DNA of 64,000 nt from assembly GCF_021405525.1 (NCBI RefSeq), contig NZ_JAGQAG010000001.1, positions 1,116,001 to 1,180,000 of the forward strand. The letters run 5' to 3'. The notes below the pieces were generated by a model. The model was given only the letters and a program-made list of their open reading frames with translations. It searched no databases and had not been told where the DNA came from. Below are positions 1 to 64,000 of this stretch, piece by piece (position 1 is the first letter of the stretch; every line of letters starts with the position of its first letter). Source of the DNA: Ruegeria pomeroyi (lineage in GTDB: Bacteria > Pseudomonadota > Alphaproteobacteria > Rhodobacterales > Rhodobacteraceae). The position numbers were made by a program, and so were the translations under genes.

Positions 1-175
1 ATTCGCTGGTAAAGGGCGGATATGCAATCAGTCCCACCGCCACAAAAACCCCGGCCAGTGCCATGACCGCGTGGTTGCGGATCTTCAGTTCGGCTAAGTC
101 GGAATAAGCGACATAGAGGCAGATCGGCAGCGCGAAGGGTAAAAACCACAGCGCGGCATAGGCAGGAAGGGCCAT
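1..175 (-). CDS. cpaA: Prepilin peptidase, A24 family (partial, C-terminus outside window)
   Basis: Only the first 58 residues are present; the frame runs off the left edge. They read as a hydrophobic membrane segment, then a polar loop with YSDLAELKIRN, which resembles the first catalytic Asp region of type IV prepilin peptidases (D followed by a basic/IxN patch), then a second hydrophobic segment. CpaA/TadV is the inner-membrane aspartyl protease that cleaves Flp prepilins after a glycine. The ATG lies 4 bases downstream of the preceding TPR gene's stop, as expected for the last visible gene of the Tad operon. The second catalytic Asp cannot be seen. Confidence 0.75.
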   Translation of the reverse strand, partial: MALPAYAALWFLPFALPICLYVAYSDLAELKIRNHAVMALAGVFVAVGLIAYPPFTSE

Positions 176-179
176 GAGA

Positions 180-1028
180 TCAGCCGATCTCCAGCGCCCG
201 GAGCGAGCGTACCGCGTCTTCGAAATGTTGCGGATGGGTGTCGATTGCCTCGCGCAGCAGTGCCTTGCCGGTAGTGACGTCGCCCTGTTTGACCGCCGAC
301 AGCGCCATGGTGTGCAGCAACTGAGCGCGCTCGATCTGGGTCATCGGGACCACGGGCAGCGTATAGTTGCGTTGGGCACTGCGGGCCAGAACCAAGTTGT
401 TCTTGGCGGTAAAAAGGTTGTCGTCCTGACGGATAGCGTCGCCGAACAGGCGCTCAGCCTCGGCGAAATCGCCGCGGGTCAATTTGGAATAGCCCCAGTT
501 ATTCATCACGCCGGCAGGCCGGGTGGTGAGGCCAACGGCGATTTCGTAAAAGGTATCGGCGTTTTTCCATTCCTGATTGGAATCCGCCACCATCGCCTCG
601 AGCCGGTAGCGTTTGAAGGTCTCGTGGGTGGGCGGCACTCCGTCCAGCACCTGCTCTGCCCGATCCCACTCGTTGTTGCGGATCAGCGCATCGGCCAGAT
701 CGACCGCGTCGTCCGGGATGGCGCCGTCCATCTTGACGACGCGGTTCCAGGCGGCGACGGCCTCGGTGTTGCGGTTGGCGCGGGTTAGCGACTTGGCCAG
801 TCCGCGTTGCAGGTCGGCCCGGTCGGGATTGTCCTTTGCAGCGCGCTGGAAATAGTCGACCGCTTCATTTGGGTCTGCCACCGTCAGCATCACGTCGTTC
901 AGATTGGTTTCATCAACGACGTTCACGTCCTGAAACGCGCGCTCGACGGTTTCATCGGCATTCTTGGAACAGGCCGAAAGGGTCAGGCCGCCTGCCAGCA
1001 TGACCGGAATCAAGATAAAGTGGCGCAT
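180..1028 (-). CDS. TPR-repeat lipoprotein of the Tad pilus locus
   Basis: A 282-residue protein with a lipoprotein signal peptide (LTLSAC lipobox, lipidated Cys about residue 20) followed by helical repeats with TPR character, for example DYFQRAAKDNPDRADLQRGL. It is the second of two consecutive TPR lipoproteins after tadC. In Tad systems TadD is a TPR lipoprotein thought to help place or stabilise the outer-membrane secretin, and a duplicated TPR protein here probably shares that job. There are 29 bases between this gene and the upstream TPR gene, and 4 to the peptidase. The role is inferred from family and position. Confidence 0.8.
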   Translation of the reverse strand: MRHFILIPVMLAGGLTLSACSKNADETVERAFQDVNVVDETNLNDVMLTVADPNEAVDYFQRAAKDNPDRADLQRGLAKSLTRANRNTEAVAAWNRVVKMDGAIPDDAVDLADALIRNNEWDRAEQVLDGVPPTHETFKRYRLEAMVADSNQEWKNADTFYEIAVGLTTRPAGVMNNWGYSKLTRGDFAEAERLFGDAIRQDDNLFTAKNNLVLARSAQRNYTLPVVPMTQIERAQLLHTMALSAVKQGDVTTGKALLREAIDTHPQHFEDAVRSLRALEIG

Positions 1029-1057
1029 TTTTGCGTCCTTCTTGCTGCTCTTGCCCT

Positions 1058-1648
1058 CTATGGTGTCTTGCGGATCAGGAAATCACCTTGTCCCCGCTGC
1101 ACCAATTTGAATTCTTCATTTTGTTCAATATTAATAACAGGATTTTCCGATTTTGCGAGCGCAATCCGCAGATTGTTTCGGATTGAGTCACTTTCGCCAT
1201 TGTCCAATGCATATGCCTTGCGGAACACGGCGGTCGCCTCGGCGATCTCGCCCTTTTCCATCAGCAGAACGCCCAGATTATTCCAGGCTTCGGGCCAGTC
1301 AGGGGCCTCTTCGACAGCGCGGCGCAGCATGGATTCAGACTGCCCCAGCCGCCCCAGGCCCAGATTTGCAGTGCCCAGGCCCGTAAGGATTTCCGTGGTC
1401 ATTCCCTCGTCCAGCGCGGCGCGGGTAAAGGCGTCGAGCGCCAGTTCGTATTCGCCGGCGGCCATCAGGCGCTGGCCCACTTCGACACCGCTTACCGCCT
1501 GTTTGCGGTGATCCACACCGGGCGGGAAGGGGTTGTCGGGCAGAGTATTTTCGTCGCCTTTCGTGCAAGAGGCCACCGTCACCGCGGTGACGATGGCCCA
1601 TGCGAGCGCAGGCTTTGGCCGTCGGGCCGGCACAGCCGATGATGTCAT
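1058..1648 (-). CDS. tadD: TadD-like TPR lipoprotein
   Basis: A 196-residue protein with an N-terminal hydrophobic segment ending in TVASCTKG, a plausible lipobox, then about four TPR-like helical pairs (LITGLGTANLGLGRLGQ-type and WNNLGVLLMEKGEIAEA). It follows tadC with a 4-base gap, the usual TadD position. Predicted role: periplasm-facing outer-membrane lipoprotein for pilus secretin assembly. The ATG at 1648 is used; the next in-frame Met would remove the signal peptide. The symbol is assigned by position because the following gene is also a TPR lipoprotein. Confidence 0.8.
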   Translation of the reverse strand: MTSSAVPARRPKPALAWAIVTAVTVASCTKGDENTLPDNPFPPGVDHRKQAVSGVEVGQRLMAAGEYELALDAFTRAALDEGMTTEILTGLGTANLGLGRLGQSESMLRRAVEEAPDWPEAWNNLGVLLMEKGEIAEATAVFRKAYALDNGESDSIRNNLRIALAKSENPVINIEQNEEFKLVQRGQGDFLIRKTP

Positions 1649-1652
1649 GTCG

Positions 1653-2633
1653 TCATTTGCTCATGTTGCCAAGTTCCATGATGCCCTTTGCCGACGGGCC
1701 AACAAGGATGATCAGCAATGGCGGAACCGTCAGCATCATTGTGGCAAGGGTCATTTTGGTTGGCAACTTGTTTGCGGCTTCTTCAGCACGCATCACCCGC
1801 TTGTCGCGCATTTCTCCGGCGTAGACACGCAGCGCTTCGGCAATAGAGGTGCCGAATTGGGCGGACTGGATCATCACGGTGACGAAAGAGGACACATCGA
1901 TCACACCGCAACGAGTACCCATATCGCGCAGTACCTTGTCCTTTTCCTTGCCCGCCTTCATTTCATGGGCGACGACTTCGAATTCGTCTGCCAGATCGGG
2001 ATAAGATGCCCGTAATTCCTTGGCCACGCGGACGATGGATTGGTCCAGCGACTGGCCTGCTTCGACGCAGACAAGCAACATGTCCAGCGCATCCGGAAAC
2101 GCGCGGGTGATGTTCTCCTTTCGGGTATCGACGCGACGGGTGATCCAGTAGCGCGGCAAGAAATAGGCTGCGGCACCGGGTCCGAGAACCCGCAGAAGCA
2201 TCCCCTGGGCGTCCAGGTCCTTGTCCGCCTCGATGACGGTGACATAGAGCACACCCAGTAGAAGGCCCACCAGGCCCAACGCCATCTGGGCAAAGTGAAA
2301 GAAGCGAACCGCGTCCTTGGATTGATACCCGGCCTGGCGCAGCTTCAGCTGCATCGCCGACAGTTGGTCGGCATCCTGCGGTTCCAGGAAAGAGGCAAAG
2401 CGTTGCAGCTGTTCGTTGCGCCCGCTCTGACGCAGTTGATCTTTCTTCGGTTTTGCGACCGTCTTGGGGTTCATGTCCCGCTTGAGTTTTTTCAGCGGGT
2501 CCTCGGGTTGGTTCATCAGCAGTGGGACGGCCAACAGGACCATGAACAGGCCCAGCACGCCAACCACGATCAGGGGGCCGAACTCTCCCAGGTGACCTGT
2601 CAGAAAGTCGTTGATCTGGTTCAGAAATTCCAT
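1653..2633 (-). CDS. tadC: Tad pilus inner-membrane platform protein TadC
   Basis: A 326-residue type II secretion F-domain protein. An N-terminal transmembrane segment (about 18-40), two more near 115-160 and a C-terminal one (about 295-320) flank a cytoplasmic GspF-like helical domain containing FPDALDMLLVCVEAGQSLDQ and ELRASYPDLADEFEVV. TadB and TadC together form the inner-membrane platform on which the CpaF ATPase acts. A strong Shine-Dalgarno (GAGGAGG) lies before the ATG and overlaps the end of tadB, so the two are probably translated together. Confidence 0.93.
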   Translation of the reverse strand: MEFLNQINDFLTGHLGEFGPLIVVGVLGLFMVLLAVPLLMNQPEDPLKKLKRDMNPKTVAKPKKDQLRQSGRNEQLQRFASFLEPQDADQLSAMQLKLRQAGYQSKDAVRFFHFAQMALGLVGLLLGVLYVTVIEADKDLDAQGMLLRVLGPGAAAYFLPRYWITRRVDTRKENITRAFPDALDMLLVCVEAGQSLDQSIVRVAKELRASYPDLADEFEVVAHEMKAGKEKDKVLRDMGTRCGVIDVSSFVTVMIQSAQFGTSIAEALRVYAGEMRDKRVMRAEEAANKLPTKMTLATMMLTVPPLLIILVGPSAKGIMELGNMSK

Positions 2634-2643
2634 GATGTCCTCC

Positions 2644-3612
2644 TCAGACCTTGATATTGGTCAGCATGCGCATGACGAACAGGTTGGCGGTCAGCAACAC
2701 GCCGACGACGAAACAGGCGGGGATGAACAGCGGGTGATCCATCACCCCGTCGTAATAGCCCGGGTCGTTCACCAGGATGACCATCAGCGCCACCAGCGGG
2801 AATGCTGACAGAAACTTGCCCGACCACTGCGCCTCGGCGGTGATCGCTTTGACGCGGCGGAATAGACGGAAGCGGGCGCGGATCACCTTGGCCAGGCCGG
2901 CAAGAACCTCTGCCAGGTTGCCACCCGATTGCTGCTGGATGGTCACCGCCACCGAGAGGAAGCGCAGATCCTGCATATCCAGCCGCTCGGCCATTTCCTT
3001 GAGTGCCTCGCCCACCTCGCGACCATAGGCGGCTTCGTCGGCGATGATGCCGAATTCGGTGGCGATCGGATCTTCGGATTCCTTGGCCACGATCTGGATG
3101 GCCGAGACCAGCGGATGCCCGACCCTGAGCGAGCGCACCATCAGTTCGACCGAGTCAGGGAGCTGCTCTTCGATCATGCTCAGCCGTTTCTTGGCCTTCT
3201 GGTTCACCCAGAGATAGACTGCGGCGATACCGATGGCGACCGAGATAGCGGCGCGCAGTTTGACCTCTGTCTGGGTGCCAATGCTGAGCCCGACAAAGGC
3301 GATGCCTGCCAACAGCGCCATGATCATGATCAGCTGTCGGGGGGTAAATGCGATGGCCGCTTTCTGCGCCTTTTCCGCCAAGAGCGAATAGAGCGGGATC
3401 GACTTCGACTTCATGTGCTGCTGCATCTCCTTGCGGAGCTGCTCCAGCACCTGTTCGCGGCCGGCGCCCTTGTCCAGCATCTCGAGCCGGCGGTTCACCC
3501 GGCTGTTGAGGCTGATGGATTTCCCGAAAGCGACGAGATAGAGCCCTTCGACCAGCACCAGGACCCCGACAAAGATCAGGCCGTAGATGATCGGTTCTGC
3601 ACTGAGTTGCAT
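2644..3612 (-). CDS. tadB: Tad pilus inner-membrane platform protein TadB
   Basis: A 322-residue GspF-domain protein with one N-terminal membrane segment (about 8-28), two in the first third (about 95-135) and one at the C-terminus. The central helical domain carries LPDSVELMVRSLRVGHPLVSAI and MQDLRFLSVAVTIQQQSGGN, both typical of TadB. It is paralogous to the TadC encoded next. It lies 11 bases downstream of cpaF and 10 upstream of tadC, inside the Tad operon. Confidence 0.94.
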   Translation of the reverse strand: MQLSAEPIIYGLIFVGVLVLVEGLYLVAFGKSISLNSRVNRRLEMLDKGAGREQVLEQLRKEMQQHMKSKSIPLYSLLAEKAQKAAIAFTPRQLIMIMALLAGIAFVGLSIGTQTEVKLRAAISVAIGIAAVYLWVNQKAKKRLSMIEEQLPDSVELMVRSLRVGHPLVSAIQIVAKESEDPIATEFGIIADEAAYGREVGEALKEMAERLDMQDLRFLSVAVTIQQQSGGNLAEVLAGLAKVIRARFRLFRRVKAITAEAQWSGKFLSAFPLVALMVILVNDPGYYDGVMDHPLFIPACFVVGVLLTANLFVMRMLTNIKV

Positions 3613-3623
3613 GGTCTTGATCC

Positions 3624-5063
3624 TTACATCGTGGTCGGTTCATAGATCGACGGCGGCAGATCATAGCCCCACATCCGGAAGCGCTCCGAGAAATGGCTGC
3701 GCACGCCGGTGGCGGTGAAATGGCCAATGATCTTGTTGTCGGGGGTCAGGCCCACCCGCTGATAGCGGAAGATTTCCTGCATCGAGATGACGTCGCCCTC
3801 CATCCCCGTGATCTCGGTGATCGAGGTCATACGGCGGCTGCCGTCCTGAAGACGGCTGGCCTGCACGATCAGGTTGACGGCGCTGGCGATCTGGCTGCGC
3901 ACGGCCTTGATCGGCATCTCGATCCCGGCCATGGCGATCATGTTCTCCAGACGGCTGACACCGTCACGGGCGCTGTTCGCGTGGATCGTGGTCATCGAAC
4001 CGTCATGGCCGGTGTTCATGGCCTGGAGCATGTCGATGACTTCCTCGCCGCGGGTCTCGCCGACGATGATGCGGTCGGGGCGCATCCGAAGCGCGTTCTT
4101 CAGACAGTCGCGGGGAGAAACCTCGCCCTTACCCTCGACGTTTGGCGGGCGGCTTTCCATTCGGCCCACATGGGTTTGTTGCAGCTGGAGTTCAGCAGTG
4201 TCTTCGATCGTCAGGATGCGTTCGGCATTGTCGATGAAGCTCGACAGCGCGTTCAGCGTCGTGGTTTTGCCCGAACCGGTGCCGCCCGAAACGATCACGT
4301 TCAGCCGGGTGGCGACAGCGGCCTGGAGATACGCGGCCATCTCTTCGGTAAATGCACCGAATTGAACCAGGTCGTCGATGCCCAGTTTGTCCTTCTTGAA
4401 CTTCCGGATCGACACCAGCGAACCGTCAACCGCAATCGGCGGCACCATCGCGTTGAAACGCGAGCCGTCGGCCAGACGGGCGTCGACATAGGGGTTCGAT
4501 TCATCGACGCGCCGGCCGACCGCGCTGACGATCTTGTCGATGATCCGAAGCAGGTGGCGTTCGTCTTTGAATGTGATGTCGGTCAGTTGCAGCTTGCCCG
4601 AACGTTCGACAAAAATCTGCTGCGGCCCGTTCACCAGGATATCGTTGACCGTATCGTCCTGAAGTAGGGTTTCCAACGGTCCCAGACCGGTGACCTCGTC
4701 ATACAGCTCCTTATTGAGCTGCATGCGGTCCTCGCGGTTCAGTACCACGCCTTTGTTTTCTAGTATCTCGCTGGTGATGGCGGTAATTTCAGCGCGCAGT
4801 TCCGCCTCGGCGGCATGTTCCAGCGCCGCAAGATTAAGGTTTTCCAGAAGGTCGCGGTGCAGTTCAATCTTGAGCTCGCTCAACCGTTCCTTGCGCTTGC
4901 GGTCGCGGTCCTGCGGGGCCGCCTCTGCGGCCTGCTTCTGAGCCGGTTTGCGCAGGCTGGCCGAGGGTGCGGGCTCAGCCTTTGCGGCAGGCGCCTCGGC
5001 TTTCTTTGCGGCCAAGGCGGCCACTGGCATTGCCTTGTCGGTCTTTTTATATCTTGAAAACAC
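3624..5063 (-). CDS. cpaF: Tad pilus assembly ATPase CpaF/TadA
   Basis: A 479-residue secretion ATPase that powers Flp pilus assembly. The first about 60 residues are Ala/Lys/Pro-rich and look disordered. A N-terminal domain follows, then a RecA-like core with Walker [11 protein letters not shown] at about 259-268, an acidic box TIEDTAEL at about 285 and the Walker B/arginine region [16 protein letters not shown] at about 327. A glycine-rich [14 protein letters not shown], typical of the family, follows. The start is GTG, preceded by GAGGGGGTC. Coordinated with cpaE upstream and tadB downstream. Confidence 0.96.
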
Positions 5064-5087
5064 GATCGACCCCCTCGTCTATGGTGT

Positions 5088-6326
5088 TCAGGCTGCCTTG
5101 GCGTCGCTGCGCCCCAATTCGTGCAGCGATTGCGCCAGTTTCGCGATTTCGCGGCGTAGTGGATTCTTGGGCGCCGAGGTTGCCAGCGGTAGACCGTGAT
5201 CGGCGCCCTGAGTGACCTGTTTGCCACCATCGGGCAGTTGCAGGTCGATCGAGATACCAAGAGATTCCCCCATCCGTTTGACCCGGCTCTTGCCGCTGAG
5301 ATCGGTGAATTTCGGCGCCTTATTCAGGGCAAAGCGCAATTTGTTGAAGGGCAGGTCCTCGGATTGCAGCGCGCGCTTCATCCGCAGAGCGTTCTGGGCC
5401 GAGCGCATGTCCAGCTCGATCATCGCGAAATAGACATGTGCGGCCTGCAGGATCGTCTCGGACCATTGCACCAGTGTCTTGGGCATGTCGACGATGACAT
5501 AGTCGAAATGCGCACGGGCCATCTCGATCACCCGCTGGATGTCTTCGGGTGTCAGAATGTCAAGCGGCACCATGTCCGAGGGCGCGGTGAGCACCTGCAA
5601 CTTGTCCTCGAAGCTGAGCAGGGCCTGACCGAATACCTCTTCGTCCATGCTTTCGGTTTCCGAAAGCATCTCGAACACCGCCTCGCGGCGGGGCAGATCC
5701 AGGTAGGTTGAGACCGAACCGTATTGCAGGTCGAGGTCCAGCAGGCAGACGCTGGGAGCATCCTCGCCGCCGATGCTGGCCAGTTCCCAAGCGAGGTTGA
5801 CTGCCATGGTGGTAGACCCAGTACCCCCTGCCAGGCCGTGCACTACGATCAATGCCCCCTCGCGGGCAGCGCCCTTGTTCAGGTTCGCGGTGTTGTGATG
5901 GGTCTGGGCCTGCTCTGGCTCGGGCTTGTTCAGCCGGTCGATGGCTGATTGCAACTCGCGCTCGGGCAGAGGGTAGGGCACAAACTCGTCGGCCCCCTTT
6001 CGCAGCAGTTGATGCAGCGAAGCGGGGGTGACGTCCTCGGCGATCAGAATGATCTTGATGCCACGCGTCTTGGCCTGTGTGATGATTTCGCCCATCAGGA
6101 CAAGGTTGTCCTCGTCATCCGAGTCAATCGCGAGGGCGATGAATTCGAGAGAGTCGGATTCCGGCTGGCTGAAGAAGGCCAGCGCCTCGGCAAAACCCAG
6201 GTCACCCCAGCTTTCGCCCATCGCGGCTTCCATGTCCTCAATCAGAAGGTCGAAGTTCTGCACGTCCCGGCTGACGGTACAGGCCAGGATCGGCGTCGTT
6301 TCGGGTTGCGGCATTGCGCTGCTCAT
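5088..6326 (-). CDS. cpaE: Pilus localisation ATPase-like protein CpaE/TadZ
   Basis: 412 residues from the chosen start. The N-terminal third resembles a receiver-like domain; the rest is a ParA/MinD-type fold with a deviant P-loop region VHGLAGGTGSTTMAVNLAWE, where a canonical GK[ST] motif is altered (GGTGSTT), and LLDLDLQYGSV and VIVDMPKTL motifs. CpaE/TadZ directs Tad machinery to a cell pole. An upstream in-frame ATG at 6416 exists, but the Met at 6326 has AGGAAAGAGG just before it, so the shorter form is preferred. The loss of the P-loop Lys in the usual place suggests weak or absent ATP hydrolysis. Confidence 0.9.
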   Translation of the reverse strand: MSSAMPQPETTPILACTVSRDVQNFDLLIEDMEAAMGESWGDLGFAEALAFFSQPESDSLEFIALAIDSDDEDNLVLMGEIITQAKTRGIKIILIAEDVTPASLHQLLRKGADEFVPYPLPERELQSAIDRLNKPEPEQAQTHHNTANLNKGAAREGALIVVHGLAGGTGSTTMAVNLAWELASIGGEDAPSVCLLDLDLQYGSVSTYLDLPRREAVFEMLSETESMDEEVFGQALLSFEDKLQVLTAPSDMVPLDILTPEDIQRVIEMARAHFDYVIVDMPKTLVQWSETILQAAHVYFAMIELDMRSAQNALRMKRALQSEDLPFNKLRFALNKAPKFTDLSGKSRVKRMGESLGISIDLQLPDGGKQVTQGADHGLPLATSAPKNPLRREIAKLAQSLHELGRSDAKAA

Positions 6327-6509
6327 TGCCTCTTTCCTCTTTACGGGGGCGAGGCAACGAGACGGTGTCCGGTCTGCCTTCGCCCGCGTGCGACCGGGAA
6401 TCTGGTCGCACGTCACCTATTGGAAGCAATGTCGCGGGTAAGTTGGGCGAGATTTGGGCCGAAAAGAACCAATTGTAGGGAATCGGGCGACGATGCCGCC
6501 CGATTCCAC

Positions 6510-7136
6510 TTATTGTTCGAAGGCGCTGGAGGAGGTGTCGATCTCGACCGTAGTCTTGGGCTCGGCACTCTTGATGTATTCGCGATAGACCACCTGGGCA
6601 TATTTGCCGTCCAGCAGGTTCTGGTGGCCATCGACAAAGCCTGACACCTGGGTGACGGTGCGCCGGTTGCGGCGCTCGCGCTCGCTGGTGGGCACTAGAG
6701 GCTGGGTTTCACCGTAGGAGACAACCGCCTCGAGCCGCGAACGGCTGATGCCGCGGCTGGCAAAGAAGGACACGACCGCGCGCGCGCGACGCATGCCCAA
6801 GCTCTTGTTATAGCCCGAGGAACCGACCGCGTCGGTATGGCCATAAACCCGGAAGCGCACCTCGGGGAATTGCCGGATCCAATCGGCCTGCAATGTCAGC
6901 ACCTGCTGAGCGGTTGCGTCCAGCTCAGCGCTGTCAAAGGCGAAATTGATCTGGGTCGGAACCTCGCGGGCAAACCGGTCCGCCAGGACCTGCGCATAGC
7001 TGCGCTCGCCGTTCATCATCTGGGTATTGTTCAGAGTCGCATTGCCGAACGTCCCAGAGTCGACCTGATAGCCGGCTTCAAGGCCGCAGGAGGCGAGTGT
7101 TCCGGTCAGCCCCAGGCATATCATCCAGTTCCGCAT
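6510..7136 (-). CDS. OmpA-family lipoprotein of the Tad locus
   Basis: A 208-residue protein from the Met at 7136. A signal peptide ends in TLASCG, a good lipobox. The C-terminal two thirds is an OmpA/MotB peptidoglycan-binding domain with FDSAELDATAQQVL, VYGHTDAVGSSGYNKSLGMRRA and a terminal RRNRRTV. It sits between the secretin and cpaE, where other Tad systems carry RcpB-type or OmpA-like accessory proteins. Likely role: anchoring the pilus channel to peptidoglycan. A longer in-frame extension to 7316 lacks a signal peptide and was rejected. Confidence 0.88.
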   Translation of the reverse strand: MRNWMICLGLTGTLASCGLEAGYQVDSGTFGNATLNNTQMMNGERSYAQVLADRFAREVPTQINFAFDSAELDATAQQVLTLQADWIRQFPEVRFRVYGHTDAVGSSGYNKSLGMRRARAVVSFFASRGISRSRLEAVVSYGETQPLVPTSERERRNRRTVTQVSGFVDGHQNLLDGKYAQVVYREYIKSAEPKTTVEIDTSSSAFEQ

Positions 7137-7152
7137 CGGTCCCATCCCCTGA

Positions 7153-8559
7153 TCACTCCAAGACATAGCCATAAGAGCCGCTGAAATCCTGTCGCGCGAC
7201 CTCGGAGGCAGCGCCGCTACGGGCACGCTCGGTCCGGGATGTCTTGCCGCGCAAGAACAGGTCGCTCTCGGTGGGCGGCTTGACCCGATCGGTCGGCAGC
7301 GCCAATGCCTCGCCACGAGTAGGCGAAACCAGATGGGCGGTGATGATGATCACCAGTTCCGTCTGCGAGCGCTGGTAGTTCGCACTGCGGAACAGGGCGC
7401 CAAGCACCGGTACGTCGCCGATCCAGGGTAATTGCGAGTTGTTGTCAAGGAACTCGTCTTCGATCAAACCAGCAATGGCAAAGCTTTCGCCGTCCTTTAG
7501 TTCGACAGTTGTCGAGGTCTCGCGTCGCTGGAAGGCGGCAATCTCGAAGCCGTTAACCGTGATCGAGTTATTGGGGTCGAGCGACGAAACTGCTGCCAGA
7601 AGCTCCAGATTGATCAGATCGCCATCGACCACGCGGGGGATGAATGCCATCTCGACGCCGAATGGCTTGTATTCGACGGTAAAGAGCCCATCGCGCTGGG
7701 CCACCGGGATCGGATATTCGCCACCGGCAAGGAACTTGGCCTCTTGCCCGGAGAGTGCCGAAAGATTGGGCTCGGCCAGGGTGCGGACGACACCCTTGCG
7801 CTCCAGCGCCTCGAGAAGCAGTCGAACCTGTGTCGACCCCGCGCTGAAACCAAAGAGAATTGCGCCAGCATTATCGTTCAGAACCGGTATGTTGCCAGTG
7901 ATGGCATTGGTCAAAGCGGGCTGGTTATTAAGTGTGTTCAGGCCGCCGATAGCGTTGCCACCGCTGACACCAAGCGAGGCGCTCAGAGATTTCGAGACCG
8001 AGCGTTGCATCTCTGCAAAGCGTACTTTCAGCATGACCTGCTGCACACCGGCAACACTCATCAGGTTCGACACTCGCTCGGGCGCGTAGCGTTCGGCTAG
8101 GTCCAGTGCTCTTTGCAGGCGTGCCGTGCTCGACGCGGTGCCCGATAGCACGATGCCGTCATTGGCGGTGCGAACCTCGATCTTTTCGTTGGGCAGGATC
8201 TGTTTCAGGCGTTCCTTGAACTCTGCTACATCGAACGAGACGCGCACATTCACGTTAGTGATCAGGCGTCCACCCGCATCAAACAGGCTGAGCGTGGTCA
8301 GGCCCGGCGATTTACCTAGGACATAAATGGTACGGTCGGAAAGTGATGAGATATCGGCGATGCCGGCATTGGCAATCGAAAGCTCGGCAAAGGGCGTTTC
8401 GCTTTCGACGACGATGGCCCGGTTCATCGGAACATCAAGGGTTTCTGCGGTCCCTTGTTTGACCACGCGCAGGTCCTGAGCCTGCGACAGGCCGGCAACT
8501 GGGCTGCACGCAATTGCGAGCCCCGTCAGGGCCGCTTTGATCAAACCTTCAATTTTCAT
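7153..8559 (-). CDS. cpaC: Tad pilus secretin CpaC/RcpA
   Basis: 468 residues from the Met at 8559, with signal peptide (MKIEGLIKAALTGLAIAC...). An N-terminal pilus domain (VPMNRAIVVESETPFAELSI, LGKSPGLTTLSLFD) and a BON-like segment precede the secretin domain (VRFAEMQRSVSKSLSASLG; VRTLAEPNLSALSGQEAKFL; TTVELKDGESFAIAGLI). It forms the outer-membrane channel for the Flp pilus. The stop lies 16 bases upstream of the OmpA-like gene. A start at 8646 would add 29 basic residues ahead of the signal peptide and is unlikely. Confidence 0.95.
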   Translation of the reverse strand: MKIEGLIKAALTGLAIACSPVAGLSQAQDLRVVKQGTAETLDVPMNRAIVVESETPFAELSIANAGIADISSLSDRTIYVLGKSPGLTTLSLFDAGGRLITNVNVRVSFDVAEFKERLKQILPNEKIEVRTANDGIVLSGTASSTARLQRALDLAERYAPERVSNLMSVAGVQQVMLKVRFAEMQRSVSKSLSASLGVSGGNAIGGLNTLNNQPALTNAITGNIPVLNDNAGAILFGFSAGSTQVRLLLEALERKGVVRTLAEPNLSALSGQEAKFLAGGEYPIPVAQRDGLFTVEYKPFGVEMAFIPRVVDGDLINLELLAAVSSLDPNNSITVNGFEIAAFQRRETSTTVELKDGESFAIAGLIEDEFLDNNSQLPWIGDVPVLGALFRSANYQRSQTELVIIITAHLVSPTRGEALALPTDRVKPPTESDLFLRGKTSRTERARSGAASEVARQDFSGSYGYVLE

Positions 8560-8700
8560 GTGACCTGCCTTTCCGATCACGCCTCTGAGCCGGGTCTTTT
8601 TGCCCGATATTTTTATCAGTCTGCGCGACTTGGCTCTTTTTTGCAAGAATCATTGCTTTTCGGCCCCTCGTTAATGTGTGTATTGCGCAACAAGGCAAAA

Positions 8701-8724
8701 GGACCGCGCCCATTGGCGCGGTCC
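8701..8724 (-). terminator. GC-rich hairpin between cpaB and cpaC, terminator-like on both strands
   Basis: Perfect 10-bp inverted repeat, GGACCGCGCC and its complement, with a 4-base loop. Read on the minus strand it comes 29 bases after the cpaB stop and is followed by TTTTGCC; read on the plus strand it is followed by CGATTTTTGAT. It lies inside the Tad operon, with cpaC starting about 140 bases further on, so it could act as a partial terminator that lowers expression of the machinery relative to the pilins. Confidence 0.6.
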
Positions 8725-8752
8725 CGATTTTTGATCTGTTGAATCCGAAGCA

Positions 8753-9619
8753 TCAATTCGTGCAGGGGATCGGGATGTCGACAACCTCGGCACCGCGGCG
8801 GGTACGGATAGTGCAAACCTTTTCCTCGGCCTTTTCCGGCACCGCCTCGAGGGCGCCGAGACCCAGCAGCATACGCTGGTCCACTTCGACCGCAGCCGCG
8901 ATGGTGTCGTCGTCGGCGCCGACCAGGGCCAGGGTCAAGCGCCCTGTGGTCTGGGCCTGGGCCAGCGATGCCACCTGTTGGGGCAGGGCAGCGACAGTAA
9001 CCGTGCGGGCGATATTGGCGCCGGTCACGTCACCGCCCGCGATCTGGTCGATCGCGACGATCTGGATATTGGTCTGGATCAGGCGGGTGATCTCGCCCTG
9101 CTTCCCTTCGAGCGGGCCGGTTGCGCCGGACAGGCCACCGGTCCAATAAACATCGACGCGGTCGCCCGGGCGCAGAAAGCCAGAGACGCCGCTGGTTACG
9201 TCGACCTTGATGGCAAAGGCCCGCATGCCACGCGCCAGTTGCGAAGTCAGCCCCGCATCCTCACCCGGCTTGGTGACCTTGACGGCCATGATGGCCTCAT
9301 CTTTTTCCATCGCGCGCAGGACATAGCGGTTGTCCTCCTGACGCTCGGGGAACAGCATTGCGGCATCCATGAAGGTGCCTTCGGGAATGGCGTTTTCGGG
9401 CCAATTCACGGCACGCACGTCTTCTTTGGTCAGGCGTTCGCCGTAACGGAGCGGGCGCGAGGCTACATATACGGTCTTGGTGGGTACGACCTGTGCCCGC
9501 GCCTGCCGCTCGCGCGCCAATTCGTTTTGATATGCGGAGATATAGTTGCGGGCCATCATCACCGCCCCCCCGGCAAGTGCGATCCCCACGATCAGGACCA
9601 GTCCGAATACTGCTCGCAT
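8753..9619 (-). CDS. cpaB: Flp pilus assembly protein CpaB/RcpC
   Basis: A 288-residue protein with an N-terminal membrane anchor/signal segment (MRAVFGLVLIVGIALAGGAV) followed by a SAF domain (VVPTKTVYVASRPLRYGERL; LRAMEKDEAIMAVKVTKPGE) and the RcpC-type C-terminal region with AIKVDVTSGVSGFLRPGDRV. CpaB works in the periplasm with the secretin and is required for its assembly in other Tad systems. It ends with Cys-X3-type CTIRTRRG...PIPCTN, a possible disulfide. Confidence 0.92.
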   Translation of the reverse strand: MRAVFGLVLIVGIALAGGAVMMARNYISAYQNELARERQARAQVVPTKTVYVASRPLRYGERLTKEDVRAVNWPENAIPEGTFMDAAMLFPERQEDNRYVLRAMEKDEAIMAVKVTKPGEDAGLTSQLARGMRAFAIKVDVTSGVSGFLRPGDRVDVYWTGGLSGATGPLEGKQGEITRLIQTNIQIVAIDQIAGGDVTGANIARTVTVAALPQQVASLAQAQTTGRLTLALVGADDDTIAAAVEVDQRMLLGLGALEAVPEKAEEKVCTIRTRRGAEVVDIPIPCTN

Positions 9620-9645
9620 CTTGTCACCTCTCTTCCGTTTCGGTC

Positions 9646-9672
9646 GCCCGGCCGCGGCCTTTCTGGCCGGGC
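9646..9672 (-). repeat. Hairpin upstream of cpaB
   Basis: Inverted repeat GCCCGGCC / GGCCGGGC with an 11-base loop, 27 bases upstream of the cpaB start, no U-tract. It would fold in the cpaB leader RNA. The 189-base gap between the second pilin and cpaB also carries an AT-rich stretch with two TTCGAA copies (9774-9779, 9785-9790) that could hold a cpaB promoter. Confidence 0.4.
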
Positions 9673-9808
9673 ACAGGCTGTTCGAAACATATTCTGCGCT
9701 TCAAATGTGTCATTCTCTGGGTCAAAGAACGCCCCTACGGCGCCTCTAACAGACAAACTGAAACTTGTTTTACTTCGAATTTATTTCGAACCAGGCGGCG
9801 CAACCAGG

Positions 9809-9997
9809 TCAGAGCCCGGTATCCACGTTGACCGTGCCAATGGTGGTCGAAACGGCCGAAGATACATCGCCTGTCGGGCCATTAATCGCCGAATAAGCGA
9901 TACCGGCCAGAGAGACCACAGCAGCAGTCAGAACCACCCAGTCGACCGTGACGGCGCCGTCTTCCTCTTTTGCAAAGAGCATCCAGCTATACAGCAT
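9809..9997 (-). CDS. Flp-type IVb pilin, second copy
   Basis: A 62-residue pilin: short leader ending in EEDG at residue 14, then a hydrophobic helix starting AVTVDWVVLTAAVV and a short Ser/Thr/Gly-rich tail ending DTGL. Cleavage after Gly14 by CpaA is expected. Shares the block EDGAVTVDWVVLTAAVV with the first pilin but differs in leader and tail (starts MLYSWMLFAK). The usual Glu at position +5 of class IVb pilins is Asp here, followed by Trp rather than Tyr. GGAGG sits 8 bases before the ATG. Probably a minor or alternative pilin. Confidence 0.87.
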   Translation of the reverse strand: MLYSWMLFAKEEDGAVTVDWVVLTAAVVSLAGIAYSAINGPTGDVSSAVSTTIGTVNVDTGL

Positions 9998-10032
9998 GGC
10001 AGTGCCTCCGTCGCATTGATTTCAGATAGAAA

Positions 10033-10061
10033 GGGCCACGCCTTGGGTAAAGACGCGGCCC
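10033..10061 (-). terminator. Terminator-like hairpin between the two flp pilin genes
   Basis: Arms gggccacg and cgcggccc (one wobble pair as RNA) with a 13-base loop; on the minus strand followed by TTTCTAT. It starts 26 bases downstream of the first pilin's stop. A leaky terminator here would give an abundant short transcript for the first pilin and less read-through into the rest of the operon. Confidence 0.5.
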
Positions 10062-10086
10062 CGATCTGCTGTAATCAGCCAGGCTA

Positions 10087-10275
10087 TTACAGGCCGGTAT
10101 CCGGCGTCACGCTGCCCAGCTCGGTATTGATGGCGGTCGACAGAGTGCCGGTACCGGTCGAGATGCCGTTGTAAGCAACAGCGGCCAGAGCCACGACAGC
10201 TGCGGTCAGCACGACCCAGTCAACGGTCACTGCGCCATCTTCGTCTTTGCGGAAGTTTTTGAAGAATTTGATCAT
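10087..10275 (-). CDS. flp: Flp-type IVb pilin, first copy (probable major pilin)
   Basis: A 62-residue prepilin: basic leader MIKFFKNFRKDEDG, cleavage expected after Gly14, then AVTVDWVVLTAAVVALAAVA as the N-terminal pilin helix and a short tail ending in TPDTGL. It is the first gene of the Tad operon and has a very strong Shine-Dalgarno (TAGGAGGGAC at 10281-10290), both expected of the major subunit. As in the second copy, the Glu-Tyr pair usual in this class is Asp-Trp. Confidence 0.9.
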   Translation of the reverse strand: MIKFFKNFRKDEDGAVTVDWVVLTAAVVALAAVAYNGISTGTGTLSTAINTELGSVTPDTGL

Positions 10276-10629
10276 GGTTAGTCCCTCCTAAGGATCACAA
10301 GAGTTTGTCTCAACCTCGCCGTCCGTCTGAACCTGCTCTCTCTCGTTGGCTCATGTCCGTCGCGGTATGGGAGTATATTTGCCTGTGGGCCGTGGCAGGA
10401 TTTGGGCCAAAACTCGGATTTCTTTGCCTGATTTTAATTTTTTTCCCAGAAACAAGTTAAGCGTATGTTTTGGTTAGATAAAAAACTTAGGATTTTCTGT
10501 TGCCCCGTCTGTTGGCGATGCAAAACCGCATCAAATATGGCAAAATCGCCCCAATCCGGCGGGTTTTCTGGTGTTGGTGACGGGTTTTGAGCAATAAACT
10601 CGGAAAAAAACATATCTAGAGGCGAGCAG
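10276..10629. promoter_or_regulatory. 354-bp divergent promoter region between flp and the lytic transglycosylase
   Basis: AT-rich compared with its surroundings. On the minus strand it holds the strong flp ribosome-binding site (10281-10290) and a -10-like TATACT (complement of 10372-10377) with no convincing -35. Around 10430-10490 there are T- and A-runs (seven T at about 10438-10444) and GTTAAG/GGTTAG elements. On the plus strand the transglycosylase is preceded by AGAGGCGAG. No gene was seen here. Confidence 0.5.
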
Positions 10630-11475
10630 ATGGTCCTCAGATACATAACCATGATTGCAAGCGCGGCTGTTTTTGCGGCTGCGGTCGAGTCGCGCGCGGA
10701 AAACCCCGCGCCTCTACCCGAAGTCAAGTTCAAGCGGGTGCGCGCACCCGCGCCGGGGACGCGTCCACGGGTCGATGTGCAGATCTCGGCCGAGGAGCAC
10801 GCCCGTGCACCTGTTGCCGGGCGGCAGAAACCGGTCGAGGCGGAGGAGGTTGTCACCGCCGCAGCCACGCCCATGCCCGATGCGGCGGCGCCCACCGGGC
10901 GCTATGCCTGGTTCTGGGACAAGATCTCTCCCGCGCTTGGCCCCGACCGGCCCCGCCAGTTGGAGGACATGTTGAGCGCGCTGTCCGCCGGCGGCGTGGA
11001 TGCGCCGCGCCTACAGGCCTTGCAGGATATCGCGCGGGCACAGGGCATCTCGATCCTGCGCTCGACCGTGGGAACCGAGGTTTCGCCAGCGCTGGTGCTC
11101 GCGGTGATCGCGGTGGAATCGGCAGGCCGCGCCGATGCGGTCAGCGGAGCGGGTGCGCAGGGGCTGATGCAGCTGATGCCCGACACGGCGGCGCGCTTTG
11201 GCGTGGCCGACAGCCTGTCACCGGATGAGAATATCAAGGGCGGCGTGCGCTATCTGAACTGGCTGATGGAGGAGTTCGGGCGCGACCCGGTCCTGGTACT
11301 CGCCGGATACAACGCGGGCGAGGGCGCGGTGCGCAAACATGAAGGTGTGCCGCCCTATGCCGAGACCCGCGATTACGTGCCCAAGGTACTGGCCGCCTAT
11401 CAGGTTGCGCGCGGGCTCTGCGCCACACCGCCCGAACTGATCACCGACGGTTGCGTGTTCACCGCCATGCAATAG
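10630..11475 (+). CDS. Periplasmic lytic transglycosylase (SLT domain)
   Basis: A 281-residue protein with a signal peptide (MVLRYITMIASAAVFAAAVESRA) and a proline-rich linker with RAPAPGTRPRVDV. The C-terminal half is a goose-lysozyme-like SLT domain: catalytic Glu in LAVIAVESAGRADAVS, then GAQGLMQLMPDTAARFGV, NIKGGVRYLNWLMEEFG and VLAGYNAGEGAV. It cleaves peptidoglycan glycan strands. It diverges from the flp operon, and local wall opening for pilus assembly is a plausible role, but that is inference from position. Confidence 0.92.
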   Translation: MVLRYITMIASAAVFAAAVESRAENPAPLPEVKFKRVRAPAPGTRPRVDVQISAEEHARAPVAGRQKPVEAEEVVTAAATPMPDAAAPTGRYAWFWDKISPALGPDRPRQLEDMLSALSAGGVDAPRLQALQDIARAQGISILRSTVGTEVSPALVLAVIAVESAGRADAVSGAGAQGLMQLMPDTAARFGVADSLSPDENIKGGVRYLNWLMEEFGRDPVLVLAGYNAGEGAVRKHEGVPPYAETRDYVPKVLAAYQVARGLCATPPELITDGCVFTAMQ

Positions 11476-11505
11476 AAAAACCCGCCCCGGTTGTGGGGGC
11501 GGGTT
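11476..11505 (-). terminator. Intrinsic terminator of the scoAB operon
   Basis: Perfect inverted repeat aacccgcccc / ggggcgggtt (11479-11488 and 11496-11505), 7-base loop. On the minus strand the stem ends in a run of five T, right for scoB, whose stop is 24 bases upstream. On the plus strand it starts 3 bases after the transglycosylase stop, so it may also limit that transcript, though without a U-run. Confidence 0.8.
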
Positions 11506-11528
11506 GGTGATCCCAAGAAGAGACCCGG

Positions 11529-12155
11529 TCAGTCGACCAGCGTCGCCTCGGTCGCGGCGCGCATTTCGGCCTCGGTCACGCCATCGGCCAGTTCGACAAT
11601 CCGCAGCCCGCCCTCGACCACATCCAGCACGCCTAGGTTGGTGATGATGCGGTCGACCACGCCCTTGCCGGTCAGCGGCAGGGTGCATTCCTTGAGCACT
11701 TTCGATTCGCCGTGCTTGTTGGTGTGATCCATCACAACCACCACGCGACCTACGCCCGCCACCAGGTCCATGGCGCCGCCCATGCCCTTGACCAGCTTGC
11801 CGGGGATCATCCAGTTGGCCAGATCGCCCTTTTCGTCCACTTCCATCGCGCCCAGGATCGCGGCGGCGATCTTGCCGCCCCGGATCATCGCAAACGAGGT
11901 GGCACTGTCGAAATAGGCGGTGCGGGCCAGTTCGGTGATGGTCTGCTTGCCGGCATTGATCAGGTCCGGGTCTTCGTCGCCCTCATAGGGAAAGGGGCCC
12001 ATGCCCAGCATGCCGTTTTCCGATTGCAGGGTGATGTCCTTGTCGCCCACATAGTTGGCCACCAGCGTCGGGATCCCGATGCCGAGGTTCACATACATGC
12101 CGTCTTCGAGTTCTTCTGCCGCGCGCGCAGCCATCTGATTGCGGTCCCAGGGCAT
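11529..12155 (-). CDS. scoB: 3-oxoacid CoA-transferase subunit B
   Basis: A 208-residue subunit of succinyl-CoA:3-ketoacid CoA-transferase. Visible family motifs: MYVNLGIGIPTLVANYV near the N-terminus, the catalytic Glu in LQSENGMLGMGPFP (about residue 45), and GGAMDLVAGVGRVVVVMDHT. With subunit A it moves CoA between succinyl-CoA and acetoacetate in ketone-body and polyhydroxybutyrate turnover. Its start is 3 bases after the scoA stop, so the pair is an operon closed by the terminator at 11476-11505. Confidence 0.94.
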   Translation of the reverse strand: MPWDRNQMAARAAEELEDGMYVNLGIGIPTLVANYVGDKDITLQSENGMLGMGPFPYEGDEDPDLINAGKQTITELARTAYFDSATSFAMIRGGKIAAAILGAMEVDEKGDLANWMIPGKLVKGMGGAMDLVAGVGRVVVVMDHTNKHGESKVLKECTLPLTGKGVVDRIITNLGVLDVVEGGLRIVELADGVTEAEMRAATEATLVD

Positions 12156-12158
12156 GGC

Positions 12159-12863
12159 TCAAGCCTCCTCACGTTTGCGGGTGGTGCGCTGTTCGATGCG
12201 CTTTTCATGCTCGCCCTGAATGATGCGATGCACATAGATGCCGGGCAGGTGGATGCAATCGGGGTCCAGCTCGCCGCGCGGAACGATTTCCTCGACCTCG
12301 GCGATGCAAATCTTGCCGCAGGTGGCCGCGGGCACGTTGAAATTGCGCGCGGTCTTGCGGAACACCAGGTTGCCGGTGTCATCGGCCTTCCACGCCTTGA
12401 TGATCGACAGATCGGCAAAGATACCCTCTTCGAGGATATAGGTCTCGCCGTTGAAGTCCTTGTGCTCCTTGCCATCGGCGATGACGGTGCCGACGCCGGT
12501 CTTGGTATAGAAGCCGGGGATGCCCGCGCCACCGGCGCGCATGCGCTCGGCGAGCGTGCCCTGGGGATTGAATTCCAGCTCCAGCTCGCCGCTCAGGTAT
12601 TGCCGCATGAATTCGGCGTTTTCACCCACATACGAGCTGATCATCTTCTTGACCTGCTTGGTTTGCAGCAGGATGCCGATGCCGAAATCGTCGACACCCG
12701 CATTGTTCGAGGCAAAGGTCAGATCCTTGGCACCCGAGTCCTTGATTGCCTGCAACAGCAGTTCGGGAATGCCGCACAGGCCGAAGCCGCCCGCCGCGAT
12801 CAGCATGCCGTCCCGCAGCAGACCGTCGAGCGCCTCGGTGGCGTTGGCATAGACTTTTTTCAT
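12159..12863 (-). CDS. scoA: 3-oxoacid CoA-transferase subunit A
   Basis: A 234-residue subunit with GGFGLCGIPELLLQAIKDSG (about 22-41), SNNAGVDDFGIGILL and GGAGIPGFYTKTGVGTV, all typical of the A subunit of 3-oxoacid/acetoacetate CoA-transferases. It pairs with scoB just downstream. The last about 20 residues (EKRIEQRTTRKREEA) are highly charged. Confidence 0.94.
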   Translation of the reverse strand: MKKVYANATEALDGLLRDGMLIAAGGFGLCGIPELLLQAIKDSGAKDLTFASNNAGVDDFGIGILLQTKQVKKMISSYVGENAEFMRQYLSGELELEFNPQGTLAERMRAGGAGIPGFYTKTGVGTVIADGKEHKDFNGETYILEEGIFADLSIIKAWKADDTGNLVFRKTARNFNVPAATCGKICIAEVEEIVPRGELDPDCIHLPGIYVHRIIQGEHEKRIEQRTTRKREEA

Positions 12864-12965
12864 GGAAACTCCCCCAATGACTTGGTGATTGCGCCGGTTT
12901 TGCCGCCGCGTCAGCGCGGAGTCAATGACGGGTTCCGGGGGATGGTATTTCTACGGAATGGCAGG

Positions 12966-12992
12966 GGCCGGGGCGGCGGGACCGCCCCGGCC
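12966..12992 (-). terminator. Strong hairpin after the VOC gene
   Basis: Perfect 11-bp inverted repeat (GGCCGGGGCGG and complement) with a 5-base loop, 3 bases beyond the VOC stop on the minus strand. There is no U-run, so it is a stabilising or L-shaped terminator candidate. Confidence 0.45.
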
Positions 12993-12995
12993 GGG

Positions 12996-13421
12996 TCACT
13001 GGGGCAGGGCCTCGGCGCTGTATTGCGCGGCAAATTCGGCGCTGGGCGGGATCGGGGTGATGACGTCGATCAACACGCCATTTGGGTCGGCGGTGATGAA
13101 ATGGCGCTGGCCGAACGCCTCGTCCTTGAGCGGTTTCAGCATCGGCAGGCCAGCCGCTGTCAGCCGGTCATATTCCGCCGCCGCGTCTGCCACCTCGAAG
13201 TTAAGGATCACGCCGCGCACCGGGCCACGGGCCTGGCCCGGGATGGTTTCGTGCTGCCCGTCCAGGATGGCCAGATTGACCGAGGGGTCGGCGCTGGATT
13301 GCAGGTGAACGTACCAATCGGCCTCGAACGCGGTGTGGAACCCGAAATGGCTGCGATAGAAATCGGCAGTGCCCTGCACGTCGCCGGTCTGGATGACGGG
13401 GTAATACTGGGTCGTTTTCAT
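12996..13421 (-). CDS. VOC-superfamily (glyoxalase/bleomycin-resistance fold) protein
   Basis: 141 residues from the Met at 13421. [28 protein letters not shown] is the classic betaalphabetabetabeta VOC opening (shown here in part: FYRSHFGF), followed by [10 protein letters not shown], a duplicated half with [16 protein letters not shown] and a terminal [11 protein letters not shown] motif. The Glu/His metal ligands of glyoxalase I are not obvious. It is divergent from a TetR gene with two operators between them, so it is the likely regulated target; the substrate is unknown. Confidence 0.82.
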
Positions 13422-13442
13422 ATTGCCTTTCTCTTCAACATG

Positions 13443-13457
13443 CATACAGTCTGTATG
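13443..13457. promoter_or_regulatory. TetR operator 1
   Basis: Perfect 15-bp palindrome CATACAGTCTGTATG in the 67-bp gap between the divergent VOC and TetR genes. It is a near copy of the palindrome 30 bp away, differing only at the central base. Confidence 0.8.
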
Positions 13458-13472
13458 TGAAATGGAATTAAA

Positions 13473-13487
13473 CATACAGGCTGTATG
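13473..13487. promoter_or_regulatory. TetR operator 2
   Basis: Perfect 15-bp palindrome CATACAGGCTGTATG, ending 1 base before the tetR ATG at 13489. Centre-to-centre distance from operator 1 is exactly 30 bp, about three helical turns, so two dimers would sit on the same DNA face. Confidence 0.8.
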
Positions 13488-13488
13488 C

Positions 13489-14070
13489 ATGCAAGATAAA
13501 AAAGCACCCGTCCCCAATGCCGACCGCCGCGCCACGATGCGGGCACGCCTGATCGCTGCTGCGCGGGCGCTGTTCGTGGACAAGGGATATGCCGAGACCT
13601 CGACACCCGAGATCGTGCGCGCCGCTGAGGTGACGCGCGGCGCGCTCTATCACCACTTCGCCGACAAGGCCGATCTGTTTCGCGCCGTGGTCGAGGCCGA
13701 GGCCGAGGCGCTGGTGCACCGGATCGACGCCGAGGCGGTCAGCGCCGGGGCAGAGGGCATGGAAGCGGGCAGCGCCGCCTTTTTCCGTGCCATGGCCGAG
13801 CCGGGTCGTGCCCGGCTGCTGCTGATCGACGGGCCGGCGGTGTTGGGGCCGGAGGAGATGAGCCGGATCGACGCCGGTGGTGGCCGCGCGTCGTTGCGCG
13901 CCGGACTCGAACTGGTGGTCAGCGGTATCGGCGAGGACGAGATGCAGGCATTGACCGAGGTGCTGTCCGCCGCCTTCGACCGCGCCGCGCTTGCGATTGC
14001 GCAAGGGGCCGACCCCGCGCCCTTTGAACGCGCGATGACACGGCTGGTAGTGGGGTTGCGCGGGCGCTGA
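13489..14070 (+). CDS. TetR-family transcriptional regulator
   Basis: A 193-residue regulator from the ATG at 13489. The N-terminal helix-turn-helix is clear: [20 protein letters not shown], then [20 protein letters not shown], then LFRAVVEAE. The C-terminal ligand domain is about 130 residues. No Shine-Dalgarno precedes the start, which abuts operator 2; in-frame ATGs at 13462 and 13423 are alternatives, so a leaderless message is possible. It probably represses itself and the divergent VOC gene. Confidence 0.9.
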
Positions 14071-14090
14071 CGCCCGCGCCCACGCCGTGG

Positions 14091-16730
14091 TCAGCTCTCG
14101 GTTTTCTTGGTGGTCTTCTTGCGCGGGGCGGCCTTTTTCTTGGTGCCCTTCTTGGCTGATTTCTCGGCAATCAGCGCGACCGCCATCTCCATCGTCACAT
14201 CTGCCGCCTCGACATCCTTGGGCAGGGTCGCGTTGACCTTGTCCCATTTGACATAGGCGCCATAGCGGCCGTCCAGCACGTTGACCGCGCCGCCGTGTTC
14301 GGGATGTTCGCCCAACTCCTTGAGCGGTTTGGCCGCCGCCCGGCCCCGACCGCGCGGGTTGGCGCGTTTCTCGGCCAGCAGTTCGACCGCGCGGTTCATG
14401 CCAATCTCGAACACGTCGTTCGGGTCCTTGAGATTGGCATAGACCGGTTTGGCCTCATCCGGCAGCTGATGCATCAGATAGGGGCCGAACCGCCCGAAAT
14501 TCGAGCTGATCATGCCACCTTCGGGGTGTTGCCCGATCTGGCGCGGCAGGCTGAGCAGCACCAGCGCTTTTTCCAGGTCCAGGTCTTCGGCCGACCAGCC
14601 GCGCGGCAGGCTGGCGCGCGGGGGTTTCTTGTTTTCTTCGCTGATCTCGCCGCGCTGGACATAGGGGCCGAACCGGCCCGCCTTGAGCCAGATCTCGTCG
14701 CCGCCATCCTCACCCAGCAGCCGCTCGGCGCTGTCATCCGCGTCGCCGCTGATCGGGCGGGTATAGCGGCATTCGGGATAATTGCCGCAGCCGACGAACC
14801 CGCCGGTGCGCGAGGTTTTCAGATGCAGCTGGCCGGTGCCGCATTTGGGGCAGATCCGCGGGTCGGATCCATCCTCGCGCGGCGGATAGAGCTGAGGCGC
14901 CAGCGCCTCGTCCAGCTTGTCGAGCACTTCGGAGATGCGCAGCTCGGATGTTTCACTGATCGCCGCCGAGAAATCGCGCCAGAACCGGCCCAGCAGGTCC
15001 TTGTAATCGCGCGAACCCGCGCTGACGTCATCCAGTTGCTCTTCCAGATTGGCGGTGAACTCGTATCCCACATACTGGCGAAAGAAGTTCAGCAGGAAGA
15101 TGGTGACGATCCGCCCCTTCTCCTCGGGGATCAGGCGGTTCTTGTCCTTGCGGACATATTCGCGGTCCTGAATCGTGGTGATGACCGAGGCATAGGTCGA
15201 GGGGCGGCCGATGCCCAGCTCTTCCATCCGCTTGACCAGCGTCGCCTCGGTATAGCGCGGCGGCGGCTGGGTGTGATGCTGCAGCGCCAGCACGGCCTCG
15301 TTTTCGGACAGAATCGCCTCTTTGGCGATCTTGGCGCCCTCGGTCAACGGGGTATCTCCGGTCGCCTTGGCGAACTGATCGGCCAGCGAGGTCTTGGCAA
15401 AGACGGCCTTTTCCCCCATCGAGATCTGGGGCAGACGCTTGTCCTCGTCATTCTCGACATCGTCGCGCCCCTCTTCGTAGACGCGCAGGAACCCGTCGAA
15501 GAGCACCACCTGGCCAGTGGCGCGCAGGCCGACCTGGCCATCGGCGCTGCCGATCTCGACCGTGGTCCGCTCCAGCCGGGCGGCGGCCATCTGACAGGCG
15601 ATGGTGCGTTTCCAGATCAGGTCATAGAGGCGGCGCTGATCCTCGTCTTTCAGTTTCAGCGCGGCGGCATCCTTGCGCATGTCTGTGGGGCGGATGCATT
15701 CATGCGCTTCTTGCGCGTTCTTGGCCTTGTTCTTGTACATGCGCGGGCTGTCGGGCACGTATTCGGCCCCGAACCGCTCGGCAATGGCGTCGCGGGTGGC
15801 CATCACCGCCTCGGGCGCCATGTCGATGCCGTCGGTCCGCATATAGGTGATGTGCCCGGCCTCATAGAGGCGCTGCGCCGCGCTCATGCAGTGGCGCGCG
15901 CCCATGCCGAACTTGCGGCTGGCCTCTTGTTGCAGGGTCGATGTCATGAAGGGGGCAGAGGGGTTGCGCGCCGCCGGTTTCGCCTCGACCGACTGGATGC
16001 TCAGCGCGCGGCTGGTGATCGCCTGCACCGCCAGTTCGGCCTGGGTGGCGTTGGACAGGTCCATCTTGTCGAGCTTGTTGCCCGCCAGCGTGACCAGCCG
16101 CGCCTCATAGGCCTGACCGCGCGGGGTTTCCAGCAGCGCCTTGACCGACCAGTATTCCACCGGCTTGAAGGCCTCGATCTCCATCTCGCGCTCGACGATC
16201 AGGCGCAGGCAGACCGATTGCACCCGGCCCGCGCTGCGCGCGCCGGGAAGCTTGCGCCACAGCACCGGGGACAGGTTGAAGCCCACCAGATAATCCAGCG
16301 CGCGACGGGCCAGATAGGCCTCGACCAGCGGCATGTCGACCTGGCGCGGGTTCTGCATCGCCTTGGTCACCGCGTCCTTGGTGATGGCGTTGAAGGTGAC
16401 GCGGCTGACGGCGGTGCCCTTCTTGATCGAGCGGCGCTTGGTCAGCGCCTCCTGCAGGTGCCAGCTGATCGCCTCGCCCTCGCGATCGGGGTCGGTGGCG
16501 AGGATCAGTTCGTTGTCCTCGGCCAGCGCGTCGGCGATCGCCTTGACATGCTTGCGGCTGTCGGCGGCAACCTCCCAGGTCATGTCGAAATCATGCTCGG
16601 GATCGACCGATCCGTCCTTGGCAGGCAGGTCGCGCACATGCCCATAAGATGCCAGAACCGTGTAGTCCGAGCCGAGATATTTGTTGATCGTTTTTGCCTT
16701 GGCAGGGGATTCTACAACAACAACAGGCAT
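14091..16730 (-). CDS. topA: DNA topoisomerase I
   Basis: An 879-residue type IA topoisomerase that relaxes negative supercoils. Toprim domain at the N-terminus (VVVESPAKAKTINKYLG; ILATDPDREGEAISWH), active-site Tyr in GHITYMRTDGIDM, and a C4 zinc finger starting CPKCGTGQLHL and closing CGNYPECRY. Further C-terminal repeats (GRFGPYVQRGE; FGRFGPYLMH; GRYGAYVKW) are followed by a very Lys-rich tail (KKKAAPRKKTTKKTES). The start ATG at 16730 begins MPVVVVES. dprA lies upstream on the same strand, a common alphaproteobacterial order. Confidence 0.97.
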   Translation of the reverse strand: MPVVVVESPAKAKTINKYLGSDYTVLASYGHVRDLPAKDGSVDPEHDFDMTWEVAADSRKHVKAIADALAEDNELILATDPDREGEAISWHLQEALTKRRSIKKGTAVSRVTFNAITKDAVTKAMQNPRQVDMPLVEAYLARRALDYLVGFNLSPVLWRKLPGARSAGRVQSVCLRLIVEREMEIEAFKPVEYWSVKALLETPRGQAYEARLVTLAGNKLDKMDLSNATQAELAVQAITSRALSIQSVEAKPAARNPSAPFMTSTLQQEASRKFGMGARHCMSAAQRLYEAGHITYMRTDGIDMAPEAVMATRDAIAERFGAEYVPDSPRMYKNKAKNAQEAHECIRPTDMRKDAAALKLKDEDQRRLYDLIWKRTIACQMAAARLERTTVEIGSADGQVGLRATGQVVLFDGFLRVYEEGRDDVENDEDKRLPQISMGEKAVFAKTSLADQFAKATGDTPLTEGAKIAKEAILSENEAVLALQHHTQPPPRYTEATLVKRMEELGIGRPSTYASVITTIQDREYVRKDKNRLIPEEKGRIVTIFLLNFFRQYVGYEFTANLEEQLDDVSAGSRDYKDLLGRFWRDFSAAISETSELRISEVLDKLDEALAPQLYPPREDGSDPRICPKCGTGQLHLKTSRTGGFVGCGNYPECRYTRPISGDADDSAERLLGEDGGDEIWLKAGRFGPYVQRGEISEENKKPPRASLPRGWSAEDLDLEKALVLLSLPRQIGQHPEGGMISSNFGRFGPYLMHQLPDEAKPVYANLKDPNDVFEIGMNRAVELLAEKRANPRGRGRAAAKPLKELGEHPEHGGAVNVLDGRYGAYVKWDKVNATLPKDVEAADVTMEMAVALIAEKSAKKGTKKKAAPRKKTTKKTES

Positions 16731-16894
16731 TTAAGTGGCAACCTCATTCATCGGACACGGCGCGTTCTATGGCGGGGCAACATGTGGGGTGCAAGCCCCG
16801 ATTGTCAATCGGTGCTGTTTGGGCGCAGATATTCCGAGTGTCAGAGGCACATGTGGCCGGTCCGTTGCGGCCTTGGGCACATGTCGCGCAGGGG

Positions 16895-18043
16895 TCAGCT
16901 GACGCGCGACAGAAGCCCGCCGGCCTGACGGTTGATCCGGCCCTCAAGCTCCAGATCGACCAGCACCGGGGCGACCTCGCCCGGGCTGGCAGCCAGATCG
17001 CGGATCAGTTGATCCTCGGCCACCGGCGAGGGGCCGAGACGGTCGAGGATCTGGCTGTGCAGCGCCGCGGTCTCGCGCAGGCTGCGTTTGGGGGGCGGTG
17101 CCGGCTGTTGCATCAGGTCGCACAGATCGGGTTGCGGTTGCGGCGCTGTCAGGGCGGGCAGGGCAGCGATCACATCCTCGGCATTGCGCACCAGATGGGC
17201 GCCGTCGCGGATCAGCATGTTGCAACCGGCGGCGCGGGCGTCGAACGGGTGACCGGGCACTGCCAGCACCTCTCGCCCCTGATCCAGGGCGTCGCGCGCG
17301 GTGATCAGGCTGCCGGATTTGGCGGCGGCCTCGACCACCACCACCGCCTGGGCCAGACCCGAGATGATGCGGTTGCGGCGCGGGAAATGGCGGGCCTGCG
17401 GGGTCAGGCGCATCGGTTGTTCCGACAGGCGCAATCCCTGACGCGCGATATCACCCGCCAGATGGGTGTTCTCGGCGGGATAGATCGTGTCGACGCCACC
17501 GGCCATCACCGCGATGGTGCCGGTGGGCAGCGCGGCCAGATGCGCGGCGGTGTCGATACCGCGCGCCAGCCCCGAGACCACCACGAATCCGGCAGCACCC
17601 AGATCCTGCGCCAAAGCCCGCGCCATGCGGGTGCCCAGCGACGAAGCATTGCGGGCGCCCACCAGCGCGATCATCGGGCGGCGCAACAGGGCCGGGTCAC
17701 CGAGCAGCCACAAGAGCGGCGGCGCATCCGAGATCCCGGCCAGATGAGCGGGGTAATCGGCATCGCCCAGGCACAAAAGCCGCGCTTGCGCGGCTTTTGC
17801 GGCCTTGAGCTCTGCTTCGACAACACCGGGCGGGCATATTTCATAGCCCTCGACCCCGGCGGCACGTGCCACTTCAGGCAACGCGGCCAGCGCGTTCTGC
17901 GCCGTGCCATGCTCGTGCATCAGTCGGCGAAACGTTGTCGGGCCAACTCTGCGCGAGCGCAAAAGGCGGAGCCAGGAGAACCGGTCCTCTTCCGTGGTGG
18001 GTGGGAGTGGGGGGTGATAGGAAGAAAACTGTTCCTCGGTCAT
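16895..18043 (-). CDS. dprA: DNA-processing protein DprA
   Basis: A 382-residue protein that loads RecA on incoming single-stranded DNA during transformation. An N-terminal SAM-like region (LRLLRSRRVGPTTFRRLMHE) precedes the Rossmann-like core with ALVGARNASSLGTRMARAL, VVSGLARGIDTAAH and GTIAVMAGGVDTIYPAEN. The C-terminal about 60 residues look like the winged-helix domain (ILDRLGPSPVAEDQLIRDLA). The coding sequence contains a terminator-shaped hairpin at 17774-17799 (listed separately). Length fits the family. Confidence 0.95.
   Translation of the reverse strand: MTEEQFSSYHPPLPPTTEEDRFSWLRLLRSRRVGPTTFRRLMHEHGTAQNALAALPEVARAAGVEGYEICPPGVVEAELKAAKAAQARLLCLGDADYPAHLAGISDAPPLLWLLGDPALLRRPMIALVGARNASSLGTRMARALAQDLGAAGFVVVSGLARGIDTAAHLAALPTGTIAVMAGGVDTIYPAENTHLAGDIARQGLRLSEQPMRLTPQARHFPRRNRIISGLAQAVVVVEAAAKSGSLITARDALDQGREVLAVPGHPFDARAAGCNMLIRDGAHLVRNAEDVIAALPALTAPQPQPDLCDLMQQPAPPPKRSLRETAALHSQILDRLGPSPVAEDQLIRDLAASPGEVAPVLVDLELEGRINRQAGGLLSRVS
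17774..17799. repeat. Terminator-shaped palindrome inside dprA
   Basis: Arms CAAAAGCCGCGC and GCGCGGCTTTTG (12 bp, perfect) around a 2-base centre. GC-rich stem with T-runs on both strands. Translated as part of KAAKAAQARLL in DprA. Confidence 0.75.
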
Positions 18044-18231
18044 CCGTCGCTCCGCCTGTTTGCAGAAACAGGTTTACGGTCCGGCCCGTTAACAGGTGGT
18101 GAATCAAGCTAAATTTTTCGCAGTTTTTTGCGGTCGGGACAGAAAGTCACGCTCAACCATCTGAAATAAAAGAACTTTGATGGATGTTTCTTGGGCGAAC
18201 CTATGGGCTGCTCAGACGCAGGGAGGCGAAT

Positions 18232-18260
18232 CGGCGGCAAAGCTGTTTACCTTGCCGCCG
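18232..18260 (-). terminator. Hairpin downstream of tldD
   Basis: Inverted repeat CGGCGGCAA / TTGCCGCCG with an 11-base loop, starting 7 bases after the tldD stop on the minus strand. No U-run, so termination is uncertain. The rest of the 224-base gap to dprA shows no gene. Confidence 0.4.
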
Positions 18261-18267
18261 TCCGGTT

Positions 18268-19689
18268 TCACGCCGCCGAGCCGCCCACCGTCAGCCCGTC
18301 CATCAGCACCGTGGGCTGGCCCACGCCCACCGGCACCCATTGGCCGTCCTTGCCGCAGGTGCCCATGCCGGGGTCGAGTGCCATGTCATTGCCAAGCCCC
18401 CGGATGCGTTTCAGCGCAGAAGGGCCGTCGCCGATCAGCGTGGCCCCCTTGACCGGGGCACCGATACGACCATTGCGCACCCGGTACGCCTCGGTGCAGG
18501 AGAACACGAACTTGCCATTGGTGATGTCGACCTGACCGCCGCCGAATCCCACTGCCCAGATACCGTCCTTGATCTCGGCCACCAGATCGGCGGGGTCTGC
18601 ATCGCCACCCAGCATCACCGTATTGGTCATCCGTGGCATCGGCTTGTGGGCATAGCTTTGCCGCCGTCCGTTGCCGGTCGGCTCCACCCCCATCAGGCGG
18701 GCGTTCTGGCGGTCTTGCATGTACCCGGTCAGAATGCCGTCCTCGATCAGCACGGTCCGGCGCGAGGGCGTACCCTCGTCATCGACGGTGATCGAGCCGC
18801 GCCGGTCGGGCAGGGTGCCGTCATCGACCACGCTGACCCCGCGCGCGGCCACCTGCTGACCCATAAGCCCGGCAAAGGCCGAGGTGCCTTTGCGGTTGAA
18901 ATCGCCCTCCAGCCCATGCCCGATCGCTTCGTGCAGCAGGATACCGGGCCAGCCGGGGCCAAGCGCCACCTCCATCACCCCGGCAGGCGCCGGTTCGGCA
19001 TCCAGATTGACCAAAGCGATCCTCAGCGCCTCACGCGCCTGCGCCTGCCAGGCCTCGGGCGCAATCAGCCCTTCCAGCCCGACCCGGCCACCGCCACCGG
19101 CGCTGCCACTTTCGCGCCGCCCGTCCCGCTCGACGATGACCGAGACATTCACGCGTGTCATCGGCCGCACATCACGCAGATGCACCCCGTCGGGCCGCAG
19201 TATCTCGACCTCTTGCAGCGAGGCCATGATCGAGGCCGAGACCTGCACCACCCGTGGATCCAGATCGCGGGCATAGGCGTCGATCTCGCGCAGGGTCTCG
19301 ACCTTGACCGGAAAGGCGGCCGACGCGATGGGGTCATCCTCGGTATAGAGCTTGCGATTGGTGCGGGCCGGGGCACCCGCCAAAGTGCCGCCGCCATCGC
19401 CCACCGCCAGCCGCGCGGTTTCCGCCGCCCGCCGCAATGCGGGGATAGAAACATCGGTGGAATGCGCATATCCCGCCACCTCGCCCTTGACCGCCCGCAA
19501 TCCGAACCCCTCGGACGCGTCGTAGGAGGCCGAGCGCAGCCGCCCGTCGTCAATGCTGAGCGCCTCGGATTTGCGGCGCTCGACGAACAGTTCGCCATCC
19601 TCCGCCCCATCGGTGGCCGCCCGCAGAACGGCCAGTGCCTCGTCCTGCGGAAGGGCTGTTTCAAAAGGGCGAAAAGGGTCCTGCGCCAT
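18268..19689 (-). CDS. tldD: Metalloprotease TldD
   Basis: 473 residues from the Met at 19689 (MAQDPFRPFETALPQDEAL). The zinc motif HEAIGHGLEGD, as LLHEAIGHGLEGDF, is intact about two thirds into the protein, preceded by the TldD-type ARTNRKLYTEDD region and followed by GSITVDDEGTPS and RQSYAHKPMPRMTNT. TldD works with TldE/PmbA as a broad oligopeptidase; the partner is not in this window. An upstream in-frame ATG at 19797 would run through the FNR-type box and was rejected. Confidence 0.95.
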   Translation of the reverse strand: MAQDPFRPFETALPQDEALAVLRAATDGAEDGELFVERRKSEALSIDDGRLRSASYDASEGFGLRAVKGEVAGYAHSTDVSIPALRRAAETARLAVGDGGGTLAGAPARTNRKLYTEDDPIASAAFPVKVETLREIDAYARDLDPRVVQVSASIMASLQEVEILRPDGVHLRDVRPMTRVNVSVIVERDGRRESGSAGGGGRVGLEGLIAPEAWQAQAREALRIALVNLDAEPAPAGVMEVALGPGWPGILLHEAIGHGLEGDFNRKGTSAFAGLMGQQVAARGVSVVDDGTLPDRRGSITVDDEGTPSRRTVLIEDGILTGYMQDRQNARLMGVEPTGNGRRQSYAHKPMPRMTNTVMLGGDADPADLVAEIKDGIWAVGFGGGQVDITNGKFVFSCTEAYRVRNGRIGAPVKGATLIGDGPSALKRIRGLGNDMALDPGMGTCGKDGQWVPVGVGQPTVLMDGLTVGGSAA

Positions 19690-19707
19690 GATTTGCGGCC
19701 TCGTTGT

Positions 19708-19721
19708 TTGATCCAGATCAA
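19708..19721. promoter_or_regulatory. FNR/FnrL-type binding box
   Basis: TTGATCCAGATCAA matches the TTGAT-N4-ATCAA FNR consensus at all ten defined positions. It lies 18 bases from the tldD start and 145 bases upstream of ctaC, between divergent genes. A -35-like TTGACG follows at 19735-19740 on the ctaC side. Control of the aa3 oxidase cluster by oxygen is the obvious reading; which gene it serves is inferred. Confidence 0.8.
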
Positions 19722-19866
19722 AAATAGCGTCTGTTTGACGCAAGCATTTTGCTTTATCTGCCTCCGGGAATATGATTTTTAACGCGACCAAAGACAACGG
19801 GCGGGGTGTGTTTGATTCACGAACCCCCCGGTCAGGGACGCAAAGATCAAACGATCAGGACAGAAC

Positions 19867-20703
19867 ATGAAGAACGCTTTGACGCTTTCGGCGCTTCTCG
19901 CCACCCTTTCGAGCCTGCCCGCCGCGGCGCAGGAGCTGGAGATCATCGGCAAACCGGTCGACGGCGGGATGGGCTTTCAGCCCGCCGCAACCGAGCTGGC
20001 GCGCGAGTTGCAATCGCTGGACGGCATGATTCTGGTGATCATCACCGTCATCTGCCTGCTGGTGGCGGCATTGCTGGTCTGGTGCATCGTGCGGTTCAAC
20101 AGCCGCGCCAACCCGACCCCGGCGAAGTTTTCGCATTACACCCCTGTGGAAATCCTCTGGACCGTCGGGCCGATCCTGATTCTGGTTTTCATTGGCGCCT
20201 TCTCGCTGCCGGTGCTGTTCAATCAGCAGGAAATTCCCGAGGGTGAGATCAACATCAAGGTCACCGGCTACCAGTGGTACTGGGGCTATGACTACACCGA
20301 CGAAGGCTTCGGCTTCGAAAGCTTCATGCTGGGCCGCGACGCTCTCGAAGAGCATGGATACAGCCAGGATGAATACCTGCTGGCGACCGATACCGCCGTT
20401 GTCGTGCCCGTGGGCAAGGTTGTCGTGATGAGCGTGACCGGCGCAGACGTGATCCATTCCTGGACCATCCCCGCATTCGGCGTGAAGCAGGACGCAGTGC
20501 CGGGCCGTCTGGCGCAACTGTGGTTCAAGGCTGAAAAGGAAGGCATCTATTTCGGCCAGTGCTCCGAGCTTTGCGGCAAGGACCACGCCTATATGCCGAT
20601 CACCGTCAAGGTGGTCAGCGAGGCGGAATACGCCAAGTGGCTGGCAAGCGCGAAAGAAGAATATGCCGGTCTGCCGACCAGCTATCAGGTCGCCTCGAAC
20701 TGA
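19867..20703 (+). CDS. ctaC: Cytochrome c oxidase subunit II (aa3 type)
   Basis: A 278-residue subunit with a cleavable signal peptide (MKNALTLSALLATLSSLPAAAQ) and two transmembrane helices (about 55-80 and 98-118). The periplasmic cupredoxin domain carries the CuA ligands: DVIHSWTIP and QCSELCGKDHAYM. GYQWYWGYDY is the aromatic electron-entry segment. It receives electrons from cytochrome c. It heads ctaC-ctaB-small protein-ctaG-ctaE; subunit I (ctaD) is not in the window, as in Paracoccus-type arrangements. Confidence 0.97.
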   Translation: MKNALTLSALLATLSSLPAAAQELEIIGKPVDGGMGFQPAATELARELQSLDGMILVIITVICLLVAALLVWCIVRFNSRANPTPAKFSHYTPVEILWTVGPILILVFIGAFSLPVLFNQQEIPEGEINIKVTGYQWYWGYDYTDEGFGFESFMLGRDALEEHGYSQDEYLLATDTAVVVPVGKVVVMSVTGADVIHSWTIPAFGVKQDAVPGRLAQLWFKAEKEGIYFGQCSELCGKDHAYMPITVKVVSEAEYAKWLASAKEEYAGLPTSYQVASN

Positions 20704-20790
20704 ACCTATCGGGCGGGGCCTGACCCCGCCTGCCAAGACTGACCCGGGCTGCGCGCATGTCGCGCGGCTTTTGCCCCAAGGGACCACCGC

Positions 20791-21747
20791 ATGAGCGACG
20801 CAAGCTTCAACACCAGCACTGCCCGGGCCGCACATCGCCCGGACGAGGCCGGTTTTGGCGACTATTTCGCCCTGCTGAAACCGCGGGTCATGTCGCTTGT
20901 TGTTTTTACCGCGCTGGTCGGCCTCTTGGCCGCGCCGGTTCCGGTGCATCCCTTCATCGGGTTTTGCGCCATCCTGTTCATCGCCATCGGTGGCGGCGCC
21001 TCGGGTGCGCTGAACATGTGGTGGGATGCCGATATCGACCAGGTGATGAAGCGCACCAAAAAGCGTCCGATCCCCGCCGGCAAGGTCGAGGCGGGCGAGG
21101 CGCTGGCCGTGGGTCTGGGCCTGTCGGGCCTGTCGGTGATGATGCTGGCGCTGGCCACCAATGTGTTTGCCGGTGCCTTTCTTGCCTTCACCATCTTCTT
21201 TTATGTCGTCGTCTATACCATGTGGCTGAAGCGGACGACGCCGCAGAACATCGTGATCGGTGGTGCGGCAGGGGCCTTTCCGCCGGTGATCGGCTGGATC
21301 GCGGCCACCGGCGACATGTCGGTCGAACCCTGGCTGATGTTCGCACTTACCTTCATGTGGACGCCGCCGCATTTCTGGGCGCTGGCCTTGTTCATGCGGT
21401 CCGACTATGACGACGCCGGGGTGCCGATGCTGACCGTGACCCATGGTCGCCGCGCGACGCGTGTTCATATCCTCGTCTATACGATCCTGCTGGCGCTGCT
21501 GGCACTGGGCACCGCGTTTTCCGATATCGGCGGACCGGTCTATCTGGCCGTCGCTCTGGTGCTGAACGCGCTGTTCCTGCTGGGGGCCCTGCGCATCTGG
21601 CGCCGGGACGAGGCCGATAGCGAGGCCGACAACTTCAAGACCGAGCGGAACTTCTTCAAACTGTCGTTGCTCTACCTCTTCCTGCATTTCGGCGCCATTC
21701 TGGCCGAAGCGCTGCTGCGCCCCTATGGGCTGGGAGGCTGGGGATGA
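20791..21747 (+). CDS. ctaB: Protoheme IX farnesyltransferase (heme O synthase)
   Basis: A 318-residue polytopic UbiA-family prenyltransferase. The Asp-rich motif NMWWDADIDQVMKRTKKRP (about 72-90) and YTMWLKRTTPQNIVIGGAAG are diagnostic, with about eight hydrophobic helices. It farnesylates heme B to heme O, the precursor of heme A for the oxidase encoded around it. Its stop overlaps the next small gene (ATGA). Confidence 0.96.
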   Translation: MSDASFNTSTARAAHRPDEAGFGDYFALLKPRVMSLVVFTALVGLLAAPVPVHPFIGFCAILFIAIGGGASGALNMWWDADIDQVMKRTKKRPIPAGKVEAGEALAVGLGLSGLSVMMLALATNVFAGAFLAFTIFFYVVVYTMWLKRTTPQNIVIGGAAGAFPPVIGWIAATGDMSVEPWLMFALTFMWTPPHFWALALFMRSDYDDAGVPMLTVTHGRRATRVHILVYTILLALLALGTAFSDIGGPVYLAVALVLNALFLLGALRIWRRDEADSEADNFKTERNFFKLSLLYLFLHFGAILAEALLRPYGLGGWG

Positions 21748-21911
21748 GCCTGCGCCAGACACATGAGCTGCATCAGCGCCGCTTTGGCCGCAACCTCGGC
21801 GTTGCGCTGACGCTTGCGGCGTTCATCGTCATCATTTTCGGCCTGACCGTGGTCAAGGTGACCCGTGGCGATTTCGAGCCGCCGCAGGCCAGTACCGGAG
21901 GGCAGGGCTGA
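21744..21911 (+). CDS. Small single-pass membrane protein of the cta cluster (CoxF-like)
   Basis: A 55-residue protein starting MSLRQTHELHQRRFGRN, with one transmembrane helix (about 19-37, LGVALTLAAFIVIIFGLTVV) and a short Pro/Gly-rich tail. Its ATG overlaps the ctaB stop and its TGA overlaps the ctaG ATG, so it is translationally coupled on both sides. Small one-helix proteins at this position are known in alphaproteobacterial oxidase operons and are presumed assembly factors. No enzymatic motif. Confidence 0.8.
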   Translation: MSLRQTHELHQRRFGRNLGVALTLAAFIVIIFGLTVVKVTRGDFEPPQASTGGQG

Positions 21912-22486
21912 TGGCTTTGAAGGGACCTCAGAAAACCGTTGTGCAACTGGTCAGCGTGGTCGTGGTCATGGGCGGGCTCGCCTGGGCCTCGGTGCCTTTC
22001 TATGACTGGTTCTGCCGGGTCACCGGGTTTGGCGGCGCCACCGGCGTGGCCGAGGCCGGGTCGGACACCATCCTCGACAAGACCATCAAGGTGCGCTTCG
22101 ACGCCTCGAAAGAGCGCGGCATGCCGTGGGAGTTCCGCCCCGTTCAAACCGAGATGGAGCTGCGCATCGGCGAGACCGGGCTGGCCTTTTACGAGGCCTA
22201 CAACCCGACAGACCGGCCGGTGGCGGGGCAGGCGTCCTACAACGTCGCGCCCTATTCGGCGGGTGGCTATTTCGACAAGATCGCCTGTTTCTGCTTTGAA
22301 GAGCAGGTGCTGCAACCCGGCGAACGGGTGCAGATGCCGGTCAGCTTCTTTGTCGACCCCGAGATCGTCAACGACCGGGACGCGAAATATGTGCATACGA
22401 TCACGCTGTCGTATACATTCTACGAAATCGATCTGCCCGAGGGCTATGCCGCCCTTGATGCAGCTACAACAACGAACACGAACTAA
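21911..22486 (+). CDS. ctaG: Cytochrome c oxidase assembly protein CtaG (Cox11 family)
   Basis: A 191-residue protein with one N-terminal membrane anchor (about 10-27) and a periplasmic domain. ASVPFYDWFCRVTGFGG and the copper motif KIACFCFEEQ (Cys-X-Cys) are the Cox11 hallmarks, and PVSFFVDPEI and HTITLSYTFYE follow. It delivers copper to the CuB site of subunit I. Starts on the last base of the small upstream gene's stop. Confidence 0.96.
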   Translation: MALKGPQKTVVQLVSVVVVMGGLAWASVPFYDWFCRVTGFGGATGVAEAGSDTILDKTIKVRFDASKERGMPWEFRPVQTEMELRIGETGLAFYEAYNPTDRPVAGQASYNVAPYSAGGYFDKIACFCFEEQVLQPGERVQMPVSFFVDPEIVNDRDAKYVHTITLSYTFYEIDLPEGYAALDAATTTNTN

Positions 22487-22508
22487 CGCCGCAAGGTGAG
22501 GGACACTG

Positions 22509-23324
22509 ATGGCACACGCTAAGAACCACGATTATCACATTCTGCCCCCGTCGATCTGGCCGCTGGTTGGCGCGATCGGCGGCTTTGTCATGCTCTTCGG
22601 CGCCGTTCTCTGGATGCACGGAATCACTTCCTACATGTTCTGGGCCGGCTTCATCGCCGTGCTCTATGTCATGTTCGCCTGGTGGTCCGAGGTCGTGGCC
22701 GAAAGCCGTGTTGGCGACCATACGCCCGTCGTCCGCATCGGCCTGCGCTATGGCATGATCCTGTTCATCACCTCCGAGGTGATGTTCTTCTTTGCCTGGT
22801 TTTGGTCCTTCTTCAAACACCGCATGTATCCGATGCAGGACTATGTCGGCACCGAGTATGTGGCGCCGAACATCCACGCGGTCGACCCGTTCCACCTGCC
22901 GCTGATCAACACGCTGATCCTGCTGCTCTCGGGCTGTGCCGTGACCTGGGCGCACCATGCGTTGGTGCACAACAACGACCGCAAGGCGCTGATTCAGGGC
23001 CTGTCGATCGGCATCGTGCTGGGCATGATCTTTACCTTCCTGCAAGGCTATGAATATGCCGAGCTGTTGCTGCACGAAGACTGGACCTTTGGTGGCGACC
23101 AGTTCTACTCGAACTTCTTCATGGCAACCGGTTTCCACGGCATGCACGTGATCATCGGCACCATCTTCCTTGCGGTGTGTCTGCTGCGCGCGCTCAAGGG
23201 CGATTTCACCCCTGAGAAGCATATCGGTTTCGAGGCCGCCGCCTGGTACTGGCACTTCGTCGATGTGGTCTGGCTGTTCCTCTTCTTTGCCGTCTACATC
23301 TGGGGTCAGTGGCCGCTGCTCTGA
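22509..23324 (+). CDS. ctaE: Cytochrome c oxidase subunit III
   Basis: A 271-residue seven-helix subunit. Family blocks: [19 protein letters not shown] at the N-terminus, [14 protein letters not shown] (conserved Glu), [30 protein letters not shown], and [18 protein letters not shown] at the end. It stabilises the catalytic core and proton uptake. Last gene of the cta operon, closed by a strong terminator 34 bases on. Confidence 0.97.
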
Positions 23325-23357
23325 TCGCATGGGCCCTGCGCCGGAAAGACAGACAAG

Positions 23358-23380
23358 GCCGCCCCTCGGGGCGGCTTTTT
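23358..23380 (+). terminator. Intrinsic terminator of the cta operon
   Basis: Perfect stem GCCGCCCC / GGGGCGGC with a 2-base loop followed by five T and then C. Begins 33 bases after the ctaE stop and separates the oxidase operon from surf1. Confidence 0.93.
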
Positions 23381-23507
23381 CATTGGTGTTCCGGCGGCGC
23401 GATCCCTGAATTGCACCCGATACAATTGACCGGTTGCAAATGCGGCCCGTCTCGCCATACCAAGGCACCGGCCCGCGCCGGGCCGTTTCACCTGTTCCGG
23501 AGCCGTC

Positions 23508-24179
23508 ATGCGCCGCGTTCTCTTTCTGCTACTCGTAGGTCTCGCGGGCCTCGCCGTGCTGATCGCGCTGGGCAGTTGGCAGTTGCGGCGGCTGGACTGG
23601 AAACAGACGATGTTGGCAGATATCGACAGCCGCATCGCTGGCGCGCCGCAGGCGCTACCCGCCGAACCCGATCCCGAACGCGACCGCTATCTTCCGGTTG
23701 CGGTCAGTGGCACGATGGCCGGCGAGGAGTTGCACGTGCTGGTCTCGGTCAAGATGGTCGGGCCGGGCTACCGCGTCATCGCCCCCTTCGTGACAGACGA
23801 GGGCAGGCGCATCCTGGTCGATCGCGGCTTCATCCCCACGACCGCCAAGCAGGACCGCCGCGAAACCGGCCCGATGCGGGTCGAGGGCAACCTGCACTGG
23901 CCCGACGAGATCGACGGCTATACCCCCGCGCCCGATCGGAACGGCAATATCTGGTTCGCTCGCGACGTACCCGCGATGGCAGCGGAGTTGGGCACCGAAC
24001 CGGTGCTGCTGATCGCCCGCGCGCCGACCGGCCCGGGTATCACACCCTTGCCGGTCGACAGCGCCGGCATCCCCAACGATCACCTGCAATATGCAATCAC
24101 CTGGTTTGGCCTGGCCCTGGTCTGGGCCGCGATGACCTCCCTGTTTTTGTGGCGCAGCCGCGCCCGCAAGAAAGGCTGA
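23508..24179 (+). CDS. SURF1-family oxidase assembly protein
   Basis: A 223-residue protein with two terminal membrane helices (about 3-23 and 197-217) and a periplasmic domain. GSWQLRRLDWKQTMLADID, RFIPTTAKQDR-like VDRGFIPTTAKQD, NDHLQYAITWFGLA are typical SURF1 elements. It assists heme A insertion into subunit I. A 7-bp hairpin (23469-23485) precedes the start at 23508. Followed at 5 bases by thrC, so it is transcribed apart from the cta operon and probably with thrC. Confidence 0.93.
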   Translation: MRRVLFLLLVGLAGLAVLIALGSWQLRRLDWKQTMLADIDSRIAGAPQALPAEPDPERDRYLPVAVSGTMAGEELHVLVSVKMVGPGYRVIAPFVTDEGRRILVDRGFIPTTAKQDRRETGPMRVEGNLHWPDEIDGYTPAPDRNGNIWFARDVPAMAAELGTEPVLLIARAPTGPGITPLPVDSAGIPNDHLQYAITWFGLALVWAAMTSLFLWRSRARKKG

Positions 24180-24184
24180 CAGCA

Positions 24185-25576
24185 ATGAAATACATCTCGA
24201 CCCGCGGGCAGGCGCCCGAGCTTACCTTTGAAGAGGCGATGCTGACCGGTCTGGCCCGCGATGGCGGCCTTTACCTGCCCGCCGAGATCCCGGTGATGGA
24301 TCAGGACGAGATCGCCGCGCTGGCGGGCCTGCCTTATGAAGAGATCGCCTTTCGCGTGATGTGGCCCTATGTGAGCGGATCGTTTGCTGAGGACGAATTC
24401 CGGGGCATCATCGCCCGCGCCTACGAAGGCTTTGGCCATGCCGCACGGGCGCCGCTGAAACAGCTCAACGAGAATCACTTCCTGCTGGAGCTGTTCCACG
24501 GGCCGACGCTGGCCTTCAAGGATTTCGCGATGCAGCTGATCGGCCAGCTGTTTCAGGCGGCGCTGGCGCGGCGCGGCGAGACGGTGACCATTGTCGGCGC
24601 CACTTCGGGCGATACCGGTTCGGCCGCGATCGAGGCGTTCCGCGGGCTGGATGCGGTCAATGTCTTTATCCTCTTCCCGCATGGCCGCGTCAGCGAGGTG
24701 CAGCGTCGTCAGATGACCACGCCCGCCGATAGCAACGTGCACGCGCTGGCAGTGGATGGCGATTTCGACGACTGTCAGGCGCGGGTCAAGGACATGTTCA
24801 ACGACTTCGCCTTCCGCGACGGGGTGCGGCTGGCTGGTGTGAACTCGATCAATTTCGCGCGGGTGCTGGCGCAGGTGGTCTATTACTTCTCGGCGGCCAC
24901 CAGCCTTGGCGCACCGCATCGCAAGGTCAGCTTCACCGTACCCACCGGCAATTTTGGCGATATTTTCGCGGGCTATATCGCCAAGCGGATGGGGTTGCCG
25001 ATCGAACGGCTGGTGGTGGCCACCAACCAGAACGACATCCTGCACCGCTGCCTGTCGGGCGAGGGCTATTTCAAGGGCGAAACCATCCCCTCGATCAGCC
25101 CGTCGATGGATATCCAGGTCAGCTCCAATTTCGAACGCGCGCTTTATTACGCCTATGGCCAGGATGGCGCGGCGGTGTCGCAGCTGATGGACGAGCTGCA
25201 ACAAGGCGGGTTCCATGTCAGCCAGGGCGCCATGCAGGCCCTGCGCGAAAGCTTCTCCTCGGGCCGCGCCTCGGAAGAGGAAACACTGGCCACAATCAAG
25301 GCCACGCTGGCCGCCAGTGGCGAGCTGTTGTGCCCGCATTCGGCGGTGGGGGTAAAGGTCGCCGAAGAGGCCCGCGCGGCCGATGCGGCGCCGATGATCA
25401 CGCTGGCCACCGCGCATCCGGCGAAATTCCCCGCTGCGGTGGAACAGGCCAGCGGTGTGTTTCCACCTCTTCCCCCTCGCATGTCGGATCTGTATGAACG
25501 TCCGGAACGGGTGACCCGGATCGCCAACGATCTGGCCGCCCTCCAGGATCATATCAGAAGGCATATCCCTGCGTGA
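24185..25576 (+). CDS. thrC: Threonine synthase
   Basis: A 463-residue PLP enzyme converting O-phosphohomoserine to threonine. N-terminal STRGQAPELTFEEAMLTGLA, the PLP Lys in HGPTLAFKDFAMQLIG, the phosphate-binding VGATSGDTGSAAIEAF, and TVPTGNFGDIFAGY are diagnostic of the long (fungal/proteobacterial) form. Start ATG at 24185; it overlaps the next gene by 4 bases (GTGA). Confidence 0.96.
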   Translation: MKYISTRGQAPELTFEEAMLTGLARDGGLYLPAEIPVMDQDEIAALAGLPYEEIAFRVMWPYVSGSFAEDEFRGIIARAYEGFGHAARAPLKQLNENHFLLELFHGPTLAFKDFAMQLIGQLFQAALARRGETVTIVGATSGDTGSAAIEAFRGLDAVNVFILFPHGRVSEVQRRQMTTPADSNVHALAVDGDFDDCQARVKDMFNDFAFRDGVRLAGVNSINFARVLAQVVYYFSAATSLGAPHRKVSFTVPTGNFGDIFAGYIAKRMGLPIERLVVATNQNDILHRCLSGEGYFKGETIPSISPSMDIQVSSNFERALYYAYGQDGAAVSQLMDELQQGGFHVSQGAMQALRESFSSGRASEEETLATIKATLAASGELLCPHSAVGVKVAEEARAADAAPMITLATAHPAKFPAAVEQASGVFPPLPPRMSDLYERPERVTRIANDLAALQDHIRRHIPA

Positions 25577-26835
25577 CAGTAAGACAGGACCAACTGGCCA
25601 ACGGCTTTCGCATCGTCAGCGAGAACATGCCGGGCCTGCAATCGGCGGCCATCGGCATCTGGGTGACCGCGGGCGGGCGGCATGAACGGATCGACCAGAA
25701 CGGCATCGCCCATTTCCTGGAACACATGGCGTTCAAGGGAACCGAGCGCCGCTCGGCGCTGCAGATTGCCGAGGCGATCGAGGATGTGGGCGGCTATATC
25801 AACGCCTATACCTCGCGCGAGGTGACCGCCTATTATGCCCGCGTCCTGAAAGAGGACGTGGCGCTGGCGCTCGACGTGATCGGCGATATCGTCCTCAACC
25901 CGGTCTTTGATCCGCGCGAGATCGAGGTCGAACGTGGCGTGATCCTGCAAGAGATCGGTCAGGCCCATGACACGCCCGACGACGTGATCTTTGACTGGTT
26001 GCAGGAAGAAAGCTATCGCGACCAGCCGCTGGGCCGCACCATCCTTGGCCCGGCCGAGCGGGTCAGCAGCTTTTCCCGCGCCGATCTGTCGGCCTTTGTG
26101 GCCGAGAATTACGGGCCCGAGCAGATGATTCTTTCGGCAACCGGCGCGGTCGATCACGACCTGCTGGTCCGGCTGGCTGAAGAGATGTTCGGCCATCTCA
26201 CTCCGCGCAAGGGTACGCTGGCGGAACCTGCGCTGTTTACCGGCGGCGAAGCACGGCGTGAAAAGGCGTTGGAGCAGGCCCATTTTGCGCTGGCCTTAGA
26301 GGGGCCCGGCTATCGCGACGACGCCATCTATACCGCTCAGATCTATTCCTCGGCGCTGGGGGGCGGCATGTCCTCGCGCCTGTTCCAGGAAGTGCGCGAA
26401 GTGCGTGGCCTGTGCTACACGATCTTTGCTCAGACCGGCGCCTATGCCGATACCGGCACCACCACCATCTATGCCGGGACCAGCGCGGGGCAGGTGGCCG
26501 AACTGGCGGGCATCACCATCGACGAGATGAAGCGCGCCGCGGACGATATGACCGAGGCCGAAGTGGCCCGTGCCCGCGCCCAGATGAAGGCCGGGATGCT
26601 GATGGGGCTGGAAAGCCCGTCGAACCGAGCCGAACGGCTGGCGCGGCTCGTGCAGATCTGGGGCAAGGTGCCTTCGCTCGAGGATACCGTGGCCCGGATC
26701 GACGCGGTCACCACCACCGATGTGCGCGCCTTTGCCGAGCGGATGGCGGTCCAGGCCCCGGCGGCGCTGGCGCTTTATGGCCCGGTTTCGGCCGCCCCCA
26801 ACCTGGCGGAGCTGCAAGAGAGGCGCGCCGCCTGA
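25573..26835 (+). CDS. M16-family zinc peptidase (mitochondrial-processing-peptidase-like)
   Basis: A 420-residue M16B peptidase starting at a GTG that overlaps the thrC stop. The inverted zinc motif is intact: GIAHFLEHMAFKGTERR (HXXEH) with the downstream Glu in EVERGVILQEI. The inactive C-terminal half and the GGGMSSRLFQEVREVRGLCY loop match bacterial processing peptidases related to the beta subunit of MPP. Target unknown. Conserved neighbour of thrC in this order. Confidence 0.94.
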   Translation: MTVRQDQLANGFRIVSENMPGLQSAAIGIWVTAGGRHERIDQNGIAHFLEHMAFKGTERRSALQIAEAIEDVGGYINAYTSREVTAYYARVLKEDVALALDVIGDIVLNPVFDPREIEVERGVILQEIGQAHDTPDDVIFDWLQEESYRDQPLGRTILGPAERVSSFSRADLSAFVAENYGPEQMILSATGAVDHDLLVRLAEEMFGHLTPRKGTLAEPALFTGGEARREKALEQAHFALALEGPGYRDDAIYTAQIYSSALGGGMSSRLFQEVREVRGLCYTIFAQTGAYADTGTTTIYAGTSAGQVAELAGITIDEMKRAADDMTEAEVARARAQMKAGMLMGLESPSNRAERLARLVQIWGKVPSLEDTVARIDAVTTTDVRAFAERMAVQAPAALALYGPVSAAPNLAELQERRAA

Positions 26836-27419
26836 TGCTGCTAGGCCGCCGCAAGCTGACACTCGAAACCGAGCGGCTCAGCCTGCGTCTGCCGGCGCAT
26901 TCCGACTATGCCGACTGGGCGGCGCTGCGGCGGGCCTCGCGTGACTATCTGATCCCGTGGGAGCCTAGCTGGGCCAGCGATCATCTCAGCCGCAAGAGTT
27001 TCACAAACCGGGTTTATTGGGCGCAACGCTCGGTCTCGAGCGGCTCGGCGGTGCCCCTGTTCGTGTTCCGGCGCTCGGACGATGTGCTGGTTGGGGCGAT
27101 CACGCTGGACAATATCCGCCGAGGTCCCGCCCAGGCGGGAACGCTGGGATACTGGACCGGGCAATGCTATGCCCGGCAGGGATATATGCGCGAGGCGATC
27201 GGCGCGGTGGTGCACCACGCCTTCTCCCGTCTCGACCTCAGCCGTCTCGAAGCCGCCTGCCTGCCCGAGAACATGGCCTCGCGCGGGCTGCTGGAAAGCT
27301 CGGGGTTCAAGTATGAAGGCGTGGCGCAGTCCTATCTTCAGATCAACGGGCGCTGGCGGACCCATGTCCTCTATGCCTGCCTGCGTTCGGACCGGCGCGG
27401 CAAGACGGATGCGGGCTAG
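26835..27419 (+). CDS. GNAT N-acetyltransferase (RimJ/RimL-like)
   Basis: A 194-residue protein beginning MLLGRRKLTLETERLSLRLP, typical of the RimJ/RimL group, with the acetyl-CoA region GTLGYWTGQCYARQGYMREA and RLEAACLPENMASRGLLESS. These acetylate N-terminal amines of ribosomal or other proteins; the substrate cannot be read from sequence. Its ATG overlaps the M16 peptidase TGA (TGATG), extending the surf1-thrC run. Confidence 0.9.
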   Translation: MLLGRRKLTLETERLSLRLPAHSDYADWAALRRASRDYLIPWEPSWASDHLSRKSFTNRVYWAQRSVSSGSAVPLFVFRRSDDVLVGAITLDNIRRGPAQAGTLGYWTGQCYARQGYMREAIGAVVHHAFSRLDLSRLEAACLPENMASRGLLESSGFKYEGVAQSYLQINGRWRTHVLYACLRSDRRGKTDAG

Positions 27420-27523
27420 ATGGGCGGTCTCGCGGCGTCGGGGCCGTTCCGGAGCCGGCGCGCTTTCTAAAGAACAGGGATCAGGGGCGTGACTTGCCGC
27501 GATGATGCGCTACTATTCATGGA

Positions 27524-28342
27524 ATGTGGCGGTTTCTACTGGCATTGACTTTACTTGCTGGGGGCGCGGCGGCTCAAGAGCGTCGCCCAAGCCATTGCAT
27601 TGCCATCGCCGATGCCGCGCCCGGCATCGAGTATCTGCACAAGGCGGGCTGGCAGGATCCGGTGCCGGATTATTCGGTGCGGATCGGCTATATCGCGCAT
27701 GCCTCGTTTCTGATCCAGACGCCCGGCGGGCTGAACGCGGTCACCGATTTCACCGACTTCATCGGCAGCGCCGACATGATCCCCGATATCGTGACCATGA
27801 ACCACGCGCACGAGACCCATTGGACGCAATTCCCCGACCCAGCGATCCCGCATGTTCTGCAAGGCTGGGGCCCGTTCGGCAAGGGAATAGAACACCATCT
27901 CGATCTGGGTGAAATGCTGATCCGGAATGTCTCGACCGATATCCGTTCGGTCTATGGTGGGGTCGAGGAGCGCGGCAATTCGATCTTCGTGTTCGAGGTC
28001 GAGGGAATGTGCATTGGGCATCTGGGACACCTGCACCATGTTCCCGACGATGCGCAATTCGCTGCCCTTGGCCGGCTTGATGTGGTGATGGCCGCTGTTG
28101 ATGGTGGCACGACCATGTCGCTTCCCGAGATGATCGCGGTGCTACGGCGCCTGAAAAGCTCGGTCATCATCCCGATGCACTGGTTCTCGGGGCATTCGCT
28201 GGACCGGTTTCTTGCAGGCGTTCGGAACGATTTCGACATTCGCCGCGATGGCGTGTCCGAGATCGACATATCGCTGCGCACGCTGCCCGACCGGCCCACG
28301 GTGGTGGTGCTTGAACCGCGCTACCTCGTCGATCTCGATTAG
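27524..28342 (+). CDS. Secreted metallo-beta-lactamase-fold protein with altered metal motif
   Basis: A 272-residue protein with a signal peptide (MWRFLLALTLLAGGAAAQ). The metal-binding loop reads MNHAHETHW (94-99), i.e. HxHxTH where the family has HxHxDH, so the Asp ligand is Thr98. GHLGHLHH at 164-171 and PMHWFSGHS near residue 224 supply further His. The pattern is closest to UlaG-like MBL proteins. A hydrolase function is possible but the metal-2 site looks changed. Weak ribosome-binding site; stands alone. Confidence 0.75.
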   Translation: MWRFLLALTLLAGGAAAQERRPSHCIAIADAAPGIEYLHKAGWQDPVPDYSVRIGYIAHASFLIQTPGGLNAVTDFTDFIGSADMIPDIVTMNHAHETHWTQFPDPAIPHVLQGWGPFGKGIEHHLDLGEMLIRNVSTDIRSVYGGVEERGNSIFVFEVEGMCIGHLGHLHHVPDDAQFAALGRLDVVMAAVDGGTTMSLPEMIAVLRRLKSSVIIPMHWFSGHSLDRFLAGVRNDFDIRRDGVSEIDISLRTLPDRPTVVVLEPRYLVDLD

Positions 28343-28380
28343 GGCTTGCCCGACCCGCGCACCTTGGGCATGGAAAGGGT

Positions 28381-29793
28381 ATGATCCTGAATCCCGCCGA
28401 TGAAAGCTTTGCCACCCATCTGCGCGGCCTGTTGCCCGCCGAGGTGTTGCGCCCGGTCGAGCCCCGCTATCTGGCCGAGCCGCGCGGGCGCTGGACCGGG
28501 CAGGCGGGCGTTCTGGCCTTGCCGCGTTCGACCGAGGAGGTGGCAACACTGATCCGGGCTGCATCGGCGCAGCGGGTGGCGGTGTTGCCTTATGGCGGCG
28601 GAACCGGGCTGGTGGGCGGACAGGTAATGCCCGACGGGCCCGCGCCGCTGGTCATCTCGCTGGAACGCATGAACCGGATACGCGGCGTCTATCCGCAAGA
28701 GAACGTTGTGGTGGCCGAGGCGGGCTGTATCCTGGCCGACATTCAAGATGCGGCCGGTGATGTGAACCGCCTGTTCCCGCTGTCGCTGGCGTCCGAAGGG
28801 TCCTGTCGGATCGGTGGCAATCTGGCCACCAATGCCGGCGGGGTGGGGGTGCTGCGCTATGGCAATGCCCGTGACCTGTGCCTGGGGCTTGAGGTGGTTC
28901 TGCCGAGCGGAGAGATCTGGAACGGGCTGACGCGCCTGCGAAAGGACAATACCGGCTATGATTTGCGGAACCTGCTGATCGGTTCCGAGGGCACGCTGGG
29001 CATCATCACTGCCGCCGCGCTGAAGCTTTTTCCGATGCCGAGCTCGCTGGGCACTGCATTGCTTGCGGTGCGCGATCCGCAGGCCGCGCTGGACATTCTG
29101 GCATTGGCGCGTGGCCAGAACGGCGAGTGTATCAGCGCCTTTGAGCTGATCCACCGTCAGAGCTTCGACTTTCTGGCGGAGACCCTGCCGCATCTGCGCC
29201 AACCGCTGGACCCGGTTCCGGAATGGAGCGTTCTGGTGGAGTTGGGCCTGTCGGGCGGTCTGGACGCGGTCACGGCGCTTGAGTCGCTGTTCGAGGCGGC
29301 GGTGGAGGCCGAATTGGCCAGCGATGGCGTAGTGGCACAGAGCGAGGCGCAGCGTGCCGCGCTCTGGAGCCTGCGCGAACAAATCCCCGAGGCCAATCGC
29401 CGGATCGGCTCGATCTCCAGCCATGACGTGTCGCTGCCGCTGTCGGAACTGCCCGCGTTCATCCGGCGCGGACAGGAGATGGTTGCCGCGGCGGGATCAT
29501 ACCGCATCAACTGCTTCGGTCACCTTGGGGACGGCAATCTGCACTACAACCTGTTTCCACCAAAGGGACGGAACCGGTCGGATTATGCGGATCAGGCCAC
29601 TGGCCTCAAGAGACTGGTGCATGACCTCGTGCACGAGTACGGCGGTTCTGTCAGCGCCGAGCACGGCATCGGACGGTTCAAGACCGGAGATCTACAGCGC
29701 TATGGCGATCCGGCGAAACTGGCCGCGATGCGTGCGATCAAAACTGCACTAGACCCTTTCGGTATCATGAATCCGGGTGCAGTGCTTGCGTGA
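28381..29793 (+). CDS. FAD-linked oxidase, GlcD/D-2-hydroxyglutarate dehydrogenase type
   Basis: A 470-residue flavoprotein. N-terminal FAD-binding type 4 domain: LPYGGGTGLVGGQVMP, SLASEGSCRIGGNLATNAGG, LRKDNTGYDLRNLLIGSEGT. C-terminal oxidase domain with INCFGHLGDGNLHYNLFP and SAEHGIGRFKTG. It oxidises a D-2-hydroxy acid (D-lactate, glycolate or D-2-hydroxyglutarate), probably passing electrons to the respiratory chain. AAAGGGT before the ATG is the ribosome-binding site. Confidence 0.9.
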   Translation: MILNPADESFATHLRGLLPAEVLRPVEPRYLAEPRGRWTGQAGVLALPRSTEEVATLIRAASAQRVAVLPYGGGTGLVGGQVMPDGPAPLVISLERMNRIRGVYPQENVVVAEAGCILADIQDAAGDVNRLFPLSLASEGSCRIGGNLATNAGGVGVLRYGNARDLCLGLEVVLPSGEIWNGLTRLRKDNTGYDLRNLLIGSEGTLGIITAAALKLFPMPSSLGTALLAVRDPQAALDILALARGQNGECISAFELIHRQSFDFLAETLPHLRQPLDPVPEWSVLVELGLSGGLDAVTALESLFEAAVEAELASDGVVAQSEAQRAALWSLREQIPEANRRIGSISSHDVSLPLSELPAFIRRGQEMVAAAGSYRINCFGHLGDGNLHYNLFPPKGRNRSDYADQATGLKRLVHDLVHEYGGSVSAEHGIGRFKTGDLQRYGDPAKLAAMRAIKTALDPFGIMNPGAVLA

Positions 29794-29805
29794 GAGGCAA
29801 GAGCA

Positions 29806-29852
29806 AGAAAATTCTGCGAATTTTCTAGTGAACAAAATTCGCAGAATTTTGT
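29806..29852. repeat. Tandem AAAATTC/GAATTTT palindromes between convergent genes
   Basis: Two perfect 21-bp palindromes, 29806-29826 (arms AGAAAATTC/GAATTTTCT, centre TGC) and 29832-29852 (arms ACAAAATTC/GAATTTTGT, centre GCA). Their 17-base cores are also reverse complements of each other, so they can alternatively pair as one 17-bp hairpin with a 9-base loop. They lie between the convergent FAD-oxidase and apt genes, so a bidirectional terminator role is plausible. Confidence 0.85.
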
Positions 29853-29862
29853 TCTGCGCCGG

Positions 29863-30402
29863 TCAGAGACCTTCGAAGGCGCAGAGCGCGTGCACATCCA
29901 TGCCCATCGCTTCCAGCACCTTGCGGCCGCCCAAGTCAGGCAGGTCAATGATGAAGGCGCAAGAGACGATCTCACCACCCAACCGTTCTATCAACCGGAT
30001 CCCGGCGGCGGCGGTGCCGCCGGTGGCCAGCAGGTCATCTACCAGCAGCACCTTCTCGCCTGGTTGGATCGCATCGTCGTGGATCTCGACAATCGCCTCG
30101 CCGTATTCCAGTTTATAGTCCTGGCTGATCGTGGTGCCGGGCAGCTTGCCTTTCTTGCGGATCGGTACGAAACCGACACTCAACTGGTGGGCAATGGCCC
30201 CGCCAAGAATAAAACCGCGCGCTTCCAGCCCCACCACCTTGTCGATCCGCTCGCCGGCATAAGGATGCAGCATCTGATCGATCGCCATGCGAAAACCGCG
30301 TGGATCGGCAAACAGCGTGGTCACATCCCGAAACAGGATCCCTTCATGGGGAAAATCGACGATGGTACGGATGTAATCCTGAACCGATTTCGTTCTGGAC
30401 AT
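29863..30402 (-). CDS. apt: Adenine phosphoribosyltransferase
   Basis: A 179-residue purine salvage enzyme making AMP from adenine and [34 protein letters not shown] and the PRPP motif [16 protein letters not shown] are diagnostic. N-terminal [21 protein letters not shown] matches the family. Convergent with the FAD oxidase; stop at 29863. Confidence 0.96.
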
Positions 30403-30552
30403 GTGGCCCCCCGGAAAACAGCGTTTCCTGCGGTTTGGCGCATGACGCGCGCAGACGCAAGGGGGAGGGGCGACTTGTATCGCCCCGAAACGGGGGCGTC
30501 GTCAGGTCTTGGTCCTGAGGCTGCCAAAAGACCGGTAGAGCGTTGCGGGCAG

Positions 30553-30669
30553 TCAGGAGAGATGCGGTTTCACCCAGTCGCGGCGATCCCGGATCAGCAG
30601 CGATTGTGCGGTGTGCAGGTTCATTGCATTTGCCTTCGTCATGTTGCTACGGTTGAAGTGCATCGACAT
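30553..30669 (-). CDS. Candidate small protein divergent from the RHH gene
   Basis: A 38-residue open frame starting at 30669, 3 bases from the left edge of the 26-bp palindrome, and ending at 30553. It reads MSMHFNRSNMTKANAMNLHT followed by a charged tail with RDRRDW. No Shine-Dalgarno, no family recognised. Supported only by its mirror-image placement relative to the palindrome; the frame stays open upstream by chance, so it may not be a gene. The 150-base gap to apt otherwise shows nothing. Confidence 0.3.
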   Translation of the reverse strand: MSMHFNRSNMTKANAMNLHTAQSLLIRDRRDWVKPHLS

Positions 30670-30672
30670 GAT

Positions 30673-30698
30673 ATATGCTTTGTATATACAAAGCATAT
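30673..30698. promoter_or_regulatory. 26-bp perfect palindrome, probable RHH operator
   Basis: Perfect palindrome with half-site ATATGCTTTGTAT, centred between 30685 and 30686. Its last two bases are the first two of the RHH gene's ATG. The AT-rich centre (GTATATAC) could also be the -10 region. Best read as an autoregulatory operator. Confidence 0.75.
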
Positions 30699-30900
30699 GC
30701 AGATTTTTCAACCACCGGGTAGGTTTGTGGGCAAGAAAGACGGAAAAAACGCCTCCAGAAAGGATGCGCAGCTGGTTTTGAGGCTCGACAAGAACGAGCG
30801 GGACGCGTTTGTGGAAAAGTGCAAGGCGCTCGACACCAGCGCCGCGCGCGAGATACGCCGCTTCATCCGCGAGTTCATGAAGGCGTATCCGGACGATTAG
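30697..30900 (+). CDS. Small ribbon-helix-helix-like DNA-binding protein
   Basis: A 67-residue basic protein. The segment QLVLRLDKNERDAFVEKCKA followed by LDTSAAREIRRFIREFM has the strand-helix-helix layout of MetJ/Arc-type proteins: an amphipathic strand, a helix with a conserved basic face, a turn at LDTSAA and a second helix. The start codon overlaps the 26-bp palindrome and there is no Shine-Dalgarno, suggesting a leaderless, self-repressed message. Its stop overlaps that of the convergent LysE gene by 3 bases. Confidence 0.7.
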   Translation: MQIFQPPGRFVGKKDGKNASRKDAQLVLRLDKNERDAFVEKCKALDTSAAREIRRFIREFMKAYPDD

Positions 30901-31526
30901 GTGGGGCGCCTCAGAAGGGCAGTGGCAATACCCATTCCCATCAGGGTCACCCCGCCGGTTCGGGTCAACCCGGCAATGACCGAAGGCCGGTCGATCCAGC
31001 GGCGCAGATGGTCGGCAAGCAGCGCATAGGCAAGCGCGTTCAGCCCTGCCAGACCGACAAAGGTTGCGATCAGGATGGCGAATTGCGGGACCAAGGGGGC
31101 TTCGGGGCGCAGAAACTGCGGCACGAAGGCGATGAAGAAGGCGATGGATTTCGGGTTCAGCGCGGTGACGGCGGCGGCATGGGCAAAGACCGAGCGTGCG
31201 CTGACATCCGGTGAGACACGCATCTGCGCCAGCCCGGCGCTGCCCGCGCTGCGGAACAGGCGATAGCCCAGCCACAGCAGATAGGCGGCGCCGACCCATT
31301 TGAGCACCGCAAACAGCGTGGCCGAGGCCAGCACCAATGCGCCAAGCCCGGCGAGCGAGGCGCTCATCGCGATGAGATCGCCCAGAGCCACCCCCGTGGC
31401 CGACGCCACGGCCACACCGCGCCCCTTGGACAGCGCATAGCTCAAGACCAGCAGCACGGTCGGGCCGGGGATCAGCAGAAGCGCGGTCGAGGCGGCAACA
31501 AAGGCAAGCCAGAGATCAAGGGGCAT
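30897..31526 (-). CDS. LysE-family amino-acid exporter
   Basis: 209 residues from the Met at 31526 (MPLDLWLAFVAASTALLLIP). Six hydrophobic segments; the family signature LLIPGPTVLLVLSYALSKGR with the conserved PGP, then GVALGDLIAMSASLAGLGAL and WVGAAYLLWLGYRLFRS. Members export lysine, threonine, homoserine or related metabolites. Start chosen at the Met before the first helix; an upstream frame adds a Cys/Arg-rich leader with no support. Confidence 0.9.
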   Translation of the reverse strand: MPLDLWLAFVAASTALLLIPGPTVLLVLSYALSKGRGVAVASATGVALGDLIAMSASLAGLGALVLASATLFAVLKWVGAAYLLWLGYRLFRSAGSAGLAQMRVSPDVSARSVFAHAAAVTALNPKSIAFFIAFVPQFLRPEAPLVPQFAILIATFVGLAGLNALAYALLADHLRRWIDRPSVIAGLTRTGGVTLMGMGIATALLRRPT

Positions 31527-31599
31527 TGGGGTCTCCGCAGGGTAAGGGCAGGCGGCAGTCAGCCCGCTTATCCGTTCACGGTCAAGTGTTCGTTTGTGC

Positions 31600-32472
31600 T
31601 CACAACACCCGACCTGCAACCGCGTCGAGCTTGGCAAGTAAGGCCGGGTCACGCGCTTCAGGTGCGGTCAGGATGGCATGCTCCAATGCGCGGTCGCAGC
31701 CATGCGGGCAGGGTGCGCGCTCGGCGCCCAGGAGGGCGGGCAGGCCCTTGACCATGGCGCGGGCCTTGTCGGCATTGCCCATCAGCGTGGCGATGATCCG
31801 GGTCACGTCCACCTCGCCATGATCGGGGTGCCAGCTGTCGTAATCGGTGACCATCGCCACCGAGGCATAACAAAGCTCGGCCTCGCGGGCGAGTTTGGCC
31901 TCGGGCATGTTGGTCATGCCGATCACATCGGCGCCCCAGTGTTCGCGGTACATCTTCGATTCCGCAAGTGTCGAGAATTGCGGCCCCTCCATCGCCAGAT
32001 AGGTGCCGCCGCGATGCACCGTGATGCCGGCGGCGCGGGCAGAGGTTTCACAGGCGTCCGACAGACGCGGGCAGGTGGGATGGGCGACGCTGACATGGGC
32101 GACGCAGCCGGTGCCAAAGAAGCTCTTCTCACGCGCAAAGGTGCGGTCGATGAACTGGTCGACGATCACGAAATGCCCCGGCGCCATCGCCTCGCGGAAC
32201 GATCCGCAGGCCGAGACCGAGATCACGTCGGTGACGCCCAACCGCTTGAGCGCGTCGATATTGGCGCGATAGGGGACCTCGGTCGGGGAATGTACGTGGC
32301 CGCGCCCGTGTCGGGGCAGAAAGGCCATGTCGACGCCACCCAACCGCCCGGTCAAGATCTGGTCCGAAGGCGCCCCCCATGGGGTGTCGACAGTGACCCA
32401 TTCCGCCGCGTCCAACCCGTCGATGTCATAGATGCCCGAGCCGCCGATCACGGCGATCTTGGTGTTGCGCAT
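31600..32472 (-). CDS. mtnP: S-methyl-5'-thioadenosine phosphorylase
   Basis: A 290-residue purine nucleoside phosphorylase-family enzyme. IAVIGGSGIYDIDGLD at the N-terminus, PRHGRGHVHSPTEVPYRANI, and YLAMEGPQFSTLAESKMYRE plus VIGMTNMPEAKLAREAELCY are MTAP hallmarks. It splits methylthioadenosine into adenine and methylthioribose-1-phosphate; the adenine can feed apt, which lies 1.2 kb away. Confidence 0.95.
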   Translation of the reverse strand: MRNTKIAVIGGSGIYDIDGLDAAEWVTVDTPWGAPSDQILTGRLGGVDMAFLPRHGRGHVHSPTEVPYRANIDALKRLGVTDVISVSACGSFREAMAPGHFVIVDQFIDRTFAREKSFFGTGCVAHVSVAHPTCPRLSDACETSARAAGITVHRGGTYLAMEGPQFSTLAESKMYREHWGADVIGMTNMPEAKLAREAELCYASVAMVTDYDSWHPDHGEVDVTRIIATLMGNADKARAMVKGLPALLGAERAPCPHGCDRALEHAILTAPEARDPALLAKLDAVAGRVL

Positions 32473-32548
32473 GTTGCTGGCCTTTTCCTGTTGCGGGCGT
32501 TTCGCGTCCGAGTTGTGCGGATTCCGGCGCGCATTTCAAGGGTGGGGC

Positions 32549-33130
32549 TCATTCTTGCCTCGGGCTGCTGCCGCCGATAAGTCCGCGCGTCCGCGATTGC
32601 GCCAGAAAATCCTGCCAGGCTGCCTCGAACTGGCCAAGCGGCCAGTCGCGGTCCTGCGCCCGTCCGTGGCGATCTCGGAAAGTGAAGCGAAAGCGGTTTC
32701 CCTGCCGCATTGCGGTAATCAATGTCTCTGCGCCGTTGTCCGAGAAGTTACACCCCAGCCCGGTCAGGCAGCCGGGCCAATTGCTGTGCCAGATCCGCCC
32801 CTGTTCACCCTCGACCCGAAGGCCGCCGGGGGCGAAAAGCGAGCCGGGCTCGATCCCGATCTCGACCGCAAAGCCCTCGACCTCGGGCGTGACAAAGAGA
32901 TATTGCGCGGCAAATTCGGGATGTGGCGAGAACACGTCCACGTGCCGCAGATAGCAGCGTTTCACCAATTTCCCTTGCTCGAACCGTTCATCGCACATGG
33001 AATCCCAGATGCCGATCAGTCGGTGATGGGTGACCCGCCAGTTGCCGGCGGTATCGTTGCCCTGCATGTCCTGGGCATGGGCGGGCAGGGCGATCAGGGC
33101 GGAAAGCAGCAAGGGGATCAGGGAACGCAT
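32549..33130 (-). CDS. Secreted protein, IalB-like
   Basis: A 193-residue protein with a clear signal peptide (MRSLIPLLLSALIALPAHAQ). The mature part has WDSMCDERFEQGKLVKRCYL and CLTGLGCNFSDNG, a Cys spacing resembling invasion-associated locus B proteins, which are periplasmic and of unclear biochemical role. Downstream of mtnP's promoter side, same strand; 76-base gap. Function not assigned. Confidence 0.65.
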   Translation of the reverse strand: MRSLIPLLLSALIALPAHAQDMQGNDTAGNWRVTHHRLIGIWDSMCDERFEQGKLVKRCYLRHVDVFSPHPEFAAQYLFVTPEVEGFAVEIGIEPGSLFAPGGLRVEGEQGRIWHSNWPGCLTGLGCNFSDNGAETLITAMRQGNRFRFTFRDRHGRAQDRDWPLGQFEAAWQDFLAQSRTRGLIGGSSPRQE

Positions 33131-33290
33131 GCAAGACAGGTGAGCAGCGGTCGGGTCGCGTGCAAGTCACGTTGCCGCGAGCGAAAGTCATGCATGCGAC
33201 GCATAGCCGCTATCCGTGCTGCGCCATGGCCGTATGGGTAGCGATTCGTTACAAGGCGCGGAACGCGAACTCCCCATCAGGACCTGACCC

Positions 33291-34925
33291 ATGCCCCGTG
33301 CCTTCCTGGCAAGTGTTGCCAATCGTCTCGCCATTCCCGACCTGCGCTGGATGCCGGACGAGCCGCTGACCGCCTCGCGCCTCAGGATCGAGCTGTTGTC
33401 GGGACTGACCGTGGCGCTGGCGCTGGTGCCCGAGGCGGTGGCCTTTGCCTTTGTCGCCGGGGTGCACCCGCTGGTGGGGCTTTACGCGGCCTTTCTGGTC
33501 GGGCTGATCACCGCGCTGATCGGCGGGCGGCCGGGCATGATCTCGGGCGCAACCGGGGCGCTGGCGGTGGTGATGGTGGCGCTGGTGGCGCAGCATGGGG
33601 TCGAGTACCTGTTTGCAACCGTGGTGCTGATGGGGCTGTTGCAACTGGTCGCCGGGGTCATGCAATGGGGCAAGTTCATCCGGCTGGTGCCGCATCCGGT
33701 CATGCTGGGCTTTGTCAACGGGCTGGCCATCGTGATCTTTCTGGCCCAGATGGGTCAGTTCAAGGTGCCCGGCAGCATGGAAAATACCGGCCACGGGATG
33801 GGCGGCGGCGAATGGCTGTCCGGTGGCCCGCTGATGCTGATGCTGGCGCTGGTGGCGCTGACCATGGTGGTGATCTGGATCATGCCGCGGGTGACGCGGG
33901 TGATCCCTGCACCACTCGCGGGCATCGCCGTGGTCGCCGCGCTGGTGATCGGCGCCGGGCTGGATGTGCCACGGGTTGGCGACATGGCCTCTATCGAGGG
34001 CGGGTTGCCGCAGTTCCACATCCCGATGGTGCCGCTGAATTGGGAAACGCTGGAAATCATCCTGCCCTACTCCGTCATCCTCGCGGCGATCGGGTTGATC
34101 GAGTCGCTGCTGACCCTGAACCTGGTGGGCGACATCACCGGCAAGCGGGGCGGGGCCAGCCAGGAATGTATCGCCCAGGGCGCGGCCAATGTGGTGACCG
34201 GCTTCTTTGGCGGCATGGGCGGCTGCGCGATGATCGGCCAGTCCATGATCAACGTGAAATCCGGCGGCCGGACCCGTGTGGCAGGTATCGCGGCGGCGCT
34301 GTTCCTTTTGCTCTTCATCCTTGTCGGCGCGCCGCTGATCGAGCAGATCCCGCTGGCCGCGCTGGTCGGTGTGATGTTCATGGTGGTGATCGGCACCTTT
34401 GCCTGGAACTCGCTGATGATCCTGCGCAAGGTGCCGCTGACCGATGCCTTTGTCACCGTTCTGGTCACCGTGGTGACCGTGATGGAGGACCTCGCGGTTG
34501 CCGTGGTGGTGGGGGTCATCGTCTCGGCGCTGGCCTATGCCTGGAACAACGCCAAGCGCATCCATGCGGTGACGCGCGAGTCGCATACCGCAAAGGGCGC
34601 CAAGGTCTATGAGATTCAGGGGCCGCTGTTCTTTGGTTCGACCGACGGGTTCGTGGAACTGTTCGAGGTCGAACAGGACCCCGCAACCGTGATCGTCGAT
34701 TTCAAGGAGAGCCGGGTTGTCGACCAGTCGGCGTTGCAGGCGATCGAGGCGGTAGCGCTCAAATACGAGGCGGCGGGCAAGCAGGTGATGCTGCGGCATC
34801 TGAGCCGCGACTGCCACCAGCTGTTGACCAAGGCCGGGCATCTGATGGTCGACAGCGACGATGACCCCGATTACGGGCTGGCGGTGGATTACTCGGTCCG
34901 GACCGGCATCCTGGGTGGTCACTGA
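33291..34925 (+). CDS. SulP-family anion transporter with STAS domain
   Basis: A 544-residue transporter with 10-12 hydrophobic segments over residues about 25-420. Family motifs: VALALVPEAVAFAFVAGVHP, VGLITALIGGRPGMISGATG and ESLLTLNLVGDITGKRGGAS. The last about 110 residues are a STAS domain (YEIQGPLFFGSTDGFVELFE; VIVDFKESRVVDQSALQAIE). Substrate is sulfate, bicarbonate or another anion. Terminator hairpin follows. Confidence 0.93.
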   Translation: MPRAFLASVANRLAIPDLRWMPDEPLTASRLRIELLSGLTVALALVPEAVAFAFVAGVHPLVGLYAAFLVGLITALIGGRPGMISGATGALAVVMVALVAQHGVEYLFATVVLMGLLQLVAGVMQWGKFIRLVPHPVMLGFVNGLAIVIFLAQMGQFKVPGSMENTGHGMGGGEWLSGGPLMLMLALVALTMVVIWIMPRVTRVIPAPLAGIAVVAALVIGAGLDVPRVGDMASIEGGLPQFHIPMVPLNWETLEIILPYSVILAAIGLIESLLTLNLVGDITGKRGGASQECIAQGAANVVTGFFGGMGGCAMIGQSMINVKSGGRTRVAGIAAALFLLLFILVGAPLIEQIPLAALVGVMFMVVIGTFAWNSLMILRKVPLTDAFVTVLVTVVTVMEDLAVAVVVGVIVSALAYAWNNAKRIHAVTRESHTAKGAKVYEIQGPLFFGSTDGFVELFEVEQDPATVIVDFKESRVVDQSALQAIEAVALKYEAAGKQVMLRHLSRDCHQLLTKAGHLMVDSDDDPDYGLAVDYSVRTGILGGH

Positions 34926-34941
34926 CCCTTTGCCAAGCGGT

Positions 34942-34970
34942 GCGCGCCTGACGGCGCGCGCTTTCTTGTT
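34942..34970 (+). terminator. Terminator of the SulP gene
   Basis: Stem GCGCGCC / GGCGCGC with loop TGAC, then GCTTTCTTGTT. First of three hairpins in a row; the others are 34972-34989 (CCGCACC/GGTGCGG) and 34993-35009 (GCGAGGC/GCCTCGC). Confidence 0.75.
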
Positions 34971-34971
34971 G

Positions 34972-35038
34972 CCGCACCTTTCGGTGCGGGATGCGAGGCG
35001 CTGCCTCGCGCTCCGGGATATTTGGGGCAAGAGGAAAG
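34972..35038. repeat. Hairpins plus GAGTATTT-family motif, copy 1
   Basis: Two perfect 7-bp-stem hairpins (34972-34989, 34993-35009) followed by a divergent copy of the recurrent motif at 35015-35038 (GGGATATTTGGGGC then AAGAGGAAAG). Lies between convergent SulP and CatB-like genes. No protein-coding potential. Confidence 0.65.
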
Positions 35039-35043
35039 TGGGA

Positions 35044-35682
35044 TCAGGGGGCGAGGGCGGCGAGAGCGGCAAGATCGCCTGAGAGCAGCGCCGGTTCGGC
35101 GCGGGCGATGAGATCGGGCGGCCAGTCCCACCAGGCGAGCGATTGCAGCCGGGCAATGGTGTCGGGATCGAAACGGAAGCGGATCACCTGGCCGGGATTG
35201 CCGGTGACCACCGCGTAAGCGGGCACCGTGCCACGCACCACCGCGCCGGCGCCGATGATGGCGCCGTTGCCGATCCGCGCGCCGGGCAGGATCATCGCCC
35301 CATATCCGATCCAGACATCGTGGCCGACCACCGTATCGCGGCGGTCCGGCTGATAGGAGGTCATTTGCGCCGGGTCGAAGACCGGGAAGGGAAAGCAGGT
35401 GATCCCGTTCTGGGCGTGATTGGCCGAGGCGGTGATGAAGCGGACCCCGTGAGCGATCTGGCAGAAGCGGCCTAGTGTCAGCGTTTCGGCCGAAGTGGGA
35501 AACAGATAGGGCGCTAGCCGCGCCGCCCAATCCTTCGGCAGATCGAAATCAGAGGCATAGCTGTAGTCCCCGGCGCGGAACCGGGGATGGTCTATCACCC
35601 GGTTCAGGAACACGGTGCCAGCATGGTCGGACCCGTCAGGCAACGTGATCGGGTAGCGACGACCTGGGTCCGGAAGGGTCAT
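35044..35682 (-). CDS. CatB/Vat-type hexapeptide-repeat acetyltransferase
   Basis: A 212-residue left-handed beta-helix protein. [40 protein letters not shown], and [21 protein letters not shown] are the xenobiotic acetyltransferase hallmarks, and [14 protein letters not shown] carries the catalytic His of this group. Such enzymes O-acetylate chloramphenicol, streptogramins or sugars; antibiotic resistance should not be assumed. Its start overlaps the flavin-reductase stop by 4 bases. Confidence 0.88.
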
Positions 35683-36287
35683 CTGTCGTCCGGGCGCGCA
35701 AGCGTAAAGAGGTCGCGCACGACGGTATAGTCACGATAGCCAAGCCGGGCCAGCGGTTGATAGGTGGTGACGTCGAAAATCCCGTCCTTAAGGCAGTCAT
35801 CGCGCATGTGGATACCGGTCACCTCGCCGAATACCACCCGATTGGACTCGCCGGGCAGCGTCACGATCTGCGTCAGCTTGCATTCCAGCGCGGCGGGCGC
35901 CCCGGCGATGCGGGCGCAGGCGATCGTTTCGCACTCGACGGGTGTCAGCCCGGCATGGGCGAATTCATCCACATCGCGCGGGAGACTCTCCGATGTCGCG
36001 TTCATCGCGTCGCGCATCGCGTATTCGACGATGTTGACGCAGAAGACACCTGTCGCCTCGATATTGGCGACGGTGTCCTTGGTGTTGTCCTGGTCGGGCT
36101 TGCTGCCCGTGGTCGAGAACATCACCTGAGGCGGGACATAGGCGGCACCATTGAAGAAGCTGTAGGGGGCAAGGTTGTTGGTGCCATCCGCAGCACGGGT
36201 GGATATCCAACCGATGGGGCGCGGCGTGATGATGGCGTTGAACGGGTTGTGCGGCAGGCCGTGCCCGTCTTCAGGTCGATAGAACAT
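35679..36287 (-). CDS. Flavin reductase-like domain protein
   Basis: A 202-residue FMN-binding split-barrel protein: [20 protein letters not shown], then [20 protein letters not shown] and [20 protein letters not shown], typical of the DIM6/NTAB flavin reductase group. It reduces FMN with NAD(P)H or acts as a flavin-dependent oxidoreductase. Translationally coupled to the acetyltransferase that follows. Confidence 0.9.
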
Positions 36288-36370
36288 GTGTCTTTGATCT
36301 CCAAGCGTTTGCCCTAGGGGTAACGAAGTGATAGGGCGATTTCCACCCGAAGGGAGAGGCAGGAAGACAG

Positions 36371-36859
36371 GTGATCGAGGTCAAACCGGAAACACCGGAC
36401 GATTGGTGGGAGGTCGAGGCGCTTTATGACCTGTGTTTTGCACCGGGCCGCACGGCGCTGTCCTCGTACCGGCTGCGCGATGATGTACCGCCAGTGGCCG
36501 GCCTGTCGCTGGTTGCGCGCGACAGCGATGGCACGCTGGCTGGTGCCATTCGGTTCTGGCCGGTGCATGTGGGCGATAGCGACGCGCTGCTCTTGGGTCC
36601 CGTGGCCGTCCACCCCACCCACCAGGGCGAGGGACTGGGTGGGTTCCTGATCCAGGAAGGGCTGGAGGCCGGCCGTGAAAGCGGTTGGGCGCGGGTGATG
36701 CTGGTGGGAGATGCACCCTATTACAGCCGCTTCGGATTTGCCCGGCTGGATGGGGTCGAGATGCCTCCGCCGACCAACCCCGACCGGGTGCTGGGGTTGG
36801 ATCTGGTGCCCGGCGCCTGGGCCGGAGTTTCAGGCCGGGTCACCCGCTGGACCCGTTGA
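36371..36859 (+). CDS. GNAT N-acetyltransferase (YhbS-like)
   Basis: A 162-residue acetyltransferase from a GTG start. LLLGPVAVHPTHQGEGLGGF is motif A with the Q/RxxGxG acetyl-CoA loop, followed by RVMLVGDAPYYSRFGFARLD. This YhbS-like group acetylates small molecules or proteins of unknown identity. GAGAGGCAGGAAG precedes the start. Confidence 0.88.
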   Translation: MIEVKPETPDDWWEVEALYDLCFAPGRTALSSYRLRDDVPPVAGLSLVARDSDGTLAGAIRFWPVHVGDSDALLLGPVAVHPTHQGEGLGGFLIQEGLEAGRESGWARVMLVGDAPYYSRFGFARLDGVEMPPPTNPDRVLGLDLVPGAWAGVSGRVTRWTR

Positions 36860-36908
36860 AATCGCATGATGCGATGCCGATCTTTGACTAACAGAGGAGG
36901 CATGCGCC

Positions 36909-37670
36909 ATGCAGGATATCGTGATCGTTGCCCCGGTGGATGCCGAGGCCGAGCTGGAGGCGCTGGCGAGACGCTATCGTGCGGCGGGCGGCACCGGGAT
37001 CCGGTTGCTGAACGCGCTGGGCGGGCAGGCAGAAGGGCTGCTTGACCGGCTGCCGCATCAGGTGCGTACCGGTCTGACCGAGGCGACCGAGCGGGCGCTG
37101 GTGCTGGCGATGCGTGCCGCACAAGGCTCGCGCCTGGCGGTGCCGGGACAGAGCGCGCGTACCAACATGATCTGGACCACAGCCATGGGCGCCGCCGGTG
37201 GCATGGGTGGGTTGCCTTCGGCGCTGGTCGAATTGCCAGCGACCACCACGGTTCTTTTGCGCGCGATACAGGACGTGGCCGCCGAACACGGGTTCGATCC
37301 CGCCGCCGAGAACGTGCAGTTCGACTGTATCCGGGTCTTTGCCGCCGCAGGCCCGTTGTCGACGGATGACGGCGCCGATCTGGGTTTTGTCTCGCTGCGG
37401 CTTACGCTGACCGGTGGGGCCTTGCACAAGATGATCTCGGCCGTGGCACCGCGACTTGCGACAGCATTGGGGCAAAAGCTGGCGGCGCAATCGGTGCCGG
37501 TGCTGGGCGCGGTTGCCGGGGCATCGGTGAACTATGTCTATACCCGCTATTACCAGCAGATCGCGCATGTGCATTTCGGGCTCAGGCGGTTGGCGGTGGA
37601 TGCGGATATTCCCCATGCCGAACTGGTTGCGCGCCTGTCGGACAAGATGGCGCTGGGCGAAGGGATGTAA
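36909..37670 (+). CDS. EcsC-family protein
   Basis: A 253-residue protein matching EcsC family layout: an N-terminal helical stretch, a Gly-rich central segment (WTTAMGAAGGMGGLPSALVE) followed by LPATTTVLLRAIQDVAAEHG, and a C-terminal GAVAGASVNYVYTRYYQQIA. Members are linked to ABC exporters in Bacillus but have no known activity. The upstream GAGGAGG gives a strong ribosome-binding site. Confidence 0.85.
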   Translation: MQDIVIVAPVDAEAELEALARRYRAAGGTGIRLLNALGGQAEGLLDRLPHQVRTGLTEATERALVLAMRAAQGSRLAVPGQSARTNMIWTTAMGAAGGMGGLPSALVELPATTTVLLRAIQDVAAEHGFDPAAENVQFDCIRVFAAAGPLSTDDGADLGFVSLRLTLTGGALHKMISAVAPRLATALGQKLAAQSVPVLGAVAGASVNYVYTRYYQQIAHVHFGLRRLAVDADIPHAELVARLSDKMALGEGM

Positions 37671-37738
37671 CCGCAGTTTCACAATTCCGCCGTTAATTGG
37701 TTTCAACCCGCGCGACCACGCGGACAGGACGGAGCGCG

Positions 37739-38239
37739 ATGAACGCAAAGCTCGACAAGGCGGTGACGATGCAAAGGGCGCAGGCGCTGACCCGGCTGCA
37801 ATATGGCGCGCTCTGCTACCGGTTCGACGGGGACACGCCCCTGGTGCTGCTGATCACCTCGCGCGGGACGGGGCGCTGGATTCTGCCCAAGGGCTGGCCG
37901 ATACCCGGCCTGGACGGAGCCGCCACCGCCGCACGCGAGGCGTGGGAGGAGGCGGGCGTCGTGGGGCGTGTCTCTCCGGTCCCGCTGGGGGCTTACCACT
38001 ATGCCAAGCTGCTCGATAAACGGCGCGAGGTTCCCTGCAAGGTCGAGGTATATCCGCTCTGCGTTGCGCGTCTGGAAGATGAATACCCCGAAACGGGCCA
38101 GCGGCAGCGGGTCTGGTTTGCCGCGACCGAGGCAGCCCGGAAGGTTGATGAACCGGAGCTGAAACAGCTGCTCGGGACACTCGATCCCATGGCGCTGCGG
38201 CGGTTGTGCCCGACCGCCACAGGGCCGCACTCCACTTGA
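37739..38239 (+). CDS. NUDIX hydrolase with divergent box
   Basis: A 166-residue NUDIX-fold protein from the ATG at 37739. The box reads PKGWPIPGLDGAATAAREAW then EEAGV: REAWEEAGV is canonical (66-74), but the Glu expected six residues after Gly52 is Leu58. The same PKGWP-type box is common in alphaproteobacterial DIPP-like NUDIX proteins. It likely cleaves a nucleoside-diphosphate-linked or diphosphoinositol-like substrate; the identity is unknown. Confidence 0.88.
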   Translation: MNAKLDKAVTMQRAQALTRLQYGALCYRFDGDTPLVLLITSRGTGRWILPKGWPIPGLDGAATAAREAWEEAGVVGRVSPVPLGAYHYAKLLDKRREVPCKVEVYPLCVARLEDEYPETGQRQRVWFAATEAARKVDEPELKQLLGTLDPMALRRLCPTATGPHST

Positions 38240-38290
38240 TCTTGCGGGATATGTGGATATCTACTGGGCGGACCGCAACGGAATGGCCAG

Positions 38291-38716
38291 ATGATTCAGT
38301 ATTCTCTGAAATGCAGCGCCGGGCACAGCTTTGACAGCTGGTTCCAATCGGCTGCCGCCTTTGAAAAACTGGCGGCGACCGGAATGGTCGCCTGCTCGGT
38401 CTGTGGCGGGACCGAGGTCGAAAAGGCGATCATGAGCCCCCGTGTCACCTCGGTCCGGTCCAACAAGGACGCCCGCCCGCTGACCGCGCCTGCAACGCCC
38501 GCCGAACAGGCACTGGCCGAGATCCGGCGCAAGATCGAGGCGAATTCCGACTATGTGGGCCGGGATTTCGCAACCGAGGCGCGCCGGATGCATCTGGGTG
38601 AGGCGCCGGAACGGGCGATCTATGGCGAGGCCAAGATGGAAGAGGCCAAGGCCCTGCTTGAGGACGGTATTCCCGTCGCGCCGTTGCCATTCCTGCCGAA
38701 CCGAAAGGCGAATTGA
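38291..38716 (+). CDS. DUF1178 protein
   Basis: A 141-residue protein with an N-terminal zinc-ribbon-like pair: LKCSAGHSFDSWFQSAAAFE and VACSVCGG (Cys8, Cys35, Cys38). The C-terminal half includes ATEARRMHLGEAPERAIYGE. This is the DUF1178 family, widespread in alphaproteobacteria with no established function. One base separates its TGA from the SDR start. Confidence 0.88.
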   Translation: MIQYSLKCSAGHSFDSWFQSAAAFEKLAATGMVACSVCGGTEVEKAIMSPRVTSVRSNKDARPLTAPATPAEQALAEIRRKIEANSDYVGRDFATEARRMHLGEAPERAIYGEAKMEEAKALLEDGIPVAPLPFLPNRKAN

Positions 38717-38717
38717 C

Positions 38718-39356
38718 ATGCATGTACTGATCACCGGCGGCAACCGCGGGATCGGGCGGGAGCTCGCCGCACAGTATCGCAAGGCGGGCCATGACGTCAC
38801 CGCCACCGCGCGCGATGACAGCTGCGATATCGCGCTTGATGTGACCGACCCGGTCCAGCACCGCGCCATGGCCGAGGTGCTGGCGGGGCGCCCCATTGAT
38901 CTGTTGATCTGCAATGCAGGCGTCTATCTGGACAAGGGGCTGTCGCTGGAGGGCTACACCGCGCAGGTCTGGACCGACAGCTTTGCCGCCAATGTCACCG
39001 GCGTCTTTCTGACCGTTCAGGCCCTGCTCCCCAATATCAGGGCCGCCGGCGGCAAGATTGCAATCATCTCGTCGCAGATGGCCTCGCACACGCGTGCGCC
39101 GGGCGGCAGCTATGCCTATCGCGCGTCCAAGGCTGCTGTGCTGAACCTGGGTCGCAACCTGGCTGCCGATCTGGCACCCGAGGGCATCGCCGTGGGCGTC
39201 TATCATCCGGGCTGGGTCCGTACCGACATGGGCGGTCAGGGCGGCGATATCGACGTTACCGAGGCGGCGGGCGGCCTGATCGAGCGCTTTGCCACGCTAT
39301 CGCCCGAGACGACGGGATGTTTCGAAACCTGGGACGGGCGCGCGCACCCTTATTGA
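38718..39356 (+). CDS. Short-chain dehydrogenase/reductase
   Basis: A 212-residue classical SDR: nucleotide motif TGGNRGIGRELAAQYRKAGH, LLICNAGVYLDKGL, catalytic Ser in IAIISSQMAS, then YAYRASKAAVLNLGRNL with the YxxxK pair. NAD(P)-dependent oxidation or reduction of an unknown carbonyl. Couples to the DUF1178 gene, and its end overlaps the convergent gene by 7 bases. Confidence 0.9.
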   Translation: MHVLITGGNRGIGRELAAQYRKAGHDVTATARDDSCDIALDVTDPVQHRAMAEVLAGRPIDLLICNAGVYLDKGLSLEGYTAQVWTDSFAANVTGVFLTVQALLPNIRAAGGKIAIISSQMASHTRAPGGSYAYRASKAAVLNLGRNLAADLAPEGIAVGVYHPGWVRTDMGGQGGDIDVTEAAGGLIERFATLSPETTGCFETWDGRAHPY

Positions 39357-39703
39357 GACGCGACCGCGGCCGCCGGCAGTTCGAATACCTCGCCTGGTGC
39401 AATGAAAATCCGCAGCGTATCGCCGGAGGTTTCCGAACTGACGGCAGAGGGCGAGCTGCTGGAAACCGGTTTGCCATCCTCGAAATAGATGTTGCGCACC
39501 GTCCCGCCGGGCAGGATGACAGCCAATGTGGCGGTACCATCCTCCTTGCGGCGCAGCTCTGCCGGGCAATCGGAAAGGGCCTGACCACCCGTCGCGCAGG
39601 GGACCGTTCCCAACGCGTTTTGTCCGTCGGTCCCGGATACGGTGGCGGCAAACGCCACAGGCGAAGACAGGATAAGGCTGACAGCGAGAATGGTGGCGCG
39701 CAT
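39350..39703 (-). CDS. Conserved-looking secreted protein, unknown function
   Basis: 117 residues from the Met at 39703 with signal peptide MRATILAVSLILSSPVAFAA. The mature part has a Cys pair (VPCATGGQALSDCPAEL), a TATLAVILPGGTVRNIYFED strand-rich region and GDTLRIFIAPGEVFELP. No family recognised. The longer frame to 39892 lacks a signal peptide. Overlaps the SDR end by 7 bases on the opposite strand. Confidence 0.7.
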   Translation of the reverse strand: MRATILAVSLILSSPVAFAATVSGTDGQNALGTVPCATGGQALSDCPAELRRKEDGTATLAVILPGGTVRNIYFEDGKPVSSSSPSAVSSETSGDTLRIFIAPGEVFELPAAAVASQ

Positions 39704-39885
39704 GGTCGTTCCTTGCTGGCTAACGGCTATGCAACGCTCGCATTCCGGCCCGGATCTGTAAAGCCCGTAGGCCGCCTTGCGGCCCTGCGTCAAATCGGTG
39801 CGGCCCCAATGCCCTCTTGCTCTTGTACCCCCCCTCGCATAAGAGGCTCGGGACATTTTTCCACAGGCGCGGAGACCTAGCCCCC

Positions 39886-41124
39886 ATGCCAACGCTCGTG
39901 ATGAAATTCGGCGGCACTTCGGTCGCCAATCTCGACCGTATCCGCCGCGCGGCCAAGCGCGTGGGCGTCGAAGTGGCCAAGGGCTATGACGTCATCGTCA
40001 TCGTCTCGGCCATGGCCGGCAAGACCAATGAACTGGTGGGCTGGGTCAACGAGACCTCGCCGCTGTTCGATGCGCGGGAATATGATGCGGTTGTGTCGTC
40101 GGGCGAGAATATCACCGCCGGCCTGATGGCGCTGACGCTGCAAGAGATGGATATCCCCGCGCGCAGCTGGCAGGGCTGGCAGGTGCCGCTGATGACCAAC
40201 AGCGCGCACAGCCAGGCCAGGATCGAAGATATCCCGCCGCACAATATCAACCAGAAATTCGCCGAAGGCATGAAGGTTGCGGTGGTCGCCGGGTTCCAGG
40301 GCGTCAGCCCCGAGGGCCGTATCACCACGCTGGGCCGGGGCGGGTCGGACACCACCGCCGTTGCCTTTGCCGCCGCCTTCCAGGCCGAGCGCTGCGACAT
40401 CTATACCGATGTGGATGGCGTCTATACCACCGACCCGCGCATCTGCACCAAGGCGCGCAAGCTGGAAAAGATTTCGTTCGAGGAAATGCTCGAACTGGCC
40501 TCGCTGGGGGCCAAGGTGCTGCAAACCCGCTCGGTCGAACTGGCCATGCGGTACAAGGTCAAACTGCGTGTCCTCTCCAGTTTCGAGGAACAATCCGACA
40601 CCGCCGGTACGCTGGTTGTCGATGAGGAGGAAATCATGGAATCCAATGTAGTCTCCGGCGTCGCCTATTCCCGCGACGAGGCCAAGATGACCGTTGTCTC
40701 GGTCCAGGACCGTCCCGGCGTTGCGGCCACCATCTTCAATGCGCTCAGCGAGGGCGGCGTGAACGTCGACATGATCGTGCAGAACGTGTCCGAGGAAGGC
40801 ATCACCGACATGACCTTCTCGTGCCCCACCGACCAGGTGGCGCGCGCCGAAAAGGCGATGAACGCGGTCAAGGACGCGGGCGAGCTGGAATTCGAGGACC
40901 TGCTGGTCGATTATGACGTCTGCAAGGTCTCGGTCGTCGGCATCGGTATGCGCAGCCAGTCGGGCGTGGCCGCCAAGATGTTCAAGATACTCTCGGATGA
41001 GGGGATCAACATCAAGGTGATTACAACCTCTGAGATCAAGATTTCCGTGCTGATCGACCGGAAATACATGGAACTTGCCGTGCAGGCGCTGCATGATGCG
41101 TTTGAACTGGACAAGGCGGCCTGA
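39886..41124 (+). CDS. lysC: Aspartate kinase
   Basis: 412 residues from ATG 39886. VMKFGGTSVANLDRIRRAAK, TLGRGGSDTTAVAFAAAF and DVDGVYTTDPRI identify the kinase domain; the C-terminal third has two ACT domains (VSVQDRPGVAATIFNALSEG; VVGIGMRSQSGVAAKMFKIL), so feedback control by lysine/threonine is expected. First step of the aspartate pathway leading to the threonine made by thrC. ptsP follows after 47 bases. Confidence 0.96.
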   Translation: MPTLVMKFGGTSVANLDRIRRAAKRVGVEVAKGYDVIVIVSAMAGKTNELVGWVNETSPLFDAREYDAVVSSGENITAGLMALTLQEMDIPARSWQGWQVPLMTNSAHSQARIEDIPPHNINQKFAEGMKVAVVAGFQGVSPEGRITTLGRGGSDTTAVAFAAAFQAERCDIYTDVDGVYTTDPRICTKARKLEKISFEEMLELASLGAKVLQTRSVELAMRYKVKLRVLSSFEEQSDTAGTLVVDEEEIMESNVVSGVAYSRDEAKMTVVSVQDRPGVAATIFNALSEGGVNVDMIVQNVSEEGITDMTFSCPTDQVARAEKAMNAVKDAGELEFEDLLVDYDVCKVSVVGIGMRSQSGVAAKMFKILSDEGINIKVITTSEIKISVLIDRKYMELAVQALHDAFELDKAA

Positions 41125-41171
41125 TCCAACCGGGACCGGGCGCGCCTGATCCTGCAACGGCGCGAGGGCCC

Positions 41172-43415
41172 ATGGCGGACGGAACCGAAAGCGAATCCCG
41201 CAAGCTGCTGGGGCGGCTGCGCGAGGCGATGGCGACAGACGAGGCCGGACAGGCCCGTCTGGATCGTATCACGCATCTGATCGCCGACAGCATGGGGACC
41301 GAGGTCTGCTCGATCTACCTGTTTCGTGATGCCGACACTCTGGAACTGTGCGCAACCGAAGGGTTGAAGCCCGAGTCGGTGCACCAGACCCGGATGCGGC
41401 TGGGCGAGGGGCTGGTTGGCCGCGTCGCCAAGTCCGGAAAGGTGGTCAACACGCCCGATGCGCCCTCGGCCAAGGGGTTCCGCTACATGCCCGAGACAGG
41501 GGAGGAACGCTATTCCTCCTTCCTGGGCATCCCCGTGCAGCGGCTTGGCGAAAAGCTGGGCGTTCTGGTGGTGCAGTCGCGCGACGCGCGCGAGTTTTCC
41601 GCCGACGAGGTCTATGCGCTGGAAGTGGTGGCCATGGTGCTGGCCGAGATGGCCGAGTTGGGCGCCTTTGTCGGCGAGGGCGCGGCGCTGTCGCCGCTGC
41701 ATCAGAAATCTGCCATGTTCCGGGGCGGCACCGGGCAGGAAGGCGCGGCCGAGGGCCATGTCTGGCTGCACGAGCCGCGCGTGGTGATCACCAACCCGAT
41801 CGCCGACGACCCCCATCGCGAGATGGAGCGCCTGAACGAGGCTGTGGACGAGTTGCGCGTCGGCGTCGACAAGATGCTGGAGATGTCGCAGAACGGCGAC
41901 AAGGAACAGTTGCAGGTTCTCGAGGCCTACAGGATGTTCGCCAATTCCAAAGGCTGGATGCGCCGGATGGAAGAGGATATCGCCCGCGGCCTCAGCGCCG
42001 AGGCGGCGGTGGAAAAGGAACAGTCTCTGGCCCGCGCCCGCATGGGGCAGGTACAGGATTCCTATCTGCGCGAGCGCCTGGCCGACCTCGATGACCTGTC
42101 GAACCGCCTGCTGCGCATCCTGACCGGTCAGGGCAAGCAGACCGGCGCCGAACTGCCGCCCGATCCGATTCTGGTGGCACGCAATATCGGGCCCGGCGAC
42201 CTGCTGGAATATGGCCGCTCGCTCAAGGGGATCGTGCTGGAGGAAGGCTCGGTCGGCAGTCATGCGGCCATCGTTGCGCGGGCACTGGCGATACCGCTGG
42301 TCGTGCATGCCGAGCGGATCACCACCGAGGCACTGAACGGCGATCAGATCCTGGTCGATGGCGATCAGGGGGTGGTGCACCTGCGTCCCGAGGAGAGTGT
42401 GGTGAGTGCCTTTCGCGACAAGATCGCGATGCAGGCGGATGCACAGGCGCGCTATGCCTCGATCCGGGAAACCCCCGCCATCACAAAGGACGGACAGCAT
42501 ATCAATCTGGTGATGAATGCGGGGCTGATGGCGGATCTGCCCTCGCTCGAAAGTTCGGGTGCCGAAGGGGTGGGGTTGTTTCGGACCGAACTGCAATTTC
42601 TGGTACGCAACCAGATGCCGAAACGATCGGAACTGGTGGCGCTCTACTCGCGCGTTCTGGACGCGGCCAAGGGCAAGCGGGTCGTGTTCCGAACGCTCGA
42701 TATCGGGTCGGACAAGGTGCTGCCCTATATGAAGCCCACGGACGAGCCGAACCCGGCGCTGGGCTGGCGCGCGATCCGGGTGGGGCTGGACAAGCCCGGA
42801 GTGATGCGCATGCAGTTGCAGGCGCTGATCCGGGCCGCAAATGGCCGTGCGCTCAGCATCATGTTCCCCTTTGTCGCCCAGGCCGAGGAATATCACGCCG
42901 CGCGCGCCGAGGTGGACAAGACCATCGCCCGCGAAAAGGTTCTGGGCCATCCGCTGCCCGAGACGCTGGAAATCGGCGCCATGCTCGAGACGCCGTCGCT
43001 GGCCTTTGCGCCGCAGAAGTTCTTTGACGATGTCGGATTTCTCTCGATCGGTGGCAACGATCTGAAACAGTTCTTCTTTGCCGCCGACCGCGAGAACGAA
43101 CGCGTGCGCCGGCGCTATGACACGCTCAACAGCAGCTTTCTCAGCCTGATCGAACGGATTGTCGAGCGGTGCGGCATCTCTGGAACGCCGCTCAGCTTTT
43201 GCGGTGAGGATGCCGGACGACCGATCGAGGCGATCTGTCTGGCGGCCATGGGTATCCGCACCTTGTCGATGCGCCCCGCTTCAATTGGACCCGTCAAGAG
43301 CTTGCTATTACGCACGGATCTGGGTGAGCTGCGCAAGATCATTACAGATGCCCGCCACCGTGGTGTTCAGTCCGTGCGTCCTGCGGTGATGGACTGGCTT
43401 AGCCAGAATCCTTGA
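41172..43415 (+). CDS. ptsP: PEP-protein phosphotransferase PtsP (enzyme I-Ntr)
   Basis: A 747-residue protein with an N-terminal GAF domain (residues about 25-150, GTEVCSIYLFRDADTLELCA), a PEP-utiliser N-domain, the phosphohistidine swivelling domain with EEGSVGSHAAIVARALAIPL, and a C-terminal TIM barrel (VGLFRTELQFLVRNQMPKRS; GLSIGGNDLKQF-type FLSIGGNDLKQFFFAADREN; SFCGEDAG). It phosphorylates NPr in the nitrogen-related PTS. NPr and EIIA-Ntr genes are not here. Confidence 0.95.
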   Translation: MADGTESESRKLLGRLREAMATDEAGQARLDRITHLIADSMGTEVCSIYLFRDADTLELCATEGLKPESVHQTRMRLGEGLVGRVAKSGKVVNTPDAPSAKGFRYMPETGEERYSSFLGIPVQRLGEKLGVLVVQSRDAREFSADEVYALEVVAMVLAEMAELGAFVGEGAALSPLHQKSAMFRGGTGQEGAAEGHVWLHEPRVVITNPIADDPHREMERLNEAVDELRVGVDKMLEMSQNGDKEQLQVLEAYRMFANSKGWMRRMEEDIARGLSAEAAVEKEQSLARARMGQVQDSYLRERLADLDDLSNRLLRILTGQGKQTGAELPPDPILVARNIGPGDLLEYGRSLKGIVLEEGSVGSHAAIVARALAIPLVVHAERITTEALNGDQILVDGDQGVVHLRPEESVVSAFRDKIAMQADAQARYASIRETPAITKDGQHINLVMNAGLMADLPSLESSGAEGVGLFRTELQFLVRNQMPKRSELVALYSRVLDAAKGKRVVFRTLDIGSDKVLPYMKPTDEPNPALGWRAIRVGLDKPGVMRMQLQALIRAANGRALSIMFPFVAQAEEYHAARAEVDKTIAREKVLGHPLPETLEIGAMLETPSLAFAPQKFFDDVGFLSIGGNDLKQFFFAADRENERVRRRYDTLNSSFLSLIERIVERCGISGTPLSFCGEDAGRPIEAICLAAMGIRTLSMRPASIGPVKSLLLRTDLGELRKIITDARHRGVQSVRPAVMDWLSQNP

Positions 43416-43543
43416 TCTACCCCGATACCGGATCCCTGACAGTGCCCGTACGGGCCCGGTGCTATTTGTCTGTTGTTTTCAGCAAATCTTTGCTGGTCCT
43501 GGGCCGGATCGAGTAGCGGTTTGGGGCAACTTAGAGCGAGAGC

Positions 43544-43552
43544 TGTGGATAA
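43544..43552 (-). other. DnaA box, exact consensus
   Basis: TGTGGATAA on the plus strand, i.e. TTATCCACA on the minus strand, a perfect match to the bacterial DnaA consensus. Confidence 0.75.
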
Positions 43553-43914
43553 ATCTACCAGAGTTTCGCCGTAATTAATTGATGTTTCTTGATTCACTTG
43601 ATCGAATTTCAGGAAGATTTTGCCTCAGAATATGCTATTTTTGATAACAAGCGTATTGTGCATCAATTTCATCCACAACTGCTGTGCAGATAGGAAATCC
43701 GCTGTACGATATGCTTTGACGTATCTCCGCAGGTCGTTTTCTGGCAGCAAGCCTCGTTCACCTTACTCTTGGTGGCACGGATATCAGGTGCAATGCGATT
43801 TCTCCATTGAATCCGTGCGTAGTGGTCTCAAATGCTGAACCGCTACATAAGTATTCATGTCTAACCATTTATAATAAAGTCAACTTTCGATATCACCCAC
43901 AGAGTTTTCCACAG

Positions 43915-43923
43915 CCGAAAGCA
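43915..43923 (+). other. DnaA box, relaxed consensus
   Basis: TTTTCCACA fits the TTWTNCACA form of the DnaA box. It lies 371 bases from the exact box on the opposite strand. Confidence 0.6.
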
Positions 43924-44208
43924 GGAGCTTAATGGGCCTGAAAAACCTGTTTTCATAGAGGTTATTTCGTCTGATGGTGAGCAGTCGTGTCACAGATATC
44001 CACAATCGCTTCTCGTCGTGCTCGTCGCCGCTTGCTGAGGGTGGTACTGGATCAGGGCCGCTACAGAAAACTGTTTTATGTCAGGATGGGCTTGATATTT
44101 TGCAGGGTATCCGTAAAGAGGACGGCAAATTGTTAGCGTTAACATTTGTGATGTCCCGGCCCGGAGCCCGGCGTGGATACGCAAAAGAGCCGTTGCAAAG
44201 GAGACAGC

Positions 44209-45660
44209 ATGGTATCCCGTGTCATTCCGGTCAGTGCCTTCGATCTGGTTCTGTTCGGGGCTACCGGCGATCTTGCTCGCCGCAAGATCTTGCCAGCGCT
44301 CTTTCATCGCTACGAAGTGGGACAGATGCCCGAGGAGGCGCGGATCATCGGTTCGGCCCGCACCGAGCTGACGACCGACGCCTTTCGCGCCGAGGTGCGT
44401 CAGGCGATCGAGGAATTTACCCCGGACACCCCGACCCGCACCGAGGTGATCGGACGGTTCCTGCAAAAGCTCGACTATGTGGCGGTGGATGCGCTCGGCG
44501 AGGATGGCTGGCAGGCGCTTGCAGCCATGTTGCGCGCGGATGCGGTGCGGGCCTTCTACCTTTCGGTCGGGCCGTCCCTGTTTGCCGGCATCGCACGGCA
44601 GCTTGAGAGCCACGGCATGGCCACGCCCGAGGCGCGGATCGTGGTCGAAAAGCCCTTTGGTCGTGATCTGGAAACCGCGCGCGCCCTGAATGCGGGTCTG
44701 AGGGTCTGTTTCGAGGAACACCAGATCTATCGGATCGACCACTATCTGGGCAAGGAAACGGTGCAGAACCTGATGGCGCTGCGCTTTGCCAACTCGCTGT
44801 TCGAACCCCTCTGGAACGCGACCCATATCGACCATGTGCAGATCACGGTGGCCGAAAGCATCGGCGTCGAGGGGCGAGAGGCCTATTACGACCAGTCCGG
44901 CGCCATGCGGGACATGGTTCAGAACCATCTGGTGCAGCTCCTTTGTCTGACCGCGATGGAGCCGCCATCGAAATTCACCCCGAACGCGGTGCGGGACGAA
45001 AAGGTCAAGGTGATCGAGGCGCTTGACCCGGTTCCGCCCGGCGACATCGCCCGGGGGCAATACCGCGCCGACGAGGGCGGCGATGGCTATCTGGACCATG
45101 TGGGCGACCCCCAGAGCCGCACCGAGAGTTTCATTGCGCTCAGGGTTCATGTGGCCAACTGGCGTTGGGCCGGGGTGCCGTTCTATCTGCGCACCGGCAA
45201 GAAGCTGCGGGCGCGGGTTTCGGAAATCGTGGTGCAGTTCCGCGATCCGCCACATTCGATCTTTCCCAATGTGGGGCCGATCCACGGCAACAAGCTGATC
45301 ATCCGGTTGCAACCGGATGAGGGCATCACCCTGCGCACCACGATCAAGGATCCGGGGCCGGGCGGCTTCCGGCTGGCCGAGGTACCGCTGGACATGAGCT
45401 TTGCCGAGGCGCTGGGCGGCGATACCCGGCCACAGGACGCCTATGAGCGTTTGGTGATGGACGTGATCCGGGGTGACCAGACCCTGTTCATGCGCGGCGA
45501 CGAGGCCGAGGCCGCCTGGGCCTGGGTGGATCCCATCATCGCCGAATGGGAAAGAAACCGCGACCGGCCCTATCCTTATGATCAGGGCAGTTCGGGTCCG
45601 GAAGAGGCGCTGATGCTGCTGCATCGCGACGGCCGCCGCTGGCGGCAGATCGGAGGATGA
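44209..45660 (+). CDS. zwf: Glucose-6-phosphate 1-dehydrogenase
   Basis: A 483-residue enzyme from ATG 44209, preceded by AAAGGAGA (44197-44204). [20 protein letters not shown] is the coenzyme site, [18 protein letters not shown] and the substrate motif [20 protein letters not shown] are intact, and [19 protein letters not shown] follows. It oxidises glucose-6-phosphate, feeding the Entner-Doudoroff route. First gene of zwf-edd-eda; its stop overlaps a possible edd ATG. No 6-phosphogluconolactonase gene follows. Confidence 0.96.
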
Positions 45661-45662
45661 CC

Positions 45663-47468
45663 ATGGTACATGCGACCATAGCCGAGGTGACGGCCCGGAT
45701 CGTGGCGCGCAGCGCCGAAACGCGCGGTCCCTATCTGGCCCGGATCGACGCGGCCCGCGACCAGGGCCCGGCGCGGGCGCATCTCAGCTGTTCGGGACAG
45801 GCGCATGCTTATGCCGGGGCGGGGGAGGATCAACAGGCGTTGGCCACCGGCTCGGCCGGGCATCTGGGCATCGTCACCAGCTATAACGACATGCTGTCGG
45901 CGCATCAGCCGTTCGAGCGCTATCCGGATGTGCTGCGCCAGGCCGCCCGCTCTGTCGGCGGCACCGCGCAGGTGGCAGGCGGCGTTCCCGCCATGTGCGA
46001 CGGTGTCACCCAGGGCGCACCGGGAATGGAACTGTCGCTGTTCTCGCGCGACGTGATTGCCATGGCGGCGGGTGTTGCGCTCAGCCACAACACCTTTGAC
46101 GCGGCGGTGTTTCTGGGCGTCTGCGACAAGATCGTGCCGGGGCTGGTGATCGCGGCGCAGAGCTTTGGCCACCTGCCGGCGGTCTTCGTGCCTGCGGGGC
46201 CGATGACCAGCGGTCTGCCCAATGATGAAAAGGCCAAGGTGCGGCAGCGCTTTGCAAAGGGTGAGGTGGGCCATGCCGAATTGATGGCGGCCGAGATGGC
46301 GGCCTATCACGGGCCGGGCACCTGCACCTTTTACGGCACCGCCAACACCAACCAGATGCTGATGGAGTTCATGGGGTTGCACCTGCCGGGCGCCAGTTTC
46401 GTGCCGCCGAACACCGGCCTGCGCGAGGCGCTGACCGCCGAGGCGGCGCGGCGATCACTCAGCCTTTCGGCGTTGGGCAAAAGCTATACCCCGGTAGGGC
46501 ATGTGTTGGATGAACGCGCCTATGTGAACGGCATTGTCGGGCTGATGGCGACCGGTGGCTCGACCAACCTGCTCATTCATCTGGTTGCCATGGCGCGGGC
46601 GGGGGGCATCCTGCTTGACTGGCAGGACTTTGCCGAGATCTCGGCCGTGGTGCCGCTGGTCGCTCGGGTCTATCCCAACGGGTTGGCCGACGTGAACCAT
46701 TTCCACGCGGCGGGTGGGCTGGGCTATACCATCCGCACTCTGCTGGAGGCGGGGTTCCTGCATCCCGACACGCTGACCGTGGCGGGCCGGGGGCTCGAGC
46801 GCTATACACAAGAGCCCAAGCTGCGGGATGGGGTGCTCGGTTGGGAGGCCGGAACGCAAACCAGCCTGAACGACAAGATCCTGCGCCCGGTCTCTGACCC
46901 GTTTCAGGCGACCGGTGGGCTGTCGCGCCTTTCGGGATCTCTGGGCACGGCGGTGATGAAGGTCTCGGCCGTGGCGCCGGAACATCGGGTGGTCGAGGCG
47001 CCGGTGCGCGTCTTTCACGACCAGGACGAGGTCAAGGCCGCTTTCAAGTCCGGTCAGCTGACCGGCGACATGGTGGTGGTGGTCCGCTTTCAGGGGCCCA
47101 AGGCCAACGGCATGCCCGAGCTGCACTCGCTGACACCGATCCTGTCGATCCTGCAAGGGCGCGGGCAAAAGGTGGCGCTGGTCACCGATGGGCGCATGTC
47201 GGGCGCTTCGGGCAAGGTTCCGGCCGCAATCCACGTTGTGCCCGAAGCGCTGGAGGGTGGTCCCATCGCGCGGCTGCGCGATGGCGACTTGTTGCGGGTC
47301 GATGCCGAGGCGGGCGTGCTTGATATCCTGACCGAGGGTGTACTGGCACGCGACCCGGTCACGGCGGACCTGTCCGGCAACCAGTTCGGCAGCGGCCGCG
47401 ACCTGTTTGCCGCCTTCCGTGCGGCGGTCGGTTCGGCAGATACTGGCGCCAGCGTATTTGGAGGTTAG
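45663..47468 (+). CDS. edd: Phosphogluconate dehydratase
   Basis: A 601-residue dehydratase of the IlvD/Edd family using a 4Fe-4S cluster. [60 protein letters not shown] and [20 protein letters not shown] hold the cluster Cys residues, and [20 protein letters not shown] is the family signature. GGAGG sits 6 bases before the Met at 45663; the ATG at 45657 directly abuts that GGAGG, so the later start is preferred. Confidence 0.96.
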
Positions 47469-47471
47469 CGC

Positions 47472-48104
47472 ATGACATCCCGAGAGACCCGCGCCATCTG
47501 CGAGATGGCGCCCATCGTTCCGGTTCTGGTGATCGACGATGCCGCCCATGCGCGCCCGCTCGCCGAGGCGTTGGTCGCCGGAGGTCTGCCCGCACTGGAA
47601 GTGACGCTGCGCACTCCGGCAGCGCTCGAGGCGATCCGCATCATGGCCCAGGTGCCGGGCGGCGTGGTCGGCGCCGGCACGCTGGTCACGCCCGAGGACG
47701 TGCGCGCGGCCAAGGCCGCTGGCGCCCGGTTCGGCGTATCGCCCGGCGCGACCGACAGACTGCTGGCCGCTTGTGAGGCGGAGGGCCTGCCGCTCTTGCC
47801 GGGTGCCGCCACCGCCAGCGAGGCGATGCGGCTGTTGGAACGGGGCTATGACATGCTCAAGTTCTTTCCGGCCGAGGCCTCGGGAGGGGCACCCGCGCTC
47901 AAGGCGATCGGGGCGCCTCTGCCGCAGATCGGGTTCTGCCCCACCGGCGGCGTGTCGCCGCAGAATGCCGAGAGCTATCTGAGCCTGCCCAACGTGGTCT
48001 GTGCCGGTGGCAGCTGGGTGGCGCCCAAGAACATGGTGGCGGCGGGCGACTGGGCCGGGATCGAGGCCCTGGCCCGTGCCGCAGCAGCGCTGGGCCGGGG
48101 ATAG
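47472..48104 (+). CDS. eda: 2-dehydro-3-deoxyphosphogluconate (KDPG) aldolase
   Basis: A 210-residue aldolase: PVLVIDDAAHARPLAEALVA, GGLPALEVTLRTPAALEAIR with the catalytic Glu, and GYDMLKFFPAEASGGAPALK with the Schiff-base Lys. It splits KDPG to pyruvate and glyceraldehyde-3-phosphate. Three bases separate it from edd. Last gene of the operon. Confidence 0.96.
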   Translation: MTSRETRAICEMAPIVPVLVIDDAAHARPLAEALVAGGLPALEVTLRTPAALEAIRIMAQVPGGVVGAGTLVTPEDVRAAKAAGARFGVSPGATDRLLAACEAEGLPLLPGAATASEAMRLLERGYDMLKFFPAEASGGAPALKAIGAPLPQIGFCPTGGVSPQNAESYLSLPNVVCAGGSWVAPKNMVAAGDWAGIEALARAAAALGRG

Positions 48105-48126
48105 AGGGGGCCGGGATCGTCCAGGG

Positions 48127-48945
48127 TTAGGTGATTTGCTTCAGGACGGCGGCAACGATTGCTTCGGGGCAATCCTCCTGAACCAGATGCCCGGCATCGG
48201 GGATGGGAGTGCAGGCATTCCTTGAGATCAAAGCCGCCAGCTCCATGCCTTTGTCGCAGGGGATCCAGGCATCGCGCTCTCCCCACAGGACGGTGACAGG
48301 GCAATCCATCTGACGGTACAGCCCTTGAACCTCGTCGGTGTATCTCTGATCCATCTGGGCGATCTGGCGATAGAAGGCCGGTTGTCCGACCGGGCCAGTC
48401 CAGGGCGCTGCATAGATATCCATTGCCTCTGGCGACAGCGGCCGGTGCGCGGCGGTCTGCAAATAGGCGCGCAGCAGCGCCTGATGCATATAATCGGGCA
48501 TTCCCGCGAATGCGGTCTCGTGCTGCCGCACGTGCTGCACGAAGGGCGACCCCCAGGGGGCAAGTGCAACAGCGTCGAAGATCGTCAGCGACTTGAAGCG
48601 CAGACCATCGAGGAAGGAGCCACGCAATGCCGTTGCGCCGCCAAAATCGTGGGCCAGAACATCGGGGCGGTCCAGGTCCCATTCCCGGAACAGGCCGGCC
48701 AGGACCCTGTTCTGAACCGCCAGCGATACATCCTGCCCTTCACGCATCTCGGACTGACCATAACCGGCCAGATCAAAATAATAGACCGTCCTATGTTGCG
48801 TCAGGTAAGGCACGATCCTGCGCCAGACTTGCGAGGAAAACGGTGTGCCGTGGATGGCAACCAACGGAGGGCCGTTCCCGGTCTTTCCCCAGCGAATAGC
48901 GGCGCCTTCGATGATCGACATATGGGGAAGATCCAGCATGACCAT
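48127..48945 (-). CDS. Alpha/beta hydrolase with Asp nucleophile (epoxide hydrolase/dehalogenase type)
   Basis: A 272-residue hydrolase. The oxyanion motif HGTPFSS (32-38) is followed by the nucleophile elbow VLAHDFGGATALR, where the residue is Asp100 rather than Ser, as in epoxide hydrolases and haloalkane or fluoroacetate dehalogenases. Acid GERD (Asp225) and base AGHLVQEDCPE (His253) complete a triad. Substrate unknown. Divergent from an ArsR gene 44 bases away, which probably controls it. Confidence 0.87.
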   Translation of the reverse strand: MVMLDLPHMSIIEGAAIRWGKTGNGPPLVAIHGTPFSSQVWRRIVPYLTQHRTVYYFDLAGYGQSEMREGQDVSLAVQNRVLAGLFREWDLDRPDVLAHDFGGATALRGSFLDGLRFKSLTIFDAVALAPWGSPFVQHVRQHETAFAGMPDYMHQALLRAYLQTAAHRPLSPEAMDIYAAPWTGPVGQPAFYRQIAQMDQRYTDEVQGLYRQMDCPVTVLWGERDAWIPCDKGMELAALISRNACTPIPDAGHLVQEDCPEAIVAAVLKQIT

Positions 48946-48989
48946 ATCTCACATTTACATTTAGCTAACTGACTATATGATTGGAAGCC
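48946..48989. promoter_or_regulatory. Divergent promoter/operator between hydrolase and ArsR genes
   Basis: A 44-base AT-rich gap. It holds the perfect palindrome TTAGCTAA (48961-48968), the only one in the gap and similar in size to the core of ArsR-type sites; GGAAG just before the ArsR ATG serves as ribosome-binding site. Confidence 0.4.
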
Positions 48990-49304
48990 ATGGACAGGTC
49001 AATTCAAATCAAGGCCATGGCCAGCGGGCCGCGACTGAAGGTATTGCAGCTGCTGGCGGAACCGCAGCGGCATTTTGCGGATCAATGGTCGGCGGATCCG
49101 GCAGAGTTCGGGGTGTGCATGACGATGATCGCCAAGGCGCTCGACGTTGCGCAGCCAACGGCCAGCAGGCATCTGGACCTGCTGAAACAGGCAGGTTTCA
49201 TAACGGTGCGGAGGCACCTGAAATGGTCCTATTGCAAGCGGGACGAGGCGGCGATCCGGGAGTATCTGGATTGGCTCGCAGCAGAACTCGCACCAAGGCG
49301 TTAG
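48990..49304 (+). CDS. ArsR-family transcriptional regulator
   Basis: 104 residues from ATG 48990 (MDRSIQIKAMASGPRLKVLQ). The winged-helix core is MTMIAKALDVAQPTASRHLD then LLKQAGFITVRRHLKWSYCK. Single Cys residues occur but no CXC metal site, so a metal sensor is unlikely. An in-frame TTG 9 bases upstream is an alternative start. Likely represses the divergent alpha/beta hydrolase and itself. Confidence 0.88.
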   Translation: MDRSIQIKAMASGPRLKVLQLLAEPQRHFADQWSADPAEFGVCMTMIAKALDVAQPTASRHLDLLKQAGFITVRRHLKWSYCKRDEAAIREYLDWLAAELAPRR

Positions 49305-49322
49305 AGCGGTGAGGACGTAAGT

Positions 49323-49384
49323 CGGGGGCTCTGCCCCCGTCGCGCGGGCGCAACTCCCCCGAGGTATTTTCGAACAGAAGAAAT
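49323..49384. repeat. Hairpin plus GAGTATTT-family motif, copy 2
   Basis: Hairpin CGGGGGC-TCT-GCCCCCG (49323-49339), then CTCCCCC and a copy of the recurrent motif at 49361-49384 (GAGGTATTTTCGAACAG then AAGAAAT). Between convergent ArsR and ABC genes. Same layout as 34993-35038. Confidence 0.65.
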
Positions 49385-49397
49385 GCGAAGCGCGCAA

Positions 49398-51254
49398 TCA
49401 GCCCAGAATGCGGGACATGAGGCGACGGTACCAGCCGGAGCTGCGCTGCGTCTCGTCGGTGCTGGGCCGTTGCTGGGCGGCGGCGCCGATCGGGTCCACC
49501 AACTCCTTGCCGCCTTCGAATTGCAGACGATAGAGATCGGCATAGATGCCGCCGCGCGCCAGCAGGTCTTCGTGACTGCCCTCGTCCACAACTTCGCCAC
49601 GCTCCATCACCACGATCTTGTCGGCGTTGCGAATGGTGGAGAGACGGTGCGCGATAACGAGCGTGGTGCGTCCGCCCGAGAGCTGATCCAGCGCCGCCTG
49701 CACCACTTTTTCCGATTGCGCATCGAGCGCCGAGGTCGCCTCGTCCAGCAGCAGGATCGGCGTGTCGCGCAGCAGGGCGCGGGCGATCACCACCCGTTGC
49801 CGTTGCCCGCCCGACAACGCCGAGCCGCGCGGCCCCACCAGCGTGTCGAGCCCGTGTTCCAGCTTGGGCAGGAAGTCCGAGACATGGGCGGCATCCAGCA
49901 CCTCTTGCAGCCGCGCCTCGCTGACATCGGTGCGTCCCAGCAGGATGTTCTCGCGCAGGGTTTCGTCGAACAAGAGCGCCTCTTGCGTGACCACCGAAAA
50001 GAGGCCGCGCAGTTTTTCCAGCGACATGTCGCCAACCGCCACATCGCCCACGGTGACCCTGCCGGATTGCGGATCGACCAGCCGGGTGAGCAGGTTGAAG
50101 ATGGTCGATTTGCCTGCCCCCGAGGCGCCCACCAATGCTGTGGTCTTGCCCGCTTCGGCGCTGAGTGACAGGTTGCGAAGCACCTGCGCATCACTATAGG
50201 AGAGCGACACATCCTGAAGCTGGATCGCGGGCAATCCCGAGGGCGCGGCCACCGGTTTCGGCGGCGACAACAGCAGGATCGGCGTGTCGAGCAGGTCCTT
50301 GATACGCTCCAACGCGGCTGCCGCCGCCTGCCAGGTGCCCGAGATCGAGGCCAGCCGCCGCATCGGGTCAAAGCTGAGCCCGATGGCGGTGAAGAAGCTC
50401 ATAAATTGGCCAACACTCTTTTCGCCGGCGATGATCTCGGCCCCGCCGTAAAGCAGCACGCCCATGAAGCCGAGACCGGCCATTACATCCACCAACCCGG
50501 TGATCGAGGCGGTGCCGAAAGACGCGCGCACCTCGGAGCGGACATAGGTCTTCATGTGGCCATCGAACCGGTCGAGCTGATAGCGCTCCAGCGCGTTCAG
50601 CTTGATCGGTACGATGCCGTGGAAAATCTCGTCCAGCCGGGTGGCGAGCGTCGCGCCCTGATCACGGGCCAGCGCAGCTTTCTTGCGCACATAACGCTGT
50701 GCCATGGCGATGGGCAGGAAGGCGAGCGGGACGCCCACCAGCATGACCAGCGTCCAGATCAGATCGACATTGACCGCCACCCCGATCAGAACCACCAGCG
50801 AGACCAGATCCTTGCCCGCGCCGGTGATGATCACCTGCCAGACCTGGTTGACAGAACCCACATCCACCTGCACCCGCTGGATCAGGAAGCCGGGCGGATG
50901 GGTCTGGTGAAAAGCGGTATCCTGTTTGATCAGCCGTTTGAGCAGGTCGAACCGCAGATGTGCGGCCGTTTCCTGGGAAATACGCGCCAGCAGCACCTTT
51001 TGCCCGACGCTGGCCATGCCTCGTACCGAAAAGATCACCAGAAAGGCGAGGCTGACCCAGACCAGCGCATCTGCATTTCCGTTGACGAAAATCTCGTCGA
51101 ACATCGGCTGCATCATGTAGCTGATGGCGCCGACCATCGAGCCTTCGAGCAGCATGAACAGAAAGGCGAGGCCCAGAAGGCCCATCCGGCTTTTCAGATA
51201 GTTCTGCCAGAGCCAGCCTACCAGCTCGCGCGACGACATCGGTTTTGCGCTCAT
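49398..51254 (-). CDS. ABC exporter, membrane domain fused to ATPase (MsbA-like)
   Basis: 618 residues from the Met at 51254. Six transmembrane helices in the first about 330 residues, then an ATPase domain with Walker A LVGASGAGKSTIFNLLTRLV, signature SALSGGQRQRVVIARALL, Walker B ILLLDEATSALD and H-loop VIAHRLSTIRNADKIVV. A homodimeric exporter of the MsbA/lipid-multidrug group; substrate not known. A longer frame to 51335 adds a proline-rich leader and was rejected. Confidence 0.93.
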   Translation of the reverse strand: MSAKPMSSRELVGWLWQNYLKSRMGLLGLAFLFMLLEGSMVGAISYMMQPMFDEIFVNGNADALVWVSLAFLVIFSVRGMASVGQKVLLARISQETAAHLRFDLLKRLIKQDTAFHQTHPPGFLIQRVQVDVGSVNQVWQVIITGAGKDLVSLVVLIGVAVNVDLIWTLVMLVGVPLAFLPIAMAQRYVRKKAALARDQGATLATRLDEIFHGIVPIKLNALERYQLDRFDGHMKTYVRSEVRASFGTASITGLVDVMAGLGFMGVLLYGGAEIIAGEKSVGQFMSFFTAIGLSFDPMRRLASISGTWQAAAAALERIKDLLDTPILLLSPPKPVAAPSGLPAIQLQDVSLSYSDAQVLRNLSLSAEAGKTTALVGASGAGKSTIFNLLTRLVDPQSGRVTVGDVAVGDMSLEKLRGLFSVVTQEALLFDETLRENILLGRTDVSEARLQEVLDAAHVSDFLPKLEHGLDTLVGPRGSALSGGQRQRVVIARALLRDTPILLLDEATSALDAQSEKVVQAALDQLSGGRTTLVIAHRLSTIRNADKIVVMERGEVVDEGSHEDLLARGGIYADLYRLQFEGGKELVDPIGAAAQQRPSTDETQRSSGWYRRLMSRILG

Positions 51255-51411
51255 GGTTGGGCCTTTGGTCGGGGGAGGGGGGACAGATCGCGTGTCATGG
51301 TCGGCCCATTTAAGCAGGAGACCGCCGTGGCGCAAGCATTGCGCCGCTTGACCCGGCGGCGCATCCGGGCAGGGTGTTGGTCAAAGAGGTTGATCCGGGA
51401 AAGGACTAAGG

Positions 51412-52389
51412 ATGGCAGAGACAGGGTTTCAACCGGTTTCGGGATTCGATTTGCCAAGGTTCGCGGGTATCGCCAGTTTCATGCGTTTGCCGATGATCGG
51501 TCTGGACGATCCGCGCCTGCCACAGGTCGATATTGGCCTGATCGGCCTGCCCTGGGATGCCGGAACCACCAACCGCCCCGGCCCGCGCCACGGACCACGG
51601 CAGGTGCGTGACATGTCCACCATGATCCGCGCGCAACACGGGGTCAGCGGTGTGCGCCCGTTCGAAACGGTCAACTGTGCTGATCTGGGCGACGTGCCGC
51701 CCAACCCGGCCGACCTGTCGGATGCTATGGACCGGATTACCAAGGCGGTGACGCGCGTGCACAAGGCGGGTATCCTGCCTGTCTGTGTCGGCGGAGACCA
51801 CCTGTGCACCCTGCCGGTCTTGCGGGCGCTGGCGGCTGACGCGCCTCTGGGGCTGATCCATTTCGACAGCCACACTGACCTCTTTCATTCCTATTTCGGC
51901 GGCTCGATGTACACCCATGGAACACCGTTCCGCCGCGCTGTCGAAGAGGGACTGCTGGACCCGGCCCGGATGATCCAGATCGGCATTCGCGGCACCGCCT
52001 ACGATTCGGAGGATCGCGCGTTTGCCGCCGAGCAAGGCATACGAATCGTCACCATCGAGGAGCTTTTCGATCGCGGTCTCAAGGATGTGATGGCCGAGGC
52101 GCGGCAGATCGCCGACACCGGTCCGACCTATGTCAGTTATGATATCGATTTCGTCGACCCGGCCTATGCCCCTGGGACCGGCACGCCAGAGGTTGGCGGG
52201 CCAAACGCCTTTCAGGCCTTGCAGGTTGTTCGGGAACTCGCGGGTGTGAACATCGCGGGTGCCGATCTGGTCGAGGTGTCGCCGCCCTTTGATGGCAGCG
52301 GCGGAACCGCCTTCCTGGCGGCGTCGATCCTGTTCGAGATGCTCTGCATAATCGCCCCGGCGCTGGCAGCGTCGCGCCGGGTGGATTGA
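51412..52389 (+). CDS. speB: Agmatinase/ureohydrolase
   Basis: A 325-residue arginase-family enzyme. Binuclear Mn motifs are intact: VCVGGDHLCTLPVLRALA, GLIHFDSHTDLFHSYFGG and VSYDIDFVDPAYAPGTGTPE. The N-terminal IGLIGLPWDAGTTNRPGPRH is typical of agmatinase-like members. Most likely agmatine to putrescine plus urea; guanidino-acid ureohydrolase is the alternative. Followed on the same strand by an aminotransferase after 52 bases. Confidence 0.9.
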   Translation: MAETGFQPVSGFDLPRFAGIASFMRLPMIGLDDPRLPQVDIGLIGLPWDAGTTNRPGPRHGPRQVRDMSTMIRAQHGVSGVRPFETVNCADLGDVPPNPADLSDAMDRITKAVTRVHKAGILPVCVGGDHLCTLPVLRALAADAPLGLIHFDSHTDLFHSYFGGSMYTHGTPFRRAVEEGLLDPARMIQIGIRGTAYDSEDRAFAAEQGIRIVTIEELFDRGLKDVMAEARQIADTGPTYVSYDIDFVDPAYAPGTGTPEVGGPNAFQALQVVRELAGVNIAGADLVEVSPPFDGSGGTAFLAASILFEMLCIIAPALAASRRVD

Positions 52390-52441
52390 CGCCAAGCAAC
52401 CGCTGGCTAGGGTGTGCCCAACGCACACAAGAGGCATGGAA

Positions 52442-53650
52442 ATGACCGGCAATATCTCTCTTGCGCAGGGGCGCGAGTATCTGGCGATACCGGGGCCCTC
52501 GGTGATGCCCGATGCTGTGCTGCGCGCCATGCATCGCGCCGCGCCCAATATCTATGCCGGCGAACTGGTCGAGATGATGCCGGGGCTGATGGCCGATCTG
52601 CGCCGGGTGGTGCAAACCGAACACCACGCGGCCATATACATCTGCAACGGCCACGGCGCCTGGGAGGCGGCCCTGTCAAACGTGATCGCGCCGGGCGAGG
52701 TGGTGCTGGTTCCTGCTTCGGGACGGTTCTCTCATGGCTGGGCCGAGATGGCCGAGGGGCTGGGCGCCGAATGCCAGATCATCGACTTTGGCAAATCCGC
52801 GCCTTGGGATCTGGGCCGGATCGCCGAGGCGCTGAAGGCCGATACCGCGCACCGGATCAAGGCGGTGCTGGCGGTGCACGTGGATACCTCGAGTTCGATC
52901 CGCAATGACATCGCCGGGCTGCGGGCGGTTCTGGACGAGGTGGGGCATCCGGCGCTTCTGATGGCCGATTGCATCGCGTCGCTGGGTTGCGACGTGTTCG
53001 AAATGGATGGCTGGGGCGTTGATGTGACCGTGACCGCCAGCCAGAAGGGTCTGATGGTGCCGCCGGGGCTTGGTTTTGTTTTCTTTAGCGAAAAGGCGGC
53101 CGAGAAACGGGCATCCATGCCGCGTGTATCGCGCTACTGGGACTGGGTGCCGCGCGCCAACCCAACCGAATTCTACCAGCATTTCGGTGGTACTGCGCCG
53201 ACCCATCACCTGTATGGGTTGCGCACGGCGCTCGACATGATCCACGCCGAGGGGATCGAACAGGTCTGGGCCCGTCATGCGGTGCTGGCGCGGGCGGTCT
53301 GGGCTGCCTGCACGGTTTGGGCCGAGGGCGGCGATCTGGTGATGAATGTTGCCGACCCGGCTTATCGCAGTCATGCGGTGACTGCCTTGAGACTGGACAG
53401 CGGCAAGGGCGCGGCGCTGCGGGAATGGACAGAGGTCAATCTGGGCCTGACGCTGGGCATCGGGTTGGGCATGGCCCCGCCGGGTGATCCGGGTTATGGC
53501 AAGTTCTTTCGCCTTGGCCATATGGGGCATTTGAACGGGCAGATGGTCATGGGACTTCTGGGCGGGATCGAGGCCGGATTGCAGGCGTTGGACGTTCCGC
53601 GCGGCGCCGGAGCGCTGGAGGCGGCGGCTCAGGTCCTTGCCGGGGGCTAA
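52442..53650 (+). CDS. PLP-dependent class V aminotransferase (serine/alanine-glyoxylate type)
   Basis: 402 residues from ATG 52442; AAGAGG lies about 8 bases upstream. PGPSVMPDAVLRAMHRAAPN at the N-terminus, VAVHVDTSSSIRNDIAGLRA, LMADCIASLGCDVFEMDGWG and the PLP Lys in VTVTASQKGLMVPPGLGFVF place it with serine-glyoxylate or alanine-glyoxylate aminotransferases. Probable role in glyoxylate/glycine metabolism. Same strand as speB. Confidence 0.9.
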   Translation: MTGNISLAQGREYLAIPGPSVMPDAVLRAMHRAAPNIYAGELVEMMPGLMADLRRVVQTEHHAAIYICNGHGAWEAALSNVIAPGEVVLVPASGRFSHGWAEMAEGLGAECQIIDFGKSAPWDLGRIAEALKADTAHRIKAVLAVHVDTSSSIRNDIAGLRAVLDEVGHPALLMADCIASLGCDVFEMDGWGVDVTVTASQKGLMVPPGLGFVFFSEKAAEKRASMPRVSRYWDWVPRANPTEFYQHFGGTAPTHHLYGLRTALDMIHAEGIEQVWARHAVLARAVWAACTVWAEGGDLVMNVADPAYRSHAVTALRLDSGKGAALREWTEVNLGLTLGIGLGMAPPGDPGYGKFFRLGHMGHLNGQMVMGLLGGIEAGLQALDVPRGAGALEAAAQVLAGG

Positions 53651-53657
53651 GCGCGGT

Positions 53658-53837
53658 TCAGCGCATCCGTACGGCCAGCCGTTTGATGCCATGGTGAACG
53701 AGCGCCGCCAGCAGCAATGCAGCGCCAAAGCCCCAGAGCGCCCAGACCAGTATCAGGATCCAGGTCAGGTTCACCCCGAGCATGACCAGGGCAGGGATTG
53801 TGTAGTCGGGCGCACGCCCGATGCCGCGTTCATCCAT
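53658..53837 (-). CDS. Small two-segment membrane protein
   Basis: 59 residues from the Met at 53837: MDERGIGRAPDYTIPALVML, then hydrophobic GVNLTWILILVWALWGFGAA and a second short hydrophobic patch ending in basic HHGIKRLAVRMR. No enzyme motif. It lies 50 bases downstream of the HisC-like gene on the same strand and converges with the aminotransferase. Function unknown. Confidence 0.65.
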   Translation of the reverse strand: MDERGIGRAPDYTIPALVMLGVNLTWILILVWALWGFGAALLLAALVHHGIKRLAVRMR

Positions 53838-53887
53838 GATCCGCAGTTTAGGGCAAATTGCCTGAATGTCAGGTAAATCCGTTGCGA

Positions 53888-54994
53888 TCAGCGGCGTGCC
53901 GCCGCCAAGGCGGCGGGCAGGGCGGTGGCAAACGCGTCCAGATCGGCCCTTGGTCCGCAACTGACGCGGATGCAGCGATTGTGTGGCTCGGCAAAGGGCA
54001 TCCGTACAAAGATGCCAGATGCGACCAGGTTATCCAGAACGCATTTTGCAAAGATGCCATCTTTGCCGCAGTCGATGGTCACGAAATTGGTGGCCGACGG
54101 CAGCGGTATCAGTCCGTTTTCGCGCGCGATTTCACCAAGGCGCGTGCGGGCTGTCGCGATCTCTGCCTGTACATGCGCAAGCCATTCACCATCGGCCAGC
54201 GCCGCCAGCGCCCCGGCCTGGGCCGCGCGGTTCATGCCGAAATGGTTGCGCACCTTGTTGAAGGCCGCGATCAGCTCTGGCGCCCCCAGCGCATAGCCCA
54301 CCCGCGCGCCCGCCATGCCATAGGCCTTGGAGAAGGTGCGCATGCGGATCAGGCGCGGATCATCGGCATCGACCTGAACGGCGGTGCCGTCGGGGGCGCA
54401 TTCCACATAGGCCTCGTCCAGCACCAACAGCGTATCCTCGGGCAGCGCCTGCATCGCGGCCACGATATCGGCGCCCTTCAGCCAACTGCCCATCGGGTTG
54501 TCGGGATTGGCGAGATAGACCAGCTTGGCCCCCACCTCGGCTGCCTTGGCAAAAAGCGCCTGCGGATCCTCGTGATCGCCGGCATAGGGCACCTTGTGCA
54601 GTACTCCGCCAAAGCCCGCCACGTGATAGTTGAAGGTGGGATAGGCGCCTTCGGACGTGACTACCGGATCGCCCGGACCCACCATCAGGCGCACCAAGTA
54701 GCCCAAAAGGCCGTCGATCCCTTCGCCCACCACGATATTGTCGGGCTGAACCCCGTGATGCGCCGCAAGCGCCGCGCGCAGGTCGTGGTTTTCCGGGTCG
54801 CCATACATCCAGATCTCAGACGCTGCCCGCTGCATGGCTGCGATGGCGCGGGGCGAGGCGCCAAAGATATTCTCGTTCGCGCCCAGCCGGGCGGCAAAAG
54901 GCGCGCCGCGCTGACGCTCCTGCGTTTCGGGGCCGACAAAGGGCACCGTGGCGGGCAGCGATTGGGCAAGCGGGGTATAGCGTGGTCCGGTCAT
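53888..54994 (-). CDS. Histidinol-phosphate aminotransferase-like PLP enzyme
   Basis: 368 residues from the Met at 54994 (MTGPRYTPLAQSLPATVPFV). LGANENIFGASPRAIAAMQR, YLANPDNPMGSWLKGADIVA, LVLDEAYVECAPDG and the PLP Lys in MRTFSKAYGMAGARVGYALG match the HisC family. It might be the biosynthetic enzyme or a paralogue acting on other amino acids. The nearby class V aminotransferase and speB do not identify the substrate. Confidence 0.87.
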   Translation of the reverse strand: MTGPRYTPLAQSLPATVPFVGPETQERQRGAPFAARLGANENIFGASPRAIAAMQRAASEIWMYGDPENHDLRAALAAHHGVQPDNIVVGEGIDGLLGYLVRLMVGPGDPVVTSEGAYPTFNYHVAGFGGVLHKVPYAGDHEDPQALFAKAAEVGAKLVYLANPDNPMGSWLKGADIVAAMQALPEDTLLVLDEAYVECAPDGTAVQVDADDPRLIRMRTFSKAYGMAGARVGYALGAPELIAAFNKVRNHFGMNRAAQAGALAALADGEWLAHVQAEIATARTRLGEIARENGLIPLPSATNFVTIDCGKDGIFAKCVLDNLVASGIFVRMPFAEPHNRCIRVSCGPRADLDAFATALPAALAAARR

Positions 54995-55086
54995 GCGCGC
55001 CACATAAGCGCAAGCCGTGGCGCCGGGCAAGACTTGCCTTTGCTGGTCCCGCCTCGCATGGTGCGCCCAAGTGCAAAGAGGTGCCC

Positions 55087-56157
55087 ATGCGTTACGTTCT
55101 GATCCTGTTGCTCGCTGGCCTTGGATATCTGTTGTTCTGGCCCGTTCCGGTGGCGCCCGTGGCCTATCACCCGCCGGAAAACCCCGGTTTCACCGGTGAT
55201 TTCGCCGAGAACCGGGTTCTGGACAAGGCCGAATTCGTGCCGCTCCCCGACGGCGAAATCGGACCCGAGGATCTGGCGGTGATGCCGGACGGCACGGTCT
55301 ATACGACGTCGCTTGCGGGCAATCTCTATCGCATCGACGGCGCGGTGCCGGAGCTGGTCGACCGGCTGGGCGGGCGGCCGCTGGGCCTCAAGGCGGGACC
55401 GGACGGCGCGCTTTACATCGCGGACAGTTTCCGGGGCGTCCTGCGCTGGACAGCACCCGGCAAGGTCGAGACCGTGGTGGACCGGATCGACGGTGCACCG
55501 GTGATCTATGCCAACCAGCTGGATCTGGGTCGCGACGGAACCCTCTATTTCTCGAACTCCACCGACCGGTTCGATCCCAGGACCCTGGGCGGCACCAAGC
55601 CCACCTCGGTCATGACCGTCTGGGAACAGTCCGATACCGGCTATGTCGCCCGGCGCGCGCCCGATGGCAGGGTCGAGAAGATCGCGACCGGTTTCGTCTA
55701 TACCAACGGCGTCGCCCTTTCGCCCGACGAGGATTTCCTGCTGATCAACGAGACCGGGCGGGCGCGGGTGCACCGGCTGTGGCTCAAGGGAGAAAAGGCG
55801 GGCCAGACAGAGGTGTTCCTGGAAAACCTGCCGGGCTATCCCGACAATCTCGAGGCACAGGGCGACGGCACCTATTGGCTGGCCTTTGCCAGCCCGCGCG
55901 TGCCTGCCGAGGCGCTGATGCCTTACCCCCTCCTGCGCAAGGTGGTCTGGCGATTGGGGCCCAAGGTACGACCCGCGCCGATCCATCGCGGCATGCTGAT
56001 CCAGTTCGACGGAGAGGGGCGCATCCTGCGTACGGTGCAGGACCCCGATGGCCGGTTGGGCATCACCACAGGAGGCAAGCAGGTGGGCGAAATGTTCTAT
56101 GTCATGACGCTGGACAGCCCCGGTTATGCGCGCATGAAGGCCGCCGACCTGCCCTGA
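55087..56157 (+). CDS. Membrane-anchored SMP-30/strictosidine-synthase-like beta-propeller
   Basis: A 356-residue protein with an N-terminal anchor (MRYVLILLLAGLGYLLFWPV) and a six-bladed propeller: GPEDLAVMPDGTVYTTSLAG, GLKAGPDGALYIADSFRGVL, DLGRDGTLYFSNSTDRFDPR, TNGVALSPDEDFLLINETGR. It belongs with the SMP-30/gluconolactonase/strictosidine synthase superfamily. Lactonase activity is possible but not shown; it is not placed in the zwf operon. Periplasmic domain facing outward is likely. Confidence 0.85.
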   Translation: MRYVLILLLAGLGYLLFWPVPVAPVAYHPPENPGFTGDFAENRVLDKAEFVPLPDGEIGPEDLAVMPDGTVYTTSLAGNLYRIDGAVPELVDRLGGRPLGLKAGPDGALYIADSFRGVLRWTAPGKVETVVDRIDGAPVIYANQLDLGRDGTLYFSNSTDRFDPRTLGGTKPTSVMTVWEQSDTGYVARRAPDGRVEKIATGFVYTNGVALSPDEDFLLINETGRARVHRLWLKGEKAGQTEVFLENLPGYPDNLEAQGDGTYWLAFASPRVPAEALMPYPLLRKVVWRLGPKVRPAPIHRGMLIQFDGEGRILRTVQDPDGRLGITTGGKQVGEMFYVMTLDSPGYARMKAADLP

Positions 56158-56230
56158 TCTGCCCCCACGTCCCGCTGGCGCTTGGACACAAGAGCGGGCA
56201 GTCTGGCTCCAAACAGGAATGGAGGCCCCG

Positions 56231-57013
56231 ATGGCGCGCGTATCTGTCGAATACAAGGACCATATCGCATTTGTCACCCTGACCCGTGGTGACAAGATGA
56301 ATGCGCTGGATCAGGCGATGTTTCAGGCGATCATCGCGGCAGGGCAAGAGGTTGCGGCCTCGGACGCACGGGCGGTGGTGCTGTCGGGCGAAGGTAAAAG
56401 CTTCTGCGCGGGGCTTGATGTGGCGAATTTCGCGGCCTTTGCCGGACAAGACCCGGTCGAGATGCTGATGCCGCGCAGCCACGGCGACACCAATGCGTTC
56501 CAGGAGGTCGCGATGGTCTGGCGCCGGGTGCCGGTGCCGGTGATCGCGGCGTTGCATGGGGCGGTCTATGGCGGCGGGTTACAGATCGCGCTGGGGGCGG
56601 ACATCCGCATTGCCGCACCGGATACGAAACTGTCCGTGCTGGAAATGAAATGGGGCCTGATCCCGGATATGGGCGGCATGGTTCTGTTGCCGCAACTGGT
56701 GCGCTCGGATGTGCTGCGTCTGCTCACCTATACCGCGCGGCCCATCGGGGCCGCCAAAGCGGCCGAGTGGGGGCTGGTGACAGAACTGGCCGATGATCCG
56801 CTGGCCGAGGCCACCGCGCTGGCGCAAGAGATCGCGGGCAAGAGCCCGTCAGCGATACGGTCCGCCAAGCGTCTGATCGAGCTTGCTGAATCGGAACAGC
56901 GAACCGATGTCTTGCTTGCGGAATCGCACGAACAGGCGCAGCTGATCGGCAAGCCGGATCAGATGGAAGTGATCGCGGCCCAGATGCAAGGGCGCGCACC
57001 AGTCTTCAAGTAG
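56231..57013 (+). CDS. Enoyl-CoA hydratase/isomerase family protein
   Basis: A 260-residue crotonase. GDKMNALDQAMFQAIIAAGQ, LSGEGKSFCAGLDVANFAAF (oxyanion loop) and IAALHGAVYGGGLQIALGAD carry the CoA and oxyanion features; KWGLIPDMGGMVLLPQLVRS follows. GGAGG six bases before the Met at 56231 sets the start. Role in fatty-acid or aromatic CoA metabolism, not specified by neighbours. Confidence 0.9.
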   Translation: MARVSVEYKDHIAFVTLTRGDKMNALDQAMFQAIIAAGQEVAASDARAVVLSGEGKSFCAGLDVANFAAFAGQDPVEMLMPRSHGDTNAFQEVAMVWRRVPVPVIAALHGAVYGGGLQIALGADIRIAAPDTKLSVLEMKWGLIPDMGGMVLLPQLVRSDVLRLLTYTARPIGAAKAAEWGLVTELADDPLAEATALAQEIAGKSPSAIRSAKRLIELAESEQRTDVLLAESHEQAQLIGKPDQMEVIAAQMQGRAPVFK

Positions 57014-57017
57014 CGGG

Positions 57018-57159
57018 TTCAGACTTTCGCGAAAGTCTGAAGACAAATCCTCGTCGAGGATTTGTGCCAATTCCTTTCAGGAATTGACCTGCGCATCGGC
57101 GTGCTTTCCATTTCTGCCTGCTGCACTCCCAAGCGGGGTCTCACCATGTGCGGTGAGAC
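57018..57159. repeat. Array of four hairpins between convergent genes
   Basis: 57018-57041: perfect 24-bp palindrome with half TTCAGACTTTCG. 57043-57065: arms ACAAATCCTCG / CGAGGATTTGT, 1-base centre. 57068-57086: CAATTCCT / AGGAATTG, 3-base loop. 57138-57159: GTCTCACC / GGTGAGAC, 6-base loop. The first three are adjacent with 1-2 bases between. The region lies between the hydratase gene and the convergent cyclase gene. No U-tract follows, so simple termination is not the only reading. Confidence 0.85.
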
Positions 57160-57183
57160 GAGGGCATCCGCCAATCTTCCCTC

Positions 57184-58581
57184 TCAACTTTCGACAATCT
57201 CTGCCAGAAAGGCCGAGAATTCCGAAAGGAACAAATCCAGTGCGGGTGAGCCATCAATGAGGGCATGGTTGTTTCCCGGCAGGGTAACAAAGCGCGCGCC
57301 GGGGATCAGCGCCGCCATCCTGCGCCCCTCGGCCACAGGCACGCGCCGGTCGCCTTCGGAGTGCAGAACCAGTGTTGGAGCCTGGATTCGGGATGCATAG
57401 TCTGAAACCTCGACCGAGGCGTTCATCGTATTGATCCGGGCCGCCACATCCGGCGAGCATGAGACCCGCTGCAACTCGTCAAAACTGGATTTCTGCGCCT
57501 CGGTGGAATCCGGCATCATGCTTTCGGTGAACAGGTGCCGATAGGCCGGGTTCGGTGATCCCCAGCCTTCGCGGATGAGAACGTTTGTCGCCTCGGACAG
57601 GGCCGACTGTTCGGGTGAATTGCGCATGAGCGCGCCTCGGAGATAGCCCGCGACCAGCACCAGGCCAGAAACTTTTTCCGGATTTTCAGCGGCATAGCGC
57701 ACAGAGAATGCGCAGCCCTGCGAGATACCGAAGAGCACGAACCGGTTCAGGCCAGCCGCCTCGACGATGCTGCCGATGTCCGAGATCATCGCGTCCTCGG
57801 AAATCTCGGCCGGGTCCCGATCGGAAAGCCCGTTGCCGCGTTGGTCGAAGCGGACAAGATCGCATCTGTGCGACATCTGCTCCAGGAACGGCCCCCAGAC
57901 GGGGCTGCGCCATTCATAGTCGAGATGGTTGAGCCAGTTGGGTGCCTTCAGGACACTCGGCCCTTTGCCGATCCGCGCCCATGCCAGTTGTGTGCCGTCC
58001 CCCGCAATGCAGAACGACACGTGCTGGGCCTGTGAACGGGCGGTATCGGGGCTGTTGTCCCGGCTACGGTCCGGCACCCATTGCCAGACACGGATCGGGC
58101 GCGTGATGTTCTTGACCTTTTGCAGGCCGAGATCGGTGAAAGGCTCCGTTACCCGATCCTGCGTAATCTGGTGGACCACGTCCGAGATACATATCCCGCC
58201 AGGTTCCGAAATCGCCTCCAGCCGGGCCGCGACATTCACCCCGTCACCGAAGATGTCCCCGTCTTCCAGAAGGATATCGCCGATATTGATTCCGATGCGG
58301 TACTGGATGCGCTCCTTGCGCGGGGTGTCGGCCTCACGCTGCTGCATGGCCTGCTGGATTTCCAGCGCACAGCGAACGGCGGCCTGCGCGGTGTCAAAGC
58401 GCGTCAGCATGCCATCGCCGGTCGTCTTGACGATCTGGCCACCCGCCTGCGCGATGGCGGGGTCGATCAACTCGCGGCGATAGAGTTTCTGACGCCCCAG
58501 AACATCGCTTTCGTTGCGCTCCATCAGACGCGTGTAGCCTGCCATGTCGGCGGCCAAAATGGCGCAAAGCCGGCGTTCCAT
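57184..58581 (-). CDS. Class III adenylate cyclase fused to an alpha/beta hydrolase
   Basis: A 465-residue two-domain protein. Residues 1-about 165 are a cyclase catalytic domain: metal Asp12 (ADMAGYT) and Asp56 (TGDGM) 44 apart, adenine-specifying Lys52 and Asp109, and transition-state Asn116/Arg120 (VNVAARLE). All six key residues are present, so an active homodimeric cAMP synthase is predicted. Residues about 190-465 are an alpha/beta hydrolase with nucleophile Ser287 (GISQG), Asp411 and His439. No membrane segment. The hydrolase may sense or process a ligand that tunes the cyclase. It follows valS on the same strand. Confidence 0.92.
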   Translation of the reverse strand: MERRLCAILAADMAGYTRLMERNESDVLGRQKLYRRELIDPAIAQAGGQIVKTTGDGMLTRFDTAQAAVRCALEIQQAMQQREADTPRKERIQYRIGINIGDILLEDGDIFGDGVNVAARLEAISEPGGICISDVVHQITQDRVTEPFTDLGLQKVKNITRPIRVWQWVPDRSRDNSPDTARSQAQHVSFCIAGDGTQLAWARIGKGPSVLKAPNWLNHLDYEWRSPVWGPFLEQMSHRCDLVRFDQRGNGLSDRDPAEISEDAMISDIGSIVEAAGLNRFVLFGISQGCAFSVRYAAENPEKVSGLVLVAGYLRGALMRNSPEQSALSEATNVLIREGWGSPNPAYRHLFTESMMPDSTEAQKSSFDELQRVSCSPDVAARINTMNASVEVSDYASRIQAPTLVLHSEGDRRVPVAEGRRMAALIPGARFVTLPGNNHALIDGSPALDLFLSEFSAFLAEIVES

Positions 58582-58702
58582 GACCGGGTCCCCCGTCGCA
58601 ATTCCTTCACCCGTCTCTGCGAGGATACATGGAAACGGTGACTTTGCGCGCTGTTATTTGAAAAAGGCGCTGCGGGTCAGCTTTAGAGGGCGTCAGGGAC
58701 TA

Positions 58703-58763
58703 CCCCCATCGGATGCGATGCCGATGGGGGGCGGTGTCATGAGTATTTTCAGCAAAGTGAAGG
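58703..58763. repeat. Hairpin plus GAGTATTT-family motif, copy 3 (downstream of valS)
   Basis: Hairpin CCCCCATCGG / CCGATGGGGG (58703-58730, 8-base loop) and the recurrent motif at 58741-58763 (GAGTATTTTCAGCAAAG then TGAAGG). On the minus strand the motif lies 3 bases after the valS stop, then the hairpin. The rest of the gap to the cyclase start at 58581 shows nothing. Confidence 0.65.
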
Positions 58764-58765
58764 GG

Positions 58766-61933
<3,168 letters not shown>

Positions 61934-62052
61934 CGTGGGGATCCCTTCGGTCAATCGAGGGATCAATTACCCAAAGGCGAGGCGAAGGAAAAGGCGGCAG
62001 GCGGCGATTTCTTGTTGCTTCGGGCCGGATCGCGGGTGGAGGGGGCGGAAAT

Positions 62053-62252
62053 GAGTATTTTTGACCAGAAAGAAGCGGCAAGTCTTTGTTAACCAGAATC
62101 GCCGCAGGCTGGCGGGGCGGTACAGGCTGGAGAGCCGATGACCGCACCAGGAAGAAGCCGCCCCTGTCCCGTGGCAGGATTATCCCCTTGCGGACGGACG
62201 GCCGCCGGATCGGGGCGCTTCGTTTGCTGCTTCTTTCTGGTCACAAATACTC
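62053..62252. repeat. 200-bp unit with 29-bp terminal inverted repeats (MITE-like, GAGTATTT motif copies 4 and 5)
   Basis: Left repeat 62053-62081 and right repeat 62224-62252 match at 27 of 29 positions as inverted copies (outer GAGTATTT, then GACCAGAAAGAAGC). The bases AAAT flank both ends (62049-62052, 62253-62256), like a short target duplication. The 142-base interior has no open frame of note. It fills most of the 357-base gap between valS and the dioxygenase gene; the valS promoter lies in the gap too. Confidence 0.6.
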
Positions 62253-62290
62253 AAATGGCGCACCCGTGGGGTTGGGCGCGGCGTCGGGGG

Positions 62291-63178
62291 TTATCCGGCT
62301 GTCTGGTAGAGCGGCACCGCGCTGCTGGCGCCCTGGGCCAGGGCCTTGGCCTGGTCGGCGCGGATGCGCTCGTAGAGCGCCAGCGCCTCGGGTGCAAAGA
62401 GGCGCGCGGGCGCGTCGACAGGGATGAAATTGCCCGAACTGTCTGTGCCGCGCGCGGGCATGGCATAGTCGCGTTCGGCCACCAGTTGGCGCGCATTGGG
62501 GTTGAGATAGCGGATCGCCATGCCGATGCGACGATCGTCCGAGCGGTTGGGGCCGGAGCCGTGGATGGTCAGCCCGTGGTGCAGCGACATCTGGCCCGGC
62601 GCGAGTTCGATATGGGTCTTGTCGGTCTCGGCCACGTCGACGGCGATCTCCTGCCCGCGCGACAGGAGGTTGTTTTCGGAATAGGTATCGGTATGCGGCA
62701 GGATCGGGCTCTTGTGGCTGCCCGCCACGAAATCCATGCAGCCGCTTTCCACCGTCGCGGGCGACAGCGCCAGCCAGGCGGTCACCTGGTCGGGGGTTTC
62801 GCCCATGCCCCAATAGGTCAGGTCCTGGTGCATGCCGACCACATGGGTGGTGCGGGGTTCCTTGATGAAGAACTCGGCCGACCAGACCAGGAGGTCGGGG
62901 CCAAGCACGCCCTGGACCAGGTCGAGGATGCGCGGGTCGCGGGCGATGCGGGCGGCGAGCGGCATCACAACATGGGCATTCACGCGCTTGTACATGTTGA
63001 GCGGTAGCGGCAGGTCGGCGGAGAGCCAGTCGCGCTCGATCTGTTCCAGTTCGGCGCGCAGGGCGGCGGCCTCATCCTCGGGCATCACCTGCAACGGGTG
63101 CAGGAAGCCGTTCTGCCAGTATTGCGCGGTCTGCTCGGCAGAGAGTCGGCCGTTCGCGGTGGGAATGGGGCTGGGCAT
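62291..63178 (-). CDS. Phytanoyl-CoA dioxygenase-family protein
   Basis: 295 residues from the Met at 63178, with AAAGGAAA before it. A double-stranded beta-helix Fe(II)/2-oxoglutarate dioxygenase fold: iron ligands in VVGMHQDLTYWG (HxD) and a distal His in LHHGLTIHGSGPNRSDDRR, with Arg for 2-oxoglutarate. CMDFVAGSHKSPILPHTDTY is typical of the family. Substrate unknown (many marine homologues hydroxylate small molecules). Divergent from a LysR gene. Confidence 0.87.
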   Translation of the reverse strand: MPSPIPTANGRLSAEQTAQYWQNGFLHPLQVMPEDEAAALRAELEQIERDWLSADLPLPLNMYKRVNAHVVMPLAARIARDPRILDLVQGVLGPDLLVWSAEFFIKEPRTTHVVGMHQDLTYWGMGETPDQVTAWLALSPATVESGCMDFVAGSHKSPILPHTDTYSENNLLSRGQEIAVDVAETDKTHIELAPGQMSLHHGLTIHGSGPNRSDDRRIGMAIRYLNPNARQLVAERDYAMPARGTDSSGNFIPVDAPARLFAPEALALYERIRADQAKALAQGASSAVPLYQTAG

Positions 63179-63281
63179 CGGGGTTTCCTTTGGTCGCGTT
63201 TCCGGCAAGGTAGCGGCGGTGCGGCGCGGTTCAGAGCGGTAAGTCTTGCCGGTCAGGGTAAGTTCAGCTTAGCCTGTGGTC

Positions 63282-64000
63282 ATGGTATCGCGGATCCCCT
63301 CGCTCAACTGGTTGCGTGTCTTCGAGGCGGCGGCGCGGACGCAGAGCTTTGCCCGGGCGGGGGCGCAGCTCAACATGTCGGCGGCCGCCGTCAGCCAGCA
63401 GATCAAGGCATTGGAGGGGCATCTGGGCGTGGCGCTGTTCGAGCGGCGGGCGCATTCGGTGGTTCTGACCGAGAGGGGGCGGGCCTATCTGCCCGGTGTG
63501 CAGCAGTCGCTGTTGATGCTTGAGACCACGACGGCGGGGCTGTTCGGGGGCGGTGGTGAGCAGATCGTTTATGTCCGCTCGATCCTGCTCTTTGCCCAGG
63601 GCGTGCTGGCCCCGGCGCTGGGCGGGTTCATGGCGGCATATCCCGGTGTCGATCTGCGCTTGAGTACCGGCAATGACGTGGCCGATTTCCAGGGTTCGGT
63701 GGCGGATATGCAGATCGTGTTCGGCAACCCGGCTCTGTTTGGCGGGCAGGCGGACGATCTGATGGGCGAGCGGCTGTATCCCGTGGCGCATCCCGATCTG
63801 GCGGCTGGGATTACCCGCCCGGAGGACCTGTTGCGGCATCGGCTGATCGACGTTTCGGCGCATCGGGCGGGGTGGTTGCGCCTCTTCGAGGCGCTGCGCC
63901 TGTCACCGGCGGCGGGGCAGTTCCTGTTTGTCGACAACACGGTGATGGCGGCGGCGCTGGCGGCCGAAGGGGTCGGGCTGGCGCTGGCGCGGGCACCTGC
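63282..64000 (+). CDS. LysR-family regulator, GcvA-like (partial, runs off the window)
   Basis: The first 239 residues are present with no stop before the window edge. MVSRIPSLNWLRVFEAAART starts a classic LysR helix-turn-helix: FARAGAQLNMSAAAVSQQIK then ALEGHLGVALFERR. The effector domain follows (FMAAYPGVDLRLSTGNDVAD; VGLALARAP). The N-terminus resembles GcvA-type members. It is divergent from the dioxygenase gene with 103 bases between the starts and is its likely regulator. Confidence 0.9.
   Translation, partial: MVSRIPSLNWLRVFEAAARTQSFARAGAQLNMSAAAVSQQIKALEGHLGVALFERRAHSVVLTERGRAYLPGVQQSLLMLETTTAGLFGGGGEQIVYVRSILLFAQGVLAPALGGFMAAYPGVDLRLSTGNDVADFQGSVADMQIVFGNPALFGGQADDLMGERLYPVAHPDLAAGITRPEDLLRHRLIDVSAHRAGWLRLFEALRLSPAAGQFLFVDNTVMAAALAAEGVGLALARAP

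Follow-up and report, generated by a model that had tools for sequence, protein, structure and literature searches.

A class III cyclase–alpha/beta hydrolase fusion in Ruegeria pomeroyi and the signalling outputs of related hydrolase domains

Which role does an alpha/beta hydrolase play when it shares one polypeptide chain with a class III cyclase? This question is raised by a gene of Ruegeria pomeroyi, an open reading frame with an ATG start that occupies 57184–58581 on the minus strand of the window (the whole stretch of 64,000 nucleotides that was analysed), ends with the stop codon at 57184–57186 and encodes 465 amino acids. The initial annotation, which did not name the strand, had described here a cyclase fused to a hydrolase with six catalytic residues in the former and a full triad in the latter. 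The fusion is borne out, with both Pfam domains above their cut-offs (Guanylate_cyc, residues 6–144, E 3.9e-11, 43.3 bits vs a cut-off of 21.9; Abhydrolase_1, residues 224–442, E 1.9e-19, 70.7 bits vs 25.8), and all of the catalytic residues were found where it had placed them (Table 1); judged by residues alone, both active sites are complete. We show in the following that both domains are under purifying selection and that the hydrolase subfamily is shared with other signalling outputs.

Table 1: Features of the cyclase–hydrolase fusion gene with their positions in the window.
Feature	Position	Strand	Basis
Whole gene, N-terminal class III cyclase and C-terminal alpha/beta hydrolase	57184..58581	-	ORF and Pfam
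Class III cyclase domain, residues 1–168 (about)	58078..58581	-	Pfam match 6–144; PDB 3mr7 over residues 2–187
Variable linker, residues 169–185	58027..58077	-	Identity to relatives
Alpha/beta hydrolase domain, residues 186–460 (about); module common to other output domains	57202..58026	-	Pfam, alignment, model
Subfamily signature NWLNHLDYEW, residues 215–224	57910..57939	-	Alignment of relatives
Helical lid, residues 323–389, predicted	57415..57615	-	Secondary structure of model
Asp12 of cyclase	58546..58548	-	
Lys52 of cyclase	58426..58428	-	
Asp56 of cyclase	58414..58416	-	
Asp109 of cyclase	58255..58257	-	
Asn116 of cyclase	58234..58236	-	
Arg120 of cyclase	58222..58224	-	
Ser287, nucleophile of hydrolase triad	57721..57723	-	
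Asp411, acid of hydrolase triad	57349..57351	-	
His439, base of hydrolase triad	57265..57267	-	

Cyclase half, conservation and gene surroundings

The motif of class III adenylate cyclases consists of two metal-binding Asp, a Lys/Asp pair, which as a rule in these enzymes means ATP as substrate, an Asn and an Arg. We take Asp12 and Asp56 to be the metal-binding residues, Lys52 and Asp109 presumably specify the substrate, and Asn116 and Arg120 would be the transition-state residues. All six are invariant across the 20 cyclases aligned, namely 15 hydrolase fusions and five other cyclases of the Ruegeria genome; L003, L004, L005, L007 and L008, which have no hydrolase half, were used only as cyclase rows. 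PDB 3mr7 is nearly identical to residues 2–187 (360.7 bits), so that an experimental structure of the cyclase half is practically available. The predicted structure of this half is poor, with a pLDDT below 50 for residues 91–184, and therefore allows no inference on how the two domains touch. With regard to the function of 3MR7 our literature search found no paper, and the papers naming it, in their accessible parts, concern protein-folding algorithms. From the 26 own-genome matches of the window protein 18 fall into the cyclase half, indicating that the Ruegeria genome is rich in class III cyclases. One locus of this genome (L077, 2065–7126 on the minus strand; G000:C1, about 1227.6–1232.6 kb) carries five consecutive genes on the same strand, each encoding a SnoaL-like (NTF2-type) domain fused to a class III cyclase.

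End-to-end relatives are found in Ruegeria sp. (L009), Ruegeria marina (L010) and an alphaproteobacterial MAG (L011) with 94, 89 and 76% identity, respectively. Against these three the dN/dS values are 0.089, 0.058 and 0.124 for the cyclase and 0.052, 0.060 and 0.116 for the hydrolase, and the identity of the linker amounts to 94, 47 and 41%. Relatives over the full length together with dN/dS of 0.05–0.12 in both domains show that the gene is no chance ORF but a real, selected fusion. When the best eight candidates per genome were scored, the window-type fusion was present in 8 and a second fusion type in 3 of 198 genomes of the host's family, the window genome being included in both counts. 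Fusions were also detected in 16 plasmid records, all below 60% identity (Rhizobium 13, Microvirga, Mesorhizobium and Paraburkholderia one each).

The window gene lies downstream of valS and is followed by a convergent enoyl-CoA hydratase gene; both also flank the fusion in L009–L011. No effector or ligand gene was found beside the window gene, and operon context was rejected as a clue to the ligand because these two neighbours indicate none. A promoter and terminator scan was likewise set aside as evidence, as it gave 1 and 3 sites vs 0.4 and 1.8 expected by chance. Between valS and the fusion gene, at 58703–58730, visual inspection showed an inverted repeat, CCCCCATCGG/CCGATGGGGG; it is absent from the list of the terminator scan and may mark where the valS transcript ends.

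On the Rhizobium plasmids the gene that follows the fusion, at a distance of about 0.2 kb and in the same orientation, codes in 10 of the 13 records for an ion channel with a cyclic-nucleotide-binding domain. In two others the channel gene lies 6.6 and 14.7 kb from the fusion, and in R. etli 8C-3 (L098) it was not found within the 6.8 kb read. It was also not found at the ten loci L086–L095, two of which (L089, L090) are cut by contig ends, or at L009–L011, and the Microvirga and Mesorhizobium fusions have other genes next door. The rhizobial neighbour fits cAMP as the output, which is a weak hint coming from one species group, with the channel being present in 44 Rhizobium records vs 13 with the fusion.

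Output domains of the hydrolase relatives

To take the hydrolase half by itself, we compiled 59 relatives of residues 183–465, of which three are from the own genome, nine from named loci, 25 from a survey of 198 genomes of the host's family (best eight candidates per genome) and 22 from a survey of 398 genomes of the phylum (best six per genome). Left out as repeats were L043, L045, L067, L074 and L075; the cyclase matches L068–L073, every plasmid match and the second of the two winged-helix/hydrolase genes at L076 also stand outside the 59, and for L063 and L066, which have one stop inside the match, only the open frame was used. A signalling output is carried by 58 of the 59, a count for close relatives, as these are favoured by the survey cut-offs (1e-60 and 1e-50) and free-standing members below the cut-off fall outside the collection.

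The outputs comprise winged-helix (18), cyclase (15), SARP-like (12) and LuxR-type helix-turn-helix (12) domains and one Ser/Thr kinase. Pfam assigned Trans_reg_C 18 times, Guanylate_cyc 15 times, GerE 12 times and Pkinase and BTAD once each, and scans protein by protein confirmed Trans_reg_C in every one of the winged-helix proteins. For the N-terminal part of 11 relatives the Pfam match was weak or missing, but a profile built from these parts matches the BTAD protein L032 with E 4e-21 (0 of 200 shuffles of L032 matched), and all 12 were therefore called SARP-like. The sole relative without an assigned output, L030, is located at a contig edge and has a stretch just upstream in another frame that looks SARP-like by eye.

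In the own genome the four hydrolase matches with E values of 2e-30 or below all belong to fusions, and six weaker ones (E 2e-8 or weaker) lie in reading frames 275 to 384 codons long. The same genome also harbours two tandem winged-helix/alpha-beta-hydrolase genes only 6 bases apart (L076, 576–2984 on the minus strand; G000:C1, about 1351.1–1353.5 kb), both with Trans_reg_C and a Ser/Asp/His triad.

When the output labels are placed on the phylogeny of the 59 hydrolase domains, they cluster and require 8 changes (7 without L030), the minimum possible being 5. Cyclase fusions appear in two places, with a single grouping being rejected only marginally (AU p 0.044), and L013, a kinase fusion encoded in an acidobacterial MAG, groups as sister to the winged-helix fusion L016, the branch being starred. 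A literature search, whose coverage mostly excludes subscription journals, found no paper describing the hydrolase as a shared sensor module.

Triad, fold and possible roles of the hydrolase

Within the subfamily signature W216 is present in 55 and H219 in 57 of the 59 relatives. Residue 287 is Ser in 56 and Cys in three, residue 411 Asp in 55 and Glu in four, and residue 439 His in 57 and Asn in two, leaving the full triad in 52/59; the window protein and the three relatives nearest to it are among these. The remaining ones show Ser/Glu/His (L022, L044), Cys/Asp/His (L059, L060, L065) or Ser/Glu/Asn (L002, L025). The triad is also kept in the rhizobial fusions L079–L081, L096 and L097 and in the Paraburkholderia fusion L099. 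The predicted structure is good across most of residues 187–464, and residues 189–464 of the model align to solved hydrolases at Z 31. Aryl esterases are closest (Z 31; 1va4 Z 31.1), followed by the 3-oxoadipate enol-lactonase 2xua (Z 30.3), the strigolactone receptor D14 (Z 28.2), the AHL-degrading esterase Est816 (5egn, Z 27.9) and RsbQ (Z 27.8), and the helices at residues 323–389 of the model correspond to the helical lid of RsbQ/D14/KAI2 hydrolases. As plain esterases rank first at Z 31 vs about 28 for the receptors, the modelled fold alone cannot separate enzyme from receptor. An identity as AHL lactonase was rejected, the shared fold being the sole likeness.

The complete triad of the window protein and of most of its relatives, together with the nearness to esterases and an enol-lactonase, would be expected from a bifunctional enzyme without crosstalk, in which the hydrolase has a metabolic job and the fusion merely fixes stoichiometry or location. 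In line with this, the accessible part of PMC10865251 lists the mycobacterial LipJ among esterases with functional characterisation. Nevertheless, a metabolic job hardly explains why the same subfamily is found on DNA-binding domains and a kinase, and a fusion lacking the triad is kept as well, and we consider this explanation unlikely.

This latter fusion, L002, is the second cyclase–hydrolase fusion of the window genome and has lost the catalytic His. Compared to L025 its dN/dS is 0.14 in the hydrolase and 0.07 in the cyclase part (one pair only), which argues that the His-less hydrolase part is still kept by selection. At L094 (5027–7795), in a genome of the same genus, L025 adjoins a convergent hydrolase–cyclase protein with the domain order of LipJ, which reaches 362 bits to NF058673 (cut-off 800). 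The selection acting on L002 and L025 is what one would expect if the hydrolase were a binding-only or scaffold module that binds a ligand without turnover or merely sets the dimer, the triad being a remnant of an enzyme ancestor. However, retention of the triad in the large majority of relatives, including the window protein and those nearest to it, makes such a module quite improbable. A coupling in the reverse direction, with nucleotide binding or cyclase-made cAMP regulating the hydrolase, has the completeness of both sites as its sole point in favour and is very improbable, as the hydrolase is the constant part across the relatives and the cyclase only one of several partners.

We favour, with moderate confidence, a reading in which the hydrolase serves as an input module: it would bind a small molecule, probably cleave it and in this way control the cyclase, similar to RsbQ or D14/KAI2. 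According to this model the window protein would be a presumably cytosolic single-chain signal transducer, whose hydrolase domain may bind a small molecule of ester or lactone type under the lid and would probably cleave it slowly. A change in the lid or the dimer would be passed via the short linker to the cyclase, which would work as a homodimer and make cAMP for a putative effector, with Lys52 and Asp109 pointing to ATP as its substrate.

The input module is suggested by the signalling outputs of 58/59 close relatives, by at least 7 to 8 changes of output on the hydrolase tree, by the fusion of all four best own-genome matches and by the selection on the His-less L002/L025 hydrolase. Further arguments are the six cyclase residues kept in 15/15 fusions, the channel gene next to the fusion in 10/13 Rhizobium plasmid records and a fold near D14 and RsbQ, although this fold is also near that of plain esterases. 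Against it stand the rank of ordinary esterases ahead of both receptors, the full triad in 52/59 as expected for enzymes, the lack of an adjoining effector or ligand gene at the window gene, the only marginal case for a repeated origin of cyclase fusions, a channel linkage that comes from one species group, with the channel in 44 Rhizobium records vs 13 with the fusion, and a collection of relatives made above a similarity cut-off. The initial annotation had contrasted an enzyme partner with a sensor domain. This contrast is probably false, as close hydrolase relatives occur on several output domains and the His-less sister fusion is kept. Its interpretation is supported in part, and its idea that cAMP synthesis might be coupled to a putative ester or lactone is plausible.

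Taking the input module further, the fusion could be a branch of an unrecognised bacterial family of alpha/beta-hydrolase receptors, in which an enzyme fold has become an exchangeable sensor for cyclases, for regulators of the winged-helix, SARP-like or LuxR type and for a kinase, with catalysis given up in some branches. Such a family would be the bacterial parallel to the strigolactone/karrikin receptors, with sensor and output joined in one chain. We put this forward tentatively, as a proposal somewhat short of probable. Should the hydrolase indeed act as a sensor, cAMP signalling in Ruegeria-like and root-nodule bacteria would gain a new cue in the small molecule that it recognises, and the DNA-binding fusions would be ready reporters for finding the ligand. 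Catalysis-based perception as in plant hormone receptors would then extend to bacterial single-chain regulators.

Comparison with known systems

Fusions of a cyclase and a hydrolase as a kind have been on record before with 3mr7 and LipJ. The title of PDB 3mr7 reads ‘Adenylate/guanylate cyclase/hydrolase, alpha/beta fold family’ and its cyclase half is the near-identical one described above, but the solved chain of 189 residues ends ahead of the hydrolase into which the window protein continues. LipJ (Rv1900c) from mycobacteria possesses the same two domains, and among the NCBIfam profiles its family NF058673 (bifunctional lipase/adenylate cyclase) matches the window protein best (E 5e-38, 131 bits). 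However, the domain order is opposite: the hydrolase is found at profile positions 5–267, which match window residues 183–440, and the cyclase at about 291–447, whereas in the window protein the cyclase comes first. With this reversed order and 131 bits vs the curated cut-off of 800, an identity as LipJ was rejected. LipJ is described to form asymmetric homodimers in the accessible part of PMC3938503.

Bacillus RsbQ and the plant proteins D14/KAI2 show a similar fold with 16–18% identity in the aligned part and use the hydrolase as a signal receiver. In KAI2 ligand binding depends critically on the triad Ser (PMC6022639, accessible part), and for RsbQ a title cited in PMC10950880 states that sigma-B activation requires the catalytic function. 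In contrast to the window protein, which has its output in the same chain, these are separate proteins acting on partners. The aryl esterases, the 3-oxoadipate enol-lactonase and Est816 are one-domain solved chains of 260 to 271 residues with an aligned identity of 19–24%. A rhizobial cyclase without its own sensor domain, CyaB, responds to cytokinins (PMC13001267), and the word ‘hydrolase’ does not occur in the accessible text of that paper. To this record our analysis adds the occurrence of close hydrolase relatives on gene switches and on a kinase, and with it the suggestion that the hydrolase works as a chemical sensor.
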